From Bacteroidota bacterium (lineage in GTDB: Bacteria; Bacteroidota; Bacteroidia; Bacteroidales; Prolixibacteraceae), in the NCBI GenBank assembly GCA_029265715.1, contig JAJUGZ010000005.1:1-64000 (forward strand): DNA of 64,000 bases. Reading direction: 5' to 3'. Below the pieces are notes generated by a model. It was not told the DNA's origin. It was given only the letters and a program-made list of their open reading frames with translations, and ran no database searches. Below are positions 1 through 64,000 of the stretch, in pieces. The first letter of the stretch is position 1. Each line of letters opens with the position of its first letter. The position numbers were made by a program, and so were the translations under genes.

Positions 1-274
1 AGGCCTAGCATATTGATATTCTTCATTGTTGCTCTTTTTTGTACTGTAAAATAGGCAATCTAACCATATATCCCATGCTTAAAATATTAACAATTAAACA
101 AATATATTAACATTGGGTTTTTAGAGATGCCCTTTAATTAATTTCCACCTTTGGTTTTCTCATGCGATAAGCCTTCCCCAAAAACATGAGCGGTTAGAAA
201 ACGGCTGTGTTTTGTTTTGGTTTTTCAATGTATAGGCAATCGGTGTTCTGATTAGTTTTGTTTTTGTATCTTGA
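1..274. other. Non-coding window edge upstream of the GNAT-like gene
   Basis: AT-rich sequence with no open frame of useful length and no recognisable RNA gene. It presumably carries the promoter of the following gene, but I see no convincing TTG/TAnnTTTG pair. The gene to the left is outside the window. Confidence 0.5.
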
Positions 275-1399
275 ATGATTATGAATGTAATTTTAAAGCA
301 GGTTCAGTCGAAGAAAGAGTTTACCGAGTTTATTTTTCTTCCGGAGAAAATTCACAAAGGGCACTCAAACTGGCTTCCTCCGGTTTATTTAGATGAACGT
401 ACATTTTTTAATCCGGAGAAAAATCATTCGTTTCGTGATTGTGATACCCGCATGATCTTAGCCTATCAAAATGGGAAGGTGGGGGGCCGTATCATGGGGA
501 TTATTCATCATGCCTACAATCAGTCGCATGGTGTTCGGGATGCCCGCTTTGGGTACCTTGAATGCCCAAACAATCAGGAGATAGCGCACGCGCTCATACA
601 AGATATTGAAACATGGGCCAGGGGAAAAGGGATGGAACGGCTCATCGGGCCATACGGATTTTCAGACAAGGATGTGCAGGGGCTGATGATTGAGGGCTTT
701 GAACATCAACCCATTTTAGATAGTGCCTGTAATTTCCCGTATTTGGTCGAGCTGGTTCGAAATGAGGGATTTGAAAAGGAGGTTGACTGTTTGGTTTACA
801 GATACAAATTAAATGGGTTCCCGCCTGACATTTATCGGCAGATTCATGACCGGATTGAAAATAAAAATGGGTACCGGTTGATTGAGTTTACTACGCGCAG
901 GGAACTGAAACCCTATATCTTACCGGTTCTTCGGGTTGTAAACGAAACCTATAGCGACTTGTATGGCTTTGTTAAGATGGAAGAAGATGTGATGCTGGAA
1001 TTGGCTAACCGGTATTTGCCGGTGCTCGATCCACGTTTTGTGAAAGTAGTCATGTGTGGCGAGCAACTGGTAGGTTTTTTAGTTGGGATCCCCAATTTTA
1101 CCCCGGGGCTGCAAAAAGCACGGGGCCGTATGTTGCCTTTCGGATGGTACCACATCCTGAGATCGATGAAAACGTCCCGTCAGTTGGATTTGATGATGGG
1201 GGGCGTTTTGCCAAAGTTTCAGAACCGGGGGCTCGAAATTTATATGGCTATGCGGTTGATCGAATCGTGCAAGCGGGCCGGATTTAAACAAATTGAGGTG
1301 CACCTGGTCCTTGAAACAAACCAACGTATGCTGGCCGAGCTACATAAGATTGGGGCTGTGCCACACAAGCGGTTTCGGGTATTTCAAAAAGCGCTTTAG
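275..1399 (+). CDS. GNAT-fold N-acetyltransferase-like protein
   Basis: A 374-residue protein that I place in the GNAT-like superfamily without a known substrate. The C-terminal half has the acetyl-CoA-site pattern (a Q-N-R-G turn after a beta strand, near residue 310) followed by an amphipathic helix and a strand with E-x-N, as in GNAT proteins. The N-terminal half, around GRIMGII, looks like a second degenerate GNAT-type lobe. There is no signal peptide or membrane segment, so it should be cytoplasmic. Two ATGs are possible, two codons apart. The gene converges on the lipid kinase with only four bases between stops. The family is common in Bacteroidota and usually annotated only as hypothetical or N-acetyltransferase. 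Confidence 0.7.
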   Translation: MIMNVILKQVQSKKEFTEFIFLPEKIHKGHSNWLPPVYLDERTFFNPEKNHSFRDCDTRMILAYQNGKVGGRIMGIIHHAYNQSHGVRDARFGYLECPNNQEIAHALIQDIETWARGKGMERLIGPYGFSDKDVQGLMIEGFEHQPILDSACNFPYLVELVRNEGFEKEVDCLVYRYKLNGFPPDIYRQIHDRIENKNGYRLIEFTTRRELKPYILPVLRVVNETYSDLYGFVKMEEDVMLELANRYLPVLDPRFVKVVMCGEQLVGFLVGIPNFTPGLQKARGRMLPFGWYHILRSMKTSRQLDLMMGGVLPKFQNRGLEIYMAMRLIESCKRAGFKQIEVHLVLETNQRMLAELHKIGAVPHKRFRVFQKAL

Positions 1400-1403
1400 T
1401 AAA

Positions 1404-2291
1404 TCAGAACTTTCTTCTGCCGGTATCAACCACCAGCAATCGAGCAGGGTGAATCTGGATGGTTACCGGGCTGTTTAACCGGGTCGGTTCCCCGTCGATA
1501 TGAAATTGGTTTTCAGGCGTAGAAATAATTACGGGTTGGGTACTCCGGATTATTCTCAGATAACTGGTCGGTTTTAGTTTCCCTAAAAAAAGGCGCAAGA
1601 CGATTTGAGGAAACATCCAAAGCGGAAACGGATAGGCCAGAATAACTTCAAACTGTCCGTCGGTAGGGTTTGATTGGGCTGAAATAATGGCATTGTTTCC
1701 GAACTGACGGGTATTGGCGACCGTGAGCATGAAAAATTCGCCAGAAATTTCTTCCGTATCAGTTTTTACAACAGCCTGGATGGGATGGAAGGAACGGATA
1801 TTTTTCAGCGTGCTGACCACGTAATTTCGGAAGCCCCGTTTTTTGCGGTGGGCGAAATTTACAGCCACGGCGCTGTCGAACCCGATACCTGAGACATTGA
1901 CACTTTTCTGGTTGTTGAACGACAGTACATCACAGGCAACCGATTTTTGTTCGCGGATTGCTTTCATTAGCTGGTTGAGATTCCGGTTAAACCCGAATTC
2001 GCGGGCAAAGCCGTTTCCGGAGCCTGTGGGGTAAACGGCCAGTTTTTTCCCGGTCCCTGAGAGGGCAGAGGCTATCTCGCTGACAGTCCCGTCGCCGCCA
2101 ACAGCTACGAACACATCATAATTTTCAAGCTCTTCTCCGACGATTTGTATGCTATGCCCCGCATACTCTGAAAAGCGGATTGTTGTTTCGTCGCCCAAAT
2201 CTTGTATTTCCCGAAGAAGTTTTTTATGCTTCTTCTTGCCTGAATTCGGATTCAGGATAAAAAGAGCTTTCGGATAATCGGTTTCCAGCAT
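1404..2291 (-). CDS. Diacylglycerol kinase-family lipid kinase (YegS/DgkB type)
   Basis: Predicted to phosphorylate diacylglycerol or a related lipid at the inner face of the membrane. The DAGK catalytic domain starts with the phosphate-binding segment NPNSGKKK near residue 14. The signature GGDGT follows near residue 65 and the PTGSGNGFAR motif near residue 90. The C-terminal half has the beta-sandwich seen in YegS and DgkB. At 295 residues the length is normal for the family. It lies downstream of hisIE on the same strand behind a GC-rich hairpin, so it may be read through from the histidine genes or have its own promoter. Substrate is not determinable from sequence; the family also contains sphingosine and bacterial lipid kinases. 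Confidence 0.88.
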   Translation of the reverse strand: MLETDYPKALFILNPNSGKKKHKKLLREIQDLGDETTIRFSEYAGHSIQIVGEELENYDVFVAVGGDGTVSEIASALSGTGKKLAVYPTGSGNGFAREFGFNRNLNQLMKAIREQKSVACDVLSFNNQKSVNVSGIGFDSAVAVNFAHRKKRGFRNYVVSTLKNIRSFHPIQAVVKTDTEEISGEFFMLTVANTRQFGNNAIISAQSNPTDGQFEVILAYPFPLWMFPQIVLRLFLGKLKPTSYLRIIRSTQPVIISTPENQFHIDGEPTRLNSPVTIQIHPARLLVVDTGRRKF

Positions 2292-2320
2292 CGGTTTTTG
2301 ATATGGGGTTGGGAAGAGAA

Positions 2321-2339
2321 GGCCGGGGGAAGCCCGGCT
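2321..2339 (-). terminator. GC-rich hairpin after hisIE
   Basis: Stem GCCGGG / CCCGGC with a short loop just past the hisIE stop, followed on the minus strand by a pyrimidine-rich rather than pure-T stretch. It may be a weak terminator at the end of the histidine genes. The lack of a clean U-tract makes this uncertain. Confidence 0.35.
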
Positions 2340-2348
2340 CTTGGTTTA

Positions 2349-2954
2349 TTATTTGTGCCTTTTCTTTAGTTCGCGCGCCAAATCTTCGATGCGGTAGCCT
2401 TTATGGCTCAGCAGCACAATCAGGTGGTACAGCAAATCGGCTCCCTCGTACAAAAAGTTTTCATCGTCGTTGGCCATGGCCCCGATGATGGTTTCAACAG
2501 CTTCTTCGCCCACTTTCTGTGCAATTTTGCGTGTGCCATTTCTGAACAGCGAGGTGGTGTACGAACCTTCCGGCATTTCTTCTTTTCGTTTATCGATAAA
2601 GTCTTGAAGATACTCGAGGAACATCAGGTCGCTTTCTTCGTTTTCTTCGTTCCAGCAGGTGTCGGCACCAGTGTGGCAAGTCGGCCCTACCGGATTTACT
2701 TTAATTAGAAGTGTATCGTTGTCGCAATCGCTCAGTATTTCAACCACGTTCAGGAAATGCCCCGACTCTTCGCCTTTGGTCCAAAGCCGGTTCTTGGTGC
2801 GGCTGAAAAAGGTCACCTGGCCGGTTTCTTCGGTTTTGGCCACGGCTTCTTCGTTCATGAATCCGAGCATGAGCACTTTCAGGGTGGTATTGTCTTGAAT
2901 AATAGCCGGAATCAGGCCATTTAGTTTGGTGAAATCAAGTTTTGTACTTTCCAT
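2349..2954 (-). CDS. hisIE: Bifunctional phosphoribosyl-AMP cyclohydrolase / phosphoribosyl-ATP pyrophosphatase
   Basis: Catalyses steps 2 and 3 of histidine synthesis in the cytoplasm: hydrolysis of PR-ATP to PR-AMP, then opening of the adenine ring. Residues 1 to about 115 are the HisI domain, with the metal-binding DCDND segment and the paired cysteines in TCHTGADTCW. Residues from about 120 are the all-helical HisE domain, with KVGEEAVE and the downstream EGADLLYH acidic motif that binds magnesium. The fusion is the usual arrangement in Bacteroidota and the length (201) is normal. It is the last histidine gene of the cluster. It is separated from hisF by 287 bases holding a hairpin repeat, so it may be less tightly coupled than the other genes. 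Confidence 0.97.
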   Translation of the reverse strand: MESTKLDFTKLNGLIPAIIQDNTTLKVLMLGFMNEEAVAKTEETGQVTFFSRTKNRLWTKGEESGHFLNVVEILSDCDNDTLLIKVNPVGPTCHTGADTCWNEENEESDLMFLEYLQDFIDKRKEEMPEGSYTTSLFRNGTRKIAQKVGEEAVETIIGAMANDDENFLYEGADLLYHLIVLLSHKGYRIEDLARELKKRHK

Positions 2955-3019
2955 TTTATAACTCGTTTAGATATTTCTTATTTTATAAAGTCACAGCTCC
3001 AATCAGGGGCTCCAAACAT

Positions 3020-3236
3020 GTTTCATTCGTATAAATTTTCAAAGCCGGTTCGTACAATTTTCGTAACAGCTTTTTCTTTTCAATCAAATTAGCACCGACA
3101 TGGAATAGCCATTTGTACATCTTCGGGTGGTGTGAACTTTGGCGCACATGGCTATTTCATCTGTAAATGAGTTGTTTTTAACTTGTCAGATGGAATAGCC
3201 ATTTATTCATTCTCGTGCTCTTATGGCTATTTCGTG
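3020..3236 (-). repeat. Modular hairpin repeat A, locus 1 (two hairpins plus conserved box)
   Basis: Two imperfect palindromes (arms GATGGAATAGCCAT / ATGGCTATTTCGT at 3189-3235 and CATGGAATAGCCAT / ATGGCTATTTCATC at 3099-3161) are joined by a linker. About 31 bases further comes a 45-nt box (3021-3067) carrying two direct repeats, GAAAATTGTACGAAC and a close variant, 22 bp apart on the minus strand. The same modules recur near 12.8 kb and 55 kb. It fills most of the hisF-hisIE gap. No open frame is present. The strand given is the orientation in which hairpin precedes box. Confidence 0.85.
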
Positions 3237-3241
3237 GTTGG

Positions 3242-3997
3242 CTAAAGGCGAATAGGGATATTTTTCGAACGAAGATAGTTCTTCAGATCGGGTATCGCAA
3301 TTTCTTTGTAGTGGAAAATGCTGGCTGCCAGTCCGGCATCGGCTTTCCCGGTTGTAAACACATCAACAAAATGATCCATGTTCCCGGCCCCGCCCGATGC
3401 AATGATCGGTATTTTCAGCATATCGGCCATTTGTGCCAGTTCGTTGTTGGCAAAGCCGGCTTTGGTTCCGTCGTGGTCCATCGAGGTAAACAGGATTTCG
3501 CCGGCGCCGCGGCTTTCGGCTTCTTTGGCCCACGAAAACAGTTCCTTGTCGGTAAGTATCCGGCCCCCGTTTACCGTGACAGTCCAGCGTCCTCCACAGT
3601 TTTTTGCGTCGATGGCTACCACAACGAACTGGGTCCCGAAGTTGAGCGCCAGCTCATCAATGAATTTCGGGTTGCGCACGGCCGACGAGTTGATACTGAT
3701 CTTGTCTGCCCCGGCGCTTAGCAACGCCTCAGCATCTTTCAGTTCACTAATGCCACCACCTACCGTAAAGGGGATATTTAGTTCGCGGGCAATGCGTTTT
3801 ACCAGTTCGACGAACGTTTTCCGGCCTTCGTGTGTGGCAGTGATGTCGAGGAAAACCAGTTCGTCGGCTCCCTGTTCTGCATACATGGCGCCAAGTTCGA
3901 CCGGGTCGCCTACGCTTTTAATATTCAGAAAGTTGATACCCTTCACGGTCTGACCGTCTTTGATATCCAGGCATGGGATGATTCGTTTTGCTAACAT
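3242..3997 (-). CDS. hisF: Imidazole glycerol phosphate synthase, cyclase subunit
   Basis: Partner of HisH in imidazole glycerol phosphate synthase. It uses ammonia channelled from HisH to convert PRFAR into imidazole glycerol phosphate plus AICAR. It is a 251-residue (beta/alpha)8 barrel. The two catalytic aspartates are visible in [11 protein letters not shown] at the N terminus and in VVAIDAK near residue 130. Phosphate-binding glycine loops GGGI and ASGGAG are also present. Start and length match the family. It lies 27 bases downstream of hisA, the usual order. Its AICAR product feeds purine synthesis, which may explain the presence of purU in the same cluster. Confidence 0.98.
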
Positions 3998-4024
3998 TTT
4001 TTAGTTCCTGAGGCACTTTAATGC

Positions 4025-4747
4025 TTATCGTATAAATTTACTAATCTCCTCTAATTTAATTCGTCCTTCGTAAATTGCTTTTCCGGTAATGACGCCCGGA
4101 ACGCCCATTTCGTTGAGGTCGTGAATGTCTTTCATTGATGCAATTCCACCGCTGGCGATCAATTCCAGATCAGGAAACTGTTCCATGATTTCTTTATACA
4201 GGTCAATGCTTGGCCCGGTTAACATGCCGTCGCGGGCAATGTCGGTCGAGATGACTTTTCGGATCCCGTTGCTGGTGTAGCTTTCGATGAAATCAAGAAT
4301 CGGCAGTTCCGAAACCTCGAGCCAGCCGCTTACGGCAATCTTTTTGTCTTTGGCGTCGGCCCCCAGAATGATTTTCTCCGGACCATATTTTTCAATCCAG
4401 TGCAGAAATGTGTTGCGGTCTTTCACCGCAATGCTTCCGCCGGTTACCATTTGTGCCCCGCTCTCGAAGGCAATCCGAAGATCTTCGTCTGATTTCAGTC
4501 CTCCTCCAAAGTCGATGACCAGCCCGGTTCGGGTGGCAATGGTCTCGAGCACCTTATAGTTGACAATGTGTTTGGCTTTGGCTCCATCCAGGTCGACCAG
4601 ATGCAAGCGTGTTATTCCGGCGCCTTCAAACATCTTGGCTACTTCCAATGGATTTTCGTTGTACACCGTTTTCTGGCTGTAATCGCCCTGAGACAGGCGG
4701 ACACACTTGGCGTCGATCAGGTCAATGGCTGGAATAATTGTTATCAT
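4025..4747 (-). CDS. hisA: ProFAR isomerase (phosphoribosylformimino-5-aminoimidazole carboxamide ribotide isomerase)
   Basis: Cytoplasmic (beta/alpha)8-barrel isomerase for step 4 of the pathway, an Amadori rearrangement of ProFAR to PRFAR. The catalytic base is the Asp in [14 protein letters not shown] at residue 8. The catalytic acid is the Asp in [10 protein letters not shown] near residue 170. Phosphate loops GGGLKS and ASGGI are intact. The 240-residue length is normal. It is evolutionarily related to hisF and directly precedes it. Upstream on the same strand is a broken four-helix-bundle gene rather than hisH directly, so an insertion has separated hisH from hisA by about 400 bases. 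Confidence 0.98.
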
Positions 4748-4765
4748 TTTTTAATAGTTGCAAAG

Positions 4766-5130
4766 TTACAGGGGTCCTAAGTATTCATTAGTTTTCTGTT
4801 GTTGAAATGAAGAAAGCATCCTTTCTATTTCTCCTTGTTTCTTCAAACAGAGAATTAAATTCTGATTCTTCAAAGAATCCGATATTTCTTGAAATTCTTA
4901 ACTGGTTCTGCGGTTCGGATAGTACCCCCATTGAAATTTTCGAGAATCGGACGAAATCAGATTTTGTTTTTCGTCCAAAGCCTTCCGCAATATTTGATGG
5001 GATAGAAATTGAGTATCGTCCGATCAGACTCGTTAATCCGTAAATTCCTTCTTTCGGAGATGCTTGTGTGATTTTGTAAATATTGGTTACTAAATCCATC
5101 GATTTTTGCCAAACAGTAAGTTTTCAATTT
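4766..5130 (-). pseudogene. Four-helix-bundle (S23-type) protein, frameshifted at both ends
   Basis: The central frame (ORF 4788-5099) matches the four-helix-bundle/23S-intervening-sequence family: YGLTSLIGRYSISIPSNIAEGFGR and SKISMGVLSEPQNQL. The frame is broken at both ends. At the N terminus, codons for KLTVWQKS precede the first ATG and match the family start, but a stop lies directly before them and no start codon is in frame. At the C terminus, one extra base after FEETR makes the listed frame end in unrelated residues. The +1 frame continues as EIERMLSSFQQQ, the expected family ending, and stops at 4766. Two independent indels argue for a decayed gene rather than a sequencing error. 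Its role in intact form is unknown; some relatives sit inside rRNA intervening sequences. Confidence 0.8.
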
Positions 5131-5155
5131 CTCTGCTAGTTTGTTCCTCTGTTTC

Positions 5156-5755
5156 TCAAATTCGTAAAAAATTTTCTAATATTTTAGAACCGACAGTCCC
5201 GCTTTTTTCGGGGTGAAACTGGGTAGCATAAAAGTTATCGCGGTGCAACGCAGCACTGAATGGATTGATATAATCGCCAAGGGCTGCCGTGTGTTCGCCA
5301 ACCGTGGCATAATAGGAGTGCACGAAATAGACATATTGATTTTCGAGCGACGGATCGAAAATGGCGCTTTTCAGCTTGGTAATGGTATTCCATCCCATGT
5401 GTGGGACTTTGGTTACGAACTCCATTCCGGGGTCAGGAACAAACCGTCTTACCTTTTCTTCAAAGATGCCCAAGCAGGGTGTGTCGCCTTCTTCCGAATG
5501 CGTACACATCAGTTGCAATCCCAGGCAAATACCTAAAACAGGTTGTTTAAGTTGCGGGATCAGTACATCCAGGCCTTCTTTTCTCAGGTAAGCCATTGTG
5601 GTGCTGGCCTCGCCAACGCCCGGGAAAATAACCTTATCGGCCGCTTTAATTTTTTCATGGTCGCCGGTTATTTGGGCCGAAACTCCCAATCGGAGCAAGG
5701 CATTGCTTACCGATTCAATATTTCCGGCGTTGTACTTTATAATGACGATGTTCAT
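5156..5755 (-). CDS. hisH: Imidazole glycerol phosphate synthase, glutamine amidotransferase subunit
   Basis: Hydrolyses glutamine and passes ammonia to HisF. It is a class I glutamine amidotransferase of 199 residues. The catalytic triad is visible as Cys in GICLGLQLM and His and Glu in the C-terminal FHPEKSG. The N-terminal NAGNIESVSNAL and FPGVGEA segments match HisH. It starts 150 bases after the tlpA stop, and that gap contains an oppositely oriented tRNA gene. Transcription of hisH from the upstream histidine genes would therefore run antisense across the tRNA, or hisH may have its own promoter; none is obvious. Confidence 0.97.
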   Translation of the reverse strand: MNIVIIKYNAGNIESVSNALLRLGVSAQITGDHEKIKAADKVIFPGVGEASTTMAYLRKEGLDVLIPQLKQPVLGICLGLQLMCTHSEEGDTPCLGIFEEKVRRFVPDPGMEFVTKVPHMGWNTITKLKSAIFDPSLENQYVYFVHSYYATVGEHTAALGDYINPFSAALHRDNFYATQFHPEKSGTVGSKILENFLRI

Positions 5756-5803
5756 AACTGTAATTTTTTGCGTTTTTCGGTAACAACGAACGAGCGCTTG
5801 CTT

Positions 5804-5811
5804 TACATTTG
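5804..5811 (+). promoter_or_regulatory. -7 box of the tRNA-Glu promoter
   Basis: TACATTTG is an exact match to the Bacteroidota -7 consensus TAnnTTTG and lies 16 bases before the mature tRNA 5' end. That leaves a leader of roughly ten bases. I see no good TTG at the expected -33 distance, so the call rests on one box and its position. Confidence 0.5.
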
Positions 5812-5827
5812 TATTGTTATTTTTCAG

Positions 5828-5899
5828 GGCGCGTTCTTCTAACGGTTAGGAATCCGGTTTCTCAATCCGGCAATGGCAGTTCGATTCTGCTACGCGCTA
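5828..5899 (+). tRNA. tRNA-Glu (anticodon CTC)
   Basis: A full cloverleaf can be drawn by hand. The acceptor is GGCGCGT / ACGCGCT with discriminator A. The D arm is TTCT / GGAA with AACGGTTA loop. The anticodon stem is CCGGT / TCCGG with loop TTCTCAA, giving anticodon CTC for GAG codons. The T arm is GGCAG / CTGCT with loop TTCGATT. One T-T mismatch closes the anticodon stem. CCA is not encoded. It lies on the strand opposite to the surrounding histidine genes, between tlpA and hisH, and has a candidate -7 box upstream. Confidence 0.88.
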
Positions 5900-5908
5900 C
5901 ATTTTTGT

Positions 5909-6439
5909 TCATTTTAGAAGATTAGCAATTACTTCTTTCATTTCCTGAAACTCTTCTTCTTTGTAAAGTCTGGTCATGTAAACAATCTTCCCGGTTTTAT
6001 CAATGATAACATTTCGTATTACTCCTGCGCCTTTTTCAGCAAATTGGTAAAAAATACCCCCTTTCGGATCGAGTGTTAACGGGTAAGTTACCGGAATTTC
6101 TTTGGCAAATTTCTCGACTTTGGCTTTGGGTTCATCCAGATCAATTCCATAGAGTGCGAACTGAGGGTTGTTTTTATATTTGTTCCAGATGTCGGCTTCG
6201 ATGTGTGGCATTTCTTTCCGGCAAACCGAACACCAGCTGGCCGTAAATTGCAACATCACAACTTTCCCTTTCAGGTCGGATATTTGAACCTTCTTCCCAT
6301 CGGTAGTGGTCATGGTAAAATCAGGGACCTGTTGCCCGATTTTGACAATGTATCCGTAGTCGGCCGGAATTTCTTTAACCGGCGTTTGGGCTTTTGCAGC
6401 GAAAGCCAGAAGCAGAAAGGTAAATGTTAAAAGCTTCAT
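5909..6439 (-). CDS. TlpA-like periplasmic thiol-disulfide oxidoreductase
   Basis: A 176-residue exported thioredoxin-fold protein with a cleavable signal peptide (residues 1 to about 17, ending AFAAKAQ). It has the redox motif WCSVCRKE near residue 71, in the AhpC/TSA-Redoxin arrangement typical of TlpA and ResA. The helix insertion FYQFAEKGAGVIRNVIID and the cis-Pro-type loop fit this family. It probably reduces or isomerises disulfides in envelope proteins. It follows purU by 24 bases, which places it in the histidine transcript without an obvious metabolic reason. A second TlpA-like protein with a different motif (WCGPC) is encoded near 16.4 kb. Confidence 0.88.
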   Translation of the reverse strand: MKLLTFTFLLLAFAAKAQTPVKEIPADYGYIVKIGQQVPDFTMTTTDGKKVQISDLKGKVVMLQFTASWCSVCRKEMPHIEADIWNKYKNNPQFALYGIDLDEPKAKVEKFAKEIPVTYPLTLDPKGGIFYQFAEKGAGVIRNVIIDKTGKIVYMTRLYKEEEFQEMKEVIANLLK

Positions 6440-6463
6440 TGTTTAGTTTTTTTAAGTGTCGGA

Positions 6464-7348
6464 TTAATTAAATACCACAGTTTTGTTTTTGTAAACCAAT
6501 ATTTTGCGTTGCAGGTGCTTGAAGACGGCGTGCGAAAGCACGATTTTTTCCAGGTCGCGTCCTTTGCGCACCAGGCGTTCGACCGTATCGATGTGGCTGC
6601 AACGTGTTACATCCTGCTCAATAATGGGCCCGCCATCCAGTTCGCTGGTCACGTAATGGCTGGTTGCCCCGATAATTTTCACTCCGCGTTCGTAGGCCGC
6701 GTGGTACGGTTTGGCCCCTGCAAACGCCGGAAGGAATGAGTGGTGGATGTTGATGATTTTGTTTGGGTATTGGGCTACAAATTCGGGCGATAGTACCTGC
6801 ATGTACCGGGCCAGTACAATGAAGTCGATCTTGTGCTGCTTAAGCAATTCGATTTCTTTGGCCTCCTGTTCTGCTTTATTTTCTCCATTTACCGGGATGT
6901 ACTGGAACTCGATGTCGAAACGGCGAGCCACTGGTTCCAGGTCCATGTGGTTGCTGATGATCAGCGGGATGTCGACATCCCATTCTCCGGCCGTATAACG
7001 CGAAAGGATATCGAACAGGCAGTGAGGCATTTTGGATACAAAAATGGCCATGCGCGGAATGCGTTTCGAGAAATGAAGGGAATAAACCATCTCCAGTTTC
7101 GATGCGATTAGCGTATCGAAGTATTCGTTGATTTTATCGGGAGGAATGGCAAATCCTTCCAGCTCCCATTCAACACGCATGTAAAAAATCTTCTGGACAC
7201 GGTCGACGTATTGGTCGAGGTAAATAATATTTCCGTTGTTCTTGTTCAGAAACTCGGTAACGGTAGCCAAAATTCCCTGTCGGTCGGGGCAGTGGATCAA
7301 TAAAATGGCTGTATTCTTTTTTTCCCTTAACGGTTTGATGCTTTTCAT
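6464..7348 (-). CDS. purU: Formyltetrahydrofolate deformylase
   Basis: Hydrolyses 10-formyl-tetrahydrofolate to formate and tetrahydrofolate, balancing the one-carbon pool and providing formate for purine synthesis. An N-terminal ACT domain (residues about 15-95, ILLIHCPDRQGILATVTEF) precedes a formyltransferase-like catalytic domain. The latter contains the Asn-His-Asp set recognisable in INIHHSFLPAFAGAKPYHAAYERGVK and the QDVTRCSH segment. The first ten or so residues (MKSIKPLREKK) are an unremarkable extension. Only two bases separate it from the hisB stop, so it is almost certainly cotranscribed with the histidine genes and controlled by the same attenuator. That placement is unusual and may relate to AICAR release by HisF. 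Confidence 0.95.
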   Translation of the reverse strand: MKSIKPLREKKNTAILLIHCPDRQGILATVTEFLNKNNGNIIYLDQYVDRVQKIFYMRVEWELEGFAIPPDKINEYFDTLIASKLEMVYSLHFSKRIPRMAIFVSKMPHCLFDILSRYTAGEWDVDIPLIISNHMDLEPVARRFDIEFQYIPVNGENKAEQEAKEIELLKQHKIDFIVLARYMQVLSPEFVAQYPNKIINIHHSFLPAFAGAKPYHAAYERGVKIIGATSHYVTSELDGGPIIEQDVTRCSHIDTVERLVRKGRDLEKIVLSHAVFKHLQRKILVYKNKTVVFN

Positions 7349-7350
7349 TT

Positions 7351-8472
7351 TTATAATGCTCCCTTTGTTGATGGTAGTTCGAAATTAAACACGTCTTTTT
7401 TTATTGCCATTTTGATGGCTCTTGCCAACGCCTTAAAGATACCTTCAATTTTATGATGTTCGTTGGTCCCTTCGGCCTGAATGTTCAGGTTTGCGAGCGA
7501 TGTGTCGGAGAACGACTTAAAGAAATGAAAGAACATTTCGGTTGGCATGTCGCCCACTTTTTCTCTTTTGAACTCGGCGTTCCAAACAATCCACGGGCGG
7601 CCTCCAAAATCGATTGCAACCTGGGCCAGACAGTCGTCCATGGGCAGGCAATAACCGTAGCGCTCAACGCCGCGCTTGTCGCCCAAGGCCAGTTTAAAAG
7701 CTTCGCCCAGGGCCAGGCCGGTATCTTCAATGGTGTGGTGCTCGTCAACTTCCAGGTCGCCGTCAACCTGAATGGTTAGGTTAACTCCGGAGTGGCGGGC
7801 AATCTGGTCGAGCATGTGGTCGAAAAAGCCCAGGCCGGTGTGGATATTGCCTTTTCCGGTTCCGTCCAGGTTTAGTTCAACTTTGATTTTTGTCTCTTTG
7901 GTATTGCGCTCCACAACGGCTATGCGTTCGGGGGCGGCAACTTTGGCGTAAATATCGTCCCAGTCGTTGGTAATTAGCACACAATATTCAGCCAATCCTT
8001 TTTCCCGAAGTAGCTCCTTGAGCGAACCATCATTCAACAAGATTCCTTTTGCGCCCAGGTTTTTAGCCAGTTCAATATCTGTCAGGCGGTCGCCGATCAC
8101 GAAACTATTGGCCAGGTCGTAACTGCCATCCATATATTTCCCGAGCAATCCGGTCCGGGGCTTTCTTGTTGGGGCATTATCAGCCGGGAAGCTCCGGTCG
8201 ATCAGGATATCGTCGAAAACGATGCCTTCGTTTTTTAGTGTTGTAAGCATTTTGTTATGGGCAGGCCAAAAGGTGTCTTCCGGGAAACTGCTGGTTCCCA
8301 GACCATCCTGGTTGGTGACCATCACCAGTTCGTACGAAAGATTTTTGGCAATGAAGTGCATGTTCCTGAAAACTTTGGGGATGAATTCCAGTTTCTCCAG
8401 CGAATCAATCTGTTCGTCGGCTGGCTCCACGATCAGGGTTCCGTCACGGTCGATAAAAAGGGCTCGTTTCAT
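7351..8472 (-). CDS. hisB: Bifunctional histidinol-phosphatase / imidazoleglycerol-phosphate dehydratase
   Basis: Two enzymes in one chain. Residues 1 to about 165 form a HAD-type histidinol-phosphate phosphatase, with nucleophile motif FIDRDGTL and a C-terminal [10 protein letters not shown] motif. Residues from about 180 form imidazoleglycerol-phosphate dehydratase, whose manganese sites are marked by [26 protein letters not shown] and the later [13 protein letters not shown]. The fusion is shared by enterobacteria and many Bacteroidota; 373 residues is normal. It carries out steps 6 and 8 of the pathway. The 92-base gap to hisC contains an imperfect inverted repeat. Confidence 0.97.
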
Positions 8473-8486
8473 GAGTTGTAAATATT

Positions 8487-8549
8487 GAATATCGAATAAG
8501 AAATCAGAAATGTGGAATGTGTACTTCGATGTTTCTTATTTTCGTATTC
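8487..8549. repeat. Imperfect inverted repeat between hisC and hisB
   Basis: Arms GAATATCGAATAAGAAA and TTTCTTATTTTCGTATTC flank a loop of about 28 bases and pair with a small offset. It is AT-rich and has no T-tract at the expected position, so it is not a convincing terminator. It resembles short palindromic intergenic repeats found in Bacteroidota genomes, but I see only one copy here. Confidence 0.5.
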
Positions 8550-8564
8550 GGTGTTTCTTCTTTT

Positions 8565-9596
8565 TTAAATCAGTTCATTCAATGCATCCAGCAATCGTTC
8601 GTTTTCTTCCGGAGAGCCAACGGTGATTCGCAGGCTGTCTTCGCAAAGGGTTACTTTGGAACGGTCGCGGACGATTATCCGGTTTTCTGTCAGGTATTCG
8701 TAGATACCTCTGGCATCGTGCATTTTTACGAGGATAAAGTTAGCATCGGAAGGATAAACTTTTTGCACAAACGGGAATTTTGGCAACGTTTCGATCAGTT
8801 TTAGCCTTTCGGTTAAAATGATATTTACCCATTCGGCTTTTTCCGGAGCTTTTTCCAATAGCTCAAGTGCTTTTTGCTGGGTCAGGATATTGATGTTGTA
8901 CGGGTATTTGATTTTATTGAATATGTGGATAATCTCTGGTTGTGCAAAGGCCATTCCCAGTCGGATTCCTGCCATTCCCCAAGCTTTCGAGAAAGTTTGA
9001 AGGATGATCAGGTTTGGATATTGGTCTAATTGGGGCAGGAAGCTGCTTTCCGGGGCAAAATCAATGTAGGCCTCGTCAAGCACCACAATTCCATCGAATC
9101 CCGAAAGCAATTTTTCAATTTCTCCACGATCCAGCAGATTGCCTGTCGGGTTGTTGGGCGAGCAGATGAAAATGGCTTTGGTGTACAGGTTCGCTGCATT
9201 GAGCAAATCTTGCGCTTTGAAATTGTAATTTTTGTCGAGCTTTACTTTTCGCACTTCCACGTTGTTGATGTCGGCTGCCACCTGGTACATTCCGTAAGTT
9301 GGGTCGATTGAGACGATGTTGTCGACACCTGGCTCGCAAAATGAGCGGAAAACAATATCGATCGGTTCATCACTGCCATTCCCCAGAAAAATTTTTTCCG
9401 GGGGCACCTGTTTAATCTCGGCGATTTTGGTTTTCAGCCTCCATTGCAGCGGATCCGGATAGCGGTTGTAGGGGGCGTTGTACGGATTTTCGTTGGCATC
9501 GAGAAAAACCTCGGCTTCACCCGAAAACTCATCACGGGCTGAAGAGTATGGTTTCAATGCCTTTATATTGTTGCGAAGTAATTTTTCGAGATTCAT
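8565..9596 (-). CDS. hisC: Histidinol-phosphate aminotransferase
   Basis: Pyridoxal-phosphate enzyme of fold type I, step 7, transferring the amino group from glutamate to imidazole acetol phosphate. The Schiff-base lysine lies in [15 protein letters not shown]. The cofactor aspartate is in [10 protein letters not shown]. The phosphate-binding Arg and substrate loop are seen in [11 protein letters not shown] near residue 70. Length 343 is typical of HisC2. It is spaced 11 bases after hisD. Paralogous specificity (aromatic aminotransferase) is unlikely given the operon context. Confidence 0.97.
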
Positions 9597-9607
9597 TGTT
9601 GTATATT

Positions 9608-10900
9608 TTAGTTGCTTTTCCTGATATCATTCAACCTTACCGTCACTGCATTTTTGTGGGCATTTAGTTGTTCGGCAGCAGCCATCGTTTCAATAACCGG
9701 TCCAAGTGTTTTCATCCCTTCCGAGGTTATTTCCTGAAAGGTAATTTTTCTCAGATAACTGTCGAGATTGACACCGCTGAACGAGCGGGCCCATCCGTTG
9801 GTGGGCAGTGTGTGGTTTGTTCCCGAAGCATAATCGCCGGCGCTTTCGGGGGTGTAATTTCCCAGGAAGACCGAGCCGGCATTGGTAATCTGTTCGGCTA
9901 CTTCCAGATAATTTTTCATCGAAATGATCAAGTGTTCCGGCGCATACGAATTGATCAGGTTTATCATCGCCTGAACGTCGTTTAATACAATGGCCTGACT
10001 ATTGGCCAGTGCTTTTTCGGCAATGGCTTTTCTGGGGAGCTCGTTTAACTGGCGGGTAAGTTCTTGTTCTACTTGCCCGATCAGCAAAGCATCGTTGGTA
10101 ATCAGCACAACCTGCGAGTCGGGGCCGTGTTCGGCTTGCGAGAGTAGATCAGCTGCAATGAAGGCCGGATTGGCACCCGAGTCGGCCATGACAGCTACCT
10201 CGGAAGGACCAGCCGGCATGTCGATCGCCACATCATTGATGCTGACCAATTGTTTGGCTGCCATGACGTATTGATTGCCAGGGCCAAAAATTTTGTTCAC
10301 ACGAGGTACGCAATCCACGCCGTAAGCCATTGCCCCGATGGCCTGAATTCCGCCGAGTTTGAAAATTTTAGTAACGCCAACCACCTTGGCCGCAAACAGG
10401 ATAGCCGGGTTGATTTTGCCTTCTTTATCAGGAGGCGTGCATAAAATAATTTCTTTGCACCCTGCAATTTTAGCCGGAATAGCCAACATCAACACGGTTG
10501 AAAAAAGTGGGGCAGAACCTCCCGGAATGTACAATCCGACTTTTTCGATGGGCACAGGTTTTTGCCAGCAAATAACGCCTGGTGTTGTCTCTATTTTGCT
10601 GGTTTGTGGAATTTGTGACTCGTGAAATTTTCGGATATTTCCGGCTGCTGTTAGTATAGATTCTTTCAGGGTCTCATCCACCAAATTAATTGCTTCGGTA
10701 ATTTCTTCCTGACCGACAGCGATATCGCTGATAAAAACGCCATCGAATTTCTCGGTGTATTTTCGGATAGCCTTAATCCCCGACGTCTTGATATCGTTCA
10801 GGATAACCTGTACTTGTTGTGTAAGTTCCCCAACGTTGAATAAAGGACGCTTCAGAATATCGTCCCAAGTGTTTTCTTCCGGATTTATGTAGGTTTTCAT
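9608..10900 (-). CDS. hisD: Histidinol dehydrogenase
   Basis: Zinc-dependent NAD enzyme that oxidises histidinol to histidine in the last two steps. The 430-residue chain has the family signatures [28 protein letters not shown] and DMPAGPSEV. The catalytic His-Glu region is SYAPEHLII, and zinc-ligand candidates lie in [10 protein letters not shown] and [11 protein letters not shown]. The start ATG overlaps the stop of the upstream transporter gene (TCAT junction, a four-base overlap), indicating translational coupling. Confidence 0.97.
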
Positions 10901-11793
10901 ACGCGTTGTGTTTTTGCATTTTTCGTTTTCAAAGCCAGAAAGTTTCCGGCGAACAGGAACAATATGCCCAGAGCAACGATTGCTCCCCAGTGGTAATTTT
11001 CAAAGAATGAAGAAATAATCAGCGCAATGACCGGAGCAACCAGGGTTGTATAGCCGGCGCGGTCGGGGCCGATGTCGCCAACCAGTTTTAAATAGAGGGT
11101 GAATGCGACAATAGAGCCAAGAACAGACAGGTACAGCAGTGAACCAATGTATGGAAGGGAGACATCGAGCGAGAAACTTCTTCCTGAAAGCGGAACCATT
11201 AGCATCATCGCCAGGCTCCCATAAGTCATGCTAAACGCGTTCGTTTGAATGACCGGTAGCTTTTTTGTTTGATTGTAGGCTGAGAGAATGTTTCCTAACG
11301 AAGCCAGGATGATTGACGCAAAGCAGAACAGAAGCGCCTGGTATGCCTTTGAAATTTGCGTTGCATTGGAAAGTTCATGGTTAAAAATCATGACTGTGCC
11401 GGCAATACCCAAGATCGCGCCAAGCATTACCTCTTTTTTGATTTTGCCTTTCAGTAACAGATAATTGAAAAGAATATTGGTAAAAATGGAAAACGAGAAG
11501 ATGATTGCGACAACTCCGCTTGTCAGTTTTGTTTCGGCCAAATAAACCAGCCAATAATTAAATCCGAACAAGATTATTCCCTGAAGCATCATCCGGAGGT
11601 GTTCGGCGAGGGTGTACCGCAGATTGAGTTTGCGGATCAGGCTAAATGCCATCAACAGCAATCCTGCAACCAGGAACCGATAGACCACAGATACCAGCGG
11701 GTCGACTTTGCCTAGCTGGAGTTTGATGGCAAACCAGGTCGAGCCCCAGATAAAACAGGGGATAATAAAATACAGTAGTTGTCGTGTCTTCAT
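10897..11793 (-). CDS. EamA-family (DMT superfamily) transporter
   Basis: Integral membrane protein of 298 residues with ten predicted hydrophobic segments in two tandem EamA repeats (residues about 1-140 and 150-290). Motifs include FIIPCFIWGSTWFAIK at the N terminus and LGAILGIAGTVMIF at the end of the first repeat. DMT transporters of this type often export amino acids or metabolites. It lies between hisG and hisD with tight spacing (five bases from hisG, overlapping hisD), so it should respond to the histidine attenuator. Transport of histidine or an intermediate is an inference from context only; the sequence does not give the substrate. Confidence 0.85.
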   Translation of the reverse strand: MKTRQLLYFIIPCFIWGSTWFAIKLQLGKVDPLVSVVYRFLVAGLLLMAFSLIRKLNLRYTLAEHLRMMLQGIILFGFNYWLVYLAETKLTSGVVAIIFSFSIFTNILFNYLLLKGKIKKEVMLGAILGIAGTVMIFNHELSNATQISKAYQALLFCFASIILASLGNILSAYNQTKKLPVIQTNAFSMTYGSLAMMLMVPLSGRSFSLDVSLPYIGSLLYLSVLGSIVAFTLYLKLVGDIGPDRAGYTTLVAPVIALIISSFFENYHWGAIVALGILFLFAGNFLALKTKNAKTQRV

Positions 11794-11798
11794 AATTG

Positions 11799-12656
11799 TT
11801 ACAGGATCATTTTCTCGATCGGGATTACCAGGATGCCCTGAGCGCCGGCGGCTTTCAGCTTGCTGATAATTTCCCAGAAATATTTTTCTTCGATCACTGA
11901 GTGGATCGAACTCCAGCCTTCTTCGGCCAATGGCATGACTGTTGGGCTTTTCATGCCAGGGAGCAGCGACTCGATTTCTTTGAGTTTTTCATTCGGGGCA
12001 TTCAGTAAAATGTATTTTTTCTTGTCGGCCCGCTGAACCGATTCCATCCGGAATATCATTTCGTCGAGGATAGCCTGTTTTTCTGGCGAAAGATTGGGAG
12101 TAGCAATCAGTAAGGCTTCTGAGTTAATCACTACTTCAACTTCTTTCAGTCGGTTGCTGACCAGTGTGCTTCCTGAACTTACAATGTCGAAGATGGCATC
12201 GGCCAGGCCAATCCCGGGCGCGATTTCTACCGATCCGGTGATGACGTGGATATCGGCTTTTACGTTTTTCTGGTCAAGAAAATCTTTCAGGATAACCGGA
12301 TACGAAGTGGCGATTTTTTTCCCGTTGAAATATTCGATCCCGTTATAGACATCGTCTTTCGGAATTGCCAGTGATAGGCGGCATTTGCTGAATCCCAGTC
12401 GTTTGGCAATGATCACATTTTCTTTCTTTTCGAGCATTTCGTTTTCGCCCACAATGCCTACGTCGGCCACTCCGTCGGCCACTGCCTGGGGAATATCATC
12501 GTCGCGGAGGAATAAAACCTCTAACGGGAAATTGCTTGCTGCAGCAATTAGTTTCCGGGAACTGAGGGGGAGTTTAATTCCTGCGTCATCGATTAATTTT
12601 ACTGAATCTTCGTTGAGGCGTCCTTTTGTCTGGATCGCAATTTTTAAAATACTCAT
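11799..12656 (-). CDS. hisG: ATP phosphoribosyltransferase, long form
   Basis: First and committed step of histidine synthesis, joining ATP and PRPP. The 285-residue length and a C-terminal HisG_C domain (about residues 210-285, ACT-like) identify the long, homohexameric form that binds histidine directly and needs no HisZ. The catalytic part shows IAIQTKGRLNEDSV at the start. The PRPP loop is ADAIFDIVSSGSTL near residue 160. It is the first structural gene, and the attenuator hairpin ends about 20 bases before its start codon. The enzyme is thus expected to be controlled both by feedback inhibition and by transcription attenuation. Confidence 0.97.
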   Translation of the reverse strand: MSILKIAIQTKGRLNEDSVKLIDDAGIKLPLSSRKLIAAASNFPLEVLFLRDDDIPQAVADGVADVGIVGENEMLEKKENVIIAKRLGFSKCRLSLAIPKDDVYNGIEYFNGKKIATSYPVILKDFLDQKNVKADIHVITGSVEIAPGIGLADAIFDIVSSGSTLVSNRLKEVEVVINSEALLIATPNLSPEKQAILDEMIFRMESVQRADKKKYILLNAPNEKLKEIESLLPGMKSPTVMPLAEEGWSSIHSVIEEKYFWEIISKLKAAGAQGILVIPIEKMIL

Positions 12657-12675
12657 TTTGAAACGGGTTTTAAAT

Positions 12676-12710
12676 AAAAAAGGCTTACCTGATGTGGTAA
12701 GCCTTTTTTT
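12676..12710 (-). terminator. Intrinsic terminator of the his attenuator
   Basis: On the minus strand AAGGCTTACC, a six-base loop, GGTAAGCCTT and then a T-run form a classic intrinsic terminator lying between the leader peptide and hisG. Its 5' arm can pair alternatively with upstream leader sequence, which is what an attenuator requires. It may also terminate in the other direction, but no plus-strand gene ends here. Confidence 0.85.
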
Positions 12711-12789
12711 GGGTTAATATCTTTTTTGAAATTCAGACAAAACAATTACGGCCTACCGGTTGACAGGTTCATGTGATGATGGCCGTAAT
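12696..12789 (-). promoter_or_regulatory. his attenuator: pause hairpin and antiterminator
   Basis: Two mutually exclusive structures can be drawn. The pause hairpin pairs ATTACGGCC, which lies inside the leader's His-Tyr-Gly-His codons, with GGCCGTAAT at its stop codon. The antiterminator pairs GGTAGGCC (overlapping the pause hairpin's 3' arm) with GGCTTACC, the 5' arm of the terminator, over eight pairs with one G-U. A ribosome stalled at the histidine codons would block the pause hairpin and favour the antiterminator. This is the established logic of amino-acid attenuators; here it is read from sequence only. Confidence 0.82.
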
Positions 12790-12808
12790 GAGTAAATCCG
12801 TTTTTCAT
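12746..12808 (-). CDS. hisL: Histidine leader peptide
   Basis: A 20-codon frame ATG to TAA on the minus strand, too short for the ORF track, encoding MKNGFTHYGHHHMNLSTGRP. Four histidines occur within seven codons, directly over the pause-hairpin arm. It lies 90 bases upstream of hisG and ahead of an intrinsic terminator. It should act in cis as a sensor of charged histidyl-tRNA rather than as a functional protein. The start codon falls at the edge of the conserved box of repeat A (locus 2), so part of the leader's 5' end is made of repeat sequence. Confidence 0.85.
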   Translation of the reverse strand: MKNGFTHYGHHHMNLSTGRP

Positions 12809-12942
12809 TCGTATAAATTTTCAATGTAAGTTCGTACAATTTTTGTAACCGTGTTCGCTTTTCAAGCTGAATTCCAACGGATGGAATAACCAGTTATACA
12901 TTTTCGGTTTGTATGAGCGATGGCTCTTCTGGTTATTTCATA
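12801..12942 (-). repeat. Modular hairpin repeat A, locus 2 (one hairpin plus box)
   Basis: One imperfect palindrome with arms GATGGAATAACCAG and CTGGTTATTTCATA and a 35-base loop is followed on the minus strand, 31 bases on, by the same 45-nt box as at locus 1. Relative to locus 1 the stem core differs at two positions on each arm, and both changes keep pairing. The box overlaps the start of the histidine leader peptide. The rest of the 473-base gap between hisG and the GH105 gene holds the attenuator and the GH105 promoter. Confidence 0.85.
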
Positions 12943-13064
12943 TGTTTTATTAATTCGGCTGCAATGTTAGTAATAAATTGAAAGCAATCCAAACGAACAG
13001 GCGTTAAATTATAATTAAGTGTGACGAAAGAGGCAATGTATTTTATATGTAGTCGTACAATCGA

Positions 13065-13094
13065 TTGCATAATTCTGTTCTTTTCCTATTTTTG
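13065..13094 (+). promoter_or_regulatory. Promoter of the GH88/105 gene
   Basis: TTG, a 19-base spacer and TATTTTTG match the Bacteroidota housekeeping promoter. The box ends 35 bases before the chosen ATG. This excludes the longer GTG-initiated frame in the ORF track, which would begin inside the promoter. Confidence 0.65.
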
Positions 13095-13129
13095 TGGCTG
13101 ATAACCTATACCGATTTAAACAGTTATTT

Positions 13130-14239
13130 ATGAAAAAACGAATCATTTCCCTTGTTTTGTGTCAACTTGTATTTGCATTTTTCACCTTTGCATCAGAAAA
13201 AGGAAACGACAGCAAATATTTCTCGAAGCCGTACATAAAAAGTGTAATGGAGAAGGCCGCTTACTGGCAACTCGCTCACCCCAAACATGAGCTCTACGAT
13301 TGGACTAACGGCGCCTTTTATGCCGGCGTTAGCGCTGCGTATGAAACGACGCATTCAAAAAAGATCCTGGACGCGATGATCAGAATGGGAGAGGCCAATC
13401 AGTGGAAACCCGGGCCGCGGTTGCACCATGCCGATGATTATGCTATCTGTCAGACTTATGTCGATGTGTACCGGATAAAAAAGGATGAGAAAATGATTAC
13501 GCCTTTCAAAAAGGCGACCGACGAATTTATGGCTACTCCTTATCCGTCTGAAATGAAGATGCGTCCTATTACATGGTGGTGGTGCGATGCTTTGTTTATG
13601 GCCCCTCCGGCTTTGGTAAAGTTGGGAGTTACTCTGAATGAACCCAGATATCTGGAATTGAGCGATAAACTTTTTAAAGAAACGTACGATTTGCTTTACG
13701 ATAAGGATGAACATTTGTTTGCTCGCGACAAGAGTTATCAAACAAACTGGGAAAAACCAATTTTGGAGGCTAACGGTAAAAAGATTTTTTGGTCGCGAGG
13801 AAATGGTTGGGTCATGGGTGGCTTGGTCCGTATCTTAAGCGAACTGCCAAAAGATTATCAGGGGCGTGCATTTTATGTGCAAATTTTTAAAGAAATGGCT
13901 GAAAAAATTGTTTCTTTGCAGCAGCCTGACGGATTGTGGAGGGCAAGTTTGCTCGATCCCGATTCTTACCCCGGAGGTGAAGCCAGTGGTTCAGGTTTTT
14001 ACTGTTATGCATTGGCGTGGGGTGTTAATAATGGACTTTTATCGAAAAGTGCATTTCTACCGGCTGTCAAAAAAGCTTGGGTTGGCTTGAATGGATTAGT
14101 TCATACGGATGGAATGGTTGGATGGTGCCAGCCAATTGGAGCTGATCCGAAGAAAAATTTCAATGCTGATAGCTGGGAAGTTTATGGTGCTGGTGCCTTC
14201 CTGTTAGCAGGAAGTGAAATCATAAAGATGCGTGATTAG
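13130..14239 (+). CDS. Glycoside hydrolase family 88/105, unsaturated (rhamno)galacturonyl hydrolase-like
   Basis: Predicted exported hydrolase removing unsaturated uronic acid from the end of pectin-lyase products. The chosen ATG gives 369 residues with a signal peptide (MKKRIISLVLCQLVFAFFTFAS). The (alpha/alpha)6-barrel signatures are present: DWTNGAFYAGV near residue 50, the catalytic-Asp segment HHADDYAICQTYVD near residue 95, and WWWCDALFMAP near residue 145. The FWSRGNGWVMGGL and SGSGFYCYALAWG segments match GH105 YteR-type enzymes. It stands alone between the his attenuator and a shared terminator. Substrate range (rhamnogalacturonan or another glycan) is not clear. Confidence 0.88.
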   Translation: MKKRIISLVLCQLVFAFFTFASEKGNDSKYFSKPYIKSVMEKAAYWQLAHPKHELYDWTNGAFYAGVSAAYETTHSKKILDAMIRMGEANQWKPGPRLHHADDYAICQTYVDVYRIKKDEKMITPFKKATDEFMATPYPSEMKMRPITWWWCDALFMAPPALVKLGVTLNEPRYLELSDKLFKETYDLLYDKDEHLFARDKSYQTNWEKPILEANGKKIFWSRGNGWVMGGLVRILSELPKDYQGRAFYVQIFKEMAEKIVSLQQPDGLWRASLLDPDSYPGGEASGSGFYCYALAWGVNNGLLSKSAFLPAVKKAWVGLNGLVHTDGMVGWCQPIGADPKKNFNADSWEVYGAGAFLLAGSEIIKMRD

Positions 14240-14304
14240 CTATTTATTTAGCTAGGTTTTTTATTAACCAATAGTTTGAATTGGTTGATCTTGTTTGTGG
14301 TATG

Positions 14305-14332
14305 AAAAAGCCGACCAGAGGGTCGGCTTTTC
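14305..14332. terminator. Bidirectional terminator between the GH105 gene and dnaJ
   Basis: AAAAGCCGACC, a four-base loop and GGTCGGCTTTT form a strong symmetrical stem with T-runs on both strands, between two convergent genes. Confidence 0.85.
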
Positions 14333-14358
14333 TATTCTATATATTGTTGCTCTTTTTT

Positions 14359-15513
14359 TTAGTCAAATATGTCGCGCATTTTCTCGAAAAAGCTCTTGGT
14401 CGATTGGTCTGGTCCTTCGGTGAAATTGGGAGAACTTTGCAGTTTTTCCAAAAGTTTCTTTTCTTCCGAGTTTAACTTTTTGGGAACCCAGACATGAACC
14501 CGAACCAGCAGGTCTCCTTTTCCATAGCCATTTACATCGGGTAAGCCTTTGCCTCTCAAGCGGAGTATTTTTTCAGGCTGGGTGCCCGGTTCAATTTTGA
14601 CCTTTACACGGCTATCTACAGTTGGGATTTCGGTGGTCGTTCCGAGCGTAATTTCAGGGAATGACAGGAATAGGTTGTATATCAAGTTGTTGCCGTCGCG
14701 GGTCAGTTCGGGGTGTTCTTCTTCCTGGATGACAACAAATAAATCGCCATTTACGCCTCCTCTGCGACCGGCATTTCCTTTACCGGATACATTTAGTTGC
14801 ATGCCTTCGCCAACTCCAGCCGGGATTTTAATAGAGATTACTTCTTCGTCGCGAACCACTCCTTCTCCCTGGCAGGCTGTACATTTGTTGGTAATTATTT
14901 GGCCTTCGCCATTGCAGGTCGGACAAGTTGTTGTTGTTTGCATCTGTCCCAGCAAGGTGTTGGTAATACGGGTTACGTGCCCGCTTCCGCGACAGGTTGA
15001 ACAGGTTGAGAACGACGATCCGCCTTGCGCCCCGGTACCGTGGCAGGTTGAACAGGAAACGTATTTTTTTACCTTGATCTTCTTTTCAACACCATTGGCA
15101 ATTTCGTTCAGGTTGAGCGTAACTTTTACACGCAGGTCTGATCCGCGATGAACGCGGGGGCCACGGCTGCGCGAGCCTCCAAAACCACCGAACCCGCCAA
15201 AGCCACCGCCTCCAAAAATATCGCCAAACATGGAGAAGATATCGTCCATCGACATGTCGTGACCCCCGGTAAAACCGTTGGCTCCACCCATTCCGGCGTG
15301 ACCAAACTGGTCGTAACGTTGTTTTTTCTCCGGGTTGCTCAGCACTTCGTAAGCTTCGGCTGCTTCTTTGAACTTTTCTTCAGCCTCTTTGTTCCCCGGG
15401 TTTTTATCCGGATGGTACTGGATAGCCTTTTTTCGGTAAGCTTTTTTTATTTCTTCCGGAGAGGCATTCCTGCTTACTTCAAGTATTTCGTAATAATCCC
15501 TTTTTGTTGTCAT
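14359..15513 (-). CDS. dnaJ: Chaperone DnaJ (Hsp40)
   Basis: Co-chaperone that delivers unfolded proteins to DnaK and stimulates its ATPase. All domains are present in order: J domain with the HPD motif ([10 protein letters not shown] near residue 33), a Gly/Phe-rich segment (about residues 75-120), the zinc-binding domain with four CxxCxGxG repeats ([32 protein letters not shown]) and the two C-terminal beta domains. The length of 384 is normal. It follows grpE by 20 bases and is probably cotranscribed with it; dnaK is not in this window. Confidence 0.98.
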
Positions 15514-15533
15514 TTTCCGATTTTATGATTGGC

Positions 15534-16115
15534 CTATTCGCCGATAACTACTTTTGAGAAGCGTATGACTTTGTCGTTCAGGTAATATCCTTTTTGGATT
15601 ACATCAACGACTTTGCCTTTTAGTTCTTCGGTTGGTGCCGGTATTTTGGTAATGGCTTCGTGCAAGTCTGTATCGAAATCTTTTTCTTTGGCTTCGATTT
15701 CTTTAACTCCGTTTTGTTTCAGAAAATCCTGAAATTTATTGTAAATCAATAAAACGCCATCTTTTACTGGGTTTTCCCCCTCGATGCTTTGCAGGGATTG
15801 AAGTGCCCGTTCAAAATCATCTATTACCGGAAGGATAGAAACTAAAACGCCTTCGCTGGCCGATTTAAGCAGTTCCATCTTTTCTTTCATGGTCCGTTTC
15901 CGGTAGTTATCGAATTCTGCCTGAAGCCGAAGATGTTTGTCTTTTATTTCGAGCAGCTCGGCTTCCAGTTTTTCGCATTGTTCTTCTTTTTTCGATTTTC
16001 TGTGCGTTTTTTTATGTTCGTCTTTATGGTCGGTCTCCACATGAGTTTCCGGAGTTTCCTTTACTTCGTTTTCCAATTCGTTGTTCAGTTTTTCGTCTGT
16101 CATATTTCGTTTCAT
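15534..16115 (-). CDS. grpE: Nucleotide exchange factor GrpE
   Basis: Nucleotide exchange factor of DnaK. From the ATG chosen here (MKRNMTDEKLN) the protein has 193 residues; a second ATG four codons later (MTDEK) is equally possible. The ORF-track version begins with TTG inside the promoter region and is rejected. An acidic and lysine-rich, low-complexity N terminus (about residues 10-55) leads into the long coiled-coil (LEAELLEIKDKHLRLQAEFDNYRKRT). The C-terminal beta domain contains FDTDLHEAITKIPAP and VIQKGYYLNDKVIRFSKVVIGE, the GrpE signature. It forms a heat-shock operon with dnaJ. Confidence 0.95.
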   Translation of the reverse strand: MKRNMTDEKLNNELENEVKETPETHVETDHKDEHKKTHRKSKKEEQCEKLEAELLEIKDKHLRLQAEFDNYRKRTMKEKMELLKSASEGVLVSILPVIDDFERALQSLQSIEGENPVKDGVLLIYNKFQDFLKQNGVKEIEAKEKDFDTDLHEAITKIPAPTEELKGKVVDVIQKGYYLNDKVIRFSKVVIGE

Positions 16116-16138
16116 TAAATTTCTGTCAGTTGAAGGAC

Positions 16139-16201
16139 ACAAAAATACTGCCATTGCCAATACGTGGGACAAATTGACATTTCATTTTGCCAATTTTCTG
16201 T
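16139..16201 (-). promoter_or_regulatory. Candidate heat-shock promoter of grpE-dnaJ
   Basis: Two overlapping readings. TGGCAG, five bases, TTGT resembles a sigma-54 -24/-12 element, except that the conserved C of TTGC is T. TATTTTTG within the same stretch matches the housekeeping -7 box, with a TTG 22 bases upstream. Upstream lies TGACA...TGTCA, an inverted pair about 24 bases across. Either start would give a 5' leader of about 10-20 bases to the ATG at 16115. Confidence 0.5.
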
Positions 16202-16285
16202 CAGAGTGTACAGAATGGATTTTTATGCCAGACAGGAAGAAGGCAATTCGGGCTGGAATGTGAATAGCCTGTCGAGTATTGTGCA

Positions 16286-16319
16286 TAAAAAAAGCAGCCA
16301 TCTTTTTTTGATAGCTGCC
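16286..16319 (-). terminator. Terminator of the second TlpA gene
   Basis: GCAGCTATC, a seven-A loop and GATGGCTGC (one G-U pair) are followed on the minus strand by seven T. Confidence 0.8.
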
Positions 16320-16345
16320 TGATTTATTTGTTGTTGCATCGTTTT

Positions 16346-16891
16346 TTACTTCAGCAGGTTGTTTAATGCCTGTTCCAGAAGCGGGCCTCTCAGGTTGCGG
16401 GCAATGATCACGCCATCGCCATCAATCAGGAAATTTGAAGGGATTGAACGAACTCCGTAAATCATGGCATATTTCGACTGCCACCATTTCAGGTCGCTGA
16501 CATGAAATTTCCAGCTTAAATTGTCATCGGCAATCGCTTTTTCCCAAGCTTCCTTACTTTTGTCGAGCGAAACACTGAACACGGTAAATCCGTTCCCGTT
16601 CTTGAATTTTTTATCCTTGTATTTTTCGTACGCCTGGACAACGTTTGGATTTTCCCTGCGACATGGGCCGCACCACGAGGCCCAGAAATCGATCAGGACC
16701 AATTGCCCTTTCAATGAAGAGAGTTTCAGTTCTTTGCCATCGACTCCTTGTTCTATAATTTCGGGTGCTTTGTTTCCTACGTTCAGGCCAATGGATGCAT
16801 CGTCATCATTATTTTTCGGACCACCATTCCCTGCAAAAACGGAGAGGCTTGCCAAAAAAAACATCGCTGCAAAAATTATTCTTCCTTTCAT
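16346..16891 (-). CDS. TlpA/ResA-like thioredoxin-fold protein
   Basis: Exported thiol-disulfide oxidoreductase of 181 residues with a signal peptide (residues 1 to about 20, ending SVFAGNG). A Redoxin/TlpA domain carries the active site WASWCGPCRREN near residue 75. DFWASWCGPC is the canonical thioredoxin-like sequence, and the cis-Pro loop is YGVRSIPSNFLID near residue 150. It differs from the TlpA protein in the his cluster, which has WCSVC. It is a single-gene unit with its own terminator; the 152 bases upstream toward murA hold no gene. The client proteins are unknown. Confidence 0.9.
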   Translation of the reverse strand: MKGRIIFAAMFFLASLSVFAGNGGPKNNDDDASIGLNVGNKAPEIIEQGVDGKELKLSSLKGQLVLIDFWASWCGPCRRENPNVVQAYEKYKDKKFKNGNGFTVFSVSLDKSKEAWEKAIADDNLSWKFHVSDLKWWQSKYAMIYGVRSIPSNFLIDGDGVIIARNLRGPLLEQALNNLLK

Positions 16892-17043
16892 ATCGTCCCT
16901 ATGTTTGGTTTGACAATGTTAAAATGTAAACAACTGTTTAAAAATAGCAAAAAAGCATTATTAATCGGATTGTTACAGATTTCAATTAAGATTTATTAAC
17001 AGTTTGACCCTGCCAATCCGAACGAGGCAAGGGTTCTCGTAAG

Positions 17044-18354
17044 TTAATTATCGATTCGCGTTATATGCGCTCCGATGGCGTTCAGGCGCAGGTCGATCGC
17101 TTCGTAGCCACGGTCGATTTGTTCAATGTTCGAAATTTTGCTTACCCCTTTTGCCGAAAGGGCTGCAATCAGCAGGGCAACTCCGGCGCGGATATCCGGA
17201 GAACTCATGTTTGTTCCGCGCAGCTGGTATTTGTGGTCGAGCCCGATAACGGTGGCGCGGTGCGGGTCGCACAAAATAATCTGGGCTCCCATGTCGATTA
17301 GTTTATCGACGAAAAACAAACGGCTTTCAAACATTTTTTGGTGAATCAGCACGCTGCCCTGTGCTTGTGTGGCAACGACCAGAAAGATGCTCAGCAGGTC
17401 GGGCGTCAAACCGGGCCAGGGAGCGTCGGCAATGGTCATGATCGAGCCATCGATGAACGTTTCTATTTCGTAATGTTTCTGCTCCGGAATAAAAATATCG
17501 TCGTTCTTTTGCTCTAAGGAGATTCCCAGTCGTTTGAACTGGTCGGGGATAATTCCCAAGTGTTGTATGCCGGCATTTTTTATAGTGATTTCAGAGCCGG
17601 TCATGGCGGCCAGTCCGATAAAACTGCCAACCTCGATCATGTCGGGCAATATTTGGTGTGAGCATCCTGATAAGGATGGCACTCCGTTGATGGTCAATAA
17701 ATTGGATCCGATTCCGGAGATTTTGGCGCCCATGCTGACAAGCATTTTGCTCAGTTGCTGCAAATATGGTTCACAAGCAGCATTGTAGATGGTGGTTGTG
17801 CCTTCGGCCATAACGGCAGCCATCAGAATGTTGGCCGTGCCGGTTACCGATGCTTCATCGAGGAGCATATAACAGCCTTTCAGTTTTTTTGCATTGACGC
17901 GGTAAAATGCATGTTCTGCGTCGTATTCAAAGTCGGCGCCTAATTTCTGCAAGCCGCTAAAGTGGGTATCAAGTCGGCGGCGTCCGATTTTGTCGCCGCC
18001 GGGTTGAGGGATGTATCCAATTCCGAAGCGGGCGAGCAGCGGCCCCAGGATCATGATCGATCCGCGAAGACTGGCTGCCTGTTTGGCAAATTTTTCTGTT
18101 TTCAGATAATCCAGTTTTACATCAGAAGCCTTAAAACTGTACTTGCCCTTTCCTTGTTTGGTAACAGAAACGCCGAGTTCTCCGATAATTTCTATCAGTT
18201 TCAAGACATCTCTGATTTCGGGAATGTTTGAAACAACAACTTCGTCGGAGGTGAGCAAAGTGGCGCAAATAATCTGAAGTGCTTCGTTTTTTGCTCCCTG
18301 TGGTGTGAGCTCGCCTTTTAGCTGATAACCTCCTTCAATCCGGAATGTTGCCAT
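17044..18354 (-). CDS. murA: UDP-N-acetylglucosamine 1-carboxyvinyltransferase, Asp variant
   Basis: First committed step of peptidoglycan precursor synthesis, transferring enolpyruvate from PEP to UDP-GlcNAc in the cytoplasm. The 436-residue EPSP-synthase-fold protein has the conserved KN pair (GAKNEALQ, residues 22-23), GPLLARFG and RRRLDTHFSGL. In the catalytic loop the usual PGGC reads PGGD, so residue 121 is Asp where E. coli has Cys115. An Asp here is known from fosfomycin-resistant MurA enzymes and remains catalytically competent. It is preceded by a DUF4290 gene 32 bases upstream, a pairing I expect to be conserved in Bacteroidota, and is probably cotranscribed with it. Confidence 0.97.
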   Translation of the reverse strand: MATFRIEGGYQLKGELTPQGAKNEALQIICATLLTSDEVVVSNIPEIRDVLKLIEIIGELGVSVTKQGKGKYSFKASDVKLDYLKTEKFAKQAASLRGSIMILGPLLARFGIGYIPQPGGDKIGRRRLDTHFSGLQKLGADFEYDAEHAFYRVNAKKLKGCYMLLDEASVTGTANILMAAVMAEGTTTIYNAACEPYLQQLSKMLVSMGAKISGIGSNLLTINGVPSLSGCSHQILPDMIEVGSFIGLAAMTGSEITIKNAGIQHLGIIPDQFKRLGISLEQKNDDIFIPEQKHYEIETFIDGSIMTIADAPWPGLTPDLLSIFLVVATQAQGSVLIHQKMFESRLFFVDKLIDMGAQIILCDPHRATVIGLDHKYQLRGTNMSSPDIRAGVALLIAALSAKGVSKISNIEQIDRGYEAIDLRLNAIGAHITRIDN

Positions 18355-18386
18355 CCTGAAAATAGTTTTGGGGTTATTGATTTACT

Positions 18387-19016
18387 TTATCGCTGTTGCT
18401 TTTTCTGAAAGTTTTTGCCGTCTTTCTTTTTGTTCCGGTTGACATTTGTTCCGGGCTGGGCATTTCGCGACAAGATGTCTTTGGTTTCTGTTAATTGCAG
18501 CTCGGTGCATTTTATCCGGCCATGCGATAGTTCTTCAATGTCCTGAAAAATTTTATCGTCGGTAACCGAATCCTTGTTCCAGACCAGATAGCTCTTTTTC
18601 ATGTGGTTGGCAATCAAGCTGATCAGGATTTTTCGTTCTTCCTCGTTTTCATAAACAGCGGCTTTTTCAATCAGCGATTCCAGGATTTTCCCGTAATGGC
18701 GGTATTTAATTTTATTGTCTTCGTAAGGAATCCGGTTGGGTGTTGACTGAAAAAATTCAGGCTGCGGCGGGTCATAAGGATAATCAATATCCAGTTTAAA
18801 ATCGGCCATAATGGCCAAGTGGTCCCATAATTTATGTTTAAAGTCGTTGATATCACGCAGATATGGGTACATATTGCCCATAATGTCAATGATGGTGCGT
18901 GCTGCGCGGTTGCGTTCAGCCCGGTCTTCGATCGTCAGGATGTGATCGACCATGTTTTGCAGGTTTCTGCCATATTCAGGCAATGACAGTTTACTGCGAT
19001 TCGAATTGTAATCCAT
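18387..19016 (-). CDS. DUF4290 domain-containing protein
   Basis: A 209-residue protein of the Bacteroidota-restricted DUF4290 family, recognised from MDYNSNRSKLSLPEYGRNLQ at the start and the helical segment RAARTIIDIMGNMYPYLRD. The first 170 or so residues are predominantly helical. The last 20 are basic and low-complexity (NVNRNKKKDGKNFQKKQQR), suggesting RNA or other nucleic-acid contact, although that is inference. There is no signal peptide. It precedes murA and shares a promoter with it. Function is unknown. Confidence 0.85.
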   Translation of the reverse strand: MDYNSNRSKLSLPEYGRNLQNMVDHILTIEDRAERNRAARTIIDIMGNMYPYLRDINDFKHKLWDHLAIMADFKLDIDYPYDPPQPEFFQSTPNRIPYEDNKIKYRHYGKILESLIEKAAVYENEEERKILISLIANHMKKSYLVWNKDSVTDDKIFQDIEELSHGRIKCTELQLTETKDILSRNAQPGTNVNRNKKKDGKNFQKKQQR

Positions 19017-19106
19017 GCAAAATAATAATAAACGTCTTTAATATCAGGCTATTATCTCTGAGAATAAGGAAATTTCCGGATAATCAGGTTGAAGGTGATT
19101 TTGCTG

Positions 19107-19137
19107 CAAATTAAACTAAAATACTTTGTAATGCCAA
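19107..19137 (-). promoter_or_regulatory. Promoter of the DUF4290-murA unit
   Basis: TTG, a 20-base spacer and TTAATTTG on the minus strand match the Bacteroidota promoter with one mismatch in the -7 box. The 5' leader would be about 85 bases. Confidence 0.5.
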
Positions 19138-19179
19138 AAAATCCTGAAAAATCTGTAAATAAAGGCTTTTTCGTAGATT

Positions 19180-21510
19180 TCAATCAATTATCCTCAGTTT
19201 TGCAAATTTCAGCAAAAGTTGCTTTTTCCCGGTATTTTGGAAAAAAACAGTTGCTTTAATGTCTGGAGCTGTTCCTTCGATTTGCAAGACTTTGCCGCGT
19301 CCAAACCGCTGGTGTTCAACAATCATGCCTGTCTGAATATCAGCCGGGTTGCTTTCAACGAACGAGTTGGGATTTTGCTTCGATTCCCGCAGTTTGGTTA
19401 GCTTTTGCTGAACTTCGGCCTGCGAGTTTTGCACCATCCGTTGGTTAAAAACGCTGTTATTACCCTGAAAGTTTCGTTGTGGGCGCTGAAATGTTGAATG
19501 ATCGTCCTGAAATAATCGTCCGGAGAACGAAATTGTGTTGTCTTCTGCTGAATTGTCCAAATATTGAGGATCGATTTCATTGATAAACCGGCTTTTATTG
19601 CAGAATTCCAGTTTGCCCCATTTGTAGCGCTGTTTAGCGTAACTGAGGTAGGCGTTTTGTTCGGCGCGGGTTAAAGCAACATAAAACAAGCGGCGTTCTT
19701 CTTCCAGGTCGTCGCCGGTTTTTTGGCCGTTCATGGCCGACGGGAACAGGTTTTCTTCCACTCCCACGATGAATACGTTTTTAAATTCCAGACCTTTGGC
19801 CGAGTGAATGGTCATCAGGGTAACCTTGTCTGCATCTTCCGGTTTGTCTGTATCCTGATCGGTCAGCAGGGCTACGTCTTCCATGTAGTTGTTCAGCTTA
19901 TTTGGAGCGCCTTCTTCGCGGGCATTGATGGTGAATTCCTGGATACCGTTCAATAATTCCTGAATGTTTTCAAAGCGGCTTAATCCTTCGGGCGACTGGT
20001 CTTTGTAAAGGTCTTTCATAATTCCGGAAACCGTAGCTATTTCGGTTGCCACTTCGTAAGCGTCGCCGGCGGCGTGTTTTTCCTGAAACTGACGAATCAG
20101 ATCGGTAAAGCTCCGGATCTTGGCGATAGTCCCCTTGTTGAAATCAGCGGCCAGATGGGCGTCAGAGATTGCAATGTCCCAAATACTTTTTTCATTTGAT
20201 GACGCTGCAAGTTCAAGTTTCGACAAACTTGTTTCGCCGATGCCTCGCGCCGGATAATTGATGACCCGCTTGAATGCCTCATTGTCTTTGGGGTTAATAA
20301 CCAGTCGGAAGTAAGCCAGGATGTCTTTGATCTCCTTTCGCTGGTAGAACGACAAACCTCCATAAATTTTATACGGAATATTGCGCTTCCGGAGCGATTC
20401 TTCGAAAATACGCGACTGGGCATTGGTACGGTACAAAATGGCGTAATCCTGATAGCGGTAATGATTGCGCATCCGGGTTTCCGAAATTTCGTTGGCAATC
20501 AGATAGCCTTCTTCATTGTCGGTCAACGCCGGAATTACTTTGATGCGCGAACCTTTGTCTTTTTCAGAAAATACTTTTTTGTGGATCTGCCTTTTGTTTT
20601 TAGCGATGATGCTGTTGGCCGCATCCACAATGGTTTGGGTTGAGCGGTAATTTTGTTCCAGTTTAAAAACCTTATGTTCCGGATAATCTTTCTGAAAATT
20701 CAGGATGTTTTCAATTCGTGCGCCTCGGAAAGAATAGATACTTTGGGCATCGTCGCCAACTACGCAAATGTTGTTGTGCTTTTCGGCTAACCGTTTAATG
20801 ATCAGGTATTGCGCATGGTTGGTGTCCTGGTATTCATCGACCAGGATATACTGGAACATTTCCTGATACTTGGCCAGTACTTCAGGATGGTTCCGAAACA
20901 GAATATTGGTTTTCATCAGCAAGTCATCGAAATCCATGGCGCCCGACATGAAGCAGCGTTTGGCGTATTCCTTATAAATCTGACCGATCAGGGGCATCTT
21001 GATGCTTTGATCGTATTCGTATATTTCAGGAATTTGCGTGTAAGATGCAGGAACAATCAGATTGTTTTTTGCCTGGGAAATACGTCCGGCGACAATGCTG
21101 GGTTTATACACCTTGTCGTCGAGGTTCATTTCTTTCAGAATGGTTTTGATCAGGCTTTTGGAATCGGCCGAGTCGTATATGGTAAAGTTTGACGGATAAC
21201 CTAAAATTTCGGATTCAGAACGAAGAATGCGTGCAAAGATCGAGTGGAATGTTCCCATCCAGAGATATTTGGCAGTGTTTTGACCAACGACAGAAGCGAT
21301 ACGGTCTTTCATTTCTTTGGCTGCTTTGTTGGTAAATGTTAATGCCAGAATAGACCAGGGCTTCACTCCCGACCGCAGCAGGTGCGTAATACGGTAGGTC
21401 AATACACGTGTTTTCCCCGAGCCGGCGCCGGCAATAATCAACGAAGCTCCGTTAATCTGCTCAACGGCCTGTCGCTGAGCGTTATTTAATTCATTCAGGT
21501 AATCTTGCAC
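19180..21510 (-). CDS. pcrA: PcrA/UvrD-type superfamily 1A DNA helicase
   Basis: ATP-driven 3'-5' helicase for repair and replication-fork maintenance. Motifs in order: Q-motif LNNAQRQAVEQI at the start, Walker A GAGSGKTR, Ib/Ic region, Walker B LVDEYQDTN, motif III GDDAQSIYSFRGA, motif IV QNYRSTQTIVDAAN, motif V VTLMTIHSAKGLEF and motif VI EERRLFYVALTRAE. I place the start at a GTG giving VQDYLNELNNAQ (776 residues), because the extra 38 residues of the ORF-track frame resemble nothing and a -7 box (TACTTTTG) lies inside them. The C-terminal tail has the Tudor-like domain that binds RNA polymerase in PcrA (GMIVEHQRFGRGKVLQIEG). Confidence 0.93.
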   Translation of the reverse strand: MQDYLNELNNAQRQAVEQINGASLIIAGAGSGKTRVLTYRITHLLRSGVKPWSILALTFTNKAAKEMKDRIASVVGQNTAKYLWMGTFHSIFARILRSESEILGYPSNFTIYDSADSKSLIKTILKEMNLDDKVYKPSIVAGRISQAKNNLIVPASYTQIPEIYEYDQSIKMPLIGQIYKEYAKRCFMSGAMDFDDLLMKTNILFRNHPEVLAKYQEMFQYILVDEYQDTNHAQYLIIKRLAEKHNNICVVGDDAQSIYSFRGARIENILNFQKDYPEHKVFKLEQNYRSTQTIVDAANSIIAKNKRQIHKKVFSEKDKGSRIKVIPALTDNEEGYLIANEISETRMRNHYRYQDYAILYRTNAQSRIFEESLRKRNIPYKIYGGLSFYQRKEIKDILAYFRLVINPKDNEAFKRVINYPARGIGETSLSKLELAASSNEKSIWDIAISDAHLAADFNKGTIAKIRSFTDLIRQFQEKHAAGDAYEVATEIATVSGIMKDLYKDQSPEGLSRFENIQELLNGIQEFTINAREEGAPNKLNNYMEDVALLTDQDTDKPEDADKVTLMTIHSAKGLEFKNVFIVGVEENLFPSAMNGQKTGDDLEEERRLFYVALTRAEQNAYLSYAKQRYKWGKLEFCNKSRFINEIDPQYLDNSAEDNTISFSGRLFQDDHSTFQRPQRNFQGNNSVFNQRMVQNSQAEVQQKLTKLRESKQNPNSFVESNPADIQTGMIVEHQRFGRGKVLQIEGTAPDIKATVFFQNTGKKQLLLKFAKLRIID

Positions 21511-21539
21511 TTCAATCCAATTTTCTTCGAAAAACTTCC

Positions 21540-21547
21540 CAAAAGTA
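21540..21547 (-). promoter_or_regulatory. -7 box upstream of the helicase gene
   Basis: TACTTTTG on the minus strand fits TAnnTTTG exactly and sits 30 bases before the GTG start proposed here. I find no TTG at the ideal -33 spacing. Confidence 0.4.
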
Positions 21548-21679
21548 AAACTACTTTTCGAGTTACATGGCAGGGTATGCCGGGAGTTTTCAACAATAGA
21601 GCGCCGGAAAATTTTAAAAGGCACAAAAGATTAATCGATTTTTAGCGTTAATATTGTGTTTTAATTACCGTAGATAAGC

Positions 21680-22957
21680 ATGAAGAACGTTAACGTACTG
21701 TGTTTTTGGCTATCTGTAGTTGCTTTTTGTTTGCTCCCAACAATCGTAAATGCACAAATAACAGCCAATGCCGATGCCGATGAGCTAACCCAATATCAAA
21801 CCGGTTCGACACCCGATCATATTTATATCTTTTGCGGACAGGAAGGCGAGCAAAATGGTATTTTAACTGCCAGTGGAGGAAATACGTATGAATGGCAAAA
21901 ATATAACCGGCAGACCAATCAGTTCGATTTTTATTTTTCAGAGGCGGGTTCTAGTTCAACAATTGGGAACCTGGGCGATGGCTGTTACCGGGTCCGGGTT
22001 AGTTCCGGAACTCAGGTTCAGGAATACACGGCCTGGGTGTTCAATAACTACTATAGTGTAACGGCAAAAATTACGGATAAGGACTGTGAGTCGGTTACAA
22101 TCGATGGGGCATTTAATTCTCCCTATTTTGAATATATCGATCTGATAACCGGACAGCCAGTTATCTTGACCAAAGACATCAAAGTAACGTGGAAAAATGG
22201 TGACGAGACTGTTGCTGCAGTGCTTTCATCCAAGATTTATAATCCTCCGACACGGGATACCGATTATAAATTGATTGTTTCCGATCGGTTTGGGTGTTCG
22301 GGAGAGGCGACTGTGACCTATGAGTCAATTGTCACAAAGGCGTCTTTTACGGTCGATCCATCTTCGGGCGAAGCGCCCTTGAAAGTGACTTTTACCAATA
22401 CATCCGAGAACGGGACTCCCGGGAAATATGAATGGTTTTTTTACAAATCAGTCGAGGAGCTGTCGAAAGAAGCCGATCGGAATGGGTCGGTCGCTGATAG
22501 TATCAAGGATATTGCCTATGACGATTCGCCGGTTTACATCTATGAAAAATCGGGTTATTATAAGGTAAAGCTGGTGTCAAAAAAAGTAAGCGGGGGAACA
22601 ACCTGCACCGATACCTTTTATTATGATGGTTACATCAAGGCAGACACCTCTTTTTTTGATGCCCCCAATGTGTTTTCTCCAAACGGAGATGGAGAGAACG
22701 ATGAGTTTGTCGTGAAATTCTGGTCGATGAAAAAAGTGAAGTTTACGGTCGTGAACCGTTGGGGGAAAGTTGTTCATAAGTGGGAGAGCGGCAACGTCGA
22801 AGGGTTTCCGGATACCTGGTCGGCTGCTGCCTGGGATGGGAAAATTGGAGGACGTTACGCCAGTCCGGGCGTCTATTTCTATGTAATCGAAGGTTACGGA
22901 CGCGACGATAAAAAACGATGGGCCCACGGATTTTTCCACCTTTTTAGGGATAAATGA
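21680..22957 (+). CDS. T9SS-exported protein with PKD domain and type B (gliding-motility/CHU) C-terminal domain
   Basis: Exported 425-residue protein. A signal peptide (residues 1 to about 25, ending TIVNAQ) is followed by an N-terminal region of beta type. A PKD domain lies at about residues 215-300 (FTVDPSSGEAPLKVTFTNTSENG). The last 95 residues are the T9SS type B sorting domain, with the hallmark NVFSPNGDGENDEF, WGKVV and AWDGKIGGRYASPGVYFYVI. Proteins with this tail are moved across the outer membrane by the type IX system and anchored or released with PorU-type processing. The cargo function is unknown. It is divergent from the helicase gene and ends in a strong terminator. Confidence 0.9.
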   Translation: MKNVNVLCFWLSVVAFCLLPTIVNAQITANADADELTQYQTGSTPDHIYIFCGQEGEQNGILTASGGNTYEWQKYNRQTNQFDFYFSEAGSSSTIGNLGDGCYRVRVSSGTQVQEYTAWVFNNYYSVTAKITDKDCESVTIDGAFNSPYFEYIDLITGQPVILTKDIKVTWKNGDETVAAVLSSKIYNPPTRDTDYKLIVSDRFGCSGEATVTYESIVTKASFTVDPSSGEAPLKVTFTNTSENGTPGKYEWFFYKSVEELSKEADRNGSVADSIKDIAYDDSPVYIYEKSGYYKVKLVSKKVSGGTTCTDTFYYDGYIKADTSFFDAPNVFSPNGDGENDEFVVKFWSMKKVKFTVVNRWGKVVHKWESGNVEGFPDTWSAAAWDGKIGGRYASPGVYFYVIEGYGRDDKKRWAHGFFHLFRDK

Positions 22958-22989
22958 TAATTGGTTAATTTGCAAGTTTCTATAGAATG

Positions 22990-23018
22990 AAGGCGTCTGA
23001 TTGGGGCGCCTTTTTTTT
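22990..23018 (+). terminator. Terminator after the T9SS cargo gene
   Basis: AAGGCG and CGCCTT form a stem around a ten-base loop, followed by eight T. The remaining 276 bases up to oadG are very AT-rich and hold no gene; they presumably contain the oad promoter, which I cannot pin to a clear consensus. Confidence 0.8.
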
Positions 23019-23294
23019 GTGTGTTAGAATTGGGTTTTTCAGGTTTATTCATGGCGGTGTATGTATTTCCGTGTGCGTTTTTGTATTTTAAATTTTAAAA
23101 CAAAAGCTTTAATAGTTCGAATATGTAATTAGAATACGCCTATTTCTTTCAATATGAAAGTTTGAATGTTAAAAAATTGAAAACTGCCGGTATTTGTTAT
23201 TTGATTTTAGATAATGGGGGGAAATATTTGGTAATATTACTGTCATTATTTAACGTGGGAAAAATTTTTAAATCAAAAACTAATACTAACTGAT

Positions 23295-23552
23295 ATGAAT
23301 GAACTTAACCTCGCATTAGAGCTTTTAGGTGTTGGAATGATCACTGTGTTTGTGATTCTGGCTCTGGTGGTTGTAATCGGAAACCTTATCATTCGTTTTG
23401 TAAACCGGTTTATTCCTGAAGAAGTTCAGGAAGTGGTAAAAAAAGTGGAAAAAGCAGTTGGTCCTGACCGGAAAAAAATGGCGGCAATTGTCTCGGCGGT
23501 CAATATCGTTACAAACGGGAAAGGGAAAGTTACAAACATCGAAAAAATCTAA
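23295..23552 (+). CDS. oadG: Sodium-pumping decarboxylase, gamma subunit (OadG family)
   Basis: Small membrane subunit of 85 residues that anchors and assembles the biotin-dependent, sodium-translocating decarboxylase. One transmembrane helix (about residues 7-34, LLGVGMITVFVILALVVVIGNLI) is followed by a charged cytoplasmic tail. It lies 170 bases upstream of oadA on the same strand. Length and topology match OadG/MmdD-type subunits. Function rests on context as much as on sequence, because these subunits are poorly conserved. Confidence 0.85.
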   Translation: MNELNLALELLGVGMITVFVILALVVVIGNLIIRFVNRFIPEEVQEVVKKVEKAVGPDRKKMAAIVSAVNIVTNGKGKVTNIEKI

Positions 23553-23722
23553 TCTGAATAGTAATCCCGACCAACTCACTCGTAAAGCCTTGGGGCAAGG
23601 TTGGTCGATCGTATGGAAACTTCGGTTGTTTTTCAGTATAAATCATATTAAATCTAACTTATTCTGTAAAAAATAACGTGTAGTTGAATTTTTTAGGAGA
23701 AACTGATAAAGACTAATTACTT

Positions 23723-25639
23723 ATGAACAAGAAAAAAATTCAATTTTCATTGGTTTACCGGGATATGTGGCAGTCATCCGGGAAATATGTGCCACGGGTT
23801 GATCAATTAGTGAAAGTGGCTCCGCATATTGTGGAGATGGGATGTTTTGCCCGCGTTGAAACCAATGGAGGAGGTTTTGAACAAATCAATTTGTTGTTTG
23901 GCGAAAACCCAAATAAGTCAGTTCGTGAATGGACTAAACCATTCAATGAAGCCGGGATCCAAACCCACATGCTTGAGCGTGCCCTGAACGGAATCCGCAT
24001 GTCGCCGGTTCCGGCTGATGTGCGTAAGCTCATGTTTAAAGTGAAGAAAAAACAGGGAACCGATATTGCCCGTTCTTTCTGTGGGTTGAACGATCCTCGG
24101 AACATTATCGACTCGGTTCGCTATGCCAAAGAAGGTGGGATGATTGCCCAGGCGACATTGAGTCTGACCTATTCAAAAGTTCATACAGCCGAAAGTTATA
24201 TTGCCCTGGCTGATGAGCTGATTCAGGCCGGCGCTGACGAAATCTGCCTGAAAGATATGGCTGGCATTGGCCGTCCGGCATGGTTGGGCAAGATTGTGAA
24301 AGGGATACGCGCCAAATATCCTGATATCCCGCTTGAATATCACTCACATTCCGGGCCCGGTTTTGCAATGGCCAATATCCTGGAAGTGTGCCGCGCCGGC
24401 GTAGACTATATCGACGTGGCCATGGAGCCGCTTTCGTGGGGAACAGGCCACGTGGATTTGCTGGCAGTTCATGCTATGCTGAAAGACGACGGGTTCGACG
24501 TTCCGGATATCAATATGGAGGCCTACATGAAAGTGCGTTCGCTGACCCAGGAGTTTATCGACGATTTCCTGGGCTACTACATCGATCCGAAAAACCGGTA
24601 TATGAATTCGATGCTCATTGGTCCGGGTTTGCCGGGAGGTATGATGGGATCGCTGATGGCCGATCTTGAAAACAACCTGGCGAGCTTGAACAAATGGTTG
24701 GCGAAACGCAACAAACCACAGTTGACCCAAGACGATTTGTTGATCAAACTATTCAATGAAGTAGAATATATATGGCCCATGCTGGGGTATCCGCCGCTGG
24801 TAACACCGTACAGCCAGTATGTGAAAAACCTGGCCCTGATGAATGTGATGCAGCTCGAAAAAGGCGAAGAACGCTGGAGCATGATTGCCGACAACATCTG
24901 GGATATGTTGCTGGGTAAAGGCGGAAAACTTCCGGGGGAACTACATCCTGAAATTATAGCGCTGGCTAAAAAGGCAGGAAAAGAATTCTATACCGGTCAT
25001 CCTCAGGATCTGTATCCGGACAAATTAGACGAATTCAGGAAAGAAATGATTGAGAAAGGCTGGGATTTTGGTCAGGATGACGAAGAGTTATTTGAACTGG
25101 CCATGCACCCCGAACAATATCGTGCCTATAAATCGGGAGCTGCCAAAAAAGCTTTTGAAGAAGATCTGGCCAAACGCCGTGCCGAAGGCGGGGGTTTGAA
25201 TGCTCCGGTTAATCCGCCTGCCGTAGTTGCAGTTGCGCCTGAAGCATCTTCTGCCCCGGCAAACTTTGCGCCAACAACCATGTATATTGACGTAGAAGGC
25301 GAAAAATACCGCGTGACTGTTTCGTATGGAGAACAAGCTGCTTCGGGTCTGGCTCCTGCTGCGCCAGCTGCAAAAGCAGAGGTTGCTGCGCCGGTTATTA
25401 CCGGAGAGCTAAAGGAAATCCTGGCCCCGCTTGAAGGCAAATTCTACCTGACCAAAGAAAGCTCGGAAACAGCCCTGAAAGTTGGAGATATTATCAAGCC
25501 GGGCGACCTGATCGGGTATGTTGAGGCGATGAAGACATTCAATGCAATCCGATCGGATAAGGCAGGGAAAGTCGTCGAAATTTGCTGTACAAGCGGTTCG
25601 GAAATCGAAGAAGATGATGTTTTGGTTAAAATAGGGTAG
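23723..25639 (+). CDS. oadA: Biotin-dependent sodium-pumping decarboxylase alpha subunit (carboxyltransferase plus biotin carrier)
   Basis: Removes CO2 from oxaloacetate (or a related substrate), passing it to biotin. Residues about 1-280 form the TIM-barrel carboxyltransferase, with the metal site near ICLKDMAGIGRP and the VDYIDVAMEPLSWGTG segment. Residues about 285-480 are the conserved PYC_OADA domain. An Ala/Pro-rich linker (about 505-560) leads to a biotinyl domain with the acceptor lysine K604 in VEAMKTFN. At 638 residues it is the complete alpha chain. The neighbouring OadG and OadB subunits support a decarboxylase rather than a pyruvate carboxylase. Substrate (oxaloacetate versus methylmalonyl-CoA) favours oxaloacetate because of the PYC-type barrel. 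Confidence 0.92.
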   Translation: MNKKKIQFSLVYRDMWQSSGKYVPRVDQLVKVAPHIVEMGCFARVETNGGGFEQINLLFGENPNKSVREWTKPFNEAGIQTHMLERALNGIRMSPVPADVRKLMFKVKKKQGTDIARSFCGLNDPRNIIDSVRYAKEGGMIAQATLSLTYSKVHTAESYIALADELIQAGADEICLKDMAGIGRPAWLGKIVKGIRAKYPDIPLEYHSHSGPGFAMANILEVCRAGVDYIDVAMEPLSWGTGHVDLLAVHAMLKDDGFDVPDINMEAYMKVRSLTQEFIDDFLGYYIDPKNRYMNSMLIGPGLPGGMMGSLMADLENNLASLNKWLAKRNKPQLTQDDLLIKLFNEVEYIWPMLGYPPLVTPYSQYVKNLALMNVMQLEKGEERWSMIADNIWDMLLGKGGKLPGELHPEIIALAKKAGKEFYTGHPQDLYPDKLDEFRKEMIEKGWDFGQDDEELFELAMHPEQYRAYKSGAAKKAFEEDLAKRRAEGGGLNAPVNPPAVVAVAPEASSAPANFAPTTMYIDVEGEKYRVTVSYGEQAASGLAPAAPAAKAEVAAPVITGELKEILAPLEGKFYLTKESSETALKVGDIIKPGDLIGYVEAMKTFNAIRSDKAGKVVEICCTSGSEIEEDDVLVKIG

Positions 25640-25641
25640 TC

Positions 25642-26853
25642 ATGGAAATATTACAACGTTTATATGAAATGACAGCCTTCCGGGATATTCTTGCGAATCC
25701 CGGTTATATTCTCATGTTGTGCATCGGTGCTTTTTTGCTTTATCTAGGCATAAAAAAGCAATACGAACCCTTATTGCTGGTCCCGATTGCCTTTGGTGTG
25801 ATCCTGGCCAACCTGCCGGGTGGTGCGATGGGTGTGGTCCCTGCCGAGAACATCGATCTCGGAAATGGGCACTATAAAAACCTGTTCGAAATTGCCCATG
25901 AGTACGGGATTATGAACTTTGTTTATTATTCCCTGATCAAAACCGGCTTTCTTCCACCCATCATTTTCATGGGAGTTGGCGCATTGACCGATTTTGGCCC
26001 GATGCTCCGGAACCTGAAGCTGGCCTTTTTCGGGGCAGCTGCCCAGTTGGGAATTTTCATCGTGCTGATTTCTGCAATTCTGCTGGGTTTTACAGCCAAA
26101 GAAGCTGCTTCGCTTGGTATTATCGGCGGCGCCGATGGGCCGACAGCCATTTACACAACCATCAAGCTGGCGCCACACCTGCTGGGGCCAATCGCGATCG
26201 CGGCCTATTCGTACATGGCGCTGGTGCCGGTGATTATTCCTTTGGTGGCCAAATTTACATGCACTAAAAAGGAGTTGCTGATTAACATGAAAGAAATGGA
26301 TAAATTATATCCTCCGAAAGTGAAAATCAAAAACATCCGCGCGGTGAAAATTGCCTTCCCGATTGTGCTGGGTATTATTATTTCCATTTTTGTGCCATCG
26401 GCTGTTCCGCTGTTGGGCATGTTGCTGTTCGGTAACCTGATCAAGGAAATCGGGGTCAATGTGGCCCGGTTGAGCGAAGCTGCTACCGGTTCAATTTTAA
26501 ATACCGCAACCATTTTCCTTGGCCTTTCGGTTGGGGCAACCATGACCGCTGAAGTCTTTCTGAATTTCAAGACCATCATGATTGTGGTTGGCGGGTTCCT
26601 GGCTTTTGCCGTTTCCATTTTCGGCGGGATTATTGCCGTGAAGATTACCAATCTGTTTTCGAAGAAGAAAATCAACCCGCTGGTTGGCGCAACCGGCCTG
26701 AGCGCTGTGCCCATGGCCTCGCGTGTGGCCAACGAAATTGCGTTGAAGCACGACCCAACCAACCATATTCTGCAATATTGCATGTCGAGCAATATTTCCG
26801 GGGTAATTGGTTCGGCTGTTGCTGCCGGTGTGCTGATTTCGTTCCTGAGTTAG
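25642..26853 (+). CDS. oadB: Sodium ion-translocating decarboxylase beta subunit
   Basis: Integral membrane subunit (403 residues, about nine to eleven hydrophobic segments). It decarboxylates carboxybiotin and couples this to export of sodium ions. The family signature is GIIGGADGPTAIYTTIKLAPHLLGPIAIAAYSYMALVP, which includes the conserved Asp for sodium and proton exchange. A second half shows NTATIFLGLSVGATM and GLSAVPMASRVANE. It starts two bases after oadA stops, so the two are coupled. A strong terminator closes the operon. Confidence 0.96.
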   Translation: MEILQRLYEMTAFRDILANPGYILMLCIGAFLLYLGIKKQYEPLLLVPIAFGVILANLPGGAMGVVPAENIDLGNGHYKNLFEIAHEYGIMNFVYYSLIKTGFLPPIIFMGVGALTDFGPMLRNLKLAFFGAAAQLGIFIVLISAILLGFTAKEAASLGIIGGADGPTAIYTTIKLAPHLLGPIAIAAYSYMALVPVIIPLVAKFTCTKKELLINMKEMDKLYPPKVKIKNIRAVKIAFPIVLGIIISIFVPSAVPLLGMLLFGNLIKEIGVNVARLSEAATGSILNTATIFLGLSVGATMTAEVFLNFKTIMIVVGGFLAFAVSIFGGIIAVKITNLFSKKKINPLVGATGLSAVPMASRVANEIALKHDPTNHILQYCMSSNISGVIGSAVAAGVLISFLS

Positions 26854-26876
26854 TATTGTATTCATCCAAAATAGGG

Positions 26877-26918
26877 ATAGGTCCGACCGTTAACCGGGTT
26901 CGGACCTATTTTTTTTTC
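26877..26918 (+). terminator. Terminator of the oad operon
   Basis: ATAGGTCCGA and TCGGACCTAT pair perfectly around a 13-base loop and are followed by a run of nine or more T. Confidence 0.9.
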
Positions 26919-26978
26919 GTTTTTGCACGGTGGTGCCTGTCCGGAGAATTGTGAAATTTGAGGTATCTTTGGTTCCAT

Positions 26979-29900
26979 ATGGAGGCGAAACGAACATATT
27001 TGACCTGTCATTTCCTACTTGTATTCCTGATCTTGTTTTCAGGGAAATTTGCCCTTGCTGCGATTCATCCCTCTTTGCGTTTCCAGTATTTGACCACCGA
27101 AGAAGGACTGGCCCAGAATACCGTCGATTGTATTTTTCAGGACAGCCGTGGGTTTATGTGGTTTGGAACTTGGAACGGCCTGTGCCGCTACGATGGTTAC
27201 AACTTCCGGACATTCAGAAAATCGGATGGGGAAAATGGGTTGCCCAACAATTTCATCCGGGCCATTTGCCAGGATGAATCGGATCATTTGTGGATCGGGA
27301 CGGCACAGGGCGCTGTTATGTACAGTTTAAAAAGCGAGCGGTTCTTTTTGCCTGATAACCTGAAGTCCCTTAAAAATATAGCGGTAACCGGACTGGCCTG
27401 TGATCGGGAAGGCGGAGTGTGGGTGTCGGCCGAAAATGGCGGGTTGTTTCATGTCAAGCCTGTTCCCGGAGATGAACAATCATTTGACTGTAAGAAAATA
27501 GATGCCGAACTTATCGGAATGGCCGACGTCAATACGGTTTGTGTACTGAAAAACGGGCAGGTTCTGGCAGGAACAGAGAGTGGGCCATTTTCAGTAGAGA
27601 ATGGTAAGCTCCAACGCTTGTTTGCCGCCGGATATGCTTCCGGAGGATTAGAAACTCAAAATATTCGTTGTATTTATGAATCGTCTCACGGCGACTGGTT
27701 CTTCGGAACCGATAACGGACTGTTCCGCTATCAGCAGGCGTTGCGAAAAATGAGTGTTTACACAACCCGGGCAAACGATCAGGGAACTATTTCGCACGAT
27801 ATTGTGATGGCCGTTGCCGAAGATCTGTCGGGTTTAATATTGGTCGGTAATCTGGGCGGGTTGGACTTTTTCGATCCGACGACTGCTACCGTTTTCCGCA
27901 TCAGGGGGCGGCTGGATGAACGCGAGACACTGAACAATGAATTTGTCAATTCACTGTTTACCGACCGGAACGGCAATGTCTGGATCGGGACAGAAAAGGG
28001 CGGGGTGAATAAATTTAGCCTGTTTCAGAAGCCATTTTATTCGTACCGTAATCATCCTGATGATTTGAACAGTTTGAGCCACAATACAGTAAATTCGATT
28101 CAGAACGATGGCGATGTGCTTTGGGTGGGAACGGCAGGTGGTGGGCTAAACCGGATCGATAAACGGACCGGGAAGGTTGTGCATTTCATGCAATCGCCTC
28201 AAAATCCGCAGGGGATTTGCAGCAATTTTATCGATGCTATTTGTCTTGCGCCCGATCGCCAGCTTTGGGTTAGTTCGTGGGGCGATGGCTTCGGGAGGTT
28301 GGTTTCAGAGACGGCCAAAACATTTAAGAACTACCAGCATGTGCCCGGAAACCCGAATAGCTTAGTTAGTAATTTTGTATCCGGGATTTATCCGGACGAC
28401 CGCGGATTTTTTCTGGTTGGAACCGTTGCCGGCTTGGATTTGTTTGATCCGAAGTCGGAGTCGTTTTTTCATTTTCAGGGAAAGTTTGACCAGTCGGTCG
28501 AAGCACCCTCGGTGGGCTGTATCCTGAAAGACCGGCGCGATTATTATTGGATTGGCTCACGAAAAGGACTTTTCCGTATTCCGGCGAAACTGGTTGTGCC
28601 TACACCCGCCAAACTAGGCACATCCGATTACCAGTTTTTTACCAATATTCCGGGCGATTCGCTTTCGATACCCGGGAATTATGTGATTTCTTTATTGGAA
28701 GACCATCAGGGGACGATTTGGATTGGAACCTACGGCAATGGCATTTGTAAAGTGCTGGATGAAAATGACGGGAGAATCCAGTTTAAAACATATACAAAGG
28801 CCGATGGCTTGTGCAACGATGTGGTTTACGCCATGGAAGAAGACCGCCAGGGAAACATTTGGATCAGCACCGATAACGGATTGTCGAAAATCAATCCGGG
28901 AACCGGGACTTTTCAGAATTTTTACACCAAAGATGGTTTGCTGAACGATCAGTTTTACTGGACTTCGTCGGACTCTGATGAACAGGGGAACCTCTATTTC
29001 GGTGGAATTAACGGGTTGAACTACTTTAATCCGGAGCAGATTAATTATTACCCCAACTTGCCGAAAGTTGTTTTTACCGATTTTCAGGTATTCAACCAGT
29101 CGGTCCCGATCGGCGAGAAACGGCATGGCAACGTAATCCTGAAACAATCTATTGCGGATACCCGGGTTATTAACCTCTCGTATAAAGACAATGTTTTTTC
29201 CATCGAGTTTTCGGCACTCGATTACTTTCTTCCGGATAAAGTGTTGTATTCGTACAAACTGGAAGGCGTTGACCAGAACTGGGTTACTGTAAGCGCTGCC
29301 CGGCGGTTTGCCACCTACACCAACCTCTCGGGAGGAGAATACCGCTTCCTGGTTAAAGCGGCCAACAGCGATGGGATCTGGTCTGACGAGCCTGCCGAAT
29401 TGCGCATTGTGGTTACCCCGCCATTTTGGGAAACCGCCTGGTTCCGTTTGGGTGCGGTTTTATTTCTGGCTTTTGCCGTGATGGGGTACATTCGTTACCG
29501 GACCCGTTACCTGCACGAGCAGAAACGCAAACTTGAGTTACAGGTGCAGGAACGCACCGAGCAGATCGAAGAACAAAAGGAGAAACTGCGCGAGCAGGCC
29601 GATATCCTGCAGCACTCGAACAACGAACTGGCCGAACGGCAAAAGTTAATCGAGGGGCAGAAGTTAGAGCTGGAAAAACAGAATAAGTTAATTGCCGAAC
29701 AACGCGACGAAGTGATCGAGCTGAATAAGAAAGTAAACCTGATCAATCAGTTGCGTTTGCGTTTCTTTACCAATATTTCGCATGAATTCCGCACGCCGCT
29801 CACCCTGATTATCGACCCGCTCGAGTCGCTGATCAACTCGTTTAAAAACGACCCGCCGACCCTGCAAACCCTGAAACTGATTAACCGGAACGCACAGCGT

Positions 29901-31346
29901 TTGTTACACCTGATCAATCAATTGATGTATTTCCGGAAAATTGAATCGGGGAAAATGGAACTGCGCGTGGTAAAAGGCGACCTGGTTTCGTTTCTGGAAG
30001 ATGTGTTTAATTCGTTTCACGATCTGGCAAACCATAACCGGATATGGTATTCATTTTCATCGGCTGTTGCCGACCGGGCAACGTGGTTCGATCCGGAGAA
30101 GATCGAAAATATCTTTTATAACCTGTTGTCGAATGCGTTTAAGTTTACGCCGGAAGGGGGGCGGATCTCGATGCAGGTACAGTTTTGCAAACCGTTTGAA
30201 TTCAAGGCCGGATTGTCATTCCCCTATGTGCGGATTGTTGTCTCCGATTCAGGAACAGGAATTGCCCCGGAGCATCTGCCGTATGTGTTCGATCGGTTTT
30301 ATCAGGCCGATGCGCCGCCCGATAACCGGCAAAAAGGGTCCGGAGTCGGGCTAGCGCTGACCCAGGAGCTGGTGCAGGCGCTCCATGGCGAAATTTCGGT
30401 TGAAAGCAAGATCGGGCAGGGGACTACGTTTGTTGTTTCGTTGCCTTATCGCGACGATGATTTTACGGTCCATGAAATCGACCTGACAGGCTCAGTCCAG
30501 GCGGTTAATTTACAGTCGAAAGTTGATGTCATCACCGAAGAATTGATGCAAACAGGTTGGGGGAGTGACGAGGCCGCCGGGATCGACAAATCGAAACCTC
30601 TGCTTCTGATTGTAGAAGACAACTACGACCTGCGTTCGTTTTTGGTGCATACCCTGAAAAACGACTTTCGCTTGCTGGGTGCCGGGAATGGGAAAGAGGG
30701 TTATGACCTGGCCCGGAAATATACGCCCGATTTGGTTGTCAGCGACGTAATGATGCCTGTAATGGATGGACTGGAAATGTGCAGCCGTTTGAAGAACGAC
30801 ATTCAGACCAGTCATATCCCGGTGATCCTGCTCACGGCAAAGGCGATGGTTGAACATTGGGCCGAGGGTCTGGAAACAGGGGCCGACGATTATATTCCCA
30901 AACCGTTTAACCTGAAAATCCTTCAGCTTAAGATTCATAACCTGATCGAATCGCGGCGGAAATTACGCCAGCTTTTTGGCCGGCACGGCAATCCTATGCC
31001 GGAAGAATCCACTGTCAGCCCGCTCGATAGTAAGTTTCTGGTTAAAGCTTACGACGTGATCGGGAAAAACCTGCAGAATGAAAATTTCTCGGTTGAGTTT
31101 TTTGCCCGCGAAATGGCCGTCAGTAAGAGTTTGCTGTTCAAAAAAATAAAGGCGATAACCGGCCGTTCTGTCACCGATTTTATCAACCTGTACAAATTAG
31201 AGAAAGCCGCATCGATGATCGCCGATAATCCGGAAGCGAATATAACCGATGTGGCCTATGTTTCGGGGTTTAACGATCCGAAGTACTTCAGCCGGATGTT
31301 CCGGAGGGTTTATGGTGTTCCGCCGAGCGATTACCTGAAAAAATAG
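26979..31346 (+). CDS. Hybrid two-component system (HTCS) regulator of the arabinan locus
   Basis: A single chain of 1455 residues combining sensor, kinase and transcription factor. The chosen ATG (MEAKRTYLT) replaces a TTG start seven codons upstream. A signal/anchor precedes about 14 beta-propeller repeats (WFGTWNGLCRYDG, LWIGTAQGAV, VWIGTEKGGVNKF and so on, to about residue 735) and a Y_Y_Y domain. One membrane helix (about 825-845) and a coiled coil follow. Then come HisKA with FTNISHEFRTPLTL (about 930), an HATPase domain, a receiver domain with phospho-acceptor DVMMP, and an AraC-type DNA-binding domain (last 100 residues, ITDVAYVSGFNDPKYFSRMFRR). It should bind an oligosaccharide in the periplasm and activate the adjoining susCD genes. 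Upstream of the ATG, TATCTTTG may be its -7 box. Confidence 0.95.
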   Translation: MEAKRTYLTCHFLLVFLILFSGKFALAAIHPSLRFQYLTTEEGLAQNTVDCIFQDSRGFMWFGTWNGLCRYDGYNFRTFRKSDGENGLPNNFIRAICQDESDHLWIGTAQGAVMYSLKSERFFLPDNLKSLKNIAVTGLACDREGGVWVSAENGGLFHVKPVPGDEQSFDCKKIDAELIGMADVNTVCVLKNGQVLAGTESGPFSVENGKLQRLFAAGYASGGLETQNIRCIYESSHGDWFFGTDNGLFRYQQALRKMSVYTTRANDQGTISHDIVMAVAEDLSGLILVGNLGGLDFFDPTTATVFRIRGRLDERETLNNEFVNSLFTDRNGNVWIGTEKGGVNKFSLFQKPFYSYRNHPDDLNSLSHNTVNSIQNDGDVLWVGTAGGGLNRIDKRTGKVVHFMQSPQNPQGICSNFIDAICLAPDRQLWVSSWGDGFGRLVSETAKTFKNYQHVPGNPNSLVSNFVSGIYPDDRGFFLVGTVAGLDLFDPKSESFFHFQGKFDQSVEAPSVGCILKDRRDYYWIGSRKGLFRIPAKLVVPTPAKLGTSDYQFFTNIPGDSLSIPGNYVISLLEDHQGTIWIGTYGNGICKVLDENDGRIQFKTYTKADGLCNDVVYAMEEDRQGNIWISTDNGLSKINPGTGTFQNFYTKDGLLNDQFYWTSSDSDEQGNLYFGGINGLNYFNPEQINYYPNLPKVVFTDFQVFNQSVPIGEKRHGNVILKQSIADTRVINLSYKDNVFSIEFSALDYFLPDKVLYSYKLEGVDQNWVTVSAARRFATYTNLSGGEYRFLVKAANSDGIWSDEPAELRIVVTPPFWETAWFRLGAVLFLAFAVMGYIRYRTRYLHEQKRKLELQVQERTEQIEEQKEKLREQADILQHSNNELAERQKLIEGQKLELEKQNKLIAEQRDEVIELNKKVNLINQLRLRFFTNISHEFRTPLTLIIDPLESLINSFKNDPPTLQTLKLINRNAQRLLHLINQLMYFRKIESGKMELRVVKGDLVSFLEDVFNSFHDLANHNRIWYSFSSAVADRATWFDPEKIENIFYNLLSNAFKFTPEGGRISMQVQFCKPFEFKAGLSFPYVRIVVSDSGTGIAPEHLPYVFDRFYQADAPPDNRQKGSGVGLALTQELVQALHGEISVESKIGQGTTFVVSLPYRDDDFTVHEIDLTGSVQAVNLQSKVDVITEELMQTGWGSDEAAGIDKSKPLLLIVEDNYDLRSFLVHTLKNDFRLLGAGNGKEGYDLARKYTPDLVVSDVMMPVMDGLEMCSRLKNDIQTSHIPVILLTAKAMVEHWAEGLETGADDYIPKPFNLKILQLKIHNLIESRRKLRQLFGRHGNPMPEESTVSPLDSKFLVKAYDVIGKNLQNENFSVEFFAREMAVSKSLLFKKIKAITGRSVTDFINLYKLEKAASMIADNPEANITDVAYVSGFNDPKYFSRMFRRVYGVPPSDYLKK

Positions 31347-31348
31347 CC

Positions 31349-31384
31349 ATCCTGTTTTCATTACCCCAACAGGGGTGTTTTTCT
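31349..31384 (+). terminator. Terminator after the HTCS gene
   Basis: CATCCTGTT and AACAGGGGTG pair with one bulged base just past the stop codon, followed by TTTTT and another T-rich stretch. Confidence 0.6.
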
Positions 31385-31489
31385 CCTTTTTTTTCTGTGT
31401 TGAATGAAGACTTTGTTGGGCTAATGAGTTGATTGTTAGTTTAGTGTTGCTTTGTTTTCGGGTGTTTTGTTTTACCGATTTATCGAATA

Positions 31490-31524
31490 GTCCACCTGAA
31501 TTGTTTATTTGTCCACCTGAATTG
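31490..31524. promoter_or_regulatory. Candidate HTCS operator: 14-bp direct repeat with 21-bp period
   Basis: GTCCACCTGAATTG occurs twice, starting at 31490 and 31511, so the copies lie on the same DNA face two helical turns apart. This is the geometry expected for an AraC-type dimer. It lies about 110 bases before the first gene of the locus that the adjoining HTCS should control. Confidence 0.7.
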
Positions 31525-31631
31525 CTTTGGGGTCGTCGTAATTTTGATTGTTGGATTAAATCTGACTTAAAAAATCGAAGGCTAACGAACCAGATAGATT
31601 ATTAAGAATAAGTTCAATCAAATTTAAATTT

Positions 31632-33338
31632 ATGAAAAAAACTAAACTGATTAGGTGCGCTTTGTGCGCAGCAGTTTTGGCAGCATTTGGCTTAGTTGGG
31701 TGCGAGAAGTTGGACCTGTATTCAATTGATGCACCCGCCGACCTGCAGAGCAGGATCGACTCAATTGCCGCTTCGAAACCTGATACAGGAGACACTACTT
31801 ATGTCACCATTTCCACAGCGATAGTCGGAGCTGAGGATAACAGTTCCGGTTGGTGGACTGCATTCTCTGATTACTTCACCATTCCGACAAACAAGCTACT
31901 GCACTTAGAGTTTATTAACCACGGTTCCGGCGTTAACAACTGGAATAACTGGAACCTTTGCGTCTGCAATGTAGCAAATCGTTCTGCAGCCGACTACAAA
32001 GAATACTTTGTTCTCCGTTCTGATGCCTACGGCTGGGGAGGTGGAATGGCAGCTGAAGGTTATGCTTACGACTCCAAAATGATCTCTCAAAACTATCCCG
32101 ATACGGATGGAGATGGCGATATTTGGAACGACTTCCGCACAACCATGCAGGGCGCTCGTGTTTCGCTCGACATTGACCATTCGGCTACCGGCAATGTCTA
32201 TGTAACAGCTACTGCCGTTGGAACAAATGGCATAACCCTGGTCGAAACATATCAACAACCGGTTTCTTCTACTGCCGATATCGTGGCTTTCTTAGTTGCC
32301 GATGGCAGTTATTTCGAGATGAAAAAAGCATACCTGATACCTTCTAAAGTCACCGTTATCGAAGATGTTAGTCCGGTTTCTATTACAGTTGAAGGAGCTC
32401 CTGCTTTTGTTGAATTAGGCAACACAAACTTCTGGGGTGATGCAACAGCTACTGTTACGTATGCCGACGGATCTTCTGCTCAGGTTGATTCTTCAGATAT
32501 ATCATTCAACGTTATTCCTGATATGACTACACTCGGGAAAAAGACAGTAGTTGTAGCTTATAGCAAAACGAAGCAAGGGGCATATGGCAAAGCTGTATCA
32601 ACTTTCTATACGCTTGAAGTAACGAACCCTGTTGTAAGCCTGGAAGTTACTACTTTGCCAAATATAACCACATATTATTACTACAACAGCGACCCGATCC
32701 TGTTCAATACGGCCGGTATTGTCGTAACAGCTACCTATTCCGACGGTACAAAAGGGATCATCCCAACCGGGAATCTTCAGTTTGGCAAGATTCCGGCAGC
32801 CACGGGTTCTCAGTCTGTTGTCATTACGTATGTTGGTGCAACAAAGACAGTTACTACAACCTGCCCGGTAACTCTTGTAAAAGGTGTTAGTCAGGTTGGC
32901 GCTACCGACTTCTCTTCCGGTTGGTGGACGGCATTCTCTGCTGACTATACAGTCGCATCAGGTTCGAGTAAGACATTTACAATGTACTGCTACTCCGACA
33001 ATCTGGCTAACTGGCACAGCCCGTGTACCATTCTTCGCAAAGCCGACAAGACTGAATATGCTGTAGTTCGCATGGACAACTTCGGATGGGGTTCCGGCTA
33101 TAGCACAGCCACCCTTACATCTGACTGGAACTGGGATAAATTCCAGTCAAACATAAATGGCTCCAAGGTAGTCATCACAGTTACCAATAATGGCAACAAT
33201 ACGGCTGATGTACTTTACAATGTGACTTACGCCAACGGCGAAACGCATTTCCAAAAGTATGCGGGTGTAACGGTTGACAGTTCTGATTTGAATTGCGCAC
33301 TCGTAACAGAAGAGTCTTATCTCGTAATTGTCCAATAA
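31632..33338 (+). CDS. Surface glycan-binding-type lipoprotein with duplicated outer domains
   Basis: A lipoprotein (lipobox LVGC, Cys24) of 568 residues, presumably on the cell surface. An N-terminal beta domain (about 50-215) and a C-terminal one (about 415-568) are homologous to each other. Both contain SSGWWTAFSxxxT, a later YGWG or FGWGSGY segment and a similar ending. Between them are two Ig-like (bacterial group 3) domains, each with VTYADGSS or ATYSDGTK strands. The aromatic-rich duplicated modules look like carbohydrate-binding domains. It precedes susC instead of following susD. I infer a surface glycan-binding role in arabinan capture; no enzymatic motif is seen. Confidence 0.7.
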   Translation: MKKTKLIRCALCAAVLAAFGLVGCEKLDLYSIDAPADLQSRIDSIAASKPDTGDTTYVTISTAIVGAEDNSSGWWTAFSDYFTIPTNKLLHLEFINHGSGVNNWNNWNLCVCNVANRSAADYKEYFVLRSDAYGWGGGMAAEGYAYDSKMISQNYPDTDGDGDIWNDFRTTMQGARVSLDIDHSATGNVYVTATAVGTNGITLVETYQQPVSSTADIVAFLVADGSYFEMKKAYLIPSKVTVIEDVSPVSITVEGAPAFVELGNTNFWGDATATVTYADGSSAQVDSSDISFNVIPDMTTLGKKTVVVAYSKTKQGAYGKAVSTFYTLEVTNPVVSLEVTTLPNITTYYYYNSDPILFNTAGIVVTATYSDGTKGIIPTGNLQFGKIPAATGSQSVVITYVGATKTVTTTCPVTLVKGVSQVGATDFSSGWWTAFSADYTVASGSSKTFTMYCYSDNLANWHSPCTILRKADKTEYAVVRMDNFGWGSGYSTATLTSDWNWDKFQSNINGSKVVITVTNNGNNTADVLYNVTYANGETHFQKYAGVTVDSSDLNCALVTEESYLVIVQ

Positions 33339-33363
33339 TCACTAAGATAAAAATATTTGAACT

Positions 33364-36300
33364 ATGAAATATATATTTTTGATCCTGTTGGGATTGCTGG
33401 TGCTCGCATCAGCAACATACGCTGAAGGTAACGGCAAAGCCGGCCAGATGTCAATGACTCAAGCAGGTAATATAACTGTAAAAGGTAAAATTGTTGACGA
33501 AGAAGGAGAACCGCTTCCGGGCGCAACTGTACAGCAAAAAGGTACAAGCAATGGCAGCATTACCGACATGAATGGGAACTTCTCTCTTTCTGTTCCTTCA
33601 GATGCTACGCTGATCGTATCTTTTATCGGATTCAAAAGTATTGAGGTTCCCGTTGGCGGAAAAACTGATCTCGGCAACATCACCTTGGTTTCTGAATCAA
33701 AAGAACTCGACCAGGTGGTTGTAATCGGTTACGGAACACAACGCAAGGTTGACCTCACAGGTTCTGTTGCCGTTGTCAACACCGAAGAGATGAAGAAGGT
33801 ATCACACTCAAACATCTCAACCATGCTCGAAGGGAAAGTAGCCGGCGTTCAAATTACAACCGACGGACAACCGGGAGCCGACCCTACGGTACGTATTCGT
33901 GGTATCGGTTCGTTCGGCAGCACCGCACCGCTCTACGTTATTGATGGGGTACCCATGGGAACAACCATACGCGACTTCTCGCCAAACGATATCGAAACCC
34001 TTCAGGTACTTAAGGATGCTTCTGCTGCCGCAATCTACGGTTCGCGTGCTGCTAACGGCGTGGTCATCATCACCACAAAGCAAGGCGCAAAGAACCAGGC
34101 GATGAAGATAAACTACAGCGGCTACTATGGTTTCGACCAGGTGCAGAAGGGTGTGTATGACGTTATGGATGCAAAACAATATGGTCAATACGTCACCATG
34201 GCATACACGAACAGTGGCATGGATGTTCCTGCCGGATATAATCCTGCAAGCGAAAAATATTTGTATAACGCCGACGGTACAGCCAAAGTGAACACCAATT
34301 GGTTCGAAGAGGCGTTCAAAACAGGTATTCGTCAGAATCATAACATCAATCTCTCAGGAGGTGGCGTTAACAATACGTACAACATCGCGCTTGACTACTA
34401 TAGCCAGAACGGGACAATGGTAGGTGCCGGTCCGAACTTCGACCGTTACACGGCCCGTGTTAACAATTCGATGGATGTTAAGTTTGTTAAATTCAAAACG
34501 AACATCGTGTATAGCCACAGCAATCAGGATAATATGGCTCTCAGTAACGCCAACGAGTGGGTGCAGGGGCTGTATGGCGCACAATATCCGGTGATGGCTT
34601 CGGCTCTGATTTTACCTCCGACCATCAAGGCTTACGATGAATCGACCTGGTGCCTCGACGACAAAATTTCGGCTGCATCAGAATACAGCTACGACTCGTA
34701 TGGTTTTGGTACTTACTATGACGACGTTCATGGAGACTTGCGTGTCACAAACGTTCTGCTCGAAAATAGTTTAATAAAGAGGAACTCAACTGTTGACCGC
34801 GTTGTTGCTTCAGGTTCAGCAAATGTTGATCTCATAAACATGGTTGGCCTCAAGAGCAGCAATCATAAGTTAGATTACAACCTGAACTTGTCGTACAGTA
34901 AGACCTTGGCAAAGGACTTTACGTTTGTGCCTGCATTTATACAGAGTACAACAAACTACTTGTCGAAGAGCAATGAGAACCTGACAGAGGGCTATCGTAA
35001 CTATAGCGATGCACTTATCGAAAACACGATAACCTACGATGGTAAATTGGGGCGCAATCACATCAATGCAGTTGTTGGCCAAACATTCGAGCGCGAACTG
35101 TTCCATACACTCACCGGCAAAGGTGTTACCATGCCTGAACCATACTATCTGCAGGTAAACAACGCCGAGGAGACATCATCAACAAGCTATGAAAGCGAAC
35201 ACGTATTGGCATCGTATATCGGCCGTATCAACTACGATTTCGATGAGAAATACCTTATTTCGGCAACCGCACGGCGTGATGGGTCCAGCCGTCTTTCTTC
35301 GGATGACCGTTGGGATTGGTTCCCATCGGTATCAGCAGGTTGGCGTATCGAACGTGAAAACTTCTTTCCGGTAGCCAAATCGATTATCAACCTGCTCAAG
35401 TTCCGGGGCAGCTATGGTGTACTTGGGAATGAGAACATAGGCGAATACCAATACATGGATGTGATGTCGAGAGGTAACTATACCTATAGCTTTGGAAATA
35501 CAAAGGTTACCGGCTCGGCCATATCAAACTATGTAAATACAGCCATCCGGTGGGAAAAGAAGAAAACAGTTGACTTTGGCTTCGACCTCGGCATGCTCGA
35601 CAATCAGTTGGAATTTACGTTCGACTGGTATAAATCAACATCAGAAGACCTTCTTTATAGTGTAGCAGTTCCGTCCAATGCCGGCGCTACAAACGGAACC
35701 GTAACGATGAACGCTGCAACCATGCAAAACTCAGGCCTTGAGTTCCTGCTTGCCTATCACAATCATAACCATGCTGTTAAGTTTGACATTTCTTCAAACT
35801 TATCGACTCTCAAAAACAAGGTGACTAAGTTGGGCGTTTCAGGCGAACCGCGTACCGACGGATACTGCCGCACAGAGGTAGGCCGTGAAGTTGGTTCATT
35901 CTATGGCTACGTTTCCGAAGGTATCTACCAGTCGCAGCAAGAGATCGATACCCGGGTCAACTCTGAAGGCGAATACATCAACCAGAGCGGAGCACAACCG
36001 GGTGACGTTAAATATGCCGACCTCAACAACGATGGCGAAATTACCAACGCCGACCAAAAATTCCTGGGCAGCGGTATCGCAAAGGTTCATTACGGCTTGA
36101 ATGCCCGTGCCGAATGGAAAGGTTTTGACTTGAGCATATCGACATATGGAGCAGCTGGTTTCAAGGCCGTCGATTTTGTTGATGTTACATTGCACAGCTC
36201 ATACGGAGCGCTCAACAAAAGCGTTGATCTGTTGAATGCATGGAGATCGGATAACACAAACACCGATGTGCCGCGCGTGGCATATAAATCGACAGGTTCA

Positions 36301-36573
36301 ATTACCAACGATATGTTCAGCCAGCGTTTCATTCAAAATGCATCCTATCTGAAAATTGCCAACATCGAATTGGGCTATAACTTCCCTGACAGATGGTTTG
36401 GTGGCTATGTCAATGGCGTTCGCATATACACATCGGCTCAAAATGTGGCCACATTGTCTAAGTACAAAGGTTACAACGTAGACTTTGCCGGAGGTACGTT
36501 TACTCCCGGTTACAACTATTGTTCGTATCCAACACCACGGACTATCATGTTCGGAGTACACTTCTCATTCTAA
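33364..36573 (+). CDS. SusC-family TonB-dependent outer-membrane transporter (arabinan locus)
   Basis: A 1069-residue outer-membrane beta-barrel importing oligosaccharides with energy from TonB. A signal peptide (residues 1-20) precedes a carboxypeptidase-regulatory-like domain (about 35-110, VKGKIVDEEGEPLPGATVQ). The TonB-box region is DQVVVIGYGTQRKVDLTGSV. The plug (about 130-250) contains RIRGIGSFGSTAPLYVIDGVP and AAIYGSRAANGVVIITTK, diagnostic of SusC. The barrel ends in a terminal Phe (HFSF). There is no STN domain, in agreement with HTCS rather than sigma/anti-sigma control. It is paired with the SusD gene 29 bases downstream. Confidence 0.96.
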   Translation: MKYIFLILLGLLVLASATYAEGNGKAGQMSMTQAGNITVKGKIVDEEGEPLPGATVQQKGTSNGSITDMNGNFSLSVPSDATLIVSFIGFKSIEVPVGGKTDLGNITLVSESKELDQVVVIGYGTQRKVDLTGSVAVVNTEEMKKVSHSNISTMLEGKVAGVQITTDGQPGADPTVRIRGIGSFGSTAPLYVIDGVPMGTTIRDFSPNDIETLQVLKDASAAAIYGSRAANGVVIITTKQGAKNQAMKINYSGYYGFDQVQKGVYDVMDAKQYGQYVTMAYTNSGMDVPAGYNPASEKYLYNADGTAKVNTNWFEEAFKTGIRQNHNINLSGGGVNNTYNIALDYYSQNGTMVGAGPNFDRYTARVNNSMDVKFVKFKTNIVYSHSNQDNMALSNANEWVQGLYGAQYPVMASALILPPTIKAYDESTWCLDDKISAASEYSYDSYGFGTYYDDVHGDLRVTNVLLENSLIKRNSTVDRVVASGSANVDLINMVGLKSSNHKLDYNLNLSYSKTLAKDFTFVPAFIQSTTNYLSKSNENLTEGYRNYSDALIENTITYDGKLGRNHINAVVGQTFERELFHTLTGKGVTMPEPYYLQVNNAEETSSTSYESEHVLASYIGRINYDFDEKYLISATARRDGSSRLSSDDRWDWFPSVSAGWRIERENFFPVAKSIINLLKFRGSYGVLGNENIGEYQYMDVMSRGNYTYSFGNTKVTGSAISNYVNTAIRWEKKKTVDFGFDLGMLDNQLEFTFDWYKSTSEDLLYSVAVPSNAGATNGTVTMNAATMQNSGLEFLLAYHNHNHAVKFDISSNLSTLKNKVTKLGVSGEPRTDGYCRTEVGREVGSFYGYVSEGIYQSQQEIDTRVNSEGEYINQSGAQPGDVKYADLNNDGEITNADQKFLGSGIAKVHYGLNARAEWKGFDLSISTYGAAGFKAVDFVDVTLHSSYGALNKSVDLLNAWRSDNTNTDVPRVAYKSTGSITNDMFSQRFIQNASYLKIANIELGYNFPDRWFGGYVNGVRIYTSAQNVATLSKYKGYNVDFAGGTFTPGYNYCSYPTPRTIMFGVHFSF

Positions 36574-36602
36574 AAACTGTAATCTAAAAAATGGATATCA
36601 AT

Positions 36603-38357
36603 ATGAAAAGTTTAAATATAATTCTAACAATGTTGGCGCTTATTGGAGGCATGACAGCCTGCAATGAAGAACTCGATGTGCAGAACCCGAACAATCAGAC
36701 AACCTACGATTTTGGCAATACAGAGTCTGATCTTCAGGAAGCGATCATCGCGTGCTACAACCGCATACGCCTCGAAGGTACCTTTTCACGCGTTGGCTAC
36801 ACGTTGGATGCTGTGCGTGGCGACGAAGTCTGGAACTCGTCTCAACAGTGGTATCTGGAGTACGACAACCTTAATTCTCCGGGTACAATCGGAATCGGTG
36901 ATGAGTGGCCATGGCGCGACAACTACCATGTGGTAAACCGCACAAACTTTGTATTGTCGAAAGTAGATGGGGTTAAAATGTCGGATGCTTCGTATAAGCA
37001 GATAGCCGGACAGGCTCTCTTTCTCAGGGCTTTGGCCTACTATCACCTGGCTACCTATTACCAGACTGTTCCATTGATCACAGACTATGCGTCGTATTCC
37101 GATATCAACACCATGTATGCAGCCAACAGTACGCAAGACGAAGTGTTCGATCAAATAGAGGCTGACCTCACAAAAGCAATGCAAATGCTGCCATCGCGCG
37201 ACAAAGGTGGCGAATGGGCCAAAGGCCGGGCTACTTGTGGCGCTGCTGCCGGATATTTGGCTCGCGCACTGATGTTCCGCCATAAATATGCTGAGGCTTA
37301 TACTGTTCTGAAAGACATCATCGCCGGTAAGTACGGGCATTATGAACTGACTGCCGATTATGGCGACAACTTCAGAGAAGGGTCGGCTTATGAAAATAAC
37401 TCGGAGAGCCTTTTTGAAGTTCAATTTATGGACTATGGCACCGGTGGCACCGACGAAGAGTGGACCCCGGTAAATATAAGCTCGCAGGCAACTCAGGGGC
37501 ACGCTGTTGAAAGCAACTATGCTTCACAACAAATGGGTAGCTGGGGCGACCTGGCCGGCTCACCCTGGTTATATAACCTGTTCAAAAAAGAGAACTGTAC
37601 CGATGGCCGTCTCGATCCCCGCTTATACTGGACATTGGTCACATTCGAGCCTGAATACAACACCTATACCGGCCTGAAAACGGCAGCATATCCGAATGGG
37701 GATCCTCGTTGCAACAAAATTTATCAAAAAGACATTACTGCAACTCCTCTATCGAACAGTGCCCAGGGTGGTGTATCAATTGCCAAGTTCACCAATGCCA
37801 GAAATAATATCTATAGTTCGATTACTACCGGGTTGCATTGCGGAATCAACCTGCGCCTGATGCGCTATAGCGATGTGTTATTGCGTGCAGCAGAATGCGA
37901 AAATGAAATCAATGGCCCGACCCAAACGGCTATCGATTATATCAACATCGTACGTCGGCGTGTTGCCCTTAAAGATCTTAAAGTTTCCGACTTCCCGTCG
38001 GCTGATGCTCTTTTCGAACAAATCGCAAATGTTGAACGTCCGAAAGAATTCGGTTGCGAAAACGGACGAGGTATCGACTTGCTCCGTTGGGGATTCTTCT
38101 ATAGTGCAGATCGTCTGAATCAGTTGGTTCAGCATGGTTATTATAAGCTCGATGGCAAAGCCTCAACCGAAGAGCTTACCGCTGAAACTGCCAGCGCTTC
38201 ATCGTTCCAATACTTTTATAAGGGGCATGAGTATTTCCCAATATATCAGGGTACTCTTAATGCCAACCCGAACCTTACAGGTAACTCGGCAAACAAGAAT
38301 GAAGATAATGGACCTGCTTTCACGGCTAAATGGACTATTCATCCTGTTGTAAAATAG
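36603..38357 (+). CDS. SusD/RagB-family surface lipoprotein (arabinan locus)
   Basis: Glycan-binding lid of the SusCD importer. From the chosen ATG the protein has 584 residues with lipobox GGMTAC (Cys20). The ORF-track start four codons upstream is less likely because it lengthens the n-region. The TPR-like helices (AGQALFLRALAYYHLATYYQTVPLITD) and the C-terminal SusD segment (FGCENGRGIDLLRWGFF) are clear. The gene immediately follows susC and is followed by a hairpin terminator-like element before the hydrolase genes. Ligand is inferred as arabino-oligosaccharide from the neighbouring enzymes. Confidence 0.95.
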   Translation: MKSLNIILTMLALIGGMTACNEELDVQNPNNQTTYDFGNTESDLQEAIIACYNRIRLEGTFSRVGYTLDAVRGDEVWNSSQQWYLEYDNLNSPGTIGIGDEWPWRDNYHVVNRTNFVLSKVDGVKMSDASYKQIAGQALFLRALAYYHLATYYQTVPLITDYASYSDINTMYAANSTQDEVFDQIEADLTKAMQMLPSRDKGGEWAKGRATCGAAAGYLARALMFRHKYAEAYTVLKDIIAGKYGHYELTADYGDNFREGSAYENNSESLFEVQFMDYGTGGTDEEWTPVNISSQATQGHAVESNYASQQMGSWGDLAGSPWLYNLFKKENCTDGRLDPRLYWTLVTFEPEYNTYTGLKTAAYPNGDPRCNKIYQKDITATPLSNSAQGGVSIAKFTNARNNIYSSITTGLHCGINLRLMRYSDVLLRAAECENEINGPTQTAIDYINIVRRRVALKDLKVSDFPSADALFEQIANVERPKEFGCENGRGIDLLRWGFFYSADRLNQLVQHGYYKLDGKASTEELTAETASASSFQYFYKGHEYFPIYQGTLNANPNLTGNSANKNEDNGPAFTAKWTIHPVVK

Positions 38358-38378
38358 GAATCATTCTCTAATGTCAGA

Positions 38379-38428
38379 GACTTCCTTGTCGGCATGTTTT
38401 TGATTGTTGATAAGGAAGTCTTTTAAAT
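38379..38428 (+). terminator. Hairpin between susD and the GH43 genes
   Basis: AGACTTCCTT and AAGGAAGTCT pair perfectly over ten bases around a 24-base loop, followed by TTTTAAA. The T-run is short, so partial termination or mRNA stabilisation of the susCD part is possible. Confidence 0.55.
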
Positions 38429-38444
38429 ATAAAACATAGTAGCC

Positions 38445-40112
38445 ATGAGACTAAAGTTAACGTATTTACTGATTTTATCTGTCAGTATAATTACTCTGTC
38501 GGTTGTAGGGTGCAAAGACGATGATGTTGAACCGAACGATAAGCCAGACACCGATACAAAATTCACCATTCCAACATACGCCGACGACTATTCATCGATA
38601 GCATCGTGGTCGAACCGGAACAAATGGAACCTGGCCAACGTTCACGACCCATCGGTTGCCTACTACAAGGGATATTACTATATGTATGGCACCGATGCCT
38701 CGTATGGTAATGAAGCCGTAGGACATGGCCATTTTCAAGGGAAACGTTCAACCGATTTGGTGAATTGGGAATGGGTAGGCGGACCTTTTTATGACCCGCC
38801 CTCCTGGGTAGCCGATTCGCTCAACGCCATTCGTTCGCGCATGGGGCTCGCTGCCATTGCCAAAGATAACATCGTCTATGGCTACTGGGCTCCGGTAGTA
38901 CGCCGGGTAAACGTTGGAGGGCAAGAGATCTTGCGTATGTACTACAGTATCGTTATCGATAACTACATCAAAACGGGCAAAGCCAACACCTCGGCCAACT
39001 TTGACGGGAGCTGGACCGAACGTGCCTTTATCGGCATGTGCGAATCGACCGATCCAGCCGGGGCTGTATGGACCGACAAGGGGTTTGTTACCTGTTCATC
39101 ATCCGATCGTGGCTTAAACTACAGTCGTTCCAGTTTATCGGATTGGAGCGCCTATTTCTACTACAACGCCATCGACCCCACGTATATCGTAACCCCCGAA
39201 GGGAAACATTACCTGATACATGGCTCGTGGCACAGCGGCTTTGCCCTGTTGCAACTCGATGCAACAACCGGTAAGCCTCTTAATAAACTCGGTGAGCCAT
39301 ACGCGAACAGTGCAAGTGAGCTGACAGCCCGATATGGCGTGAGAATTGGCACACGCACAGCCTCATCGCGTTGGCAAGGCAGCGAAGCTCCCGAAATCAT
39401 ATACAAAAATGGTTACTACTATTTATTCATGGCCTACGATGCCCTTGATGTACCTTACAACACGAGGGTGGTCAGGAGCACAAATATCGAAGGGCCATAT
39501 CTCGACATCACCGGGCGCAACTTTACCAGCGGAAGCGGCGACTGCTATCCCATTGTAACCCACCCGTACAAATTCAATCTTAGTTACGGATGGGTAGGCA
39601 TTTCACACTGCTGTGTTTTCCAAAAGGAAAATACCAACGAATGGTTCTACATGTCGCAGGGACGATTGCCTGTCAACGTGGGAGGCAACGCCTACTCCAA
39701 TGCCATTATGATGGGGCACGTACGCCGCCTTGTTTGGTGCCCGGCCTCTGCGAGCGAACCCGACAACCTGTGGCCGATAGCATTGCCCGAGCGTTACGCC
39801 GCTGTGCCTGATTGGGGTACGATAACCAAAGATTCGCTGGTAGGAACATGGGAGCATATAAACCTTAAATACAACTATGGGCAACAAGATGGCGCCACTG
39901 CCCTGACCCTTAATGCCAACGGCACGATGTCGGGAGCACTGACAGGCAATTGGAGTTACGATGCGACAAAAAAGCAACTCACATTGGGCAACGTGGTGGT
40001 TTGCGTCGAGCGCGAAGTTGATTGGGAAGCTACCCCGCGACATGTAACATTTGTGTATGCCGGGACCGAAAAAAATCTAAACGCAACCTATTGGGGCAAA
40101 AAGAAAAAATAA
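38445..40112 (+). CDS. GH43 endo-arabinanase-like lipoprotein
   Basis: Predicted surface lipoprotein (lipobox VVGC, Cys23) of 555 residues that cleaves alpha-1,5-arabinan. A five-bladed propeller GH43 domain occupies about residues 50-440. Its catalytic base is the Asp in VHDPSVAYYKGYYY, the pKa-modulating Asp is in IDPTYIVTPEG and the acid Glu is in GSEAPEIIYKNGYYYLF. The C-terminal 90 residues (DSLVGTWEHINLKY onward) form a small beta domain of the type attached to extracellular arabinanases. The stop codon shares a base with the next start. A lipoprotein endo-enzyme fits initial depolymerisation at the surface. Confidence 0.88.
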   Translation: MRLKLTYLLILSVSIITLSVVGCKDDDVEPNDKPDTDTKFTIPTYADDYSSIASWSNRNKWNLANVHDPSVAYYKGYYYMYGTDASYGNEAVGHGHFQGKRSTDLVNWEWVGGPFYDPPSWVADSLNAIRSRMGLAAIAKDNIVYGYWAPVVRRVNVGGQEILRMYYSIVIDNYIKTGKANTSANFDGSWTERAFIGMCESTDPAGAVWTDKGFVTCSSSDRGLNYSRSSLSDWSAYFYYNAIDPTYIVTPEGKHYLIHGSWHSGFALLQLDATTGKPLNKLGEPYANSASELTARYGVRIGTRTASSRWQGSEAPEIIYKNGYYYLFMAYDALDVPYNTRVVRSTNIEGPYLDITGRNFTSGSGDCYPIVTHPYKFNLSYGWVGISHCCVFQKENTNEWFYMSQGRLPVNVGGNAYSNAIMMGHVRRLVWCPASASEPDNLWPIALPERYAAVPDWGTITKDSLVGTWEHINLKYNYGQQDGATALTLNANGTMSGALTGNWSYDATKKQLTLGNVVVCVEREVDWEATPRHVTFVYAGTEKNLNATYWGKKKK

Positions 40113-41158
40113 TGTTAACAAGAATGCAACGACAAATGAAAGTGCTTAGACGCTTTGTATTCGCCCTTCTTGGGTTTGCAATAGGGGTGCAGGTTCAGGC
40201 ACAATCCATCAGTGTACACGACCCGGTGATGATCAGGCAAAACGATACCTACTATATTTTCTGTACCGGTTGGGGTATTTCCGTTTATGCGTCTCCAGAT
40301 ATGAAAAGCTGGAAGCCCGAGGCCCCTGTTTTCGCAACGGCTCCGCAATGGGCCGTCGATGCAATCCCCGGGTTTAAGGGTCATATATGGGCTCCGGATA
40401 TTTCCTATTTCAACAACCAATATTACCTGTATTATTCGGTTTCGGCATTTGGAAAGAATACCTCGTGTATCGGGTTGGCAACCAATAAAACGCTCGACCC
40501 GTCTGATCCGGAGTTTGCCTGGGTCGATCATGGAAAAGTCATTCAGTCTTTCCCTGGCAAAACCAACTGGAATGCGATCGACCCCAATCTGACCGTCGAT
40601 ACTGACGGGACACCTTACCTGGTGTTTGGTTCGTTTTGGGATGGTTTGAAGATGGTGAAACTATCTCCTGACGGGATGAGCGTTGCAGAAGATATTAACC
40701 AAATACCGACGGTTGCGTCGCGTAAGTTGAACCCGGACGATCCGAATCCGCCGGCCATCGACGATAATCCGGTTGACGCCGGGGGAAATGCCATCGAAGC
40801 GCCTTTTATCTTTAAAAAGAATGGTTTTTACTATTTATTCGCTTCGATCGATTATTGCTGCAAGGGCCCCAAAAGTACTTACAAAATGATCGTTGGCCGC
40901 TCCGAAAAATTGACCGGACCGTATATCGACCGCTCCGGGAAACCGATGGCTGCCGGAGGTGGTTCGATTGTGCTGAAAGGGGATGAAAACTGGTATGGGG
41001 TCGGGCACAATGCGGTGGTGAGTTTCGACGGCGTTGATTATCTGGTTTTTCATGGGTATGATGCGCACGATGCAGGCAAGCCTAAACTGAACATCCGGGC
41101 GCTGACCTGGGACCGTGAAGGTTGGCCTGTTGTTGGGAATGAAAATTACAATAGATAA
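40112..41158 (+). CDS. GH43 arabinan endo-1,5-alpha-L-arabinanase, periplasmic
   Basis: A 348-residue GH43 enzyme with a cleavable signal peptide (ending VQVQAQ) and no lipobox, so probably periplasmic. Catalytic residues are in VHDPVMIRQNDTYY, AIDPNLTVDTDGTPYLVFGSFWDGL and NAIEAPFIFKKNGFYYLF. The YCCKG loop is typical of arabinanases. The chosen ATG overlaps the preceding stop (TAATG); the 30 extra residues of the ORF-track frame are the previous gene read in another frame. It likely shortens imported arabino-oligosaccharides before the GH51 enzyme acts. Confidence 0.9.
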   Translation: MLTRMQRQMKVLRRFVFALLGFAIGVQVQAQSISVHDPVMIRQNDTYYIFCTGWGISVYASPDMKSWKPEAPVFATAPQWAVDAIPGFKGHIWAPDISYFNNQYYLYYSVSAFGKNTSCIGLATNKTLDPSDPEFAWVDHGKVIQSFPGKTNWNAIDPNLTVDTDGTPYLVFGSFWDGLKMVKLSPDGMSVAEDINQIPTVASRKLNPDDPNPPAIDDNPVDAGGNAIEAPFIFKKNGFYYLFASIDYCCKGPKSTYKMIVGRSEKLTGPYIDRSGKPMAAGGGSIVLKGDENWYGVGHNAVVSFDGVDYLVFHGYDAHDAGKPKLNIRALTWDREGWPVVGNENYNR

Positions 41159-41169
41159 ACAAATTTGAA

Positions 41170-42768
41170 ATGGATAAAAAGAAACTAAGCGGAATGAGGA
41201 CGCTGTCGGCTGCGTTGCTGATGGGACTGACGATTCCTTTGGGGGCGCAAAATGCCCGTATAAAAATTGATATTGACCGGAAAATCGGCGAGGTGGACAA
41301 GCATATCTACGGAAATTTTGTTGAACACCTTGGGCGGTGTGTGTATGGCGGAATTTATGACGAAGGATCGAAACTGGCCGACGAAAAGGGAATCCGTCTC
41401 GATGTGTTGGAAGCCGTGAAAGGGCTGAACGTGTCGATTACCCGTTATCCGGGCGGAAACTTTGTGTCGAATTATCACTGGCAGGATGGGATTGGCCCGA
41501 AAGACCAGCGCCCGCCACGCATGGAGCTGGCCTGGTCGCGGTTGGAAACCAACCGTTTTGGCACCGATGAGTTTGTCGATTTTGCCAAACGCGTGGGCAC
41601 CGAACCCTATTTTTCGGTAAACATGGGAACCGGTACAATTGAAGAAGCCCAGCAATGGGTTGAATATTGCAATGTGAAAGAAGGGCCGTACTTCGCCGAG
41701 TTGCGCAAAAAGAATGGTCATCCGGAGCCTTATGGGATTAAATACTGGAGCCTGGGCAACGAGATGGATGGCTTCTGGCAGATGGGGCACCTGAATGCCG
41801 AAGATTATGCGAAAAAAGCCCGTGAAGCAGCCAAACTGATGAAGCTAACCTCTCCGGATATCAAGCTGGTAGCTGCCGGTTCGTCGAACTATCGGCCCAA
41901 TGCCGACCCGAACGAGTGGAATGCAACAATATTGCACGAACTGCGCGATGTGGTTGATTACATTGCCCTGCACATGTATGTCGGAAATCCGGACAACAAC
42001 TACTATAATTTTGTTTCAACGCCGCTTGTGCTGGAAGAACGGACCCGGGTTGTGAAAGGCCTGATCGACCGCGAAATGGAACAGGCCGATCGGGGGAACC
42101 GCCCGCCGATTTATATTGCCTGGGACGAGTATAACATCTGGTACCGCGCGCGAAACGAAGAAACCATGGCCGGGACCCGGGCTTTGGAAGAACATTACAA
42201 TCTCGAAGACGCCCTGGTTATTGCCGGCTTCCTGAATGCGTTTATCCGCAATGCCGACGTGGTGAAAATGGCCAACATGGCCCAGCTGGTCAATGTGATT
42301 GCCCCGGTTTTTACCAACGAAACCGGGATGTTTAAGCAAACCATTTATTATCCGTTGCAGTTGTTTGCGAACAATGTCCATGGCACGGCCCTGGATGTGC
42401 TGGTTGATTGTGATACATACGATACCGACCGGTTCTTTATCGGGTTGGGCGAATCAACAACTCAGCAGAAGAACGTTCCTTATCTCGATGTTTCGGCTAC
42501 CTACAACAATGGTGAAGTAATTATTTGTGTGGTAAACCGCAATAAAGACAAAGCCATTACGACCGACCTGATTTTGCAGGAAGGTAAGTTTACCGGCGAT
42601 TTTCAGGTATTTGAAGTGAATGGGCCTGATATTAAATCGGGAAACGATTTCGGGAAAACGACGGTTGAAACGGTTCAAAAACCGGCGTTAAAAGTAAAAG
42701 CAGCCGATAAGGTAACTTACTCATTCCCGCCGCATTCATTTACCATGCTAAAAGGAAAGATTCAATAA
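41170..42768 (+). CDS. GH51 alpha-L-arabinofuranosidase
   Basis: Releases terminal arabinofuranose, the last step of the locus. The 532-residue protein has a signal peptide (ending IPLGAQ) and the GH51 (beta/alpha)8 barrel. YGNFVEHLGRCVYGGIYDEGS lies near residue 45. The acid/base Glu is in WSLGNEMDGFW (about residue 197) and the nucleophile Glu in IAWDEYNIWY (about residue 320). The C-terminal beta domain ends in FPPHSFTMLKGKIQ. It starts 11 bases after the GH43 gene and is followed by a strong terminator. Confidence 0.95.
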   Translation: MDKKKLSGMRTLSAALLMGLTIPLGAQNARIKIDIDRKIGEVDKHIYGNFVEHLGRCVYGGIYDEGSKLADEKGIRLDVLEAVKGLNVSITRYPGGNFVSNYHWQDGIGPKDQRPPRMELAWSRLETNRFGTDEFVDFAKRVGTEPYFSVNMGTGTIEEAQQWVEYCNVKEGPYFAELRKKNGHPEPYGIKYWSLGNEMDGFWQMGHLNAEDYAKKAREAAKLMKLTSPDIKLVAAGSSNYRPNADPNEWNATILHELRDVVDYIALHMYVGNPDNNYYNFVSTPLVLEERTRVVKGLIDREMEQADRGNRPPIYIAWDEYNIWYRARNEETMAGTRALEEHYNLEDALVIAGFLNAFIRNADVVKMANMAQLVNVIAPVFTNETGMFKQTIYYPLQLFANNVHGTALDVLVDCDTYDTDRFFIGLGESTTQQKNVPYLDVSATYNNGEVIICVVNRNKDKAITTDLILQEGKFTGDFQVFEVNGPDIKSGNDFGKTTVETVQKPALKVKAADKVTYSFPPHSFTMLKGKIQ

Positions 42769-42795
42769 ACAGATTGGTTTGATATTGGGAGCGAG

Positions 42796-42829
42796 AGGCT
42801 GGTTTCATATTCGGTGAACCAGCCTTTTT
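42796..42829 (+). terminator. Terminator of the arabinan locus
   Basis: AGGCTGGTT and AACCAGCCT pair perfectly around a 12-base loop and are followed by TTTTTG. On the opposite strand it could also end the small convergent gene. Confidence 0.85.
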
Positions 42830-42842
42830 GTTGTCTCCTGAT

Positions 42843-43160
42843 CTACTCCGCATCGGATGGTTCTTCGGACAACGATTGCCTGAGTTTCTCAAAAAAAGGA
42901 TTGTTAAAAGGCTGGTACGTTTGCTCGAAAGGCTTTTCGCAAATTGCCCGATAGATCGATTCAACCCGGGCATCGGTTAAATCCAGGTTGGTTTGTCGCG
43001 CTATCAGGGTGCAAACCTGATCATGACCGGGTTCTGTTTCGGTTGCCGTAATGACATTGGTAATAAGTTCGCCGGCTGATACACGAGCCGCATCGCTTCC
43101 GAGTATCTCCTGAACTTTGGACAGAAGTTCTTCAAACTGATTTTGGTTGTTTTTCTGCAT
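42843..43160 (-). CDS. Hypothetical 105-residue protein
   Basis: I do not recognise the family. The frame has an ATG, a plausible Bacteroidota codon pattern and is convergent with the arabinan locus at the terminator. It encodes a soluble, acidic, largely helical protein. Helical segments are FEELLSKVQEILG, AGELITNVITAT and FEKLRQSLSEEP, and there are two cysteines (VCTLIAR and AICEKP). There is no signal peptide or membrane segment. Upstream lies a 437-base spacer with a degenerate repeat. It could be a small regulatory or stress protein, but nothing in the sequence shows this. Confidence 0.6.
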   Translation of the reverse strand: MQKNNQNQFEELLSKVQEILGSDAARVSAGELITNVITATETEPGHDQVCTLIARQTNLDLTDARVESIYRAICEKPFEQTYQPFNNPFFEKLRQSLSEEPSDAE

Positions 43161-43360
43161 AGCGTTTAATTTCCTGGGTAAATATCCGGATTCTCATCTA
43201 AAAATGAAACGAACCATGAGATTTTAAAACCACATACGGTGGGATGATCTCATTCTGACGGGTTCCATGCCTTGGGAACTTAATCTGACGAGAGTTCGCT
43301 CTGACACGTAAACACAAAATGGCAAGCGAAATAATTTCATTATCGCATCGTAAACGCCAC

Positions 43361-43450
43361 TCACCCTACGTCCTGTCCTGTGCAGAACATTGCTCCTCTC
43401 TATGCGTAGAGAGGGTTGAAGCGAGAGTAGCGGGCCTGGGGAGAGTTGGT
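43361..43450. repeat. Degenerate intergenic repeat B, copy 1
   Basis: CACTCACCC opens and CGGGCCTGGGGAGAG closes a block whose middle is a hairpin around CCTCTCTATGCGTAGAGAGG. A second, divergent copy lies near 54.75 kb (with CCTCTGTATAGTGAGG and CGGGCTTGGGGTGAG). Remaining sequence in the 43161-43597 gap holds no gene; the overlapping short frames in the track are not credible. Confidence 0.6.
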
Positions 43451-43527
43451 AATCATTTAATAAAAACATCCCTTCCCCTTATTTTTCACATCGAACTCAC
43501 GTTAATCTAAAAAAAACGGGCACAAGA

Positions 43528-43555
43528 AAGCCCCGGGATGGCATCCCCGAGGCTT
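43528..43555 (-). terminator. Hairpin after the EF-G paralogue
   Basis: AAGCCTCGGG and CCCGGGGCTT pair with one G-U around an eight-base loop. The following minus-strand sequence is T-rich only after a few bases, so the call is moderate. Confidence 0.55.
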
Positions 43556-43597
43556 CTCATCATAGTGTTTGATATAGTAAAAGGATTAGAATTGGTT

Positions 43598-45754
43598 CTA
43601 TTCTTCTTTTTGTTCGGCTGCGTAAGCGGCCAGCAGTTCATCCTGAACCTCCTGAGGCACTTTTTCATAGCCAGAGAACTTCATGTTGAAGATGCCGCGC
43701 CCTCCGGTCAGCGAACTTAATGAGGTTGAGTATTTATTCATTTCTTTTAGAGGGACGCGGGCCGAGATTTTCTCAAACCCTTTTTCGCTGCCCATTCCCA
43801 TAATCAGGGCGCGGCGCCCCTGCAGGTCGCTCATCACGTCGCCCATGCGTTCGCCGGGAACCCAAACGTCCAGATCGTAGATGGGCTCCAGAATTTTTGG
43901 GCCGGCGTTTTTGAAGGCCATGCTGAAGGCATTTCGTCCGGCTAATTTGAATGAGATTTCATTCGAGTCAACCGGGTGCATTTTGCCGTCGTACACATAT
44001 ACGCGGATATCGCGGGCGTACGAACCGGTAAGCGGCCCTTCTTCCATCTTTTCCATGATGCCTTTCAGGATAGCCGGCATAAAGCGGGCGTCGATCGATC
44101 CGCCCACGATGCAGTTGCAGAATGTCAGTTTACCTCCCCATTGCAACGGGTATTCCTGGGTGTCGCGGATCGAAAGTTTGAATTCTTTCCCGTTTAGTTT
44201 GAAGTCGGCATGAGGCGCAGTTCCGTCGTCAATGGGCTCGATGATCATGTGTACCTCGCCAAACTGGCCGGCTCCGCCCGATTGTTTTTTATGGCGGTAA
44301 TCAGCCTGGGCTGCCTTCGTGATGGTTTCCCTGTAAGGGATCTTAGGCGCTTTGAACTCAATCGGGATTTTATGGACATGGTCGAAATACCATTTCAGGG
44401 TGTTGATGTGATATTCGCCTTGTCCTTCGACGATCAGCTGTTTCAGCTCTTTTGAATAGTTTACCAGATAGGTAGGATCTTCGTCTTTAATCCGGTGCAG
44501 TATTTCTCCGACTTTTTCGTCGTCGGTTTCAGAAACGGCTTTTACGGCTACCCTGAATTTTGGGTCCGGAAATTTAATCGGTGCGAAGATGACATCCAGC
44601 TCCTTGTCGCACAGTGTCTGGTTAAATTTGGTTTCTTTTAGTTTGACTGTACAGCCAATGTCGCCTGCAACCATTTCCGGAACGGCAATCCGGTTTTTCC
44701 CGGCTGTAACAAATATTTGTGATATACGTTCTTTTGCCCCGTTTTTTGTGTTGATCAAATCTTTGCCTTCGGTTACTTTTCCCGACATTACTTTAAAATA
44801 GGTAATCTCGCCCACATGCGATTCGAGCGATGTTTTGAAGACAAACAGCGAAGTTGGTTTGTTTTCGTTCATGACTACTTCTTTGCCCTGGGTTGTAGCC
44901 CTCATCGGAACTTCGCTCGGGGCGGGAGCGATGTTGCAAATGAATTCAAGTAAGCGGTGAACGCCAATATTTTTCTTTGCCGCGGTGCAGAATACCGGGA
45001 AAAGGTCGCGGTGTACCATGCCCATTTTCATCCCTTTGCGCATTTCGTCTTCAGTCAGGGTACCTTTTTCGAAATAAAGCTCCATCAGCGATTCTTCATT
45101 TTCGGCGGCTACTTCAACTAATTGGTTGTGTAATTCTTCGGCCTTTTCAATTTCACTGGCCGGAATTTCCAGAACTTCGGGTTTGCCGCCGTTCGGGCCG
45201 TATTTATACATTTTCATTTTCAATACATCGATGATTGTATTGAATCCGGCGCCGGTTTCAACCGGATATTGAACGACGGTTACTTTGTTCCCGAAACGAG
45301 CTTTGGCTTGTTCAACGGCCTGCTCGAAGTGTGCATTTTCGTGGTCGAGGTGGTTAAAAACAAAGATGAGGGGGGTTTTTGAATTTTCGGCGTGTCGCCC
45401 GGCCGATTCGGTTCCGGCTTCAATACCGTTGGCGGTGTTAATGACCATCAGGCCTAAGCCTGTAACCTGAAGCGAAGAAACAACCCCGCCGCAAAAATCG
45501 TCCATGCCGGGCGTGTCGAGGATGTTGATCTTTTTGTCGTTGAATTCGGTGTAGAGCAGAGAAGAGAAAACTGAGTTACCATATTCCTGCTCAATCAGAT
45601 GGTAGTCCGATACGGTGTTTTTGCTCTGTACGTCACCTCTGCGGTTTATAACTCCACCCTCGAAGAGCATGGCCTCCGCAAGGGTGGTTTTCCCACTGCC
45701 GGCATTGCCTATTAAGGTAATGTTCCGGATCTGATCAGTTTTATAGACTTTCAT
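43598..45754 (-). CDS. fusA2: Elongation factor G paralogue (EF-G2-like) lacking the catalytic histidine
   Basis: A translocase-like GTPase of 718 residues with all five EF-G domains. The P-loop GNAGSGKTT (residues 16-24) is intact. The G3 motif reads DTPGMDDF instead of DTPGHVDF, so Met84 replaces the histidine that activates water. The switch I stretch lacks the usual RGIT, and G4 reads NHLD instead of NKMD. Domain IV is recognisable at GGAGQFGEVHMIIEPI. The family resembles the Bacteroides EF-G2, reported to support translation without GTP hydrolysis under poor growth conditions; equivalence is inference. The canonical fusA is not in this window. A clear promoter lies about 180 bases upstream, giving a long 5' leader. 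Confidence 0.88.
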   Translation of the reverse strand: MKVYKTDQIRNITLIGNAGSGKTTLAEAMLFEGGVINRRGDVQSKNTVSDYHLIEQEYGNSVFSSLLYTEFNDKKINILDTPGMDDFCGGVVSSLQVTGLGLMVINTANGIEAGTESAGRHAENSKTPLIFVFNHLDHENAHFEQAVEQAKARFGNKVTVVQYPVETGAGFNTIIDVLKMKMYKYGPNGGKPEVLEIPASEIEKAEELHNQLVEVAAENEESLMELYFEKGTLTEDEMRKGMKMGMVHRDLFPVFCTAAKKNIGVHRLLEFICNIAPAPSEVPMRATTQGKEVVMNENKPTSLFVFKTSLESHVGEITYFKVMSGKVTEGKDLINTKNGAKERISQIFVTAGKNRIAVPEMVAGDIGCTVKLKETKFNQTLCDKELDVIFAPIKFPDPKFRVAVKAVSETDDEKVGEILHRIKDEDPTYLVNYSKELKQLIVEGQGEYHINTLKWYFDHVHKIPIEFKAPKIPYRETITKAAQADYRHKKQSGGAGQFGEVHMIIEPIDDGTAPHADFKLNGKEFKLSIRDTQEYPLQWGGKLTFCNCIVGGSIDARFMPAILKGIMEKMEEGPLTGSYARDIRVYVYDGKMHPVDSNEISFKLAGRNAFSMAFKNAGPKILEPIYDLDVWVPGERMGDVMSDLQGRRALIMGMGSEKGFEKISARVPLKEMNKYSTSLSSLTGGRGIFNMKFSGYEKVPQEVQDELLAAYAAEQKEE

Positions 45755-45931
45755 GTTTCAAAAATTTAGTTTGTCCTTGATAATCAGGTTTAGTTTATGA
45801 AACTTCCAGGCCTCTCCGCTTTCATTCTTCCGATGGAAATGTTGAATTATGGTCGTTTCATCTGCTAAATCGCTTCATGTTTAAATTCATTAGTTTTCAG
45901 ATTGATACTGTCGTTTGTTAACGAAGCCTTT

Positions 45932-45961
45932 CAAAATTAGTAATAAAAATTTAACAATCAA
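45932..45961 (-). promoter_or_regulatory. Promoter of the EF-G paralogue
   Basis: TTG, a 19-base spacer and TAATTTTG on the minus strand match the Bacteroidota promoter exactly. Transcription would start near 45925, leaving a leader of about 170 bases before the ATG. Confidence 0.7.
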
Positions 45962-46336
45962 GGCGCGGGAAACCCGTGAAAAATAGCTATGGTTTTTTGT
46001 GATTTTCTGGTTTTAATAAAATGAAGATTATCAGTCGTATGATGATTTTTAGATATTTTAGGCGTTTTCTGTAAGTAACAGGATGTGAGGTTTGTACCTT
46101 TTGGTTATGTTGTTGGAAAGGTTTTGTCGCTTGGAGGTATGTCTGCAGGGGATATGCTCGTTTGGGAGGAAACTCGGTCGAACTGAAATTTCGGCAATAT
46201 TGGCTCCCTTCGAACGATTGTGTTTTTTTACTTGGCAGCAAAAAAAGATAAGAAGCCTTTTACTGGCGATAACACGTCAATAACACGGGCTTTGTTTTAC
46301 ATCAGAAATGAAAATAGAAAGGCCGCAAGTTGTTGG
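45962..46336. other. Spacer without a recognisable gene
   Basis: AT-rich gap between the EF-G promoter and the response-regulator stop. Two overlapping short frames on opposite strands (84 and 63 codons) show no family resemblance, biased composition or credible start. I see no terminator hairpin or structured RNA. Confidence 0.4.
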
Positions 46337-47020
46337 TTATAAGATTAATTTATACCCGATGCCGTGTACGGTGACAATGTGTTGGCTGTCGGGGGTGTCG
46401 ATTTTGTCGCGCAGACGGACGATGAAATTATCGACCGTCCGGGCACTTGGCTGATAATCCATTCCCCAAACTTTATCCAGAATATCGTCGCGGCTAACAA
46501 TCCGCCCGGCATTGCGGTACAAAAAGTGCAGGATTTCGAATTCTTTATGCGACATACGAACAGGCGTTTGTTCCCGGAATGCCTCGTATCCATCGAACGA
46601 AACCTGGAGAAGCCCGATTTGTACCAGGTTGTTGGGCGATGGAATTGCCCCGGTCTGTTTTGTCCGGCGCAGAATAACTTTGATCCGGGCCAGCAGTTCC
46701 CGTAAACTGAACGGTTTGGTCACGTAATCGTCGGCTCCCAGTTCAAGTCCCAGCACCCGGTCGAGTTCCTCGCCACGGGCTGTTAAAAGGATAATAGGTG
46801 TTTCAATACCGCCAGCCCGGGCTTTTTTACAGACATCAAAACCCGACATGCCGGGCAGCATGACATCCAAAAGAACCAGATCAAACTCGCCGGTTGTCAG
46901 CTTTTTCAGACCCTCGTCGCCACGGTCGGCTGTATCAACCAGGTAGCCTTCAAATTCGAGGTTGTCGCGCAGGCCGGTCAGCATGGCCCGCTCGTCTTCG
47001 ATGATTAGGATTTTATACAT
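46337..47020 (-). CDS. OmpR-family response regulator
   Basis: DNA-binding partner of the adjoining sensor kinase. Residues 1-118 form the receiver, with acidic pocket EDE (residues 8-10), phospho-acceptor Asp52 in LLDVMLPG and Lys in VTKPFSLREL. Residues about 130-225 form the winged-helix domain, with RMSHKEFEILHFLYRNAGRIVSRDDILDKVWG and the DNA-contact segment SARTVDNFIVRLRDKI. The length is 227. Its start overlaps the kinase stop by eight bases, so the pair is translationally coupled. The regulated genes cannot be deduced; neither neighbour is obviously linked. Confidence 0.96.
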   Translation of the reverse strand: MYKILIIEDERAMLTGLRDNLEFEGYLVDTADRGDEGLKKLTTGEFDLVLLDVMLPGMSGFDVCKKARAGGIETPIILLTARGEELDRVLGLELGADDYVTKPFSLRELLARIKVILRRTKQTGAIPSPNNLVQIGLLQVSFDGYEAFREQTPVRMSHKEFEILHFLYRNAGRIVSRDDILDKVWGMDYQPSARTVDNFIVRLRDKIDTPDSQHIVTVHGIGYKLIL

Positions 47021-48554
47021 GGGTTTGTGTTTTTGCCGGGAACTTTAAAATAAAGGTACTGCCATCGCCCAGTTTACTTCGTACCGAAACCGAACCGCCG
47101 TGTGCATTCATCATCCGTTTTACGAGGTTGAGGCCCAGTCCGGAGCCTTTTGCTTTATGGGCGAGGTCGCCTTCGGTAACCCGGTAGAACTGGTCGAAAA
47201 TGTATTTCTGGTTTTTTGCCGAGATGCCAATCCCGTTGTCTTCCACTTCAATCAGGTAACTGGCTTTTCGGGCGATGGTCCGGATCGTAATTTTTTTGTG
47301 GTCTTCGGAGCCGTATTTAATTGCGTTGTCAATCAGGTTAACCAGTATGTCTTTCACGGCATCGCGGTCGGCCGATACAAGGGCCGGCCCCGGGGTGGGG
47401 AAAAACTGGTAATCGACATCCGCTTTTTCTAAATGTGCCCTGACAGATTCGACAATCTCGGGAATAAGTTTGTTCAGGTCGACTTCTGAAAAGCGGAATG
47501 TCTGCTTGTTCTTTTCCAGACGTGAGAAATTCAGGATCCGGTTGACAATGCCTGTCAGCCGGACACTTTCCTGTTGGATAGTTTTCAGGTATTCTTCTTG
47601 TTTTTGTTCGGTTTTTACCCGTTTCAGGAGCAAGGTCTCGGCATACATGCTGATCAGGGCCAGCGGAGTGCGTATTTCGTGCGAAACATTCGATACAAAT
47701 TCTGATTTGAGCTCGGCCAGTTTTATTTCTTTCCGGATGTTGAAAATTACGAACAAGAACCCCAGTATAACCAATATCCCGATGCCAAGCAACAGATAAT
47801 TATCGCGTTGGGTCCGCTCCGAAGCAAGGTCGGTAAGGGTTTTTGATTTTAACCGGATGCCCAGTTCGTAGCCTGGGACATACCACATGTCGGCCGATTG
47901 GAGCGAGTCGTTGGGCTCGGCCCGCTCGCCGGTGTAAAAAACGATCCGGCCTGATTCTTTTTGCTTGATCTGAATATAGAAAAGCTCCTGCGAAATTTGT
48001 TGGATCTGGGCCCGGAGGTTTTGGTCGATGAATGTGTCGGGGTTGATGATGAGCTGACAAGCCAGCTTGCCTTTATTGACCGAGGGCAGGAAGCAGATCT
48101 GGGTGTAGGTTCCGGCAGAAGCTGCGTTGAGCCGCTGATAATTGTTTTCGAGATATTCTCGCAAGGTTTTGATTTTGTCCGGCCCTGGCCATTCGTTGAA
48201 CGTTGCAGTAGCCCCAGGCCGTTCAACTTGCGCGATTACTGCGTGTTCGTCAAGGTCGAGAAAACGGATGGATTGTATGGCCGGGTTGTTTTGAAGCAGG
48301 TTTTCTTCGAGCGAAAGCATCAATTGTCCTTCCGGATCGATGGGCTGGTTTAGCATTTGGCTCCATTGGCCCAGAACATTTTCGGAATGCTGGTTGACCG
48401 AGAATAAAATTGAATTGAGCTGGGTAGAAAAAACCCGTTCTACCATCTGCTCATTCTGGCTCATGGACGAATACTCTTTAACCAGATAAAAACTGATCGG
48501 GAGGGCGACGATAATCAGTAAAACGAGGCTTATTTTGGCAAGTGTCCGTACCAT
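47013..48554 (-). CDS. Membrane sensor histidine kinase
   Basis: A 513-residue kinase. Two membrane helices (residues about 8-27 and 253-275) enclose a periplasmic sensor domain of about 225 residues that I do not recognise. Next is a HisKA dimerisation domain with the phospho-acceptor His in FVSNVSHEIRTPLALI (about residue 292). The HATPase_c domain has N box LIDNAIKYG, G1 VEDNGIGI and G2 KGSGLGL. No HAMP domain is evident between the second helix and HisKA. It is the first gene of a two-gene unit with the response regulator. The ligand is unknown. Confidence 0.95.
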   Translation of the reverse strand: MVRTLAKISLVLLIIVALPISFYLVKEYSSMSQNEQMVERVFSTQLNSILFSVNQHSENVLGQWSQMLNQPIDPEGQLMLSLEENLLQNNPAIQSIRFLDLDEHAVIAQVERPGATATFNEWPGPDKIKTLREYLENNYQRLNAASAGTYTQICFLPSVNKGKLACQLIINPDTFIDQNLRAQIQQISQELFYIQIKQKESGRIVFYTGERAEPNDSLQSADMWYVPGYELGIRLKSKTLTDLASERTQRDNYLLLGIGILVILGFLFVIFNIRKEIKLAELKSEFVSNVSHEIRTPLALISMYAETLLLKRVKTEQKQEEYLKTIQQESVRLTGIVNRILNFSRLEKNKQTFRFSEVDLNKLIPEIVESVRAHLEKADVDYQFFPTPGPALVSADRDAVKDILVNLIDNAIKYGSEDHKKITIRTIARKASYLIEVEDNGIGISAKNQKYIFDQFYRVTEGDLAHKAKGSGLGLNLVKRMMNAHGGSVSVRSKLGDGSTFILKFPAKTQTHV

Positions 48555-48695
48555 CTTATTTGTTCAGGTTTATTTAAGCTTGATAAAGATATTGAATTGA
48601 ACGGAAACTTTATGTCCCGACAGCCTAACAACAGGTTATGGCCGGTGAATGAAATATTTGGACTGGTATTATTGGTAAAATTTTTACAGAGGGCA

Positions 48696-48728
48696 TAAAA
48701 AAACCTCCGGAGAAAGTCCGAAGGTTTT
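48696..48728 (-). terminator. Terminator of the TonB receptor gene
   Basis: AAACCTTCGG and CCGGAGGTTT (one G-U) are followed on the minus strand by seven T, between the receptor stop and the kinase start. The receptor is thus a single-gene unit. Confidence 0.8.
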
Positions 48729-48797
48729 TGTACAAAATCCTGTTTCAGAATTTTGGGAGGAGACAAATGAAAATCTGGCAAAAAGAAGGTCTCCGTA

Positions 48798-51239
48798 TTA
48801 AAAGCTAAAGTCGATCCCGAACATAACATTGGTTCCTACCTGCGGAAAATAACCATCCATTTTAAAGCGCTTTCCATTCAGAATATAGGAATACACCCAG
48901 GCGTTGCTTTCGTATTCGGCGTTCAGCAGGTTGTTTACCTGGGCGTGTAGTTTTACCTCTTTGAATAATTTCTGTTTCAGGATGTAATCCAGTTTCAGGT
49001 TGTTTACAACGTAGGCGTCCAGTTTGCGGTCTTCGTTCGAGGTGTTGTCGATGTATTGTTCCCCGACATAATTCGACTGTAAACTGAGATTTAGTCCGGG
49101 CATTGCCGTCAGGACCAGTTGGCTGTTGGCGATCACATTGGGCGAGAACGACAGGTCTGTTGTTCCCAGATCGAACTGTTGCTGGCCCCCGTTGTCCCAA
49201 TCGTCAACATATTCGGTAAAGTTTTTGATTTTGTTCCGGCTGAACGTTGCGTTTATATCCCAGCGGAGCGTGCTGGTCAGTTTAGCGGCTAAAGTTAATT
49301 CGATACCGGCACGGTAGCTGTCGTCGAAATTTTCCATGATGGGCGATCCCACATCATTGATTTGTCCGGTCAGGACAAGCTGATTTTGGTAAAGCATGTA
49401 ATAGAGATTCGCTCCGGTGGCTATGCGTTTGTTTTTGTAATTGTATCCGAACTCGAAATCGTTTAGCACTTCTTCAACCGGCTGGTGGTTGGCATCGGCA
49501 TCCACATAATTATCGCGGTTTGGCTCGCGGCTGGCGCGGGCAAAGTTGAAAAATATTTCTTCCCGATCGTTGGGGTGATAGAATAACCCGACTTTTGGAT
49601 TGAAAAACTCGAACTGGTGTTCCTGGGTCAAGTCGCGCAAATCGTCGTCGATCCCGGAGATTGAGTAATTGATGCTTCGGTACTGAAAATCGACAAATAA
49701 ATTCAGGTTGGTAACCACTTCGTAGTTATACCTGGCAAACAGGTTGAAATCTTTCTTCAATCCGTTCCCGCGGTACCATTCGTGGTTGATGCCGGAATCT
49801 CCGTAAAAGCGCGCCCAGATTACGTTCCCGTAATGATCGCCGTCGTACACGTTGTAGCCTCCGCCAAACGTAAATTCGCGTGCTTCTGTTTTGCTGTTTA
49901 ACGAGAAAGTCCCTCCGTAAAAATCGTTGTCAAGCCATTTGCGCCTGACCAAGTCGGTGCTTTCCAGCGTTGTTCCGTTAATAACCGGAGCGGTCATCAG
50001 GTAATCATTGTAGCTTTCTCCTTCTTTATACTCTTCGTAGTAGCCCTTTCCCCGGGTATAAAACAGGGCTGCATTCAGGTGCAACGTCGGGTCGAACCGA
50101 TGTGAATATAATAATTGATAGTGGTCCTGTTGATAATGATCGACCTGGTTCGGATAGGTGTAATAGTTGTAAGTCCGGTTATTTGAGTTCACCATTTCGT
50201 CGACTTGTTGCTGGGTGTACAACCCGTGGTCGGCATAGCGTTGCATCCCGGCGAAATCGTTGTTTAGGCGCACCGATGGAACTCCCCACCATGCCTGATA
50301 GGTTTCCTCAAATCCGGAGAAGATATTGGTCTTCAGGATTGTGTTTTCAGTAAAGTATCCTCCGGAAACAAAGAATGATTTTAAGTCGGATGATGCGCGG
50401 TCGATAAAACCGTCGGATTTGACCCTGGAGAGGCGCGCGTCGAAAGTATATTTACCGTTGATAAGCCCGGATCCGGCGCTGACCGTATTTTTAAATGTAT
50501 TGAACGAACCGGCAGCCGAGGTATATTCGGCGTGGGCATCCTTGTTTAAGGTCATGGTCTGCAGGTTGATACTGGCCCCGAAAGCAGCAGCTCCGTTGGT
50601 CGAAGTCCCGACGCCGCGCTGAACCTGGATGTTGTCGGTCGATGCGGCCAAATCCGGGATGTCGACCCACCAGGTTCCGTGCGATTCGGCGTCGTTCATC
50701 GGGATGCCATTGATCGTTACATTGATACGGTTCAAATCGGTTCCGCGAATCCTGAAGTTGGTGTAACCCACGCCGGCCCCGGCATCGGAAGTTACGACAA
50801 ACGACGGGGTCTGACTGAGCAAATATGGAATATCCTGTCCCATGTTGTTGTCCTGGATCTGTTTTTTCCCAACTGTGGTAAACGCCACTGGCATTTTGTT
50901 GTTGGCGCGGGTGGCCGAGATTAGAACTTCCTCGGTCATGACCGGATTGGGTTTCATTACCACGTCCAAGACTTTGTTGCCCGAGAGTTCGACTTTAACG
51001 ATCTGCGATTCGTAACCAATAAAAGAAAATTGGAGAGAATAGGTTCCGCCCTTCAGGTTTTTAAATTCAAAATTTCCGTTCAGGTCGGACGAAACACCCT
51101 GAAATGTTCCGGCAATTACAACACTTGTGCCGGGCAACTGTTCTCCGGCTTCATTTTTTACAGTTCCTTTCAGCGAGAACTGTGCAAAGGCAAAAACCAC
51201 TGCAATTTGCAGGAGCAATACCAATGTCAGCTTTTTCAT
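48798..51239 (-). CDS. TonB-dependent receptor under TPP riboswitch control (probable thiamine importer)
   Basis: An outer-membrane transporter of 813 residues. The chosen ATG (MKKLTLVLLLQIAVVFAFA) gives a normal signal peptide; the ORF-track version adds 11 residues from a TTG. A carboxypeptidase-regulatory-like domain (about 22-105) precedes a plug with TEEVLISATRANNKMPVAFTTVG and FRIRGTDLNRINVTINGIPMND. The 22-strand-type barrel ends in GIDFSF. It is not SusC-like. A TPP riboswitch lies directly upstream. TPP-controlled TonB receptors in Bacteroidota are known or predicted to import thiamine. There is no PnuT-like inner-membrane transporter next to it here. Confidence 0.9.
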   Translation of the reverse strand: MKKLTLVLLLQIAVVFAFAQFSLKGTVKNEAGEQLPGTSVVIAGTFQGVSSDLNGNFEFKNLKGGTYSLQFSFIGYESQIVKVELSGNKVLDVVMKPNPVMTEEVLISATRANNKMPVAFTTVGKKQIQDNNMGQDIPYLLSQTPSFVVTSDAGAGVGYTNFRIRGTDLNRINVTINGIPMNDAESHGTWWVDIPDLAASTDNIQVQRGVGTSTNGAAAFGASINLQTMTLNKDAHAEYTSAAGSFNTFKNTVSAGSGLINGKYTFDARLSRVKSDGFIDRASSDLKSFFVSGGYFTENTILKTNIFSGFEETYQAWWGVPSVRLNNDFAGMQRYADHGLYTQQQVDEMVNSNNRTYNYYTYPNQVDHYQQDHYQLLYSHRFDPTLHLNAALFYTRGKGYYEEYKEGESYNDYLMTAPVINGTTLESTDLVRRKWLDNDFYGGTFSLNSKTEAREFTFGGGYNVYDGDHYGNVIWARFYGDSGINHEWYRGNGLKKDFNLFARYNYEVVTNLNLFVDFQYRSINYSISGIDDDLRDLTQEHQFEFFNPKVGLFYHPNDREEIFFNFARASREPNRDNYVDADANHQPVEEVLNDFEFGYNYKNKRIATGANLYYMLYQNQLVLTGQINDVGSPIMENFDDSYRAGIELTLAAKLTSTLRWDINATFSRNKIKNFTEYVDDWDNGGQQQFDLGTTDLSFSPNVIANSQLVLTAMPGLNLSLQSNYVGEQYIDNTSNEDRKLDAYVVNNLKLDYILKQKLFKEVKLHAQVNNLLNAEYESNAWVYSYILNGKRFKMDGYFPQVGTNVMFGIDFSF

Positions 51240-51299
51240 TTTTTGATTTTTAATGGTTAATACAATAACCAATGAGGCAGGATTTTATCCTTGTTTTCG

Positions 51300-51392
51300 C
51301 CATCCCTTCGCCGGCATTACCCGGAGCAGGTTCGGTGGGTATGATCTCAGCCTGTTATTATTCCAGCTTGCGCCGGATAGGCACCCCATTGC
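51300..51392 (-). promoter_or_regulatory. TPP (thiamine pyrophosphate) riboswitch
   Basis: The minus strand carries the THI-box landmarks in order: GGGGTGCC, then GCTGAGATCATACCC, then GAACCTGCTCCGGGTAATGCCGGCG and AAGGGA. P3 is the variable arm GGCGCAAGC...; the CTGAGA and AACCTG-GGTAATGCC cores are intact. It lies about 60 bases before the receptor start and just after a good promoter. No clear terminator stem is visible before the ATG, so control may act on translation initiation. Confidence 0.95.
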
Positions 51393-51407
51393 GTAAAATT
51401 ATCGGTT

Positions 51408-51438
51408 CAAAGATAGGGCAATCTGAGATAGGATTCAA
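51408..51438 (-). promoter_or_regulatory. Promoter of the TPP riboswitch/receptor transcript
   Basis: TTG, a 20-base spacer and TATCTTTG on the minus strand match the Bacteroidota consensus exactly and lie 16 bases before the riboswitch. Confidence 0.75.
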
Positions 51439-51606
51439 AGTTTATTGTTTGGGAGAAGCAGTTTTAAAATAAAATTAAGCAAGGCGCGATGAGAAGGGAC
51501 TCAACATTTATGAGTAAATAATGACGCTTTGTGGTATTATTTTCGATGAATTTTCGCATATAACGCTATTTTTATGCCGTTGATTTTTTTACCTAAACCA
51601 CATTTA

Positions 51607-53886
51607 ATGAAACGAAAAATTTTCTCTGTTCTCGCTTTATGTCTGTTCTTTCTGGGCGGGTTTGCCCAGTCTGAAAGTCTGGTCGATTATGTGAACCCAT
51701 TGATGGGCACCGATTCGGAGTATAAGCTGTCAACCGGAAATACCTATCCGGCCATTGCGCTTCCATGGGGCATGAATTTTTGGACCCCGCAAACCGGCAA
51801 AATGGGCGACGGATGGGTTTACGGCTACGATGCTACTAAAATTCAGGGAATTAAACAAACCCACCAGCCAAGCCCGTGGATTAACGATTACGGGCAGTTT
51901 TCGTTATTCGCCGAAACCGGTGATTTAAAAATTGCAGGAGAAGACCGGGCCAGTTGGTTTTCCCACAAAGCCGAAACGGTAAAACCAAATTATTACAGCG
52001 TTTATCTGGCCGATTATGACGTGTTGGCCGAAATTACACCAACCGAACGGGCTGCCATGTTCCGGTTCACTTTCCCGAAGAATGAAAAATCGTATGTCCT
52101 GATCGACGCTTTTGACCGGGGTTCTTACATTAAAATTATTCCTTCAGAAAATAAGGTGATCGGTTATACGACCCGGAATAGCGGTGGGGTGCCCGAAAAT
52201 TTTAAAAACTATTTTGTTGTTGTTTTCGATAAACCTTTTGCCGAAAGCCAGGTCTGGAGCGACTCGAAGGTTGTTGGTGGTATAACCGAGCTTCAGGCGA
52301 ATCATGTGGGCGCAGCCCTTCGGTTTACCACCCGGAAGGGCGAACAGGTGCATGCAAAAGTAGCTTCCTCATTTATTAGCTTCGATCAGGCCGAGCTGAA
52401 CCTGAAAGAGCTTGGATCAGACAATTTCGATCAGGTTTGCCAGAATGGGAAAAACGTTTGGAATAAAGAGCTGTCGCGGATTCAGGTTGATGGCGGGACC
52501 ATTGATCAAACGCGCGTGTTTTATTCTTGCTTATACCGGACCATGTTGTTCCCCAGAAAATTCTATGAATTTGATGCGACCGGTAAGGTTGTGCATTACA
52601 GTCCGTACAACGGGAAAGTTTTGCCGGGGTACATGTTTACTGATAATGGTTTTTGGGACACATTCAGGGCTGTTTTCCCATTTTTTAACCTGATGTACCC
52701 TTCGTTGAATGCCCACATTCAGGAAGGATTGGTCAATGCTTACAAAGAAAGTGGCTGGTTGCCCGAATGGGCCAGTCCCGGCCACCGCGATTGCATGATC
52801 GGCTCCAACTCGGCTTCTTTGATTGCCGATGCATATTTGAAAGGAGCCCGGGGCTATGATATCAATACGTTATACGAAGCAGTCCTGAAAAATTCTGAAA
52901 ATGCGGGGCCATTAAGTTCGGTAGGCCGCAAAGGTGTTGAGTATTACAATAAGCTGGGGTATATTCCGTACGATGTTAAAATTAACGAGAATACAGCCCG
53001 CACGCTCGAATATGCTTACGACGACTGGTGTATTTATCGATTGGCAAAAGAGTTGAAGCGTCCGAAGAAAGAAATCGACTTATTTGCCAAACGCTGTCAG
53101 AATTATCGGAATGTGTTCGATCCGGAAACCAAACTGATGCGCGGGCGCAACCAGGACGGAACGTTCCAGTCGCCGTTTAACCCGTTTAAGTGGGGCGATG
53201 CGTTTACCGAAGGCAACAGCTGGCACTACACCTGGTCGGTATTTCACGATGTGCAAGGGTTGATTGATTTGATGGGAGGAAAAACCGAATTTGTAAAAAT
53301 GCTCGATTCGGTATTTGTAGTTCCCCCAATTTTCGACGATTCGTATTACGGACAGGTTATCCACGAGATTCGCGAAATGCAGATCATGAACATGGGCAAT
53401 TATGCGCACGGGAACCAACCCATACAACACATGATTTATTTATATAATTATGCCGGTCAGCCCTGGAAAACCCAGTATTGGGTCCGTGAAGTGATGAACC
53501 GTTTGTATACCCCGGCTCCGGATGGATACTGCGGTGACGAAGACAATGGGCAAACATCGGCTTGGTATGTGTTTTCTGCGATGGGTTTTTATCCGGTTTG
53601 TCCGGGAGCTGATCAGTATGTAATCGGGTCTCCGTTATTTAAGAACGTAGTTGTTTCGCTCGAAAACGGGAATAAAATAACGATCGATGCTCCGGGAAAT
53701 AGCGATCAAAACCGGTATATCCAATCGGTCAGTTTCAATGGGAAAAATTACTCACGGAATTGGTTAGGTTATGCCGATTTGATGAAAGGAGCTATGCTTG
53801 GCTTTAAAATGGGAGATAAACCAAATACCTCAAGAGGAATTAATCCGGAAGATTTCCCGTATTCATTCTCTGTCGAGAAAAAATAG
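51607..53886 (+). CDS. Glycoside hydrolase family 92 alpha-mannosidase-like enzyme
   Basis: Predicted exo-alpha-mannosidase, calcium-dependent in this family. The chosen ATG (MKRKIFSVLALCLFF) gives 759 residues with a signal peptide ending GGFAQ; the ORF-track start adds 11 residues. An N-terminal beta-sandwich (VDYVNPLMGTDSEY, GNTYPAIALPWGMNFWTPQTG) precedes an (alpha/alpha)6 barrel. Catalytic-site segments are GFWDTFRAVFPFFNLMYP, WLPEWASPGHRDCMIG and EGNSWHYTWSVFHD. The GDEDNGQTSAWYVFSAMGFYPVCPG block is diagnostic for GH92. It is a single gene, not part of a susCD locus in this window. Confidence 0.93.
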   Translation: MKRKIFSVLALCLFFLGGFAQSESLVDYVNPLMGTDSEYKLSTGNTYPAIALPWGMNFWTPQTGKMGDGWVYGYDATKIQGIKQTHQPSPWINDYGQFSLFAETGDLKIAGEDRASWFSHKAETVKPNYYSVYLADYDVLAEITPTERAAMFRFTFPKNEKSYVLIDAFDRGSYIKIIPSENKVIGYTTRNSGGVPENFKNYFVVVFDKPFAESQVWSDSKVVGGITELQANHVGAALRFTTRKGEQVHAKVASSFISFDQAELNLKELGSDNFDQVCQNGKNVWNKELSRIQVDGGTIDQTRVFYSCLYRTMLFPRKFYEFDATGKVVHYSPYNGKVLPGYMFTDNGFWDTFRAVFPFFNLMYPSLNAHIQEGLVNAYKESGWLPEWASPGHRDCMIGSNSASLIADAYLKGARGYDINTLYEAVLKNSENAGPLSSVGRKGVEYYNKLGYIPYDVKINENTARTLEYAYDDWCIYRLAKELKRPKKEIDLFAKRCQNYRNVFDPETKLMRGRNQDGTFQSPFNPFKWGDAFTEGNSWHYTWSVFHDVQGLIDLMGGKTEFVKMLDSVFVVPPIFDDSYYGQVIHEIREMQIMNMGNYAHGNQPIQHMIYLYNYAGQPWKTQYWVREVMNRLYTPAPDGYCGDEDNGQTSAWYVFSAMGFYPVCPGADQYVIGSPLFKNVVVSLENGNKITIDAPGNSDQNRYIQSVSFNGKNYSRNWLGYADLMKGAMLGFKMGDKPNTSRGINPEDFPYSFSVEKK

Positions 53887-53960
53887 AAATTGCTATAAAT
53901 TATTGATTAAGAGGCTGTTCTTGACATAGAATGGCCTTGTTTCTTATGTAAATAACGATA

Positions 53961-53996
53961 AAAAAAGAGCCGAACGCTAAATAACGTTCGGCTTCT
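53961..53996. terminator. Bidirectional terminator between the GH92 gene and tRNA-Ser
   Basis: GCCGAACG and CGTTCGGC pair around an eight-base loop. On the minus strand a T-run follows, making it a good terminator for the tRNA; on the plus strand the tail TTCTTTTGG is weaker. Confidence 0.75.
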
Positions 53997-53998
53997 TT

Positions 53999-54088
<90 letters not shown>

Positions 54089-54287
54089 TCAGGCGCGACA
54101 AAAGTAGAACAATTTTTCAGAACGCAAAAATTTGGGGTGAAAAAAACTTGGAAAATTCAACAAAAAAAGATTGGTGATGGGTTGCTTTTTTCTGACATAT
54201 TGTAGAATTTAGTAAGATGTAAAAATCAATTGTCTGAAAGCATTGATTTTACTATGGTTTCAACTAAAATTAAATACCAATCTGTAC

Positions 54288-54320
54288 TTGGCGGGAAAAT
54301 TTCACTAAATAATACGTTTA
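54288..54320 (+). promoter_or_regulatory. Possible promoter of the HU gene
   Basis: TTG, 22 bases and TACGTTTA approximate the Bacteroidota promoter (one mismatch in the -7 box, spacer slightly long). The rest of the 258 bases between tRNA-Ser and the HU start shows no gene. Confidence 0.35.
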
Positions 54321-54346
54321 TTTTTTAACCCTAAACACGTTTTCTT

Positions 54347-54616
54347 ATGAACAAAGCTCAATTAATTGACGCAATTGCTGAAAAAGCAGGTTTGACTAAA
54401 GCTGATGCTAAAAAATCGTTGGATGCTTTTGTTGAAGCGACTACCGATGCATTAAAAAATGGTGACCGTGTTGCCCTGATCGGCTTCGGTTCATTCTCTG
54501 TTGCTACCCGTAGTTCCCGTACAGGAAGAAACCCTCAATCGGGCGCTACCATCGAAATTCCGGAAAAGAAAGTGGTAAAATTCAAACCAGGTGCAGAATT
54601 GACTGATGCCATTTAA
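54347..54616 (+). CDS. hup: DNA-binding protein HU
   Basis: Nucleoid-associated protein of 89 residues, bending DNA as a dimer. The N-terminal helices begin MNKAQLIDAIAEKAGLTKADAKK. The HU/IHF signature GFGSFSVATRSSRTGRNPQSGATIEIP forms the beta-arm with the intercalating Pro. The C-terminal end is KKVVKFKPGAELTDAI. It is a single gene with a strong terminator. Codon use is typical of highly expressed genes, with few rare codons. HU and IHF-type chains are hard to separate in Bacteroidota; the 89-residue form fits HU. Confidence 0.96.
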   Translation: MNKAQLIDAIAEKAGLTKADAKKSLDAFVEATTDALKNGDRVALIGFGSFSVATRSSRTGRNPQSGATIEIPEKKVVKFKPGAELTDAI

Positions 54617-54643
54617 TGTCTCGTCAGTAAAAAATTGCAAAAA

Positions 54644-54673
54644 GGAGGGCAAACCGGTTGCCCTCCTTTTTTT
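54644..54673 (+). terminator. Terminator of the HU gene
   Basis: GGAGGGCAA and TTGCCCTCC pair perfectly around five bases, followed by seven T. Confidence 0.92.
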
Positions 54674-54710
54674 ATATTTGCCCGGGATTTTAGAAACTGG
54701 TTAAATTTTA

Positions 54711-54800
54711 TTTGTCCCACCTCCCCCTGTTGCATCTTCGATGCGTCGCCCCTCTGTATAGTGAGGGGAAAAGACTGGGTTACCGGGCTTGGGGTGAGTG
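54711..54800. repeat. Degenerate intergenic repeat B, copy 2
   Basis: A block from TCCCACCTCCCCC to CGGGCTTGGGGTGAGTG with a central hairpin CCCCTCTGTATAGTGAGGGG. It shares its layout and several stretches with the copy near 43.4 kb. The ends CACCTCCCCC and GGGGTGAG are nearly complementary, so the entire block could fold into one long stem. Confidence 0.6.
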
Positions 54801-54950
54801 AAAAATGGTAAAATTGAGTTTAAAATTTTTTGATGAACTAATTTTAACAGTCACTAAGATTCAAGATAAAAGGCAAAAGAAGGAAGATAATAGAAGAGTC
54901 CTTCGCCTTGTGGCTTGTAGCTTGATAATGACATTAAACAAAAGACAAAA

Positions 54951-55280
54951 ACAGATGAAATAGCCATAAAAGCTAAAGCTTATACCAACCGGGAATGTAT
55001 AAATGGCTATTCCATCTCGTTGAAAAACCATTTTGAAAAACAGAAATAGATACGAAAATTGTACGAACTAACATTGAAAATTTATACACATGAAATAGCC
55101 ATGATTTGCAAACACCAACAGATAATGAAAATAATAACCGGATCATGGCTATTCCATCTGACAACTTAAAAACAAATTATTTACAGATGAAATGAGCATG
55201 ATCTGGAAAACCCCAAACGGAATGATTAACAAATAATTATTTTTAATTGGCGTTTCTGCTAACCATGCTCATTTCATCAT
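54951..55280 (+). repeat. Modular hairpin repeat A, locus 3 (three hairpins plus box)
   Basis: The longest copy. Hairpin GATGAAATAGCCAT / ATGGCTATTCCATC with a 35-base loop is followed after 34 bases by the 45-nt box (55051-55094). The box runs straight into a second hairpin (ATGAAATAGCCATGAT / ATCATGGCTATTCCAT), then a linker nearly identical to that at locus 1. The third hairpin has perfect arms GATGAAATGAGCATG / CATGCTCATTTCATC and a loop of about 65 bases. There is no open frame. It lies between the HU terminator and the trmH gene, 32 bases before the latter. Confidence 0.87.
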
Positions 55281-55311
55281 ACGTTGTACCAAAAAAAATA
55301 TCAGGTTTCTC

Positions 55312-56004
55312 ATGAAGAGGGAACTCGTTGATTTTCTTGTTGAATTTATTACCCCGGAACGGTCTGACTTATACGATAAAATATTAAAAGACCGGACACG
55401 CTACCTGACTGTTGTCTTCGAAGATATTTATCAGCCTCAAAATGCCAGCGCTGTTTTACGGTCGGCCGATTGTTTCGGGGTTCAGGATGTATATGTCATT
55501 GAAAATAAAAACCGATTTGAAGTGGATACCGAAGTGGCCATGGGTTCTTCGAAATGGATTGATATACATCGGTTTAATAAAAAAGAACAAAATACGCTTG
55601 ACGCCATAACGCATCTGAAAGAAAAAGGGTATCGTATTGTGGCAACCAGCCCGCATATTCAGGATACCAATTTGGAAGATTTCGATCTTTCCAAAGGAAA
55701 AACTGCGTTTGTTTTTGGAACAGAGAAACTGGGGATTTCGGATGTTGTGAAATCGGAAGCCGATGAGTTTATGAAAATTCCGATGTACGGTTTTACCGAA
55801 AGTTTCAATATTTCGGTGACTGTTGCCCTAACCTTGCACCTTTTGACACACAAGTTACGTCAGGAAAATACGATCGATTGGCACCTGACAGAAGACGAAA
55901 TGGTTGATGTTAAGCTGGAGTGGATCCGGAGAACTCTTAAAAGTGTCCGGTTGATCGAAGAAGTGTTTTATCGCGATCATCCGGAGGCACGTGGAAATTG
56001 TTAA
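55312..56004 (+). CDS. trmH: SpoU/TrmH-family RNA 2'-O-methyltransferase
   Basis: Transfers a methyl group from S-adenosylmethionine to a ribose 2'-OH, most likely tRNA G18. The 230-residue SPOUT protein shows motif 1 (NASAVLRSADCFGVQDVYVIE, near residue 45), motif 2 (FVFGTEKLGISD, near residue 140) and motif 3 (ESFNISVTVALTLHLL, near residue 165). It also has the C-terminal basic extension typical of TrmH rather than RlmB, which would carry an N-terminal RNA-binding domain absent here. The gene starts 32 bases after a hairpin repeat, so that repeat may contribute to its leader. The symbol is assigned from domain layout. Confidence 0.88.
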   Translation: MKRELVDFLVEFITPERSDLYDKILKDRTRYLTVVFEDIYQPQNASAVLRSADCFGVQDVYVIENKNRFEVDTEVAMGSSKWIDIHRFNKKEQNTLDAITHLKEKGYRIVATSPHIQDTNLEDFDLSKGKTAFVFGTEKLGISDVVKSEADEFMKIPMYGFTESFNISVTVALTLHLLTHKLRQENTIDWHLTEDEMVDVKLEWIRRTLKSVRLIEEVFYRDHPEARGNC

Positions 56005-56029
56005 TCTGTATGACTAAAAAGTTTGTGTG

Positions 56030-57991
56030 ATGGAAAACGTGTTTGTCGAGAAATTTGCTGATATAAAAATATTGAAGTATGAAGTTCCTGGGTTCGATAA
56101 ATTTTCGCTTCAGAAAAAGCTTTACATCTATTATCTGAGCCGGGCCGCCTTGTGCGGGCGCGATATCCTATGGGACCAGAACAATCGGTATAACCTGCGG
56201 GTCAGGGCGGTGTTAGAACAGATTTATAAAACGTTTGCCGGAAACCGCGCATGCCAGGATTTCGAACGATTTGTTGTTTTCCTGAAGCGGGTCTGGTTCT
56301 CCAACGGGATCCACCATCATTATTCGACCGAGAAAATTGAGCCGGGCTTTTCGCCGGATTATTTTCAAACGCTGGTCTGGCAATCGGATTGGAATGGGTT
56401 CCCACTTCCTGACAATGCGGAACGGGAACGCTTGTTTCGGGAAATTTCAACCATCTTGTTTTCTTCTGAAAAAGAGATGAAACGTGTTTGCTTAGACCCC
56501 GACAAGGACGTAATTCGCTCGTCGGCTAATAATTTCTATCGGGGTTTAACTCAGCTTGAGGCCGAAGCATACTATGCTGCATTAAAGAAAGAGGCCGGCG
56601 AAAATCCTGTTTCGTTTGGGCTGAATTCCCGTTTGGAAAAGAATGACGGGAAAATTGTGGAAAAAGTCTGGAAGTCGGGCGGGCTGTATGGCGCTGCCAT
56701 CGATCAGATTATCTTCTGGCTCGAAAAAGCATCAGAATATGCCGAAACTGAGTATCAGAAGCAGGTTATCGAAAAGCTTGTTGCCTATTACAGGACTGGC
56801 GATTTGCGGTTGTTCGACGAATATTGCATTGACTGGGTGAAAGAATTGGATGGTGAAGTGGATTTTATAAACGGGTTTATCGAAGTGTATGGCGATGCCC
56901 TCGGGATAAAAGCAACCTGGGAATCGATCGTGAATTTCAAAGATCATGAAGCCAGCCACCGGGCCGACGTGCTGAGCCAAAATGCCTGGTGGTTCGAACA
57001 GAACTCGCCGGTTGGCGACAGGTTTAAGAAAGAAGACGTAAGAGGGGTCAGTGCCAGGGTGATCCATGTGGCCATCCTGGGCGGCGACTGCTACCCGGCC
57101 ACCCCGATTGGGATTAATCTGCCAAATTCGGAGTGGATCCGCGAAATACACGGATCAAAATCAGTAACCATCGAGAATATTACCTATTCGTATTTCCTCG
57201 ATTCGCTGGGTAACGGTATGCTCGAAGAGTTTGCCTTTTCGGAAGAAGAAAAAGCCCGCGCCCGTGAGTTTGGCTATTTAGCCGGAAACCTGCATACCGA
57301 CCTGCACGAGTGCCTGGGGCATGGCTCGGGCCGGATGATGGACGGGATAACCTCCGAACATTTAAAAAACTATTATTCGACCATCGAAGAAGCCCGGGCC
57401 GACTTGTTCGCCCTGTATTATATGATGGATGAAAAACTTCTGGATTTGGGATTGCTTCCCTCCCCCGATGCCGCGCTGGCCGAATATGATGCGTATCTCC
57501 GGAACGGGCTGATAACCCAGCTTACCCGCATCGAACCGGGCAAAGACCTGGAAGAATCGCACATGCGAAACCGGCAGTTGATATGCCGTTGGGCTTATGA
57601 GCATGGAAAAGCCGACGGGGTAGTTGATTTTGTCAGCAGGGATGAGAAAACCTATGTCCGGATCAATGATTATCAGCAGCTCCGGAATTTATTCGGACAA
57701 TTGCTGGCCGAAGTGCAGCGCATTAAGTCGGAAGGCGATTTTGAGGCGGCCCAGGCGTTGGTCGAATCGTATGGCGTCCGGGTCGACCTCCCGTTGCACA
57801 ACGAAATCCTGGCCCGGTTTAAAAAGCTTGATATAGCTCCTTATGCAGGCTTTATAAATCCCGAGTATGAACTGATATGCGATGAGTCTGGAAATCCGGT
57901 TGATGTCAGGATTAGTTATACGGACGATTATGCCGGGCAGATGCTGAAATACAGCCGGGAATATGGCTTTTTACCTTTGATAAACGATTAA
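56030..57991 (+). CDS. M49-family (dipeptidyl-peptidase III-like) zinc peptidase
   Basis: A cytoplasmic-type metallopeptidase of 653 residues. The zinc motif HECLGHGSG (HExxGH type, near residue 425) is diagnostic of family M49. The third ligand and its partner are in EEARADLFALYYM about 25 residues later. Other DPP III-like segments are NLPNSEWIREIHGSKSV and LQNEIL-like ends (LPLHNEILARFKKL). There is no signal peptide. I use the ATG one codon after the GTG listed in the ORF track. M49 enzymes remove dipeptides from peptide N termini; some bacterial members hydrolyse other substrates. Confidence 0.87.
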   Translation: MENVFVEKFADIKILKYEVPGFDKFSLQKKLYIYYLSRAALCGRDILWDQNNRYNLRVRAVLEQIYKTFAGNRACQDFERFVVFLKRVWFSNGIHHHYSTEKIEPGFSPDYFQTLVWQSDWNGFPLPDNAERERLFREISTILFSSEKEMKRVCLDPDKDVIRSSANNFYRGLTQLEAEAYYAALKKEAGENPVSFGLNSRLEKNDGKIVEKVWKSGGLYGAAIDQIIFWLEKASEYAETEYQKQVIEKLVAYYRTGDLRLFDEYCIDWVKELDGEVDFINGFIEVYGDALGIKATWESIVNFKDHEASHRADVLSQNAWWFEQNSPVGDRFKKEDVRGVSARVIHVAILGGDCYPATPIGINLPNSEWIREIHGSKSVTIENITYSYFLDSLGNGMLEEFAFSEEEKARAREFGYLAGNLHTDLHECLGHGSGRMMDGITSEHLKNYYSTIEEARADLFALYYMMDEKLLDLGLLPSPDAALAEYDAYLRNGLITQLTRIEPGKDLEESHMRNRQLICRWAYEHGKADGVVDFVSRDEKTYVRINDYQQLRNLFGQLLAEVQRIKSEGDFEAAQALVESYGVRVDLPLHNEILARFKKLDIAPYAGFINPEYELICDESGNPVDVRISYTDDYAGQMLKYSREYGFLPLIND

Positions 57992-58118
57992 TAACCAGGC
58001 CGGGCAGGTCAAAATAATTTTGGATGGAGAAATTTTGGTTTCATTCCTGATGAGGTGATAAATATTCAGAATTTGCAAAATATTCATTTATTTGTGAATA
58101 ATTTGTAATTTTTGGGGT

Positions 58119-58754
58119 GTGAAAAAGGAAAGAGGAGATATAGATGTTATTGCAGTTTGGAACCAAATGAAAAAGGGGGAGGAGCAATGTCTGTCTCAAA
58201 TCTTTACTTTATATTATTCTGACTTATACCATTATGGCATTAAAATTTGTAATATGCCTGAATTGGTAAAAGACTCGATCCAGGATGTTTTTTTTCGGAT
58301 ATGGGAACGCCGGAATTTTTTGGGAAATGTTCAGAGTCCGAAAGCATATTTAATTTCTTCGCTTCGCCGCAAATTATTTGCAAATAAGGAGACTCCGGTT
58401 GGTGAATTATCAGATCAGGTGATAAAAGCAGCTGAGAAGGACAATTTCTCGTTTACAGACTCCGAATTTCTGGAGATCGCTGAAATTTCCTCTCAACTCC
58501 GGGGAATGATCATTAACTCGATTAATGCTTTGCCCGAAAAACAACGCGAACTGGTTTTTTTGCGGTTTTATTATGGCCTTCGGTATCACGAAATTGCGCA
58601 GATAATGGCGGTTAATGAACAAACCGTGAAGAATCTGATGCAGCGTACAATTGCGAACCTCCGGACCAAAATAGACCAGCGGCTTTGGGATGGAATTGAC
58701 CACATCGACGATTTATTGATTACCCTTTTTTATTTTTTTGAAAAAAAAGTTTGA
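58119..58754 (+). CDS. ECF-type RNA polymerase sigma factor
   Basis: A sigma-70 family factor of 211 residues, of the group paired with FecR anti-sigma factors in Bacteroidota. Region 2 is at about residues 25-90 (LSQIFTLYYSDLYHYGIKI...VKDSIQDVFFRIWERR). Region 4 is at about 130-185 (LPEKQRELVFLRFYYGLRYHEIAQIMAVNEQTVKNLMQRTI), the helix-turn-helix for the -35 element. The start is GTG. The last residues pass through a T- and A-rich stretch (FYFFEKKV). It should direct transcription of the adjoining susCD genes when released by FecR. Confidence 0.93.
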   Translation: MKKERGDIDVIAVWNQMKKGEEQCLSQIFTLYYSDLYHYGIKICNMPELVKDSIQDVFFRIWERRNFLGNVQSPKAYLISSLRRKLFANKETPVGELSDQVIKAAEKDNFSFTDSEFLEIAEISSQLRGMIINSINALPEKQRELVFLRFYYGLRYHEIAQIMAVNEQTVKNLMQRTIANLRTKIDQRLWDGIDHIDDLLITLFYFFEKKV

Positions 58755-58788
58755 TTTTGCCTAGTACCAAATTTTCTTCCGGCTCTCT

Positions 58789-59922
58789 ATGATAGTAGAA
58801 GCAGGAAAGAAGATTATGAGTGTACAAGATAAAATAGACCGTCTGCTGGCCGAAGAGCAATTTCAGGATGATGTATTGAACTCCGGAAGCCTTTCTGAAT
58901 ATCAGAAAGCAGTTCTTCTTGAAAAGTACGGCATCAACGAAAACGAATTAATGGCCGCCCAACGGTTTCTGTTTGGTTTTTCTTTTAATAAAAGCGAAAT
59001 CGGACAAGAAGAAATTAACTTTTCACTAAACCGGTTGAGGCGGAGAATCTCCGGGGATCGTGTTTCTTTTGGTCCTTACCCAATCAGGAAAACATCGGTT
59101 GTTGGCTGGATTACCCGGATTGCAGCGGTTTTATCTATTCCATTGCTGCTGGCCACCATTTACTTATACCAAAAATCGCAACAAACAAGTCCTGATTTTG
59201 ATGCAGGGGCTTTAGAAGTAAAGCAAACCAATACGTTTACGGCGCCCAAAGGAGCAAAAACCCAGATTGTATTACCTGATGGATCATTGGTTTGGCTGAA
59301 TTCAGGGAGCAGCATCTCCTGTCCGGCCAAATTCAACAGTAGTTTAAGGGAAGTCAGTATAACCGGGGAAGCCTACTTTGAGGTGGTAAAAAACGAAAAA
59401 GTACCAATGGTCGTTTCTGCCGGCAAAATAGCTGTTAAGGTTTATGGGACAAAATTTAATATCGATGCTTTTGCCGACGATGGAAAAATTGTAACAACCC
59501 TGGTAGAAGGCAAGGTTTCGCTAATCCCGGAAGGAAGTAGGGGGGAATATAAATTGGAACCGGGCAACAAGGCGACCTACAATGAATTAGAAAAAGGAGA
59601 AATACAGTTTACCCGGGTTGAAGACATGGATGTATATACGGGCTGGAAAGACGGGAAGCTTTATCTGCGCAATGTTCGTTTTGTCGACATCCTGAAAAAA
59701 CTGGAGCGTTGGTATAATGTTGATATTCAGTTGATTGATGCTAGTCTGGGTGAATACACCCTTTATGCCACTTTTATAGATGAGAACATTGAGCAGGTTT
59801 TGGCAATTTTGTCAAACTCAATACCGATCAAAGTCGAATATCAAAATCGGAAGCTACAGCCCGATGGAACGTTTTCTGAACGCAAGATATTAGTCAGTAG
59901 GGATTTCGACAAAAAGATATGA
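58789..59922 (+). CDS. FecR-family anti-sigma factor
   Basis: A membrane-spanning regulator of 377 residues. A cytoplasmic N-terminal part (about 1-100) would bind the sigma factor. A single helix (VVGWITRIAAVLSIPLLLATIYLY, about 103-126) crosses the membrane. The periplasmic FecR domain follows (FTAPKGAKTQIVLPDGSLVWLNSGSSISCP, about 150-260) and then a DUF4974-type C-terminal domain. It receives the ligand-occupied signal from the STN domain of the next gene product. ATG codons at residues 1 and 10 are both possible starts. It lies 34 bases after the sigma gene. Confidence 0.94.
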   Translation: MIVEAGKKIMSVQDKIDRLLAEEQFQDDVLNSGSLSEYQKAVLLEKYGINENELMAAQRFLFGFSFNKSEIGQEEINFSLNRLRRRISGDRVSFGPYPIRKTSVVGWITRIAAVLSIPLLLATIYLYQKSQQTSPDFDAGALEVKQTNTFTAPKGAKTQIVLPDGSLVWLNSGSSISCPAKFNSSLREVSITGEAYFEVVKNEKVPMVVSAGKIAVKVYGTKFNIDAFADDGKIVTTLVEGKVSLIPEGSRGEYKLEPGNKATYNELEKGEIQFTRVEDMDVYTGWKDGKLYLRNVRFVDILKKLERWYNVDIQLIDASLGEYTLYATFIDENIEQVLAILSNSIPIKVEYQNRKLQPDGTFSERKILVSRDFDKKI

Positions 59923-60014
59923 AAATCAAATAACCTCTTAAATAACAAATTTTCTGTAACCTAAATAAAATATAGCCTATGCCTTAAATTACTCAAATTA
60001 AGACCACAGACAAA

Positions 60015-60044
60015 AACAGGAAAGGGGTGCCGCCCTCTCCCGTT
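60015..60044 (+). other. Leader hairpin ahead of the second susC
   Basis: AACAGGAAAGGG and CCCTCTCCCGTT pair at ten of twelve positions around a six-base loop, in the 171-base gap between fecR and susC. It has no following T-run, so it is not a standard terminator. It might set relative expression of regulator and transporter. Confidence 0.4.
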
Positions 60045-60093
60045 TATAAAGCAATCTCGTGATTTATTAATACTAACAAATCAAATCAAAAGT

Positions 60094-63000
60094 ATGAAAA
60101 AAACTGATGTAAACATCGGGAAGCTATCTTATTGGCTTTCCTCGAAAATCGTGTTGAAGATGAAACTAACAACCTTATTCTTATTGCTGGGAATTATTCA
60201 GGCCCTTGCAGTGACCGGATATTCCCAATCGACTAAACTGACAGTGGAGCTTAGCAATGTAACCGTACTGGATGTGCTGAAAGCTGTTGAAGGGCAAAGT
60301 GAATTTTATTTTGTTTATAACCGGGATGCCATTGATTTGGATCGAAGAGTGAATATAGATGCAAAGAATAAGTCAATTAATGAGATCTTAGACAATCTTT
60401 TCAAAGACTCGAATGTAAGTTATAAGCAGGTAGACCGACATATTATTTTGTCTACGCTCCAAAGTGTCCAACAACAAAAAAGCATAAGCGGGAAGGTCAT
60501 AGACAATACCGGTTCCCCTTTGCCAGGGGTAACTGTTTCTGTAAAGGGGACCACTAATGGGACGATTACCGACAACGATGGTGGCTTTCGTTTATCGGGT
60601 GTTAACGCTGACGGGGTGCTTGTGTTTTCGTTTGTAGGGATGCAAACCCAGGAGGTTAAGATAGCCGGGAAAATGTCGATAACCGTAACCATGGAAGAAG
60701 AAGCCATTGGCATTGACGAAGTTGTTGCGATTGGTTATGGCACCGTGAAAAAGTCGAACCTGACCAGCTCGGTTTCAAAAATTACCAACGAAGCGATGGA
60801 AAGCAGGCCTGTTTCTTCGATCAGCGAAGTATTCCAGGGGCAATTGGCCGGAGTTAATGCACAAGCAGCCAATGGTGGTACCCCGGGCGAAGAACTTACA
60901 ATCCGAATTCGCGGTGTTAACACCATCAACGGGAACAGTAGCCCGCTATATGTGATCGATGGTGTCCCACGCGATAACATGAGCGATATCAATCCTTCCG
61001 ATATTGCAACGGTTCAAATCCTGAAAGATGCTTCGGCAACAGCTATTTATGGTTCGCGCGGAGCAAATGGGGTTGTACTTATTGAAACGAAAGCGGGTTC
61101 TGGCAAACCGACAATTACATTCGACAGTTATTATGGGTTGCAGACTCCGGAGAAAAAGCTTGACCTGATGACCGGTCCGGAGTGGGTTGCATACAATATG
61201 TACATGCGGAATGCGACTTATATTCGTTCCGGAGGCTCGATGAGCGATCCGATGTCTTCCAGACCTAAGATATACCAAATACCGAGTTTCTGGAACACGT
61301 TTACCAATTTTACGGATTGGCAGAGTGAAATATTGCGGACTGCTCCGATTCAGAACTATGAAGCATCTGCATCAGCAAGCGGCGATATCGGAAGTATTTT
61401 CATGTCGCTTGGTTACATGGAACAGGAAGGTATTATAAAGGCTACCGGGTACAACCGTTACAATATGCGCCTGAATGGGGCTTTGAATATTACCAAGACG
61501 TTCAAAGTAGGAACGAATATGTCATTTTCAGATTCGAAACAGGGCGAGGGCAGCGCCAATCTGGGCGACCGCCAGGGGAAGGACTCGCCGGTTCACCATG
61601 CCCTGATGATGTCGCCGCTGGTGGCTCCGGGTGTTTGTATCCGGACTTCAGATAATAATTATACTGGTGTGCCGATATCAACAGAAACCTCAGATGATTG
61701 GGGAGCTACCTGGATTGATCCGCTGGCTCAGTTGGAAAAAACAACCGACGATACCCGAACGACACGTGTACAGGCTTCTATCTGGGGCGAGTGGAAAGTT
61801 TTACCATCGTTGACCTATAAAGTACAATACAGCAATAATTACGACGGTATCACTTATGAATACTTCCAGCCTGCATCAGTAAACCGGAGCGCTTACAAAT
61901 CGTCGGGGAACAGCTCATCGTCCCGTGCAAATGATAAGGTGGTCCAGAATATTCTTACGTTTGATAAGCAGTTCGGGAAACACAGTTTAAACATCTTATT
62001 GGGACAAAGCGCTGAGAAGCAGAATTATTATATAGCCAAATTAGAGGCTGCCGGATGGCCTTACGAAAATATTACTACATTGAATATGGCATCAACTGCA
62101 GTAACGGCAATCACCCAAAAGACAACATATACCAACGCTTCGTTCTTTGGTCGTGTCAGCTATGATTTCAAGGAAAAATACCTTTTTACTGCCAGCGTGC
62201 GCCGCGATGGTTCGTCTCGCTTCGGGATGGATGCCAAATGGGGAACATTCCCTTCTTTTTCAGCAGGATGGAAGATCAATGAGGAGAATTTCATGAAAGA
62301 TATAAAATCGATTAATTTGCTGAAACTGCGTGCTTCTTTGGGTACTTCAGGGAACGACCGTATTGGCGATTATGCGTATTTGTCTCAATTAGGGACCTAT
62401 TATTCTGCTTTTGGCGGAACCAAACAATCGGGGGCGGCAGCTTCAAACATTGCCAATCCTGATTTGAAATGGGAGGAAACACAATCTCTTGACCTTGGTT
62501 TTGACCTGTCGGCCTTCAAAAACCGCATTCAGTTTAATTTCGATTATTACCGGAATATTACCAAAAACCTGCTGTTTGATGTTCCAGTGCCATACACTAC
62601 GGGCTTCAGCTCAACGCTTACCAATATCGGTAAGATCCGAAACAGTGGTTGGGAAGTTGATCTGACCTCTCATAATACCGATGGGAGATTTAAATGGGAT
62701 ACGAATTTAAACCTGTCGCGCAATAGCAATGAAGTCCTTGAAATGGGGAAAAATACGACCCAGATCATTTCCTCGATCAATGGAGGCCAGTTTATTACAA
62801 AAGTTGGTGGCCAGGTTTCTCAGTTCTACATTTTGCCTACTGACGGGTTTCTGTCTGCAAGCGACTTTGACGCCAATGGGAATGCTTTAGTGCCTATTCT
62901 GGCAGGCGAAGAAGAAGGTAACTTCAAGTATGTGGACACCAGTAAAGACGGTAAGATAAATTCAGATGATTTTGTCCCATACGGAAGTAATTTGCCTGAT

Positions 63001-63534
63001 CTGACCTGGGGGTTAACCAATAAATTTTCCTATAAAAACTTTGAATTAAGCGTGCTTTTGCAAGGCCAGGTGGGTGGCGATATCTATTTCCTTGGCGCCC
63101 GTCATATTGACTGCGGATTCCCGGGACGAACATCATACGCCCGTTGGCTCAGAACTTACAAGCCGGATTATTTAAAGGCCGCAATCCCGACTGAGTATAA
63201 CGAAGCGCACGGCATCGATATGTCGTGGGACGGCAAAACGCAGAATTTCTTCAACTGGGCTGATGATACAAACTCACGGGTTTATGATGCTACATACGTC
63301 AGGATCAAGAATATCACTTTAAGTTATAACTTATCATCAAAAGCCATTCGAACCCTGAAGGTACAGCGGTTAAAGCTATACGGTTCAATTGACAATGTGT
63401 ATACTTTCAGTAATTATCCGGGGTATACGCCAGAAACAAGCAGTTATGGCAACGGAACGACACAGCTTGGTGTTGATTACAGTACATATCCTCTCAGCAG
63501 GAGATATACGTTAGGTGTCAATTTAATTTTTTAA
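60094..63534 (+). CDS. SusC-family TonB-dependent transporter with STN domain
   Basis: A 1146-residue outer-membrane importer that also signals to FecR. A long N terminus with a hydrophobic segment (LTTLFLLLGIIQALAVTGYSQ) is followed by an STN domain (about 45-115, VLDVLKAVEGQSEFYFVYNRDAI). Next come a carboxypeptidase-regulatory-like domain (about 128-205) and a plug with DEVVAIGYGTVKKSNLTSSVS, IRIRGVNTINGNSSPLYVIDGVP and AIYGSRGANGVVLIETK. The barrel ends in NLIF. The STN domain fits the sigma/anti-sigma pair upstream. The partner SusD begins 24 bases downstream. The glycan cannot be inferred because the catabolic genes lie beyond the window. Confidence 0.95.
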   Translation: MKKTDVNIGKLSYWLSSKIVLKMKLTTLFLLLGIIQALAVTGYSQSTKLTVELSNVTVLDVLKAVEGQSEFYFVYNRDAIDLDRRVNIDAKNKSINEILDNLFKDSNVSYKQVDRHIILSTLQSVQQQKSISGKVIDNTGSPLPGVTVSVKGTTNGTITDNDGGFRLSGVNADGVLVFSFVGMQTQEVKIAGKMSITVTMEEEAIGIDEVVAIGYGTVKKSNLTSSVSKITNEAMESRPVSSISEVFQGQLAGVNAQAANGGTPGEELTIRIRGVNTINGNSSPLYVIDGVPRDNMSDINPSDIATVQILKDASATAIYGSRGANGVVLIETKAGSGKPTITFDSYYGLQTPEKKLDLMTGPEWVAYNMYMRNATYIRSGGSMSDPMSSRPKIYQIPSFWNTFTNFTDWQSEILRTAPIQNYEASASASGDIGSIFMSLGYMEQEGIIKATGYNRYNMRLNGALNITKTFKVGTNMSFSDSKQGEGSANLGDRQGKDSPVHHALMMSPLVAPGVCIRTSDNNYTGVPISTETSDDWGATWIDPLAQLEKTTDDTRTTRVQASIWGEWKVLPSLTYKVQYSNNYDGITYEYFQPASVNRSAYKSSGNSSSSRANDKVVQNILTFDKQFGKHSLNILLGQSAEKQNYYIAKLEAAGWPYENITTLNMASTAVTAITQKTTYTNASFFGRVSYDFKEKYLFTASVRRDGSSRFGMDAKWGTFPSFSAGWKINEENFMKDIKSINLLKLRASLGTSGNDRIGDYAYLSQLGTYYSAFGGTKQSGAAASNIANPDLKWEETQSLDLGFDLSAFKNRIQFNFDYYRNITKNLLFDVPVPYTTGFSSTLTNIGKIRNSGWEVDLTSHNTDGRFKWDTNLNLSRNSNEVLEMGKNTTQIISSINGGQFITKVGGQVSQFYILPTDGFLSASDFDANGNALVPILAGEEEGNFKYVDTSKDGKINSDDFVPYGSNLPDLTWGLTNKFSYKNFELSVLLQGQVGGDIYFLGARHIDCGFPGRTSYARWLRTYKPDYLKAAIPTEYNEAHGIDMSWDGKTQNFFNWADDTNSRVYDATYVRIKNITLSYNLSSKAIRTLKVQRLKLYGSIDNVYTFSNYPGYTPETSSYGNGTTQLGVDYSTYPLSRRYTLGVNLIF

Positions 63535-63558
63535 CTAACCCCTAATAATATTCAAAAT

Positions 63559-64000
63559 GAAAAATATATCGAAAATAATTTGGCTTTTTATACTAAGTAT
63601 TTCGGGTTCGTTGATCACAAGCTGCAGCGAATTTCTTAATCCGGATCCGGAATCATTGTACACAACGAAAACGTTCTATACGTCCCAGTCTGATTTTAAA
63701 CTGGCAATTTCGGCTGTTTATGCCAAGCTGCAGGATGTTTACGATGGGCAAACCGGAATGCTGCATTTCCTGATCGCACGCAGCGATGATGCAAATGCTG
63801 TCAATACAAATACATACTCTGACGGGGCCGATACGTTTACAGATACGTCAAACGGCACATGTATCGCCAACGTTTGGCAAAGCATGTTTGTGATTATCAC
63901 GCGCTGTAACAGCATTCTGATACGTATCGACGATGTAACTTTTGATAACGAAGCAACAAAAAAATATATCAAAGGAGAGGCTTATGCCATGCGTGCCTGG
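63559..64000 (+). CDS. SusD/RagB-family lipoprotein, truncated by the window edge
   Basis: An open frame, absent from the ORF track because it has no stop before the end. It starts MKNISKIIWLFILSISGS and has a lipobox with Cys23 (LITSC). It continues with the SusD-like N terminus (FLNPDPESLYTTKTFYTSQSDFKLAISAVYAKLQ) and the helix entering the TPR region (YIKGEAYAMRAW). About 147 residues are visible. Position directly after a SusC gene confirms the assignment. Confidence 0.9.

Follow-up and report, generated by a model that had tools for sequence, protein, structure and literature searches.

Hairpin modules bounded by ATGAA in a Prolixibacteraceae genome and its relatives: a dispersed family often seated at gene start codons

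Background

Three loci of the window (the whole stretch of 64,000 nucleotides that was analysed) carry hairpins of a shared layout, at 54951-55280 on the forward strand and at 3093-3235 and 12809-12941 on the reverse strand. A sequence-only reading had counted six such hairpins and seen in them the scattered members of one modular family in which selection acts on the hairpin, resembling REP/BIME elements moved by a RAYT transposase or a structured RNA family. The layout is present at all three loci, and the stem pairs on which that reading rested, AGCCAT/ATGGCT, AACCAG/CTGGTT and GAGCATG/CATGCTC, are real. What, then, are these hairpins? Are there further copies, and have they moved? Is a transposase of the same genome responsible? 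Or, are the hairpins kept because they regulate the genes they precede? Here we follow the hairpins through the genome that holds the window (4.2 Mb in 200 contigs, the window being contig 27) and through 149 related genomes.

A large family of extragenic hairpins

The genome holds many more copies. A BLAST search with the 330-base interval 54951-55280 returned 60 matches. There are about 275 hairpin-arm sites, compared with 8 when the pattern is reversed, and complete hairpins number about 132, with 0 in the control. The hairpins are therefore not chance, and the family is large. Nearly all copies lie outside open reading frames, as high-copy extragenic repeats. The earlier reading of a scattered modular family, with its hairpin under selection, is supported.

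At least one pattern match was found in 64 of the 149 related genomes, and the reversed control was near zero in most of the 149, with a few single chance hits. The exception is one relative (G147), in which the reversed control matched 11 + 11 times; these matches are perhaps another palindromic repeat family. Some of the listed pattern hits are themselves chance, for example self-complementary AT-rich stretches, and were left out where recognised. The hairpins of two relatives, G023 and G057, were discarded as chance matches, with none left once the TTCCAT foot was required.

A search of plasmids, phages and IMG/VR viral contigs gave no module match. Rfam assigned the modules to no family at gathering score, with weak sub-threshold matches alone at a relaxed threshold and no ribozyme among them. 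The window does contain a TPP riboswitch (RF00059) above gathering score, at 51286-51398 on the reverse strand. No published description of such an element was found in the literature covered, which took in a minority of the subscription papers.

Anatomy of the modules

The unit of the family is a head-to-tail module that reads ATGAA, hairpin, TTCCAT, A-rich tail, ATGAA. This anatomy comes from 79 further genome stretches, in which 127 hairpins were lined up and the arrays parsed. Modules start right after an ATGAA, which is sometimes decayed (e.g. GTGAA, TTGAA), and end with ATGAA; type A measures 133–135 nt, type B 97 nt and type C 143 nt, with ATGAA at the boundaries. Classes with other stems have a common foot and tail: ATGAAA, stem-loop, TTCCAT, an A/T-rich tail such as AAACAAATTATTTACAG, and ATGAA. 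The ends have no terminal inverted repeats and share identical short boundary motifs. Clusters are chains of modules in the same direction, head to tail, with one inverted case noted, the palindrome described below. The hairpins and spacers had been seen from the window; what had been missed were the ATGAA boundaries, and that the right boundary is usually a gene start codon.

Another repeated module of 143 nt, CGAACATGCCACGGTAACAAAATTTATGGTGG...TATTTACTTATGAA, is chained with A and B modules at locus L122 (2143-2290) and is also present at L071, L084, L086, L089, L110, L125 and L131. Protein-like translations occur in places, but the frames differ between copies when the array sequences are compared by eye, and a protein-coding role was rejected. 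No longer, autonomous module occurs among the retrieved array parses and flanks.

In the window, the interval 54951-55280 is made up of a module A, a module B and a perfect palindrome, all on the forward strand. Module A (54955-55089, 135 nt) follows a left boundary ATGAA and closes at the ATGAA of the next module, as placed by boundaries and spacing in 93 arrays. Within it are hairpin 1 (54955-55015, ending in TTCCAT), a spacer and a conserved 45-nt box. Module B (55090-55186, 97 nt, in line with a uniform 97-nt spacing) has its hairpin 1 at 55090-55157, with TTCCAT at 55152-55157; directly after this foot, CTG at 55158-55160 pairs with CAG at 55184-55186, ahead of the next ATGAA, and this CTG/CAG pairing covaries across genomes. 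The palindrome, evident from sequence and fold, is the last hairpin of the interval (55187-55278) and by inspection resembles a pair of left halves, from modules of the GAGC class, set face to face. Compared with dinucleotide shuffles, the hairpin of module B (z -5.2) and the palindrome (z -6.9) fold far better, and the first hairpin does so moderately (z -2.3). Downstream of the array is a gene of 230 aa (55312-56004, forward strand, start ATGAAG, taken from the ORF list), whose translation resembles a TrmH-like RNA methyltransferase.

On the reverse strand, a degenerate B-type module (3161-3235), with its left boundary decayed to ACGAA and its end reading CAG-ATGAA, adjoins a module A (3027-3160) with the right boundary ATGAA at 3026. 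Here the module end is not at a gene start, the hisIE-like gene starting at 2954, 72 nt beyond. The other reverse-strand module A (12809-12941) has a compensated stem, TAACCAG/CTGGTTA, and its right boundary is the ATG at 12808. This terminal ATGAA supplies the start codon of a short ORF (12746-12808, reverse strand), translated as MKNGFTHYGHHHMNLSTGRP and a stop. The stretch from 12808 to 12690 on the same strand holds a terminator-like hairpin 3' of the peptide, and a hisG-like ORF follows at 11799-12656. Because of its His run and this context, MKNGFTHYGHHHMNLSTGRP is probably a his-operon leader peptide.

Covariation in the stem and in a second pairing

Had the stem changes been compensated, as was claimed? 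In the A/B family of this genome the stems are identical in 99 of 118 cases, and it is therefore the remaining module classes, and other genomes, that supply convincing compensation. For the covariation search of the 149 genomes, four stem letters and the letter opposite A4 of the foot were left free. Among 97 distinct listed hairpins, the free stem positions are paired 262 times against 185 +/- 7 in shuffles, a value that 2000 shuffles never reached. The stems seen include AGCC/GGCT, ACCC/GGGT, GCCC/GGGC, ACAC/GTGT, CGCC/GGCG, TGAC/GTCA and GAGC/GCGA. Opposite A4 stands C in 84 of the 97 and T in 1, a conserved non-pairing position (A.C foot). The GAGC/GCGA class is widespread and keeps, besides the A.C foot, a tandem G.A internal mismatch, in 27 of the 97 distinct hairpins.

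A second pairing surfaced when short tails from many genomes were lined up. It links the bases after TTCCAT to those before the terminal ATGAA, as CTG..CAG, GTG..CAC, TTG..CAA, GCG..CGC or ACG..CGT. At the two variable positions of NNG/CNN, 57 and 56 of 61 distinct modules from relatives are paired, compared with 24.4 and 45.7 expected, and 0 of 2000 shuffles reached these counts. Shuffles, here as for the stem, leave kinship among copies partly in place, but the letter combinations are diverse. The host-derived left flank is unpaired, and in the long-tailed A modules the second pairing is not clearly present. From this second covarying pairing one would predict a base-paired new start codon: in folding, the functional start codon is mostly held in the second hairpin while the core of hairpin 1 also forms, with a predicted mean unpaired probability of 0.20–0.27.

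Position at gene start codons

In the genome of the window, the terminal ATG of an array is the first codon of an ORF of 100 aa or more at 52 of 85 resolvable ends, with the MKNGFTHYGHHHMNLSTGRP end counted as short. To judge by their sequences, the genes begun in this way include enolase, dnaN, galE and many signal-peptide proteins. Is this a preference for start codons, or only for ATGAA? Of the 239 background gene starts in this genome 88 read ATGAA, and measured against other non-coding ATGAA the start codons are not in significant excess (p 0.09). A preference drawn from this genome alone is thus explained by ATGAA content, and the clear excess comes from relatives only.

In five relatives (G126, G049, G018, G012 and G017) the terminal ATG is a gene start in 34 of 41 copies, against a background, drawn from retrieved loci only, of 174 start to 317 intergenic ATGAA (p 3e-9). 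Three others (G105, G101 and G118) have 23 of 32 copies in this position, a figure that includes two overlapping, adjacent loci twice. All start-position ratios are approximate, the genes being called as simple ORFs, and a few of the relatives' ends are chains whose start lies behind a second module. Among copies that are not at starts and lie between co-directional genes, 11 are in sense and 2 in antisense direction, compared with 23:27 in the background (p 0.015).

Mobility and a proposed mechanism

The modules are mobile: near-identical copies are dispersed, the units are uniform, and empty sites exist. Near-identical copies precede unrelated genes, and two of them, one on contig 18 and one on contig 19, have 99% matches to the window over 140 nt. 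For the start-codon insertions at L114 and L117, the joined flanks match an uninterrupted site in relatives. At the first of these sites the gene starts with ATGAAA after a short native leader in several relatives; the left junction in our genome is GTGAA, which would fit the decay of a former start codon. At the second, the empty site has an ATGAAA start in some relatives and ATG followed by CAA, CGA or ATA in others.

We lean, with moderate confidence, to the reading that the modules are non-autonomous mobile elements that insert at ATGAA and are moved as a folded single strand by an HUH-type enzyme acting in trans. Insertion would take place preferentially at the start of a gene with AA as the first two letters of its second codon (Met-Lys or Met-Asn), and in the direction of the gene. 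The module would bring its own A-rich leader and ATGAA, after which the gene would begin at the module ATG, and the foot of hairpin 1 would retain the native start as a mini-ORF, usually of two codons (ATG AAA TAG/TGA). As the old start is kept and a new one supplied, genes could be hit and remain unbroken. Each boundary ATGAA would itself be a target, and module classes would therefore pile up head to tail. The cut would be made on the folded strand at ATGAA/TTCAT by an enzyme of the Y1 TnpA/RAYT-like kind, and the CAT(NNG) strand between the two hairpins may guide the recognition of both ATGAA ends. Single-strand movement and the guide role are the parts that we infer, as a best guess by analogy: guide sequences in IS200/IS605 recognise the element ends by pairing. 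In REPs the place of cleavage is set by the foot motif (GTAG), and unpaired bases of the stem are important for TnpA_REP (PMC8266576; PMC6006769).

The main rival puts regulation first and is itself compatible with mobility. In it the modules would be a spreading translational control cassette, kept because they regulate, with hairpin 2 (CATNNG/CNNATG) hiding the new start codon; the accessibility of that codon would change when TTCCAT pairs with the ATGAAA upstream of it, or when a ribosome occupies the native start. The seat at start codons beyond motif content in relatives, the strong covariation of a pairing that includes the start codon, the predicted pairing of that codon and the sense bias of non-start copies would all suit it. 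Against this, the downstream genes are unrelated and the sites empty in relatives, and so do not point to a conserved regulon; many copies lie away from starts, and blocking the 5' arm changes the predicted accessibility in relatives little (0.20 to 0.18). Moreover, guide-based transposition would need the same pairing. As the primary account we judge a regulatory cassette rather unlikely.

The search for a mobilising enzyme

Could a resident transposase move the modules? Relatives and this genome were searched with general Y1_Tnp and Y2_Tnp models and with the resident Y1 protein. The genome of the window has one Y1_Tnp gene only, and a module lies inside its 3' end (GAGTATGATGAA, module, AAATATTTATGG). 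The relatives of this gene are uninterrupted there, ending EYDE(Q/K)YLWTD, and are flanked by the palindromes GGGCTTTCAGCCC and CCCAAGGC. Since they are uninterrupted and carry different palindromes, the hairpin in the Y1 gene is an insertion. The gene was rejected as the partner transposase, having itself been hit by a module and having relatives whose palindromes differ; the one candidate for a TnpA_REP or other transposase flanked by the same palindrome turned out to be an insertion victim. The inserted module (L009:1918-1995) keeps the frame open, and the Y1_Tnp gains a hairpin-encoded new C-terminus (IAMCANVHTNRKCINGYSIPELT).

The resident gene carries the signature YIxNQxxHH of subclass 1.2, for which the published TnpA_Y1 table gives no REP (PMC6006769). 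Subclass 1.2 genes at L009:1489-1995, L040-L056 and L170-L186 are flanked by GGGCTTTCAGCCC, CCCAAGGC, GGTGC..GCACC and CCCGTAGGG palindromes. In the relatives generally, Y1_Tnp genes occur commonly and are flanked by other palindromes.

A classical REP/BIME or REPIN moved by a resident RAYT, the idea first raised for this locus, is for these reasons mostly refuted, and we consider it very unlikely. The copy number is high, the palindrome is imperfect, and a Y1_Tnp gene does have a copy in its 3' end. That copy is an insertion into a gene whose relatives carry other palindromes, the modules have no GTAG/CGTC foot, their chains run head to tail and do not alternate, and the Y1 protein scores 15.5 with the NCBIfam REP transposase model, below its cut-off of 80. 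Least probable of all is movement via RNA, in which a module in an mRNA near the start codon would be copied back by a reverse transcriptase: sense bias and start-codon preference would suit it, whereas no ribozyme or other Rfam match and no reverse transcriptase is linked to the modules, which are too small for known self-splicing introns.

The HUH-type reading has points against it too. No parent element with module ends encoding a Y1 TnpA is present in this genome or in the retrieved Y1 loci of the relatives, which are draft assemblies. Adjacent arrays stand 14 in the same and 10 in opposite orientation, no bias by this indirect test on draft contigs. One relative (G118) has 8 similar copies and no match to the resident Y1 protein used as query, in a genome 94% complete. 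IS91-type Y2_Tnp is absent from most module-bearing genomes, and no mobilising enzyme or autonomous copy was found in the genomes and loci examined. Contigs C5, C18, C19, C31, C40, C60, C69, C152 and C183 of the window's genome end inside modules; the assembly thus breaks there, and a multi-copy parent element could be missing from it.

We suggest tentatively, as a possibility short of our favoured reading, that this is a new kind of element, one that targets protein start codons, rebuilds the start and sequesters the rebuilt start codon in a second covarying hairpin, so that an insertion would leave the gene intact and make its translation subject to a structural switch. Repeats tend to be regarded as filler between genes, but this widespread family replaces the leader and start codon of unrelated genes, some of them core genes, and the genes themselves stay. 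If confirmed, the modules would be a natural case of a mobile element equipped to land safely at start codons; they would cause leaders in Bacteroidota to turn over rapidly, and they would allow one to study how a single folded strand can select its two ends through base pairing. Modules of this kind should also be reckoned with when start codons are annotated in these genomes.

Comparison with known systems

Like REP/BIME/REPIN with TnpA_REP (RAYT), the modules are dispersed as many hairpins per genome, have imperfect stems with conserved unpaired positions, and form clusters. Unlike these, they have the foot ATGAAA/TTCCAT in the classes seen and not GTAG/CGTC, they are larger and tailed, their clusters run head to tail, they are seated at start codons, and no partner gene is flanked by the same hairpin; membership in the REP/BIME group moved by a RAYT is accordingly not upheld. 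IS200/IS605 elements are coupled to the lagging strand, and an orientation bias is expected of them. With non-autonomous elements derived from this group (Y1 HUH TnpA) the modules share the lack of terminal inverted repeats, a fixed short motif (ATGAA) for insertion, present at both boundaries, and hairpins near the ends. The hairpins and their pairing with ATG covary, and a guide pairing with the boundary motif may be a further likeness. The modules differ in the seat at start codons with a regenerated ATG and in the internal NNG/CNN covariation, and they are without the parent with the same ends and the orientation bias (14:10) expected for miniature IS200/IS605. The modules thus work somewhat like REPs and miniature IS200/IS605, yet lack what defines REPs (GTAG foot, partner gene, alternating clusters).

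The atypical REPs of TnpA_Y1 subclass 2.6 in Bacteroidetes lack a GTAG consensus and are found at other places of the genome as well (Quentin et al. 2018, PMC6006769). The only Y1 gene here carries the subclass 1.2 signature. Likened by description only, the subclass 2.6 REPs share with the modules the occurrence in Bacteroidota, the missing GTAG and the dispersed copies, and they are possible relatives of the modules.
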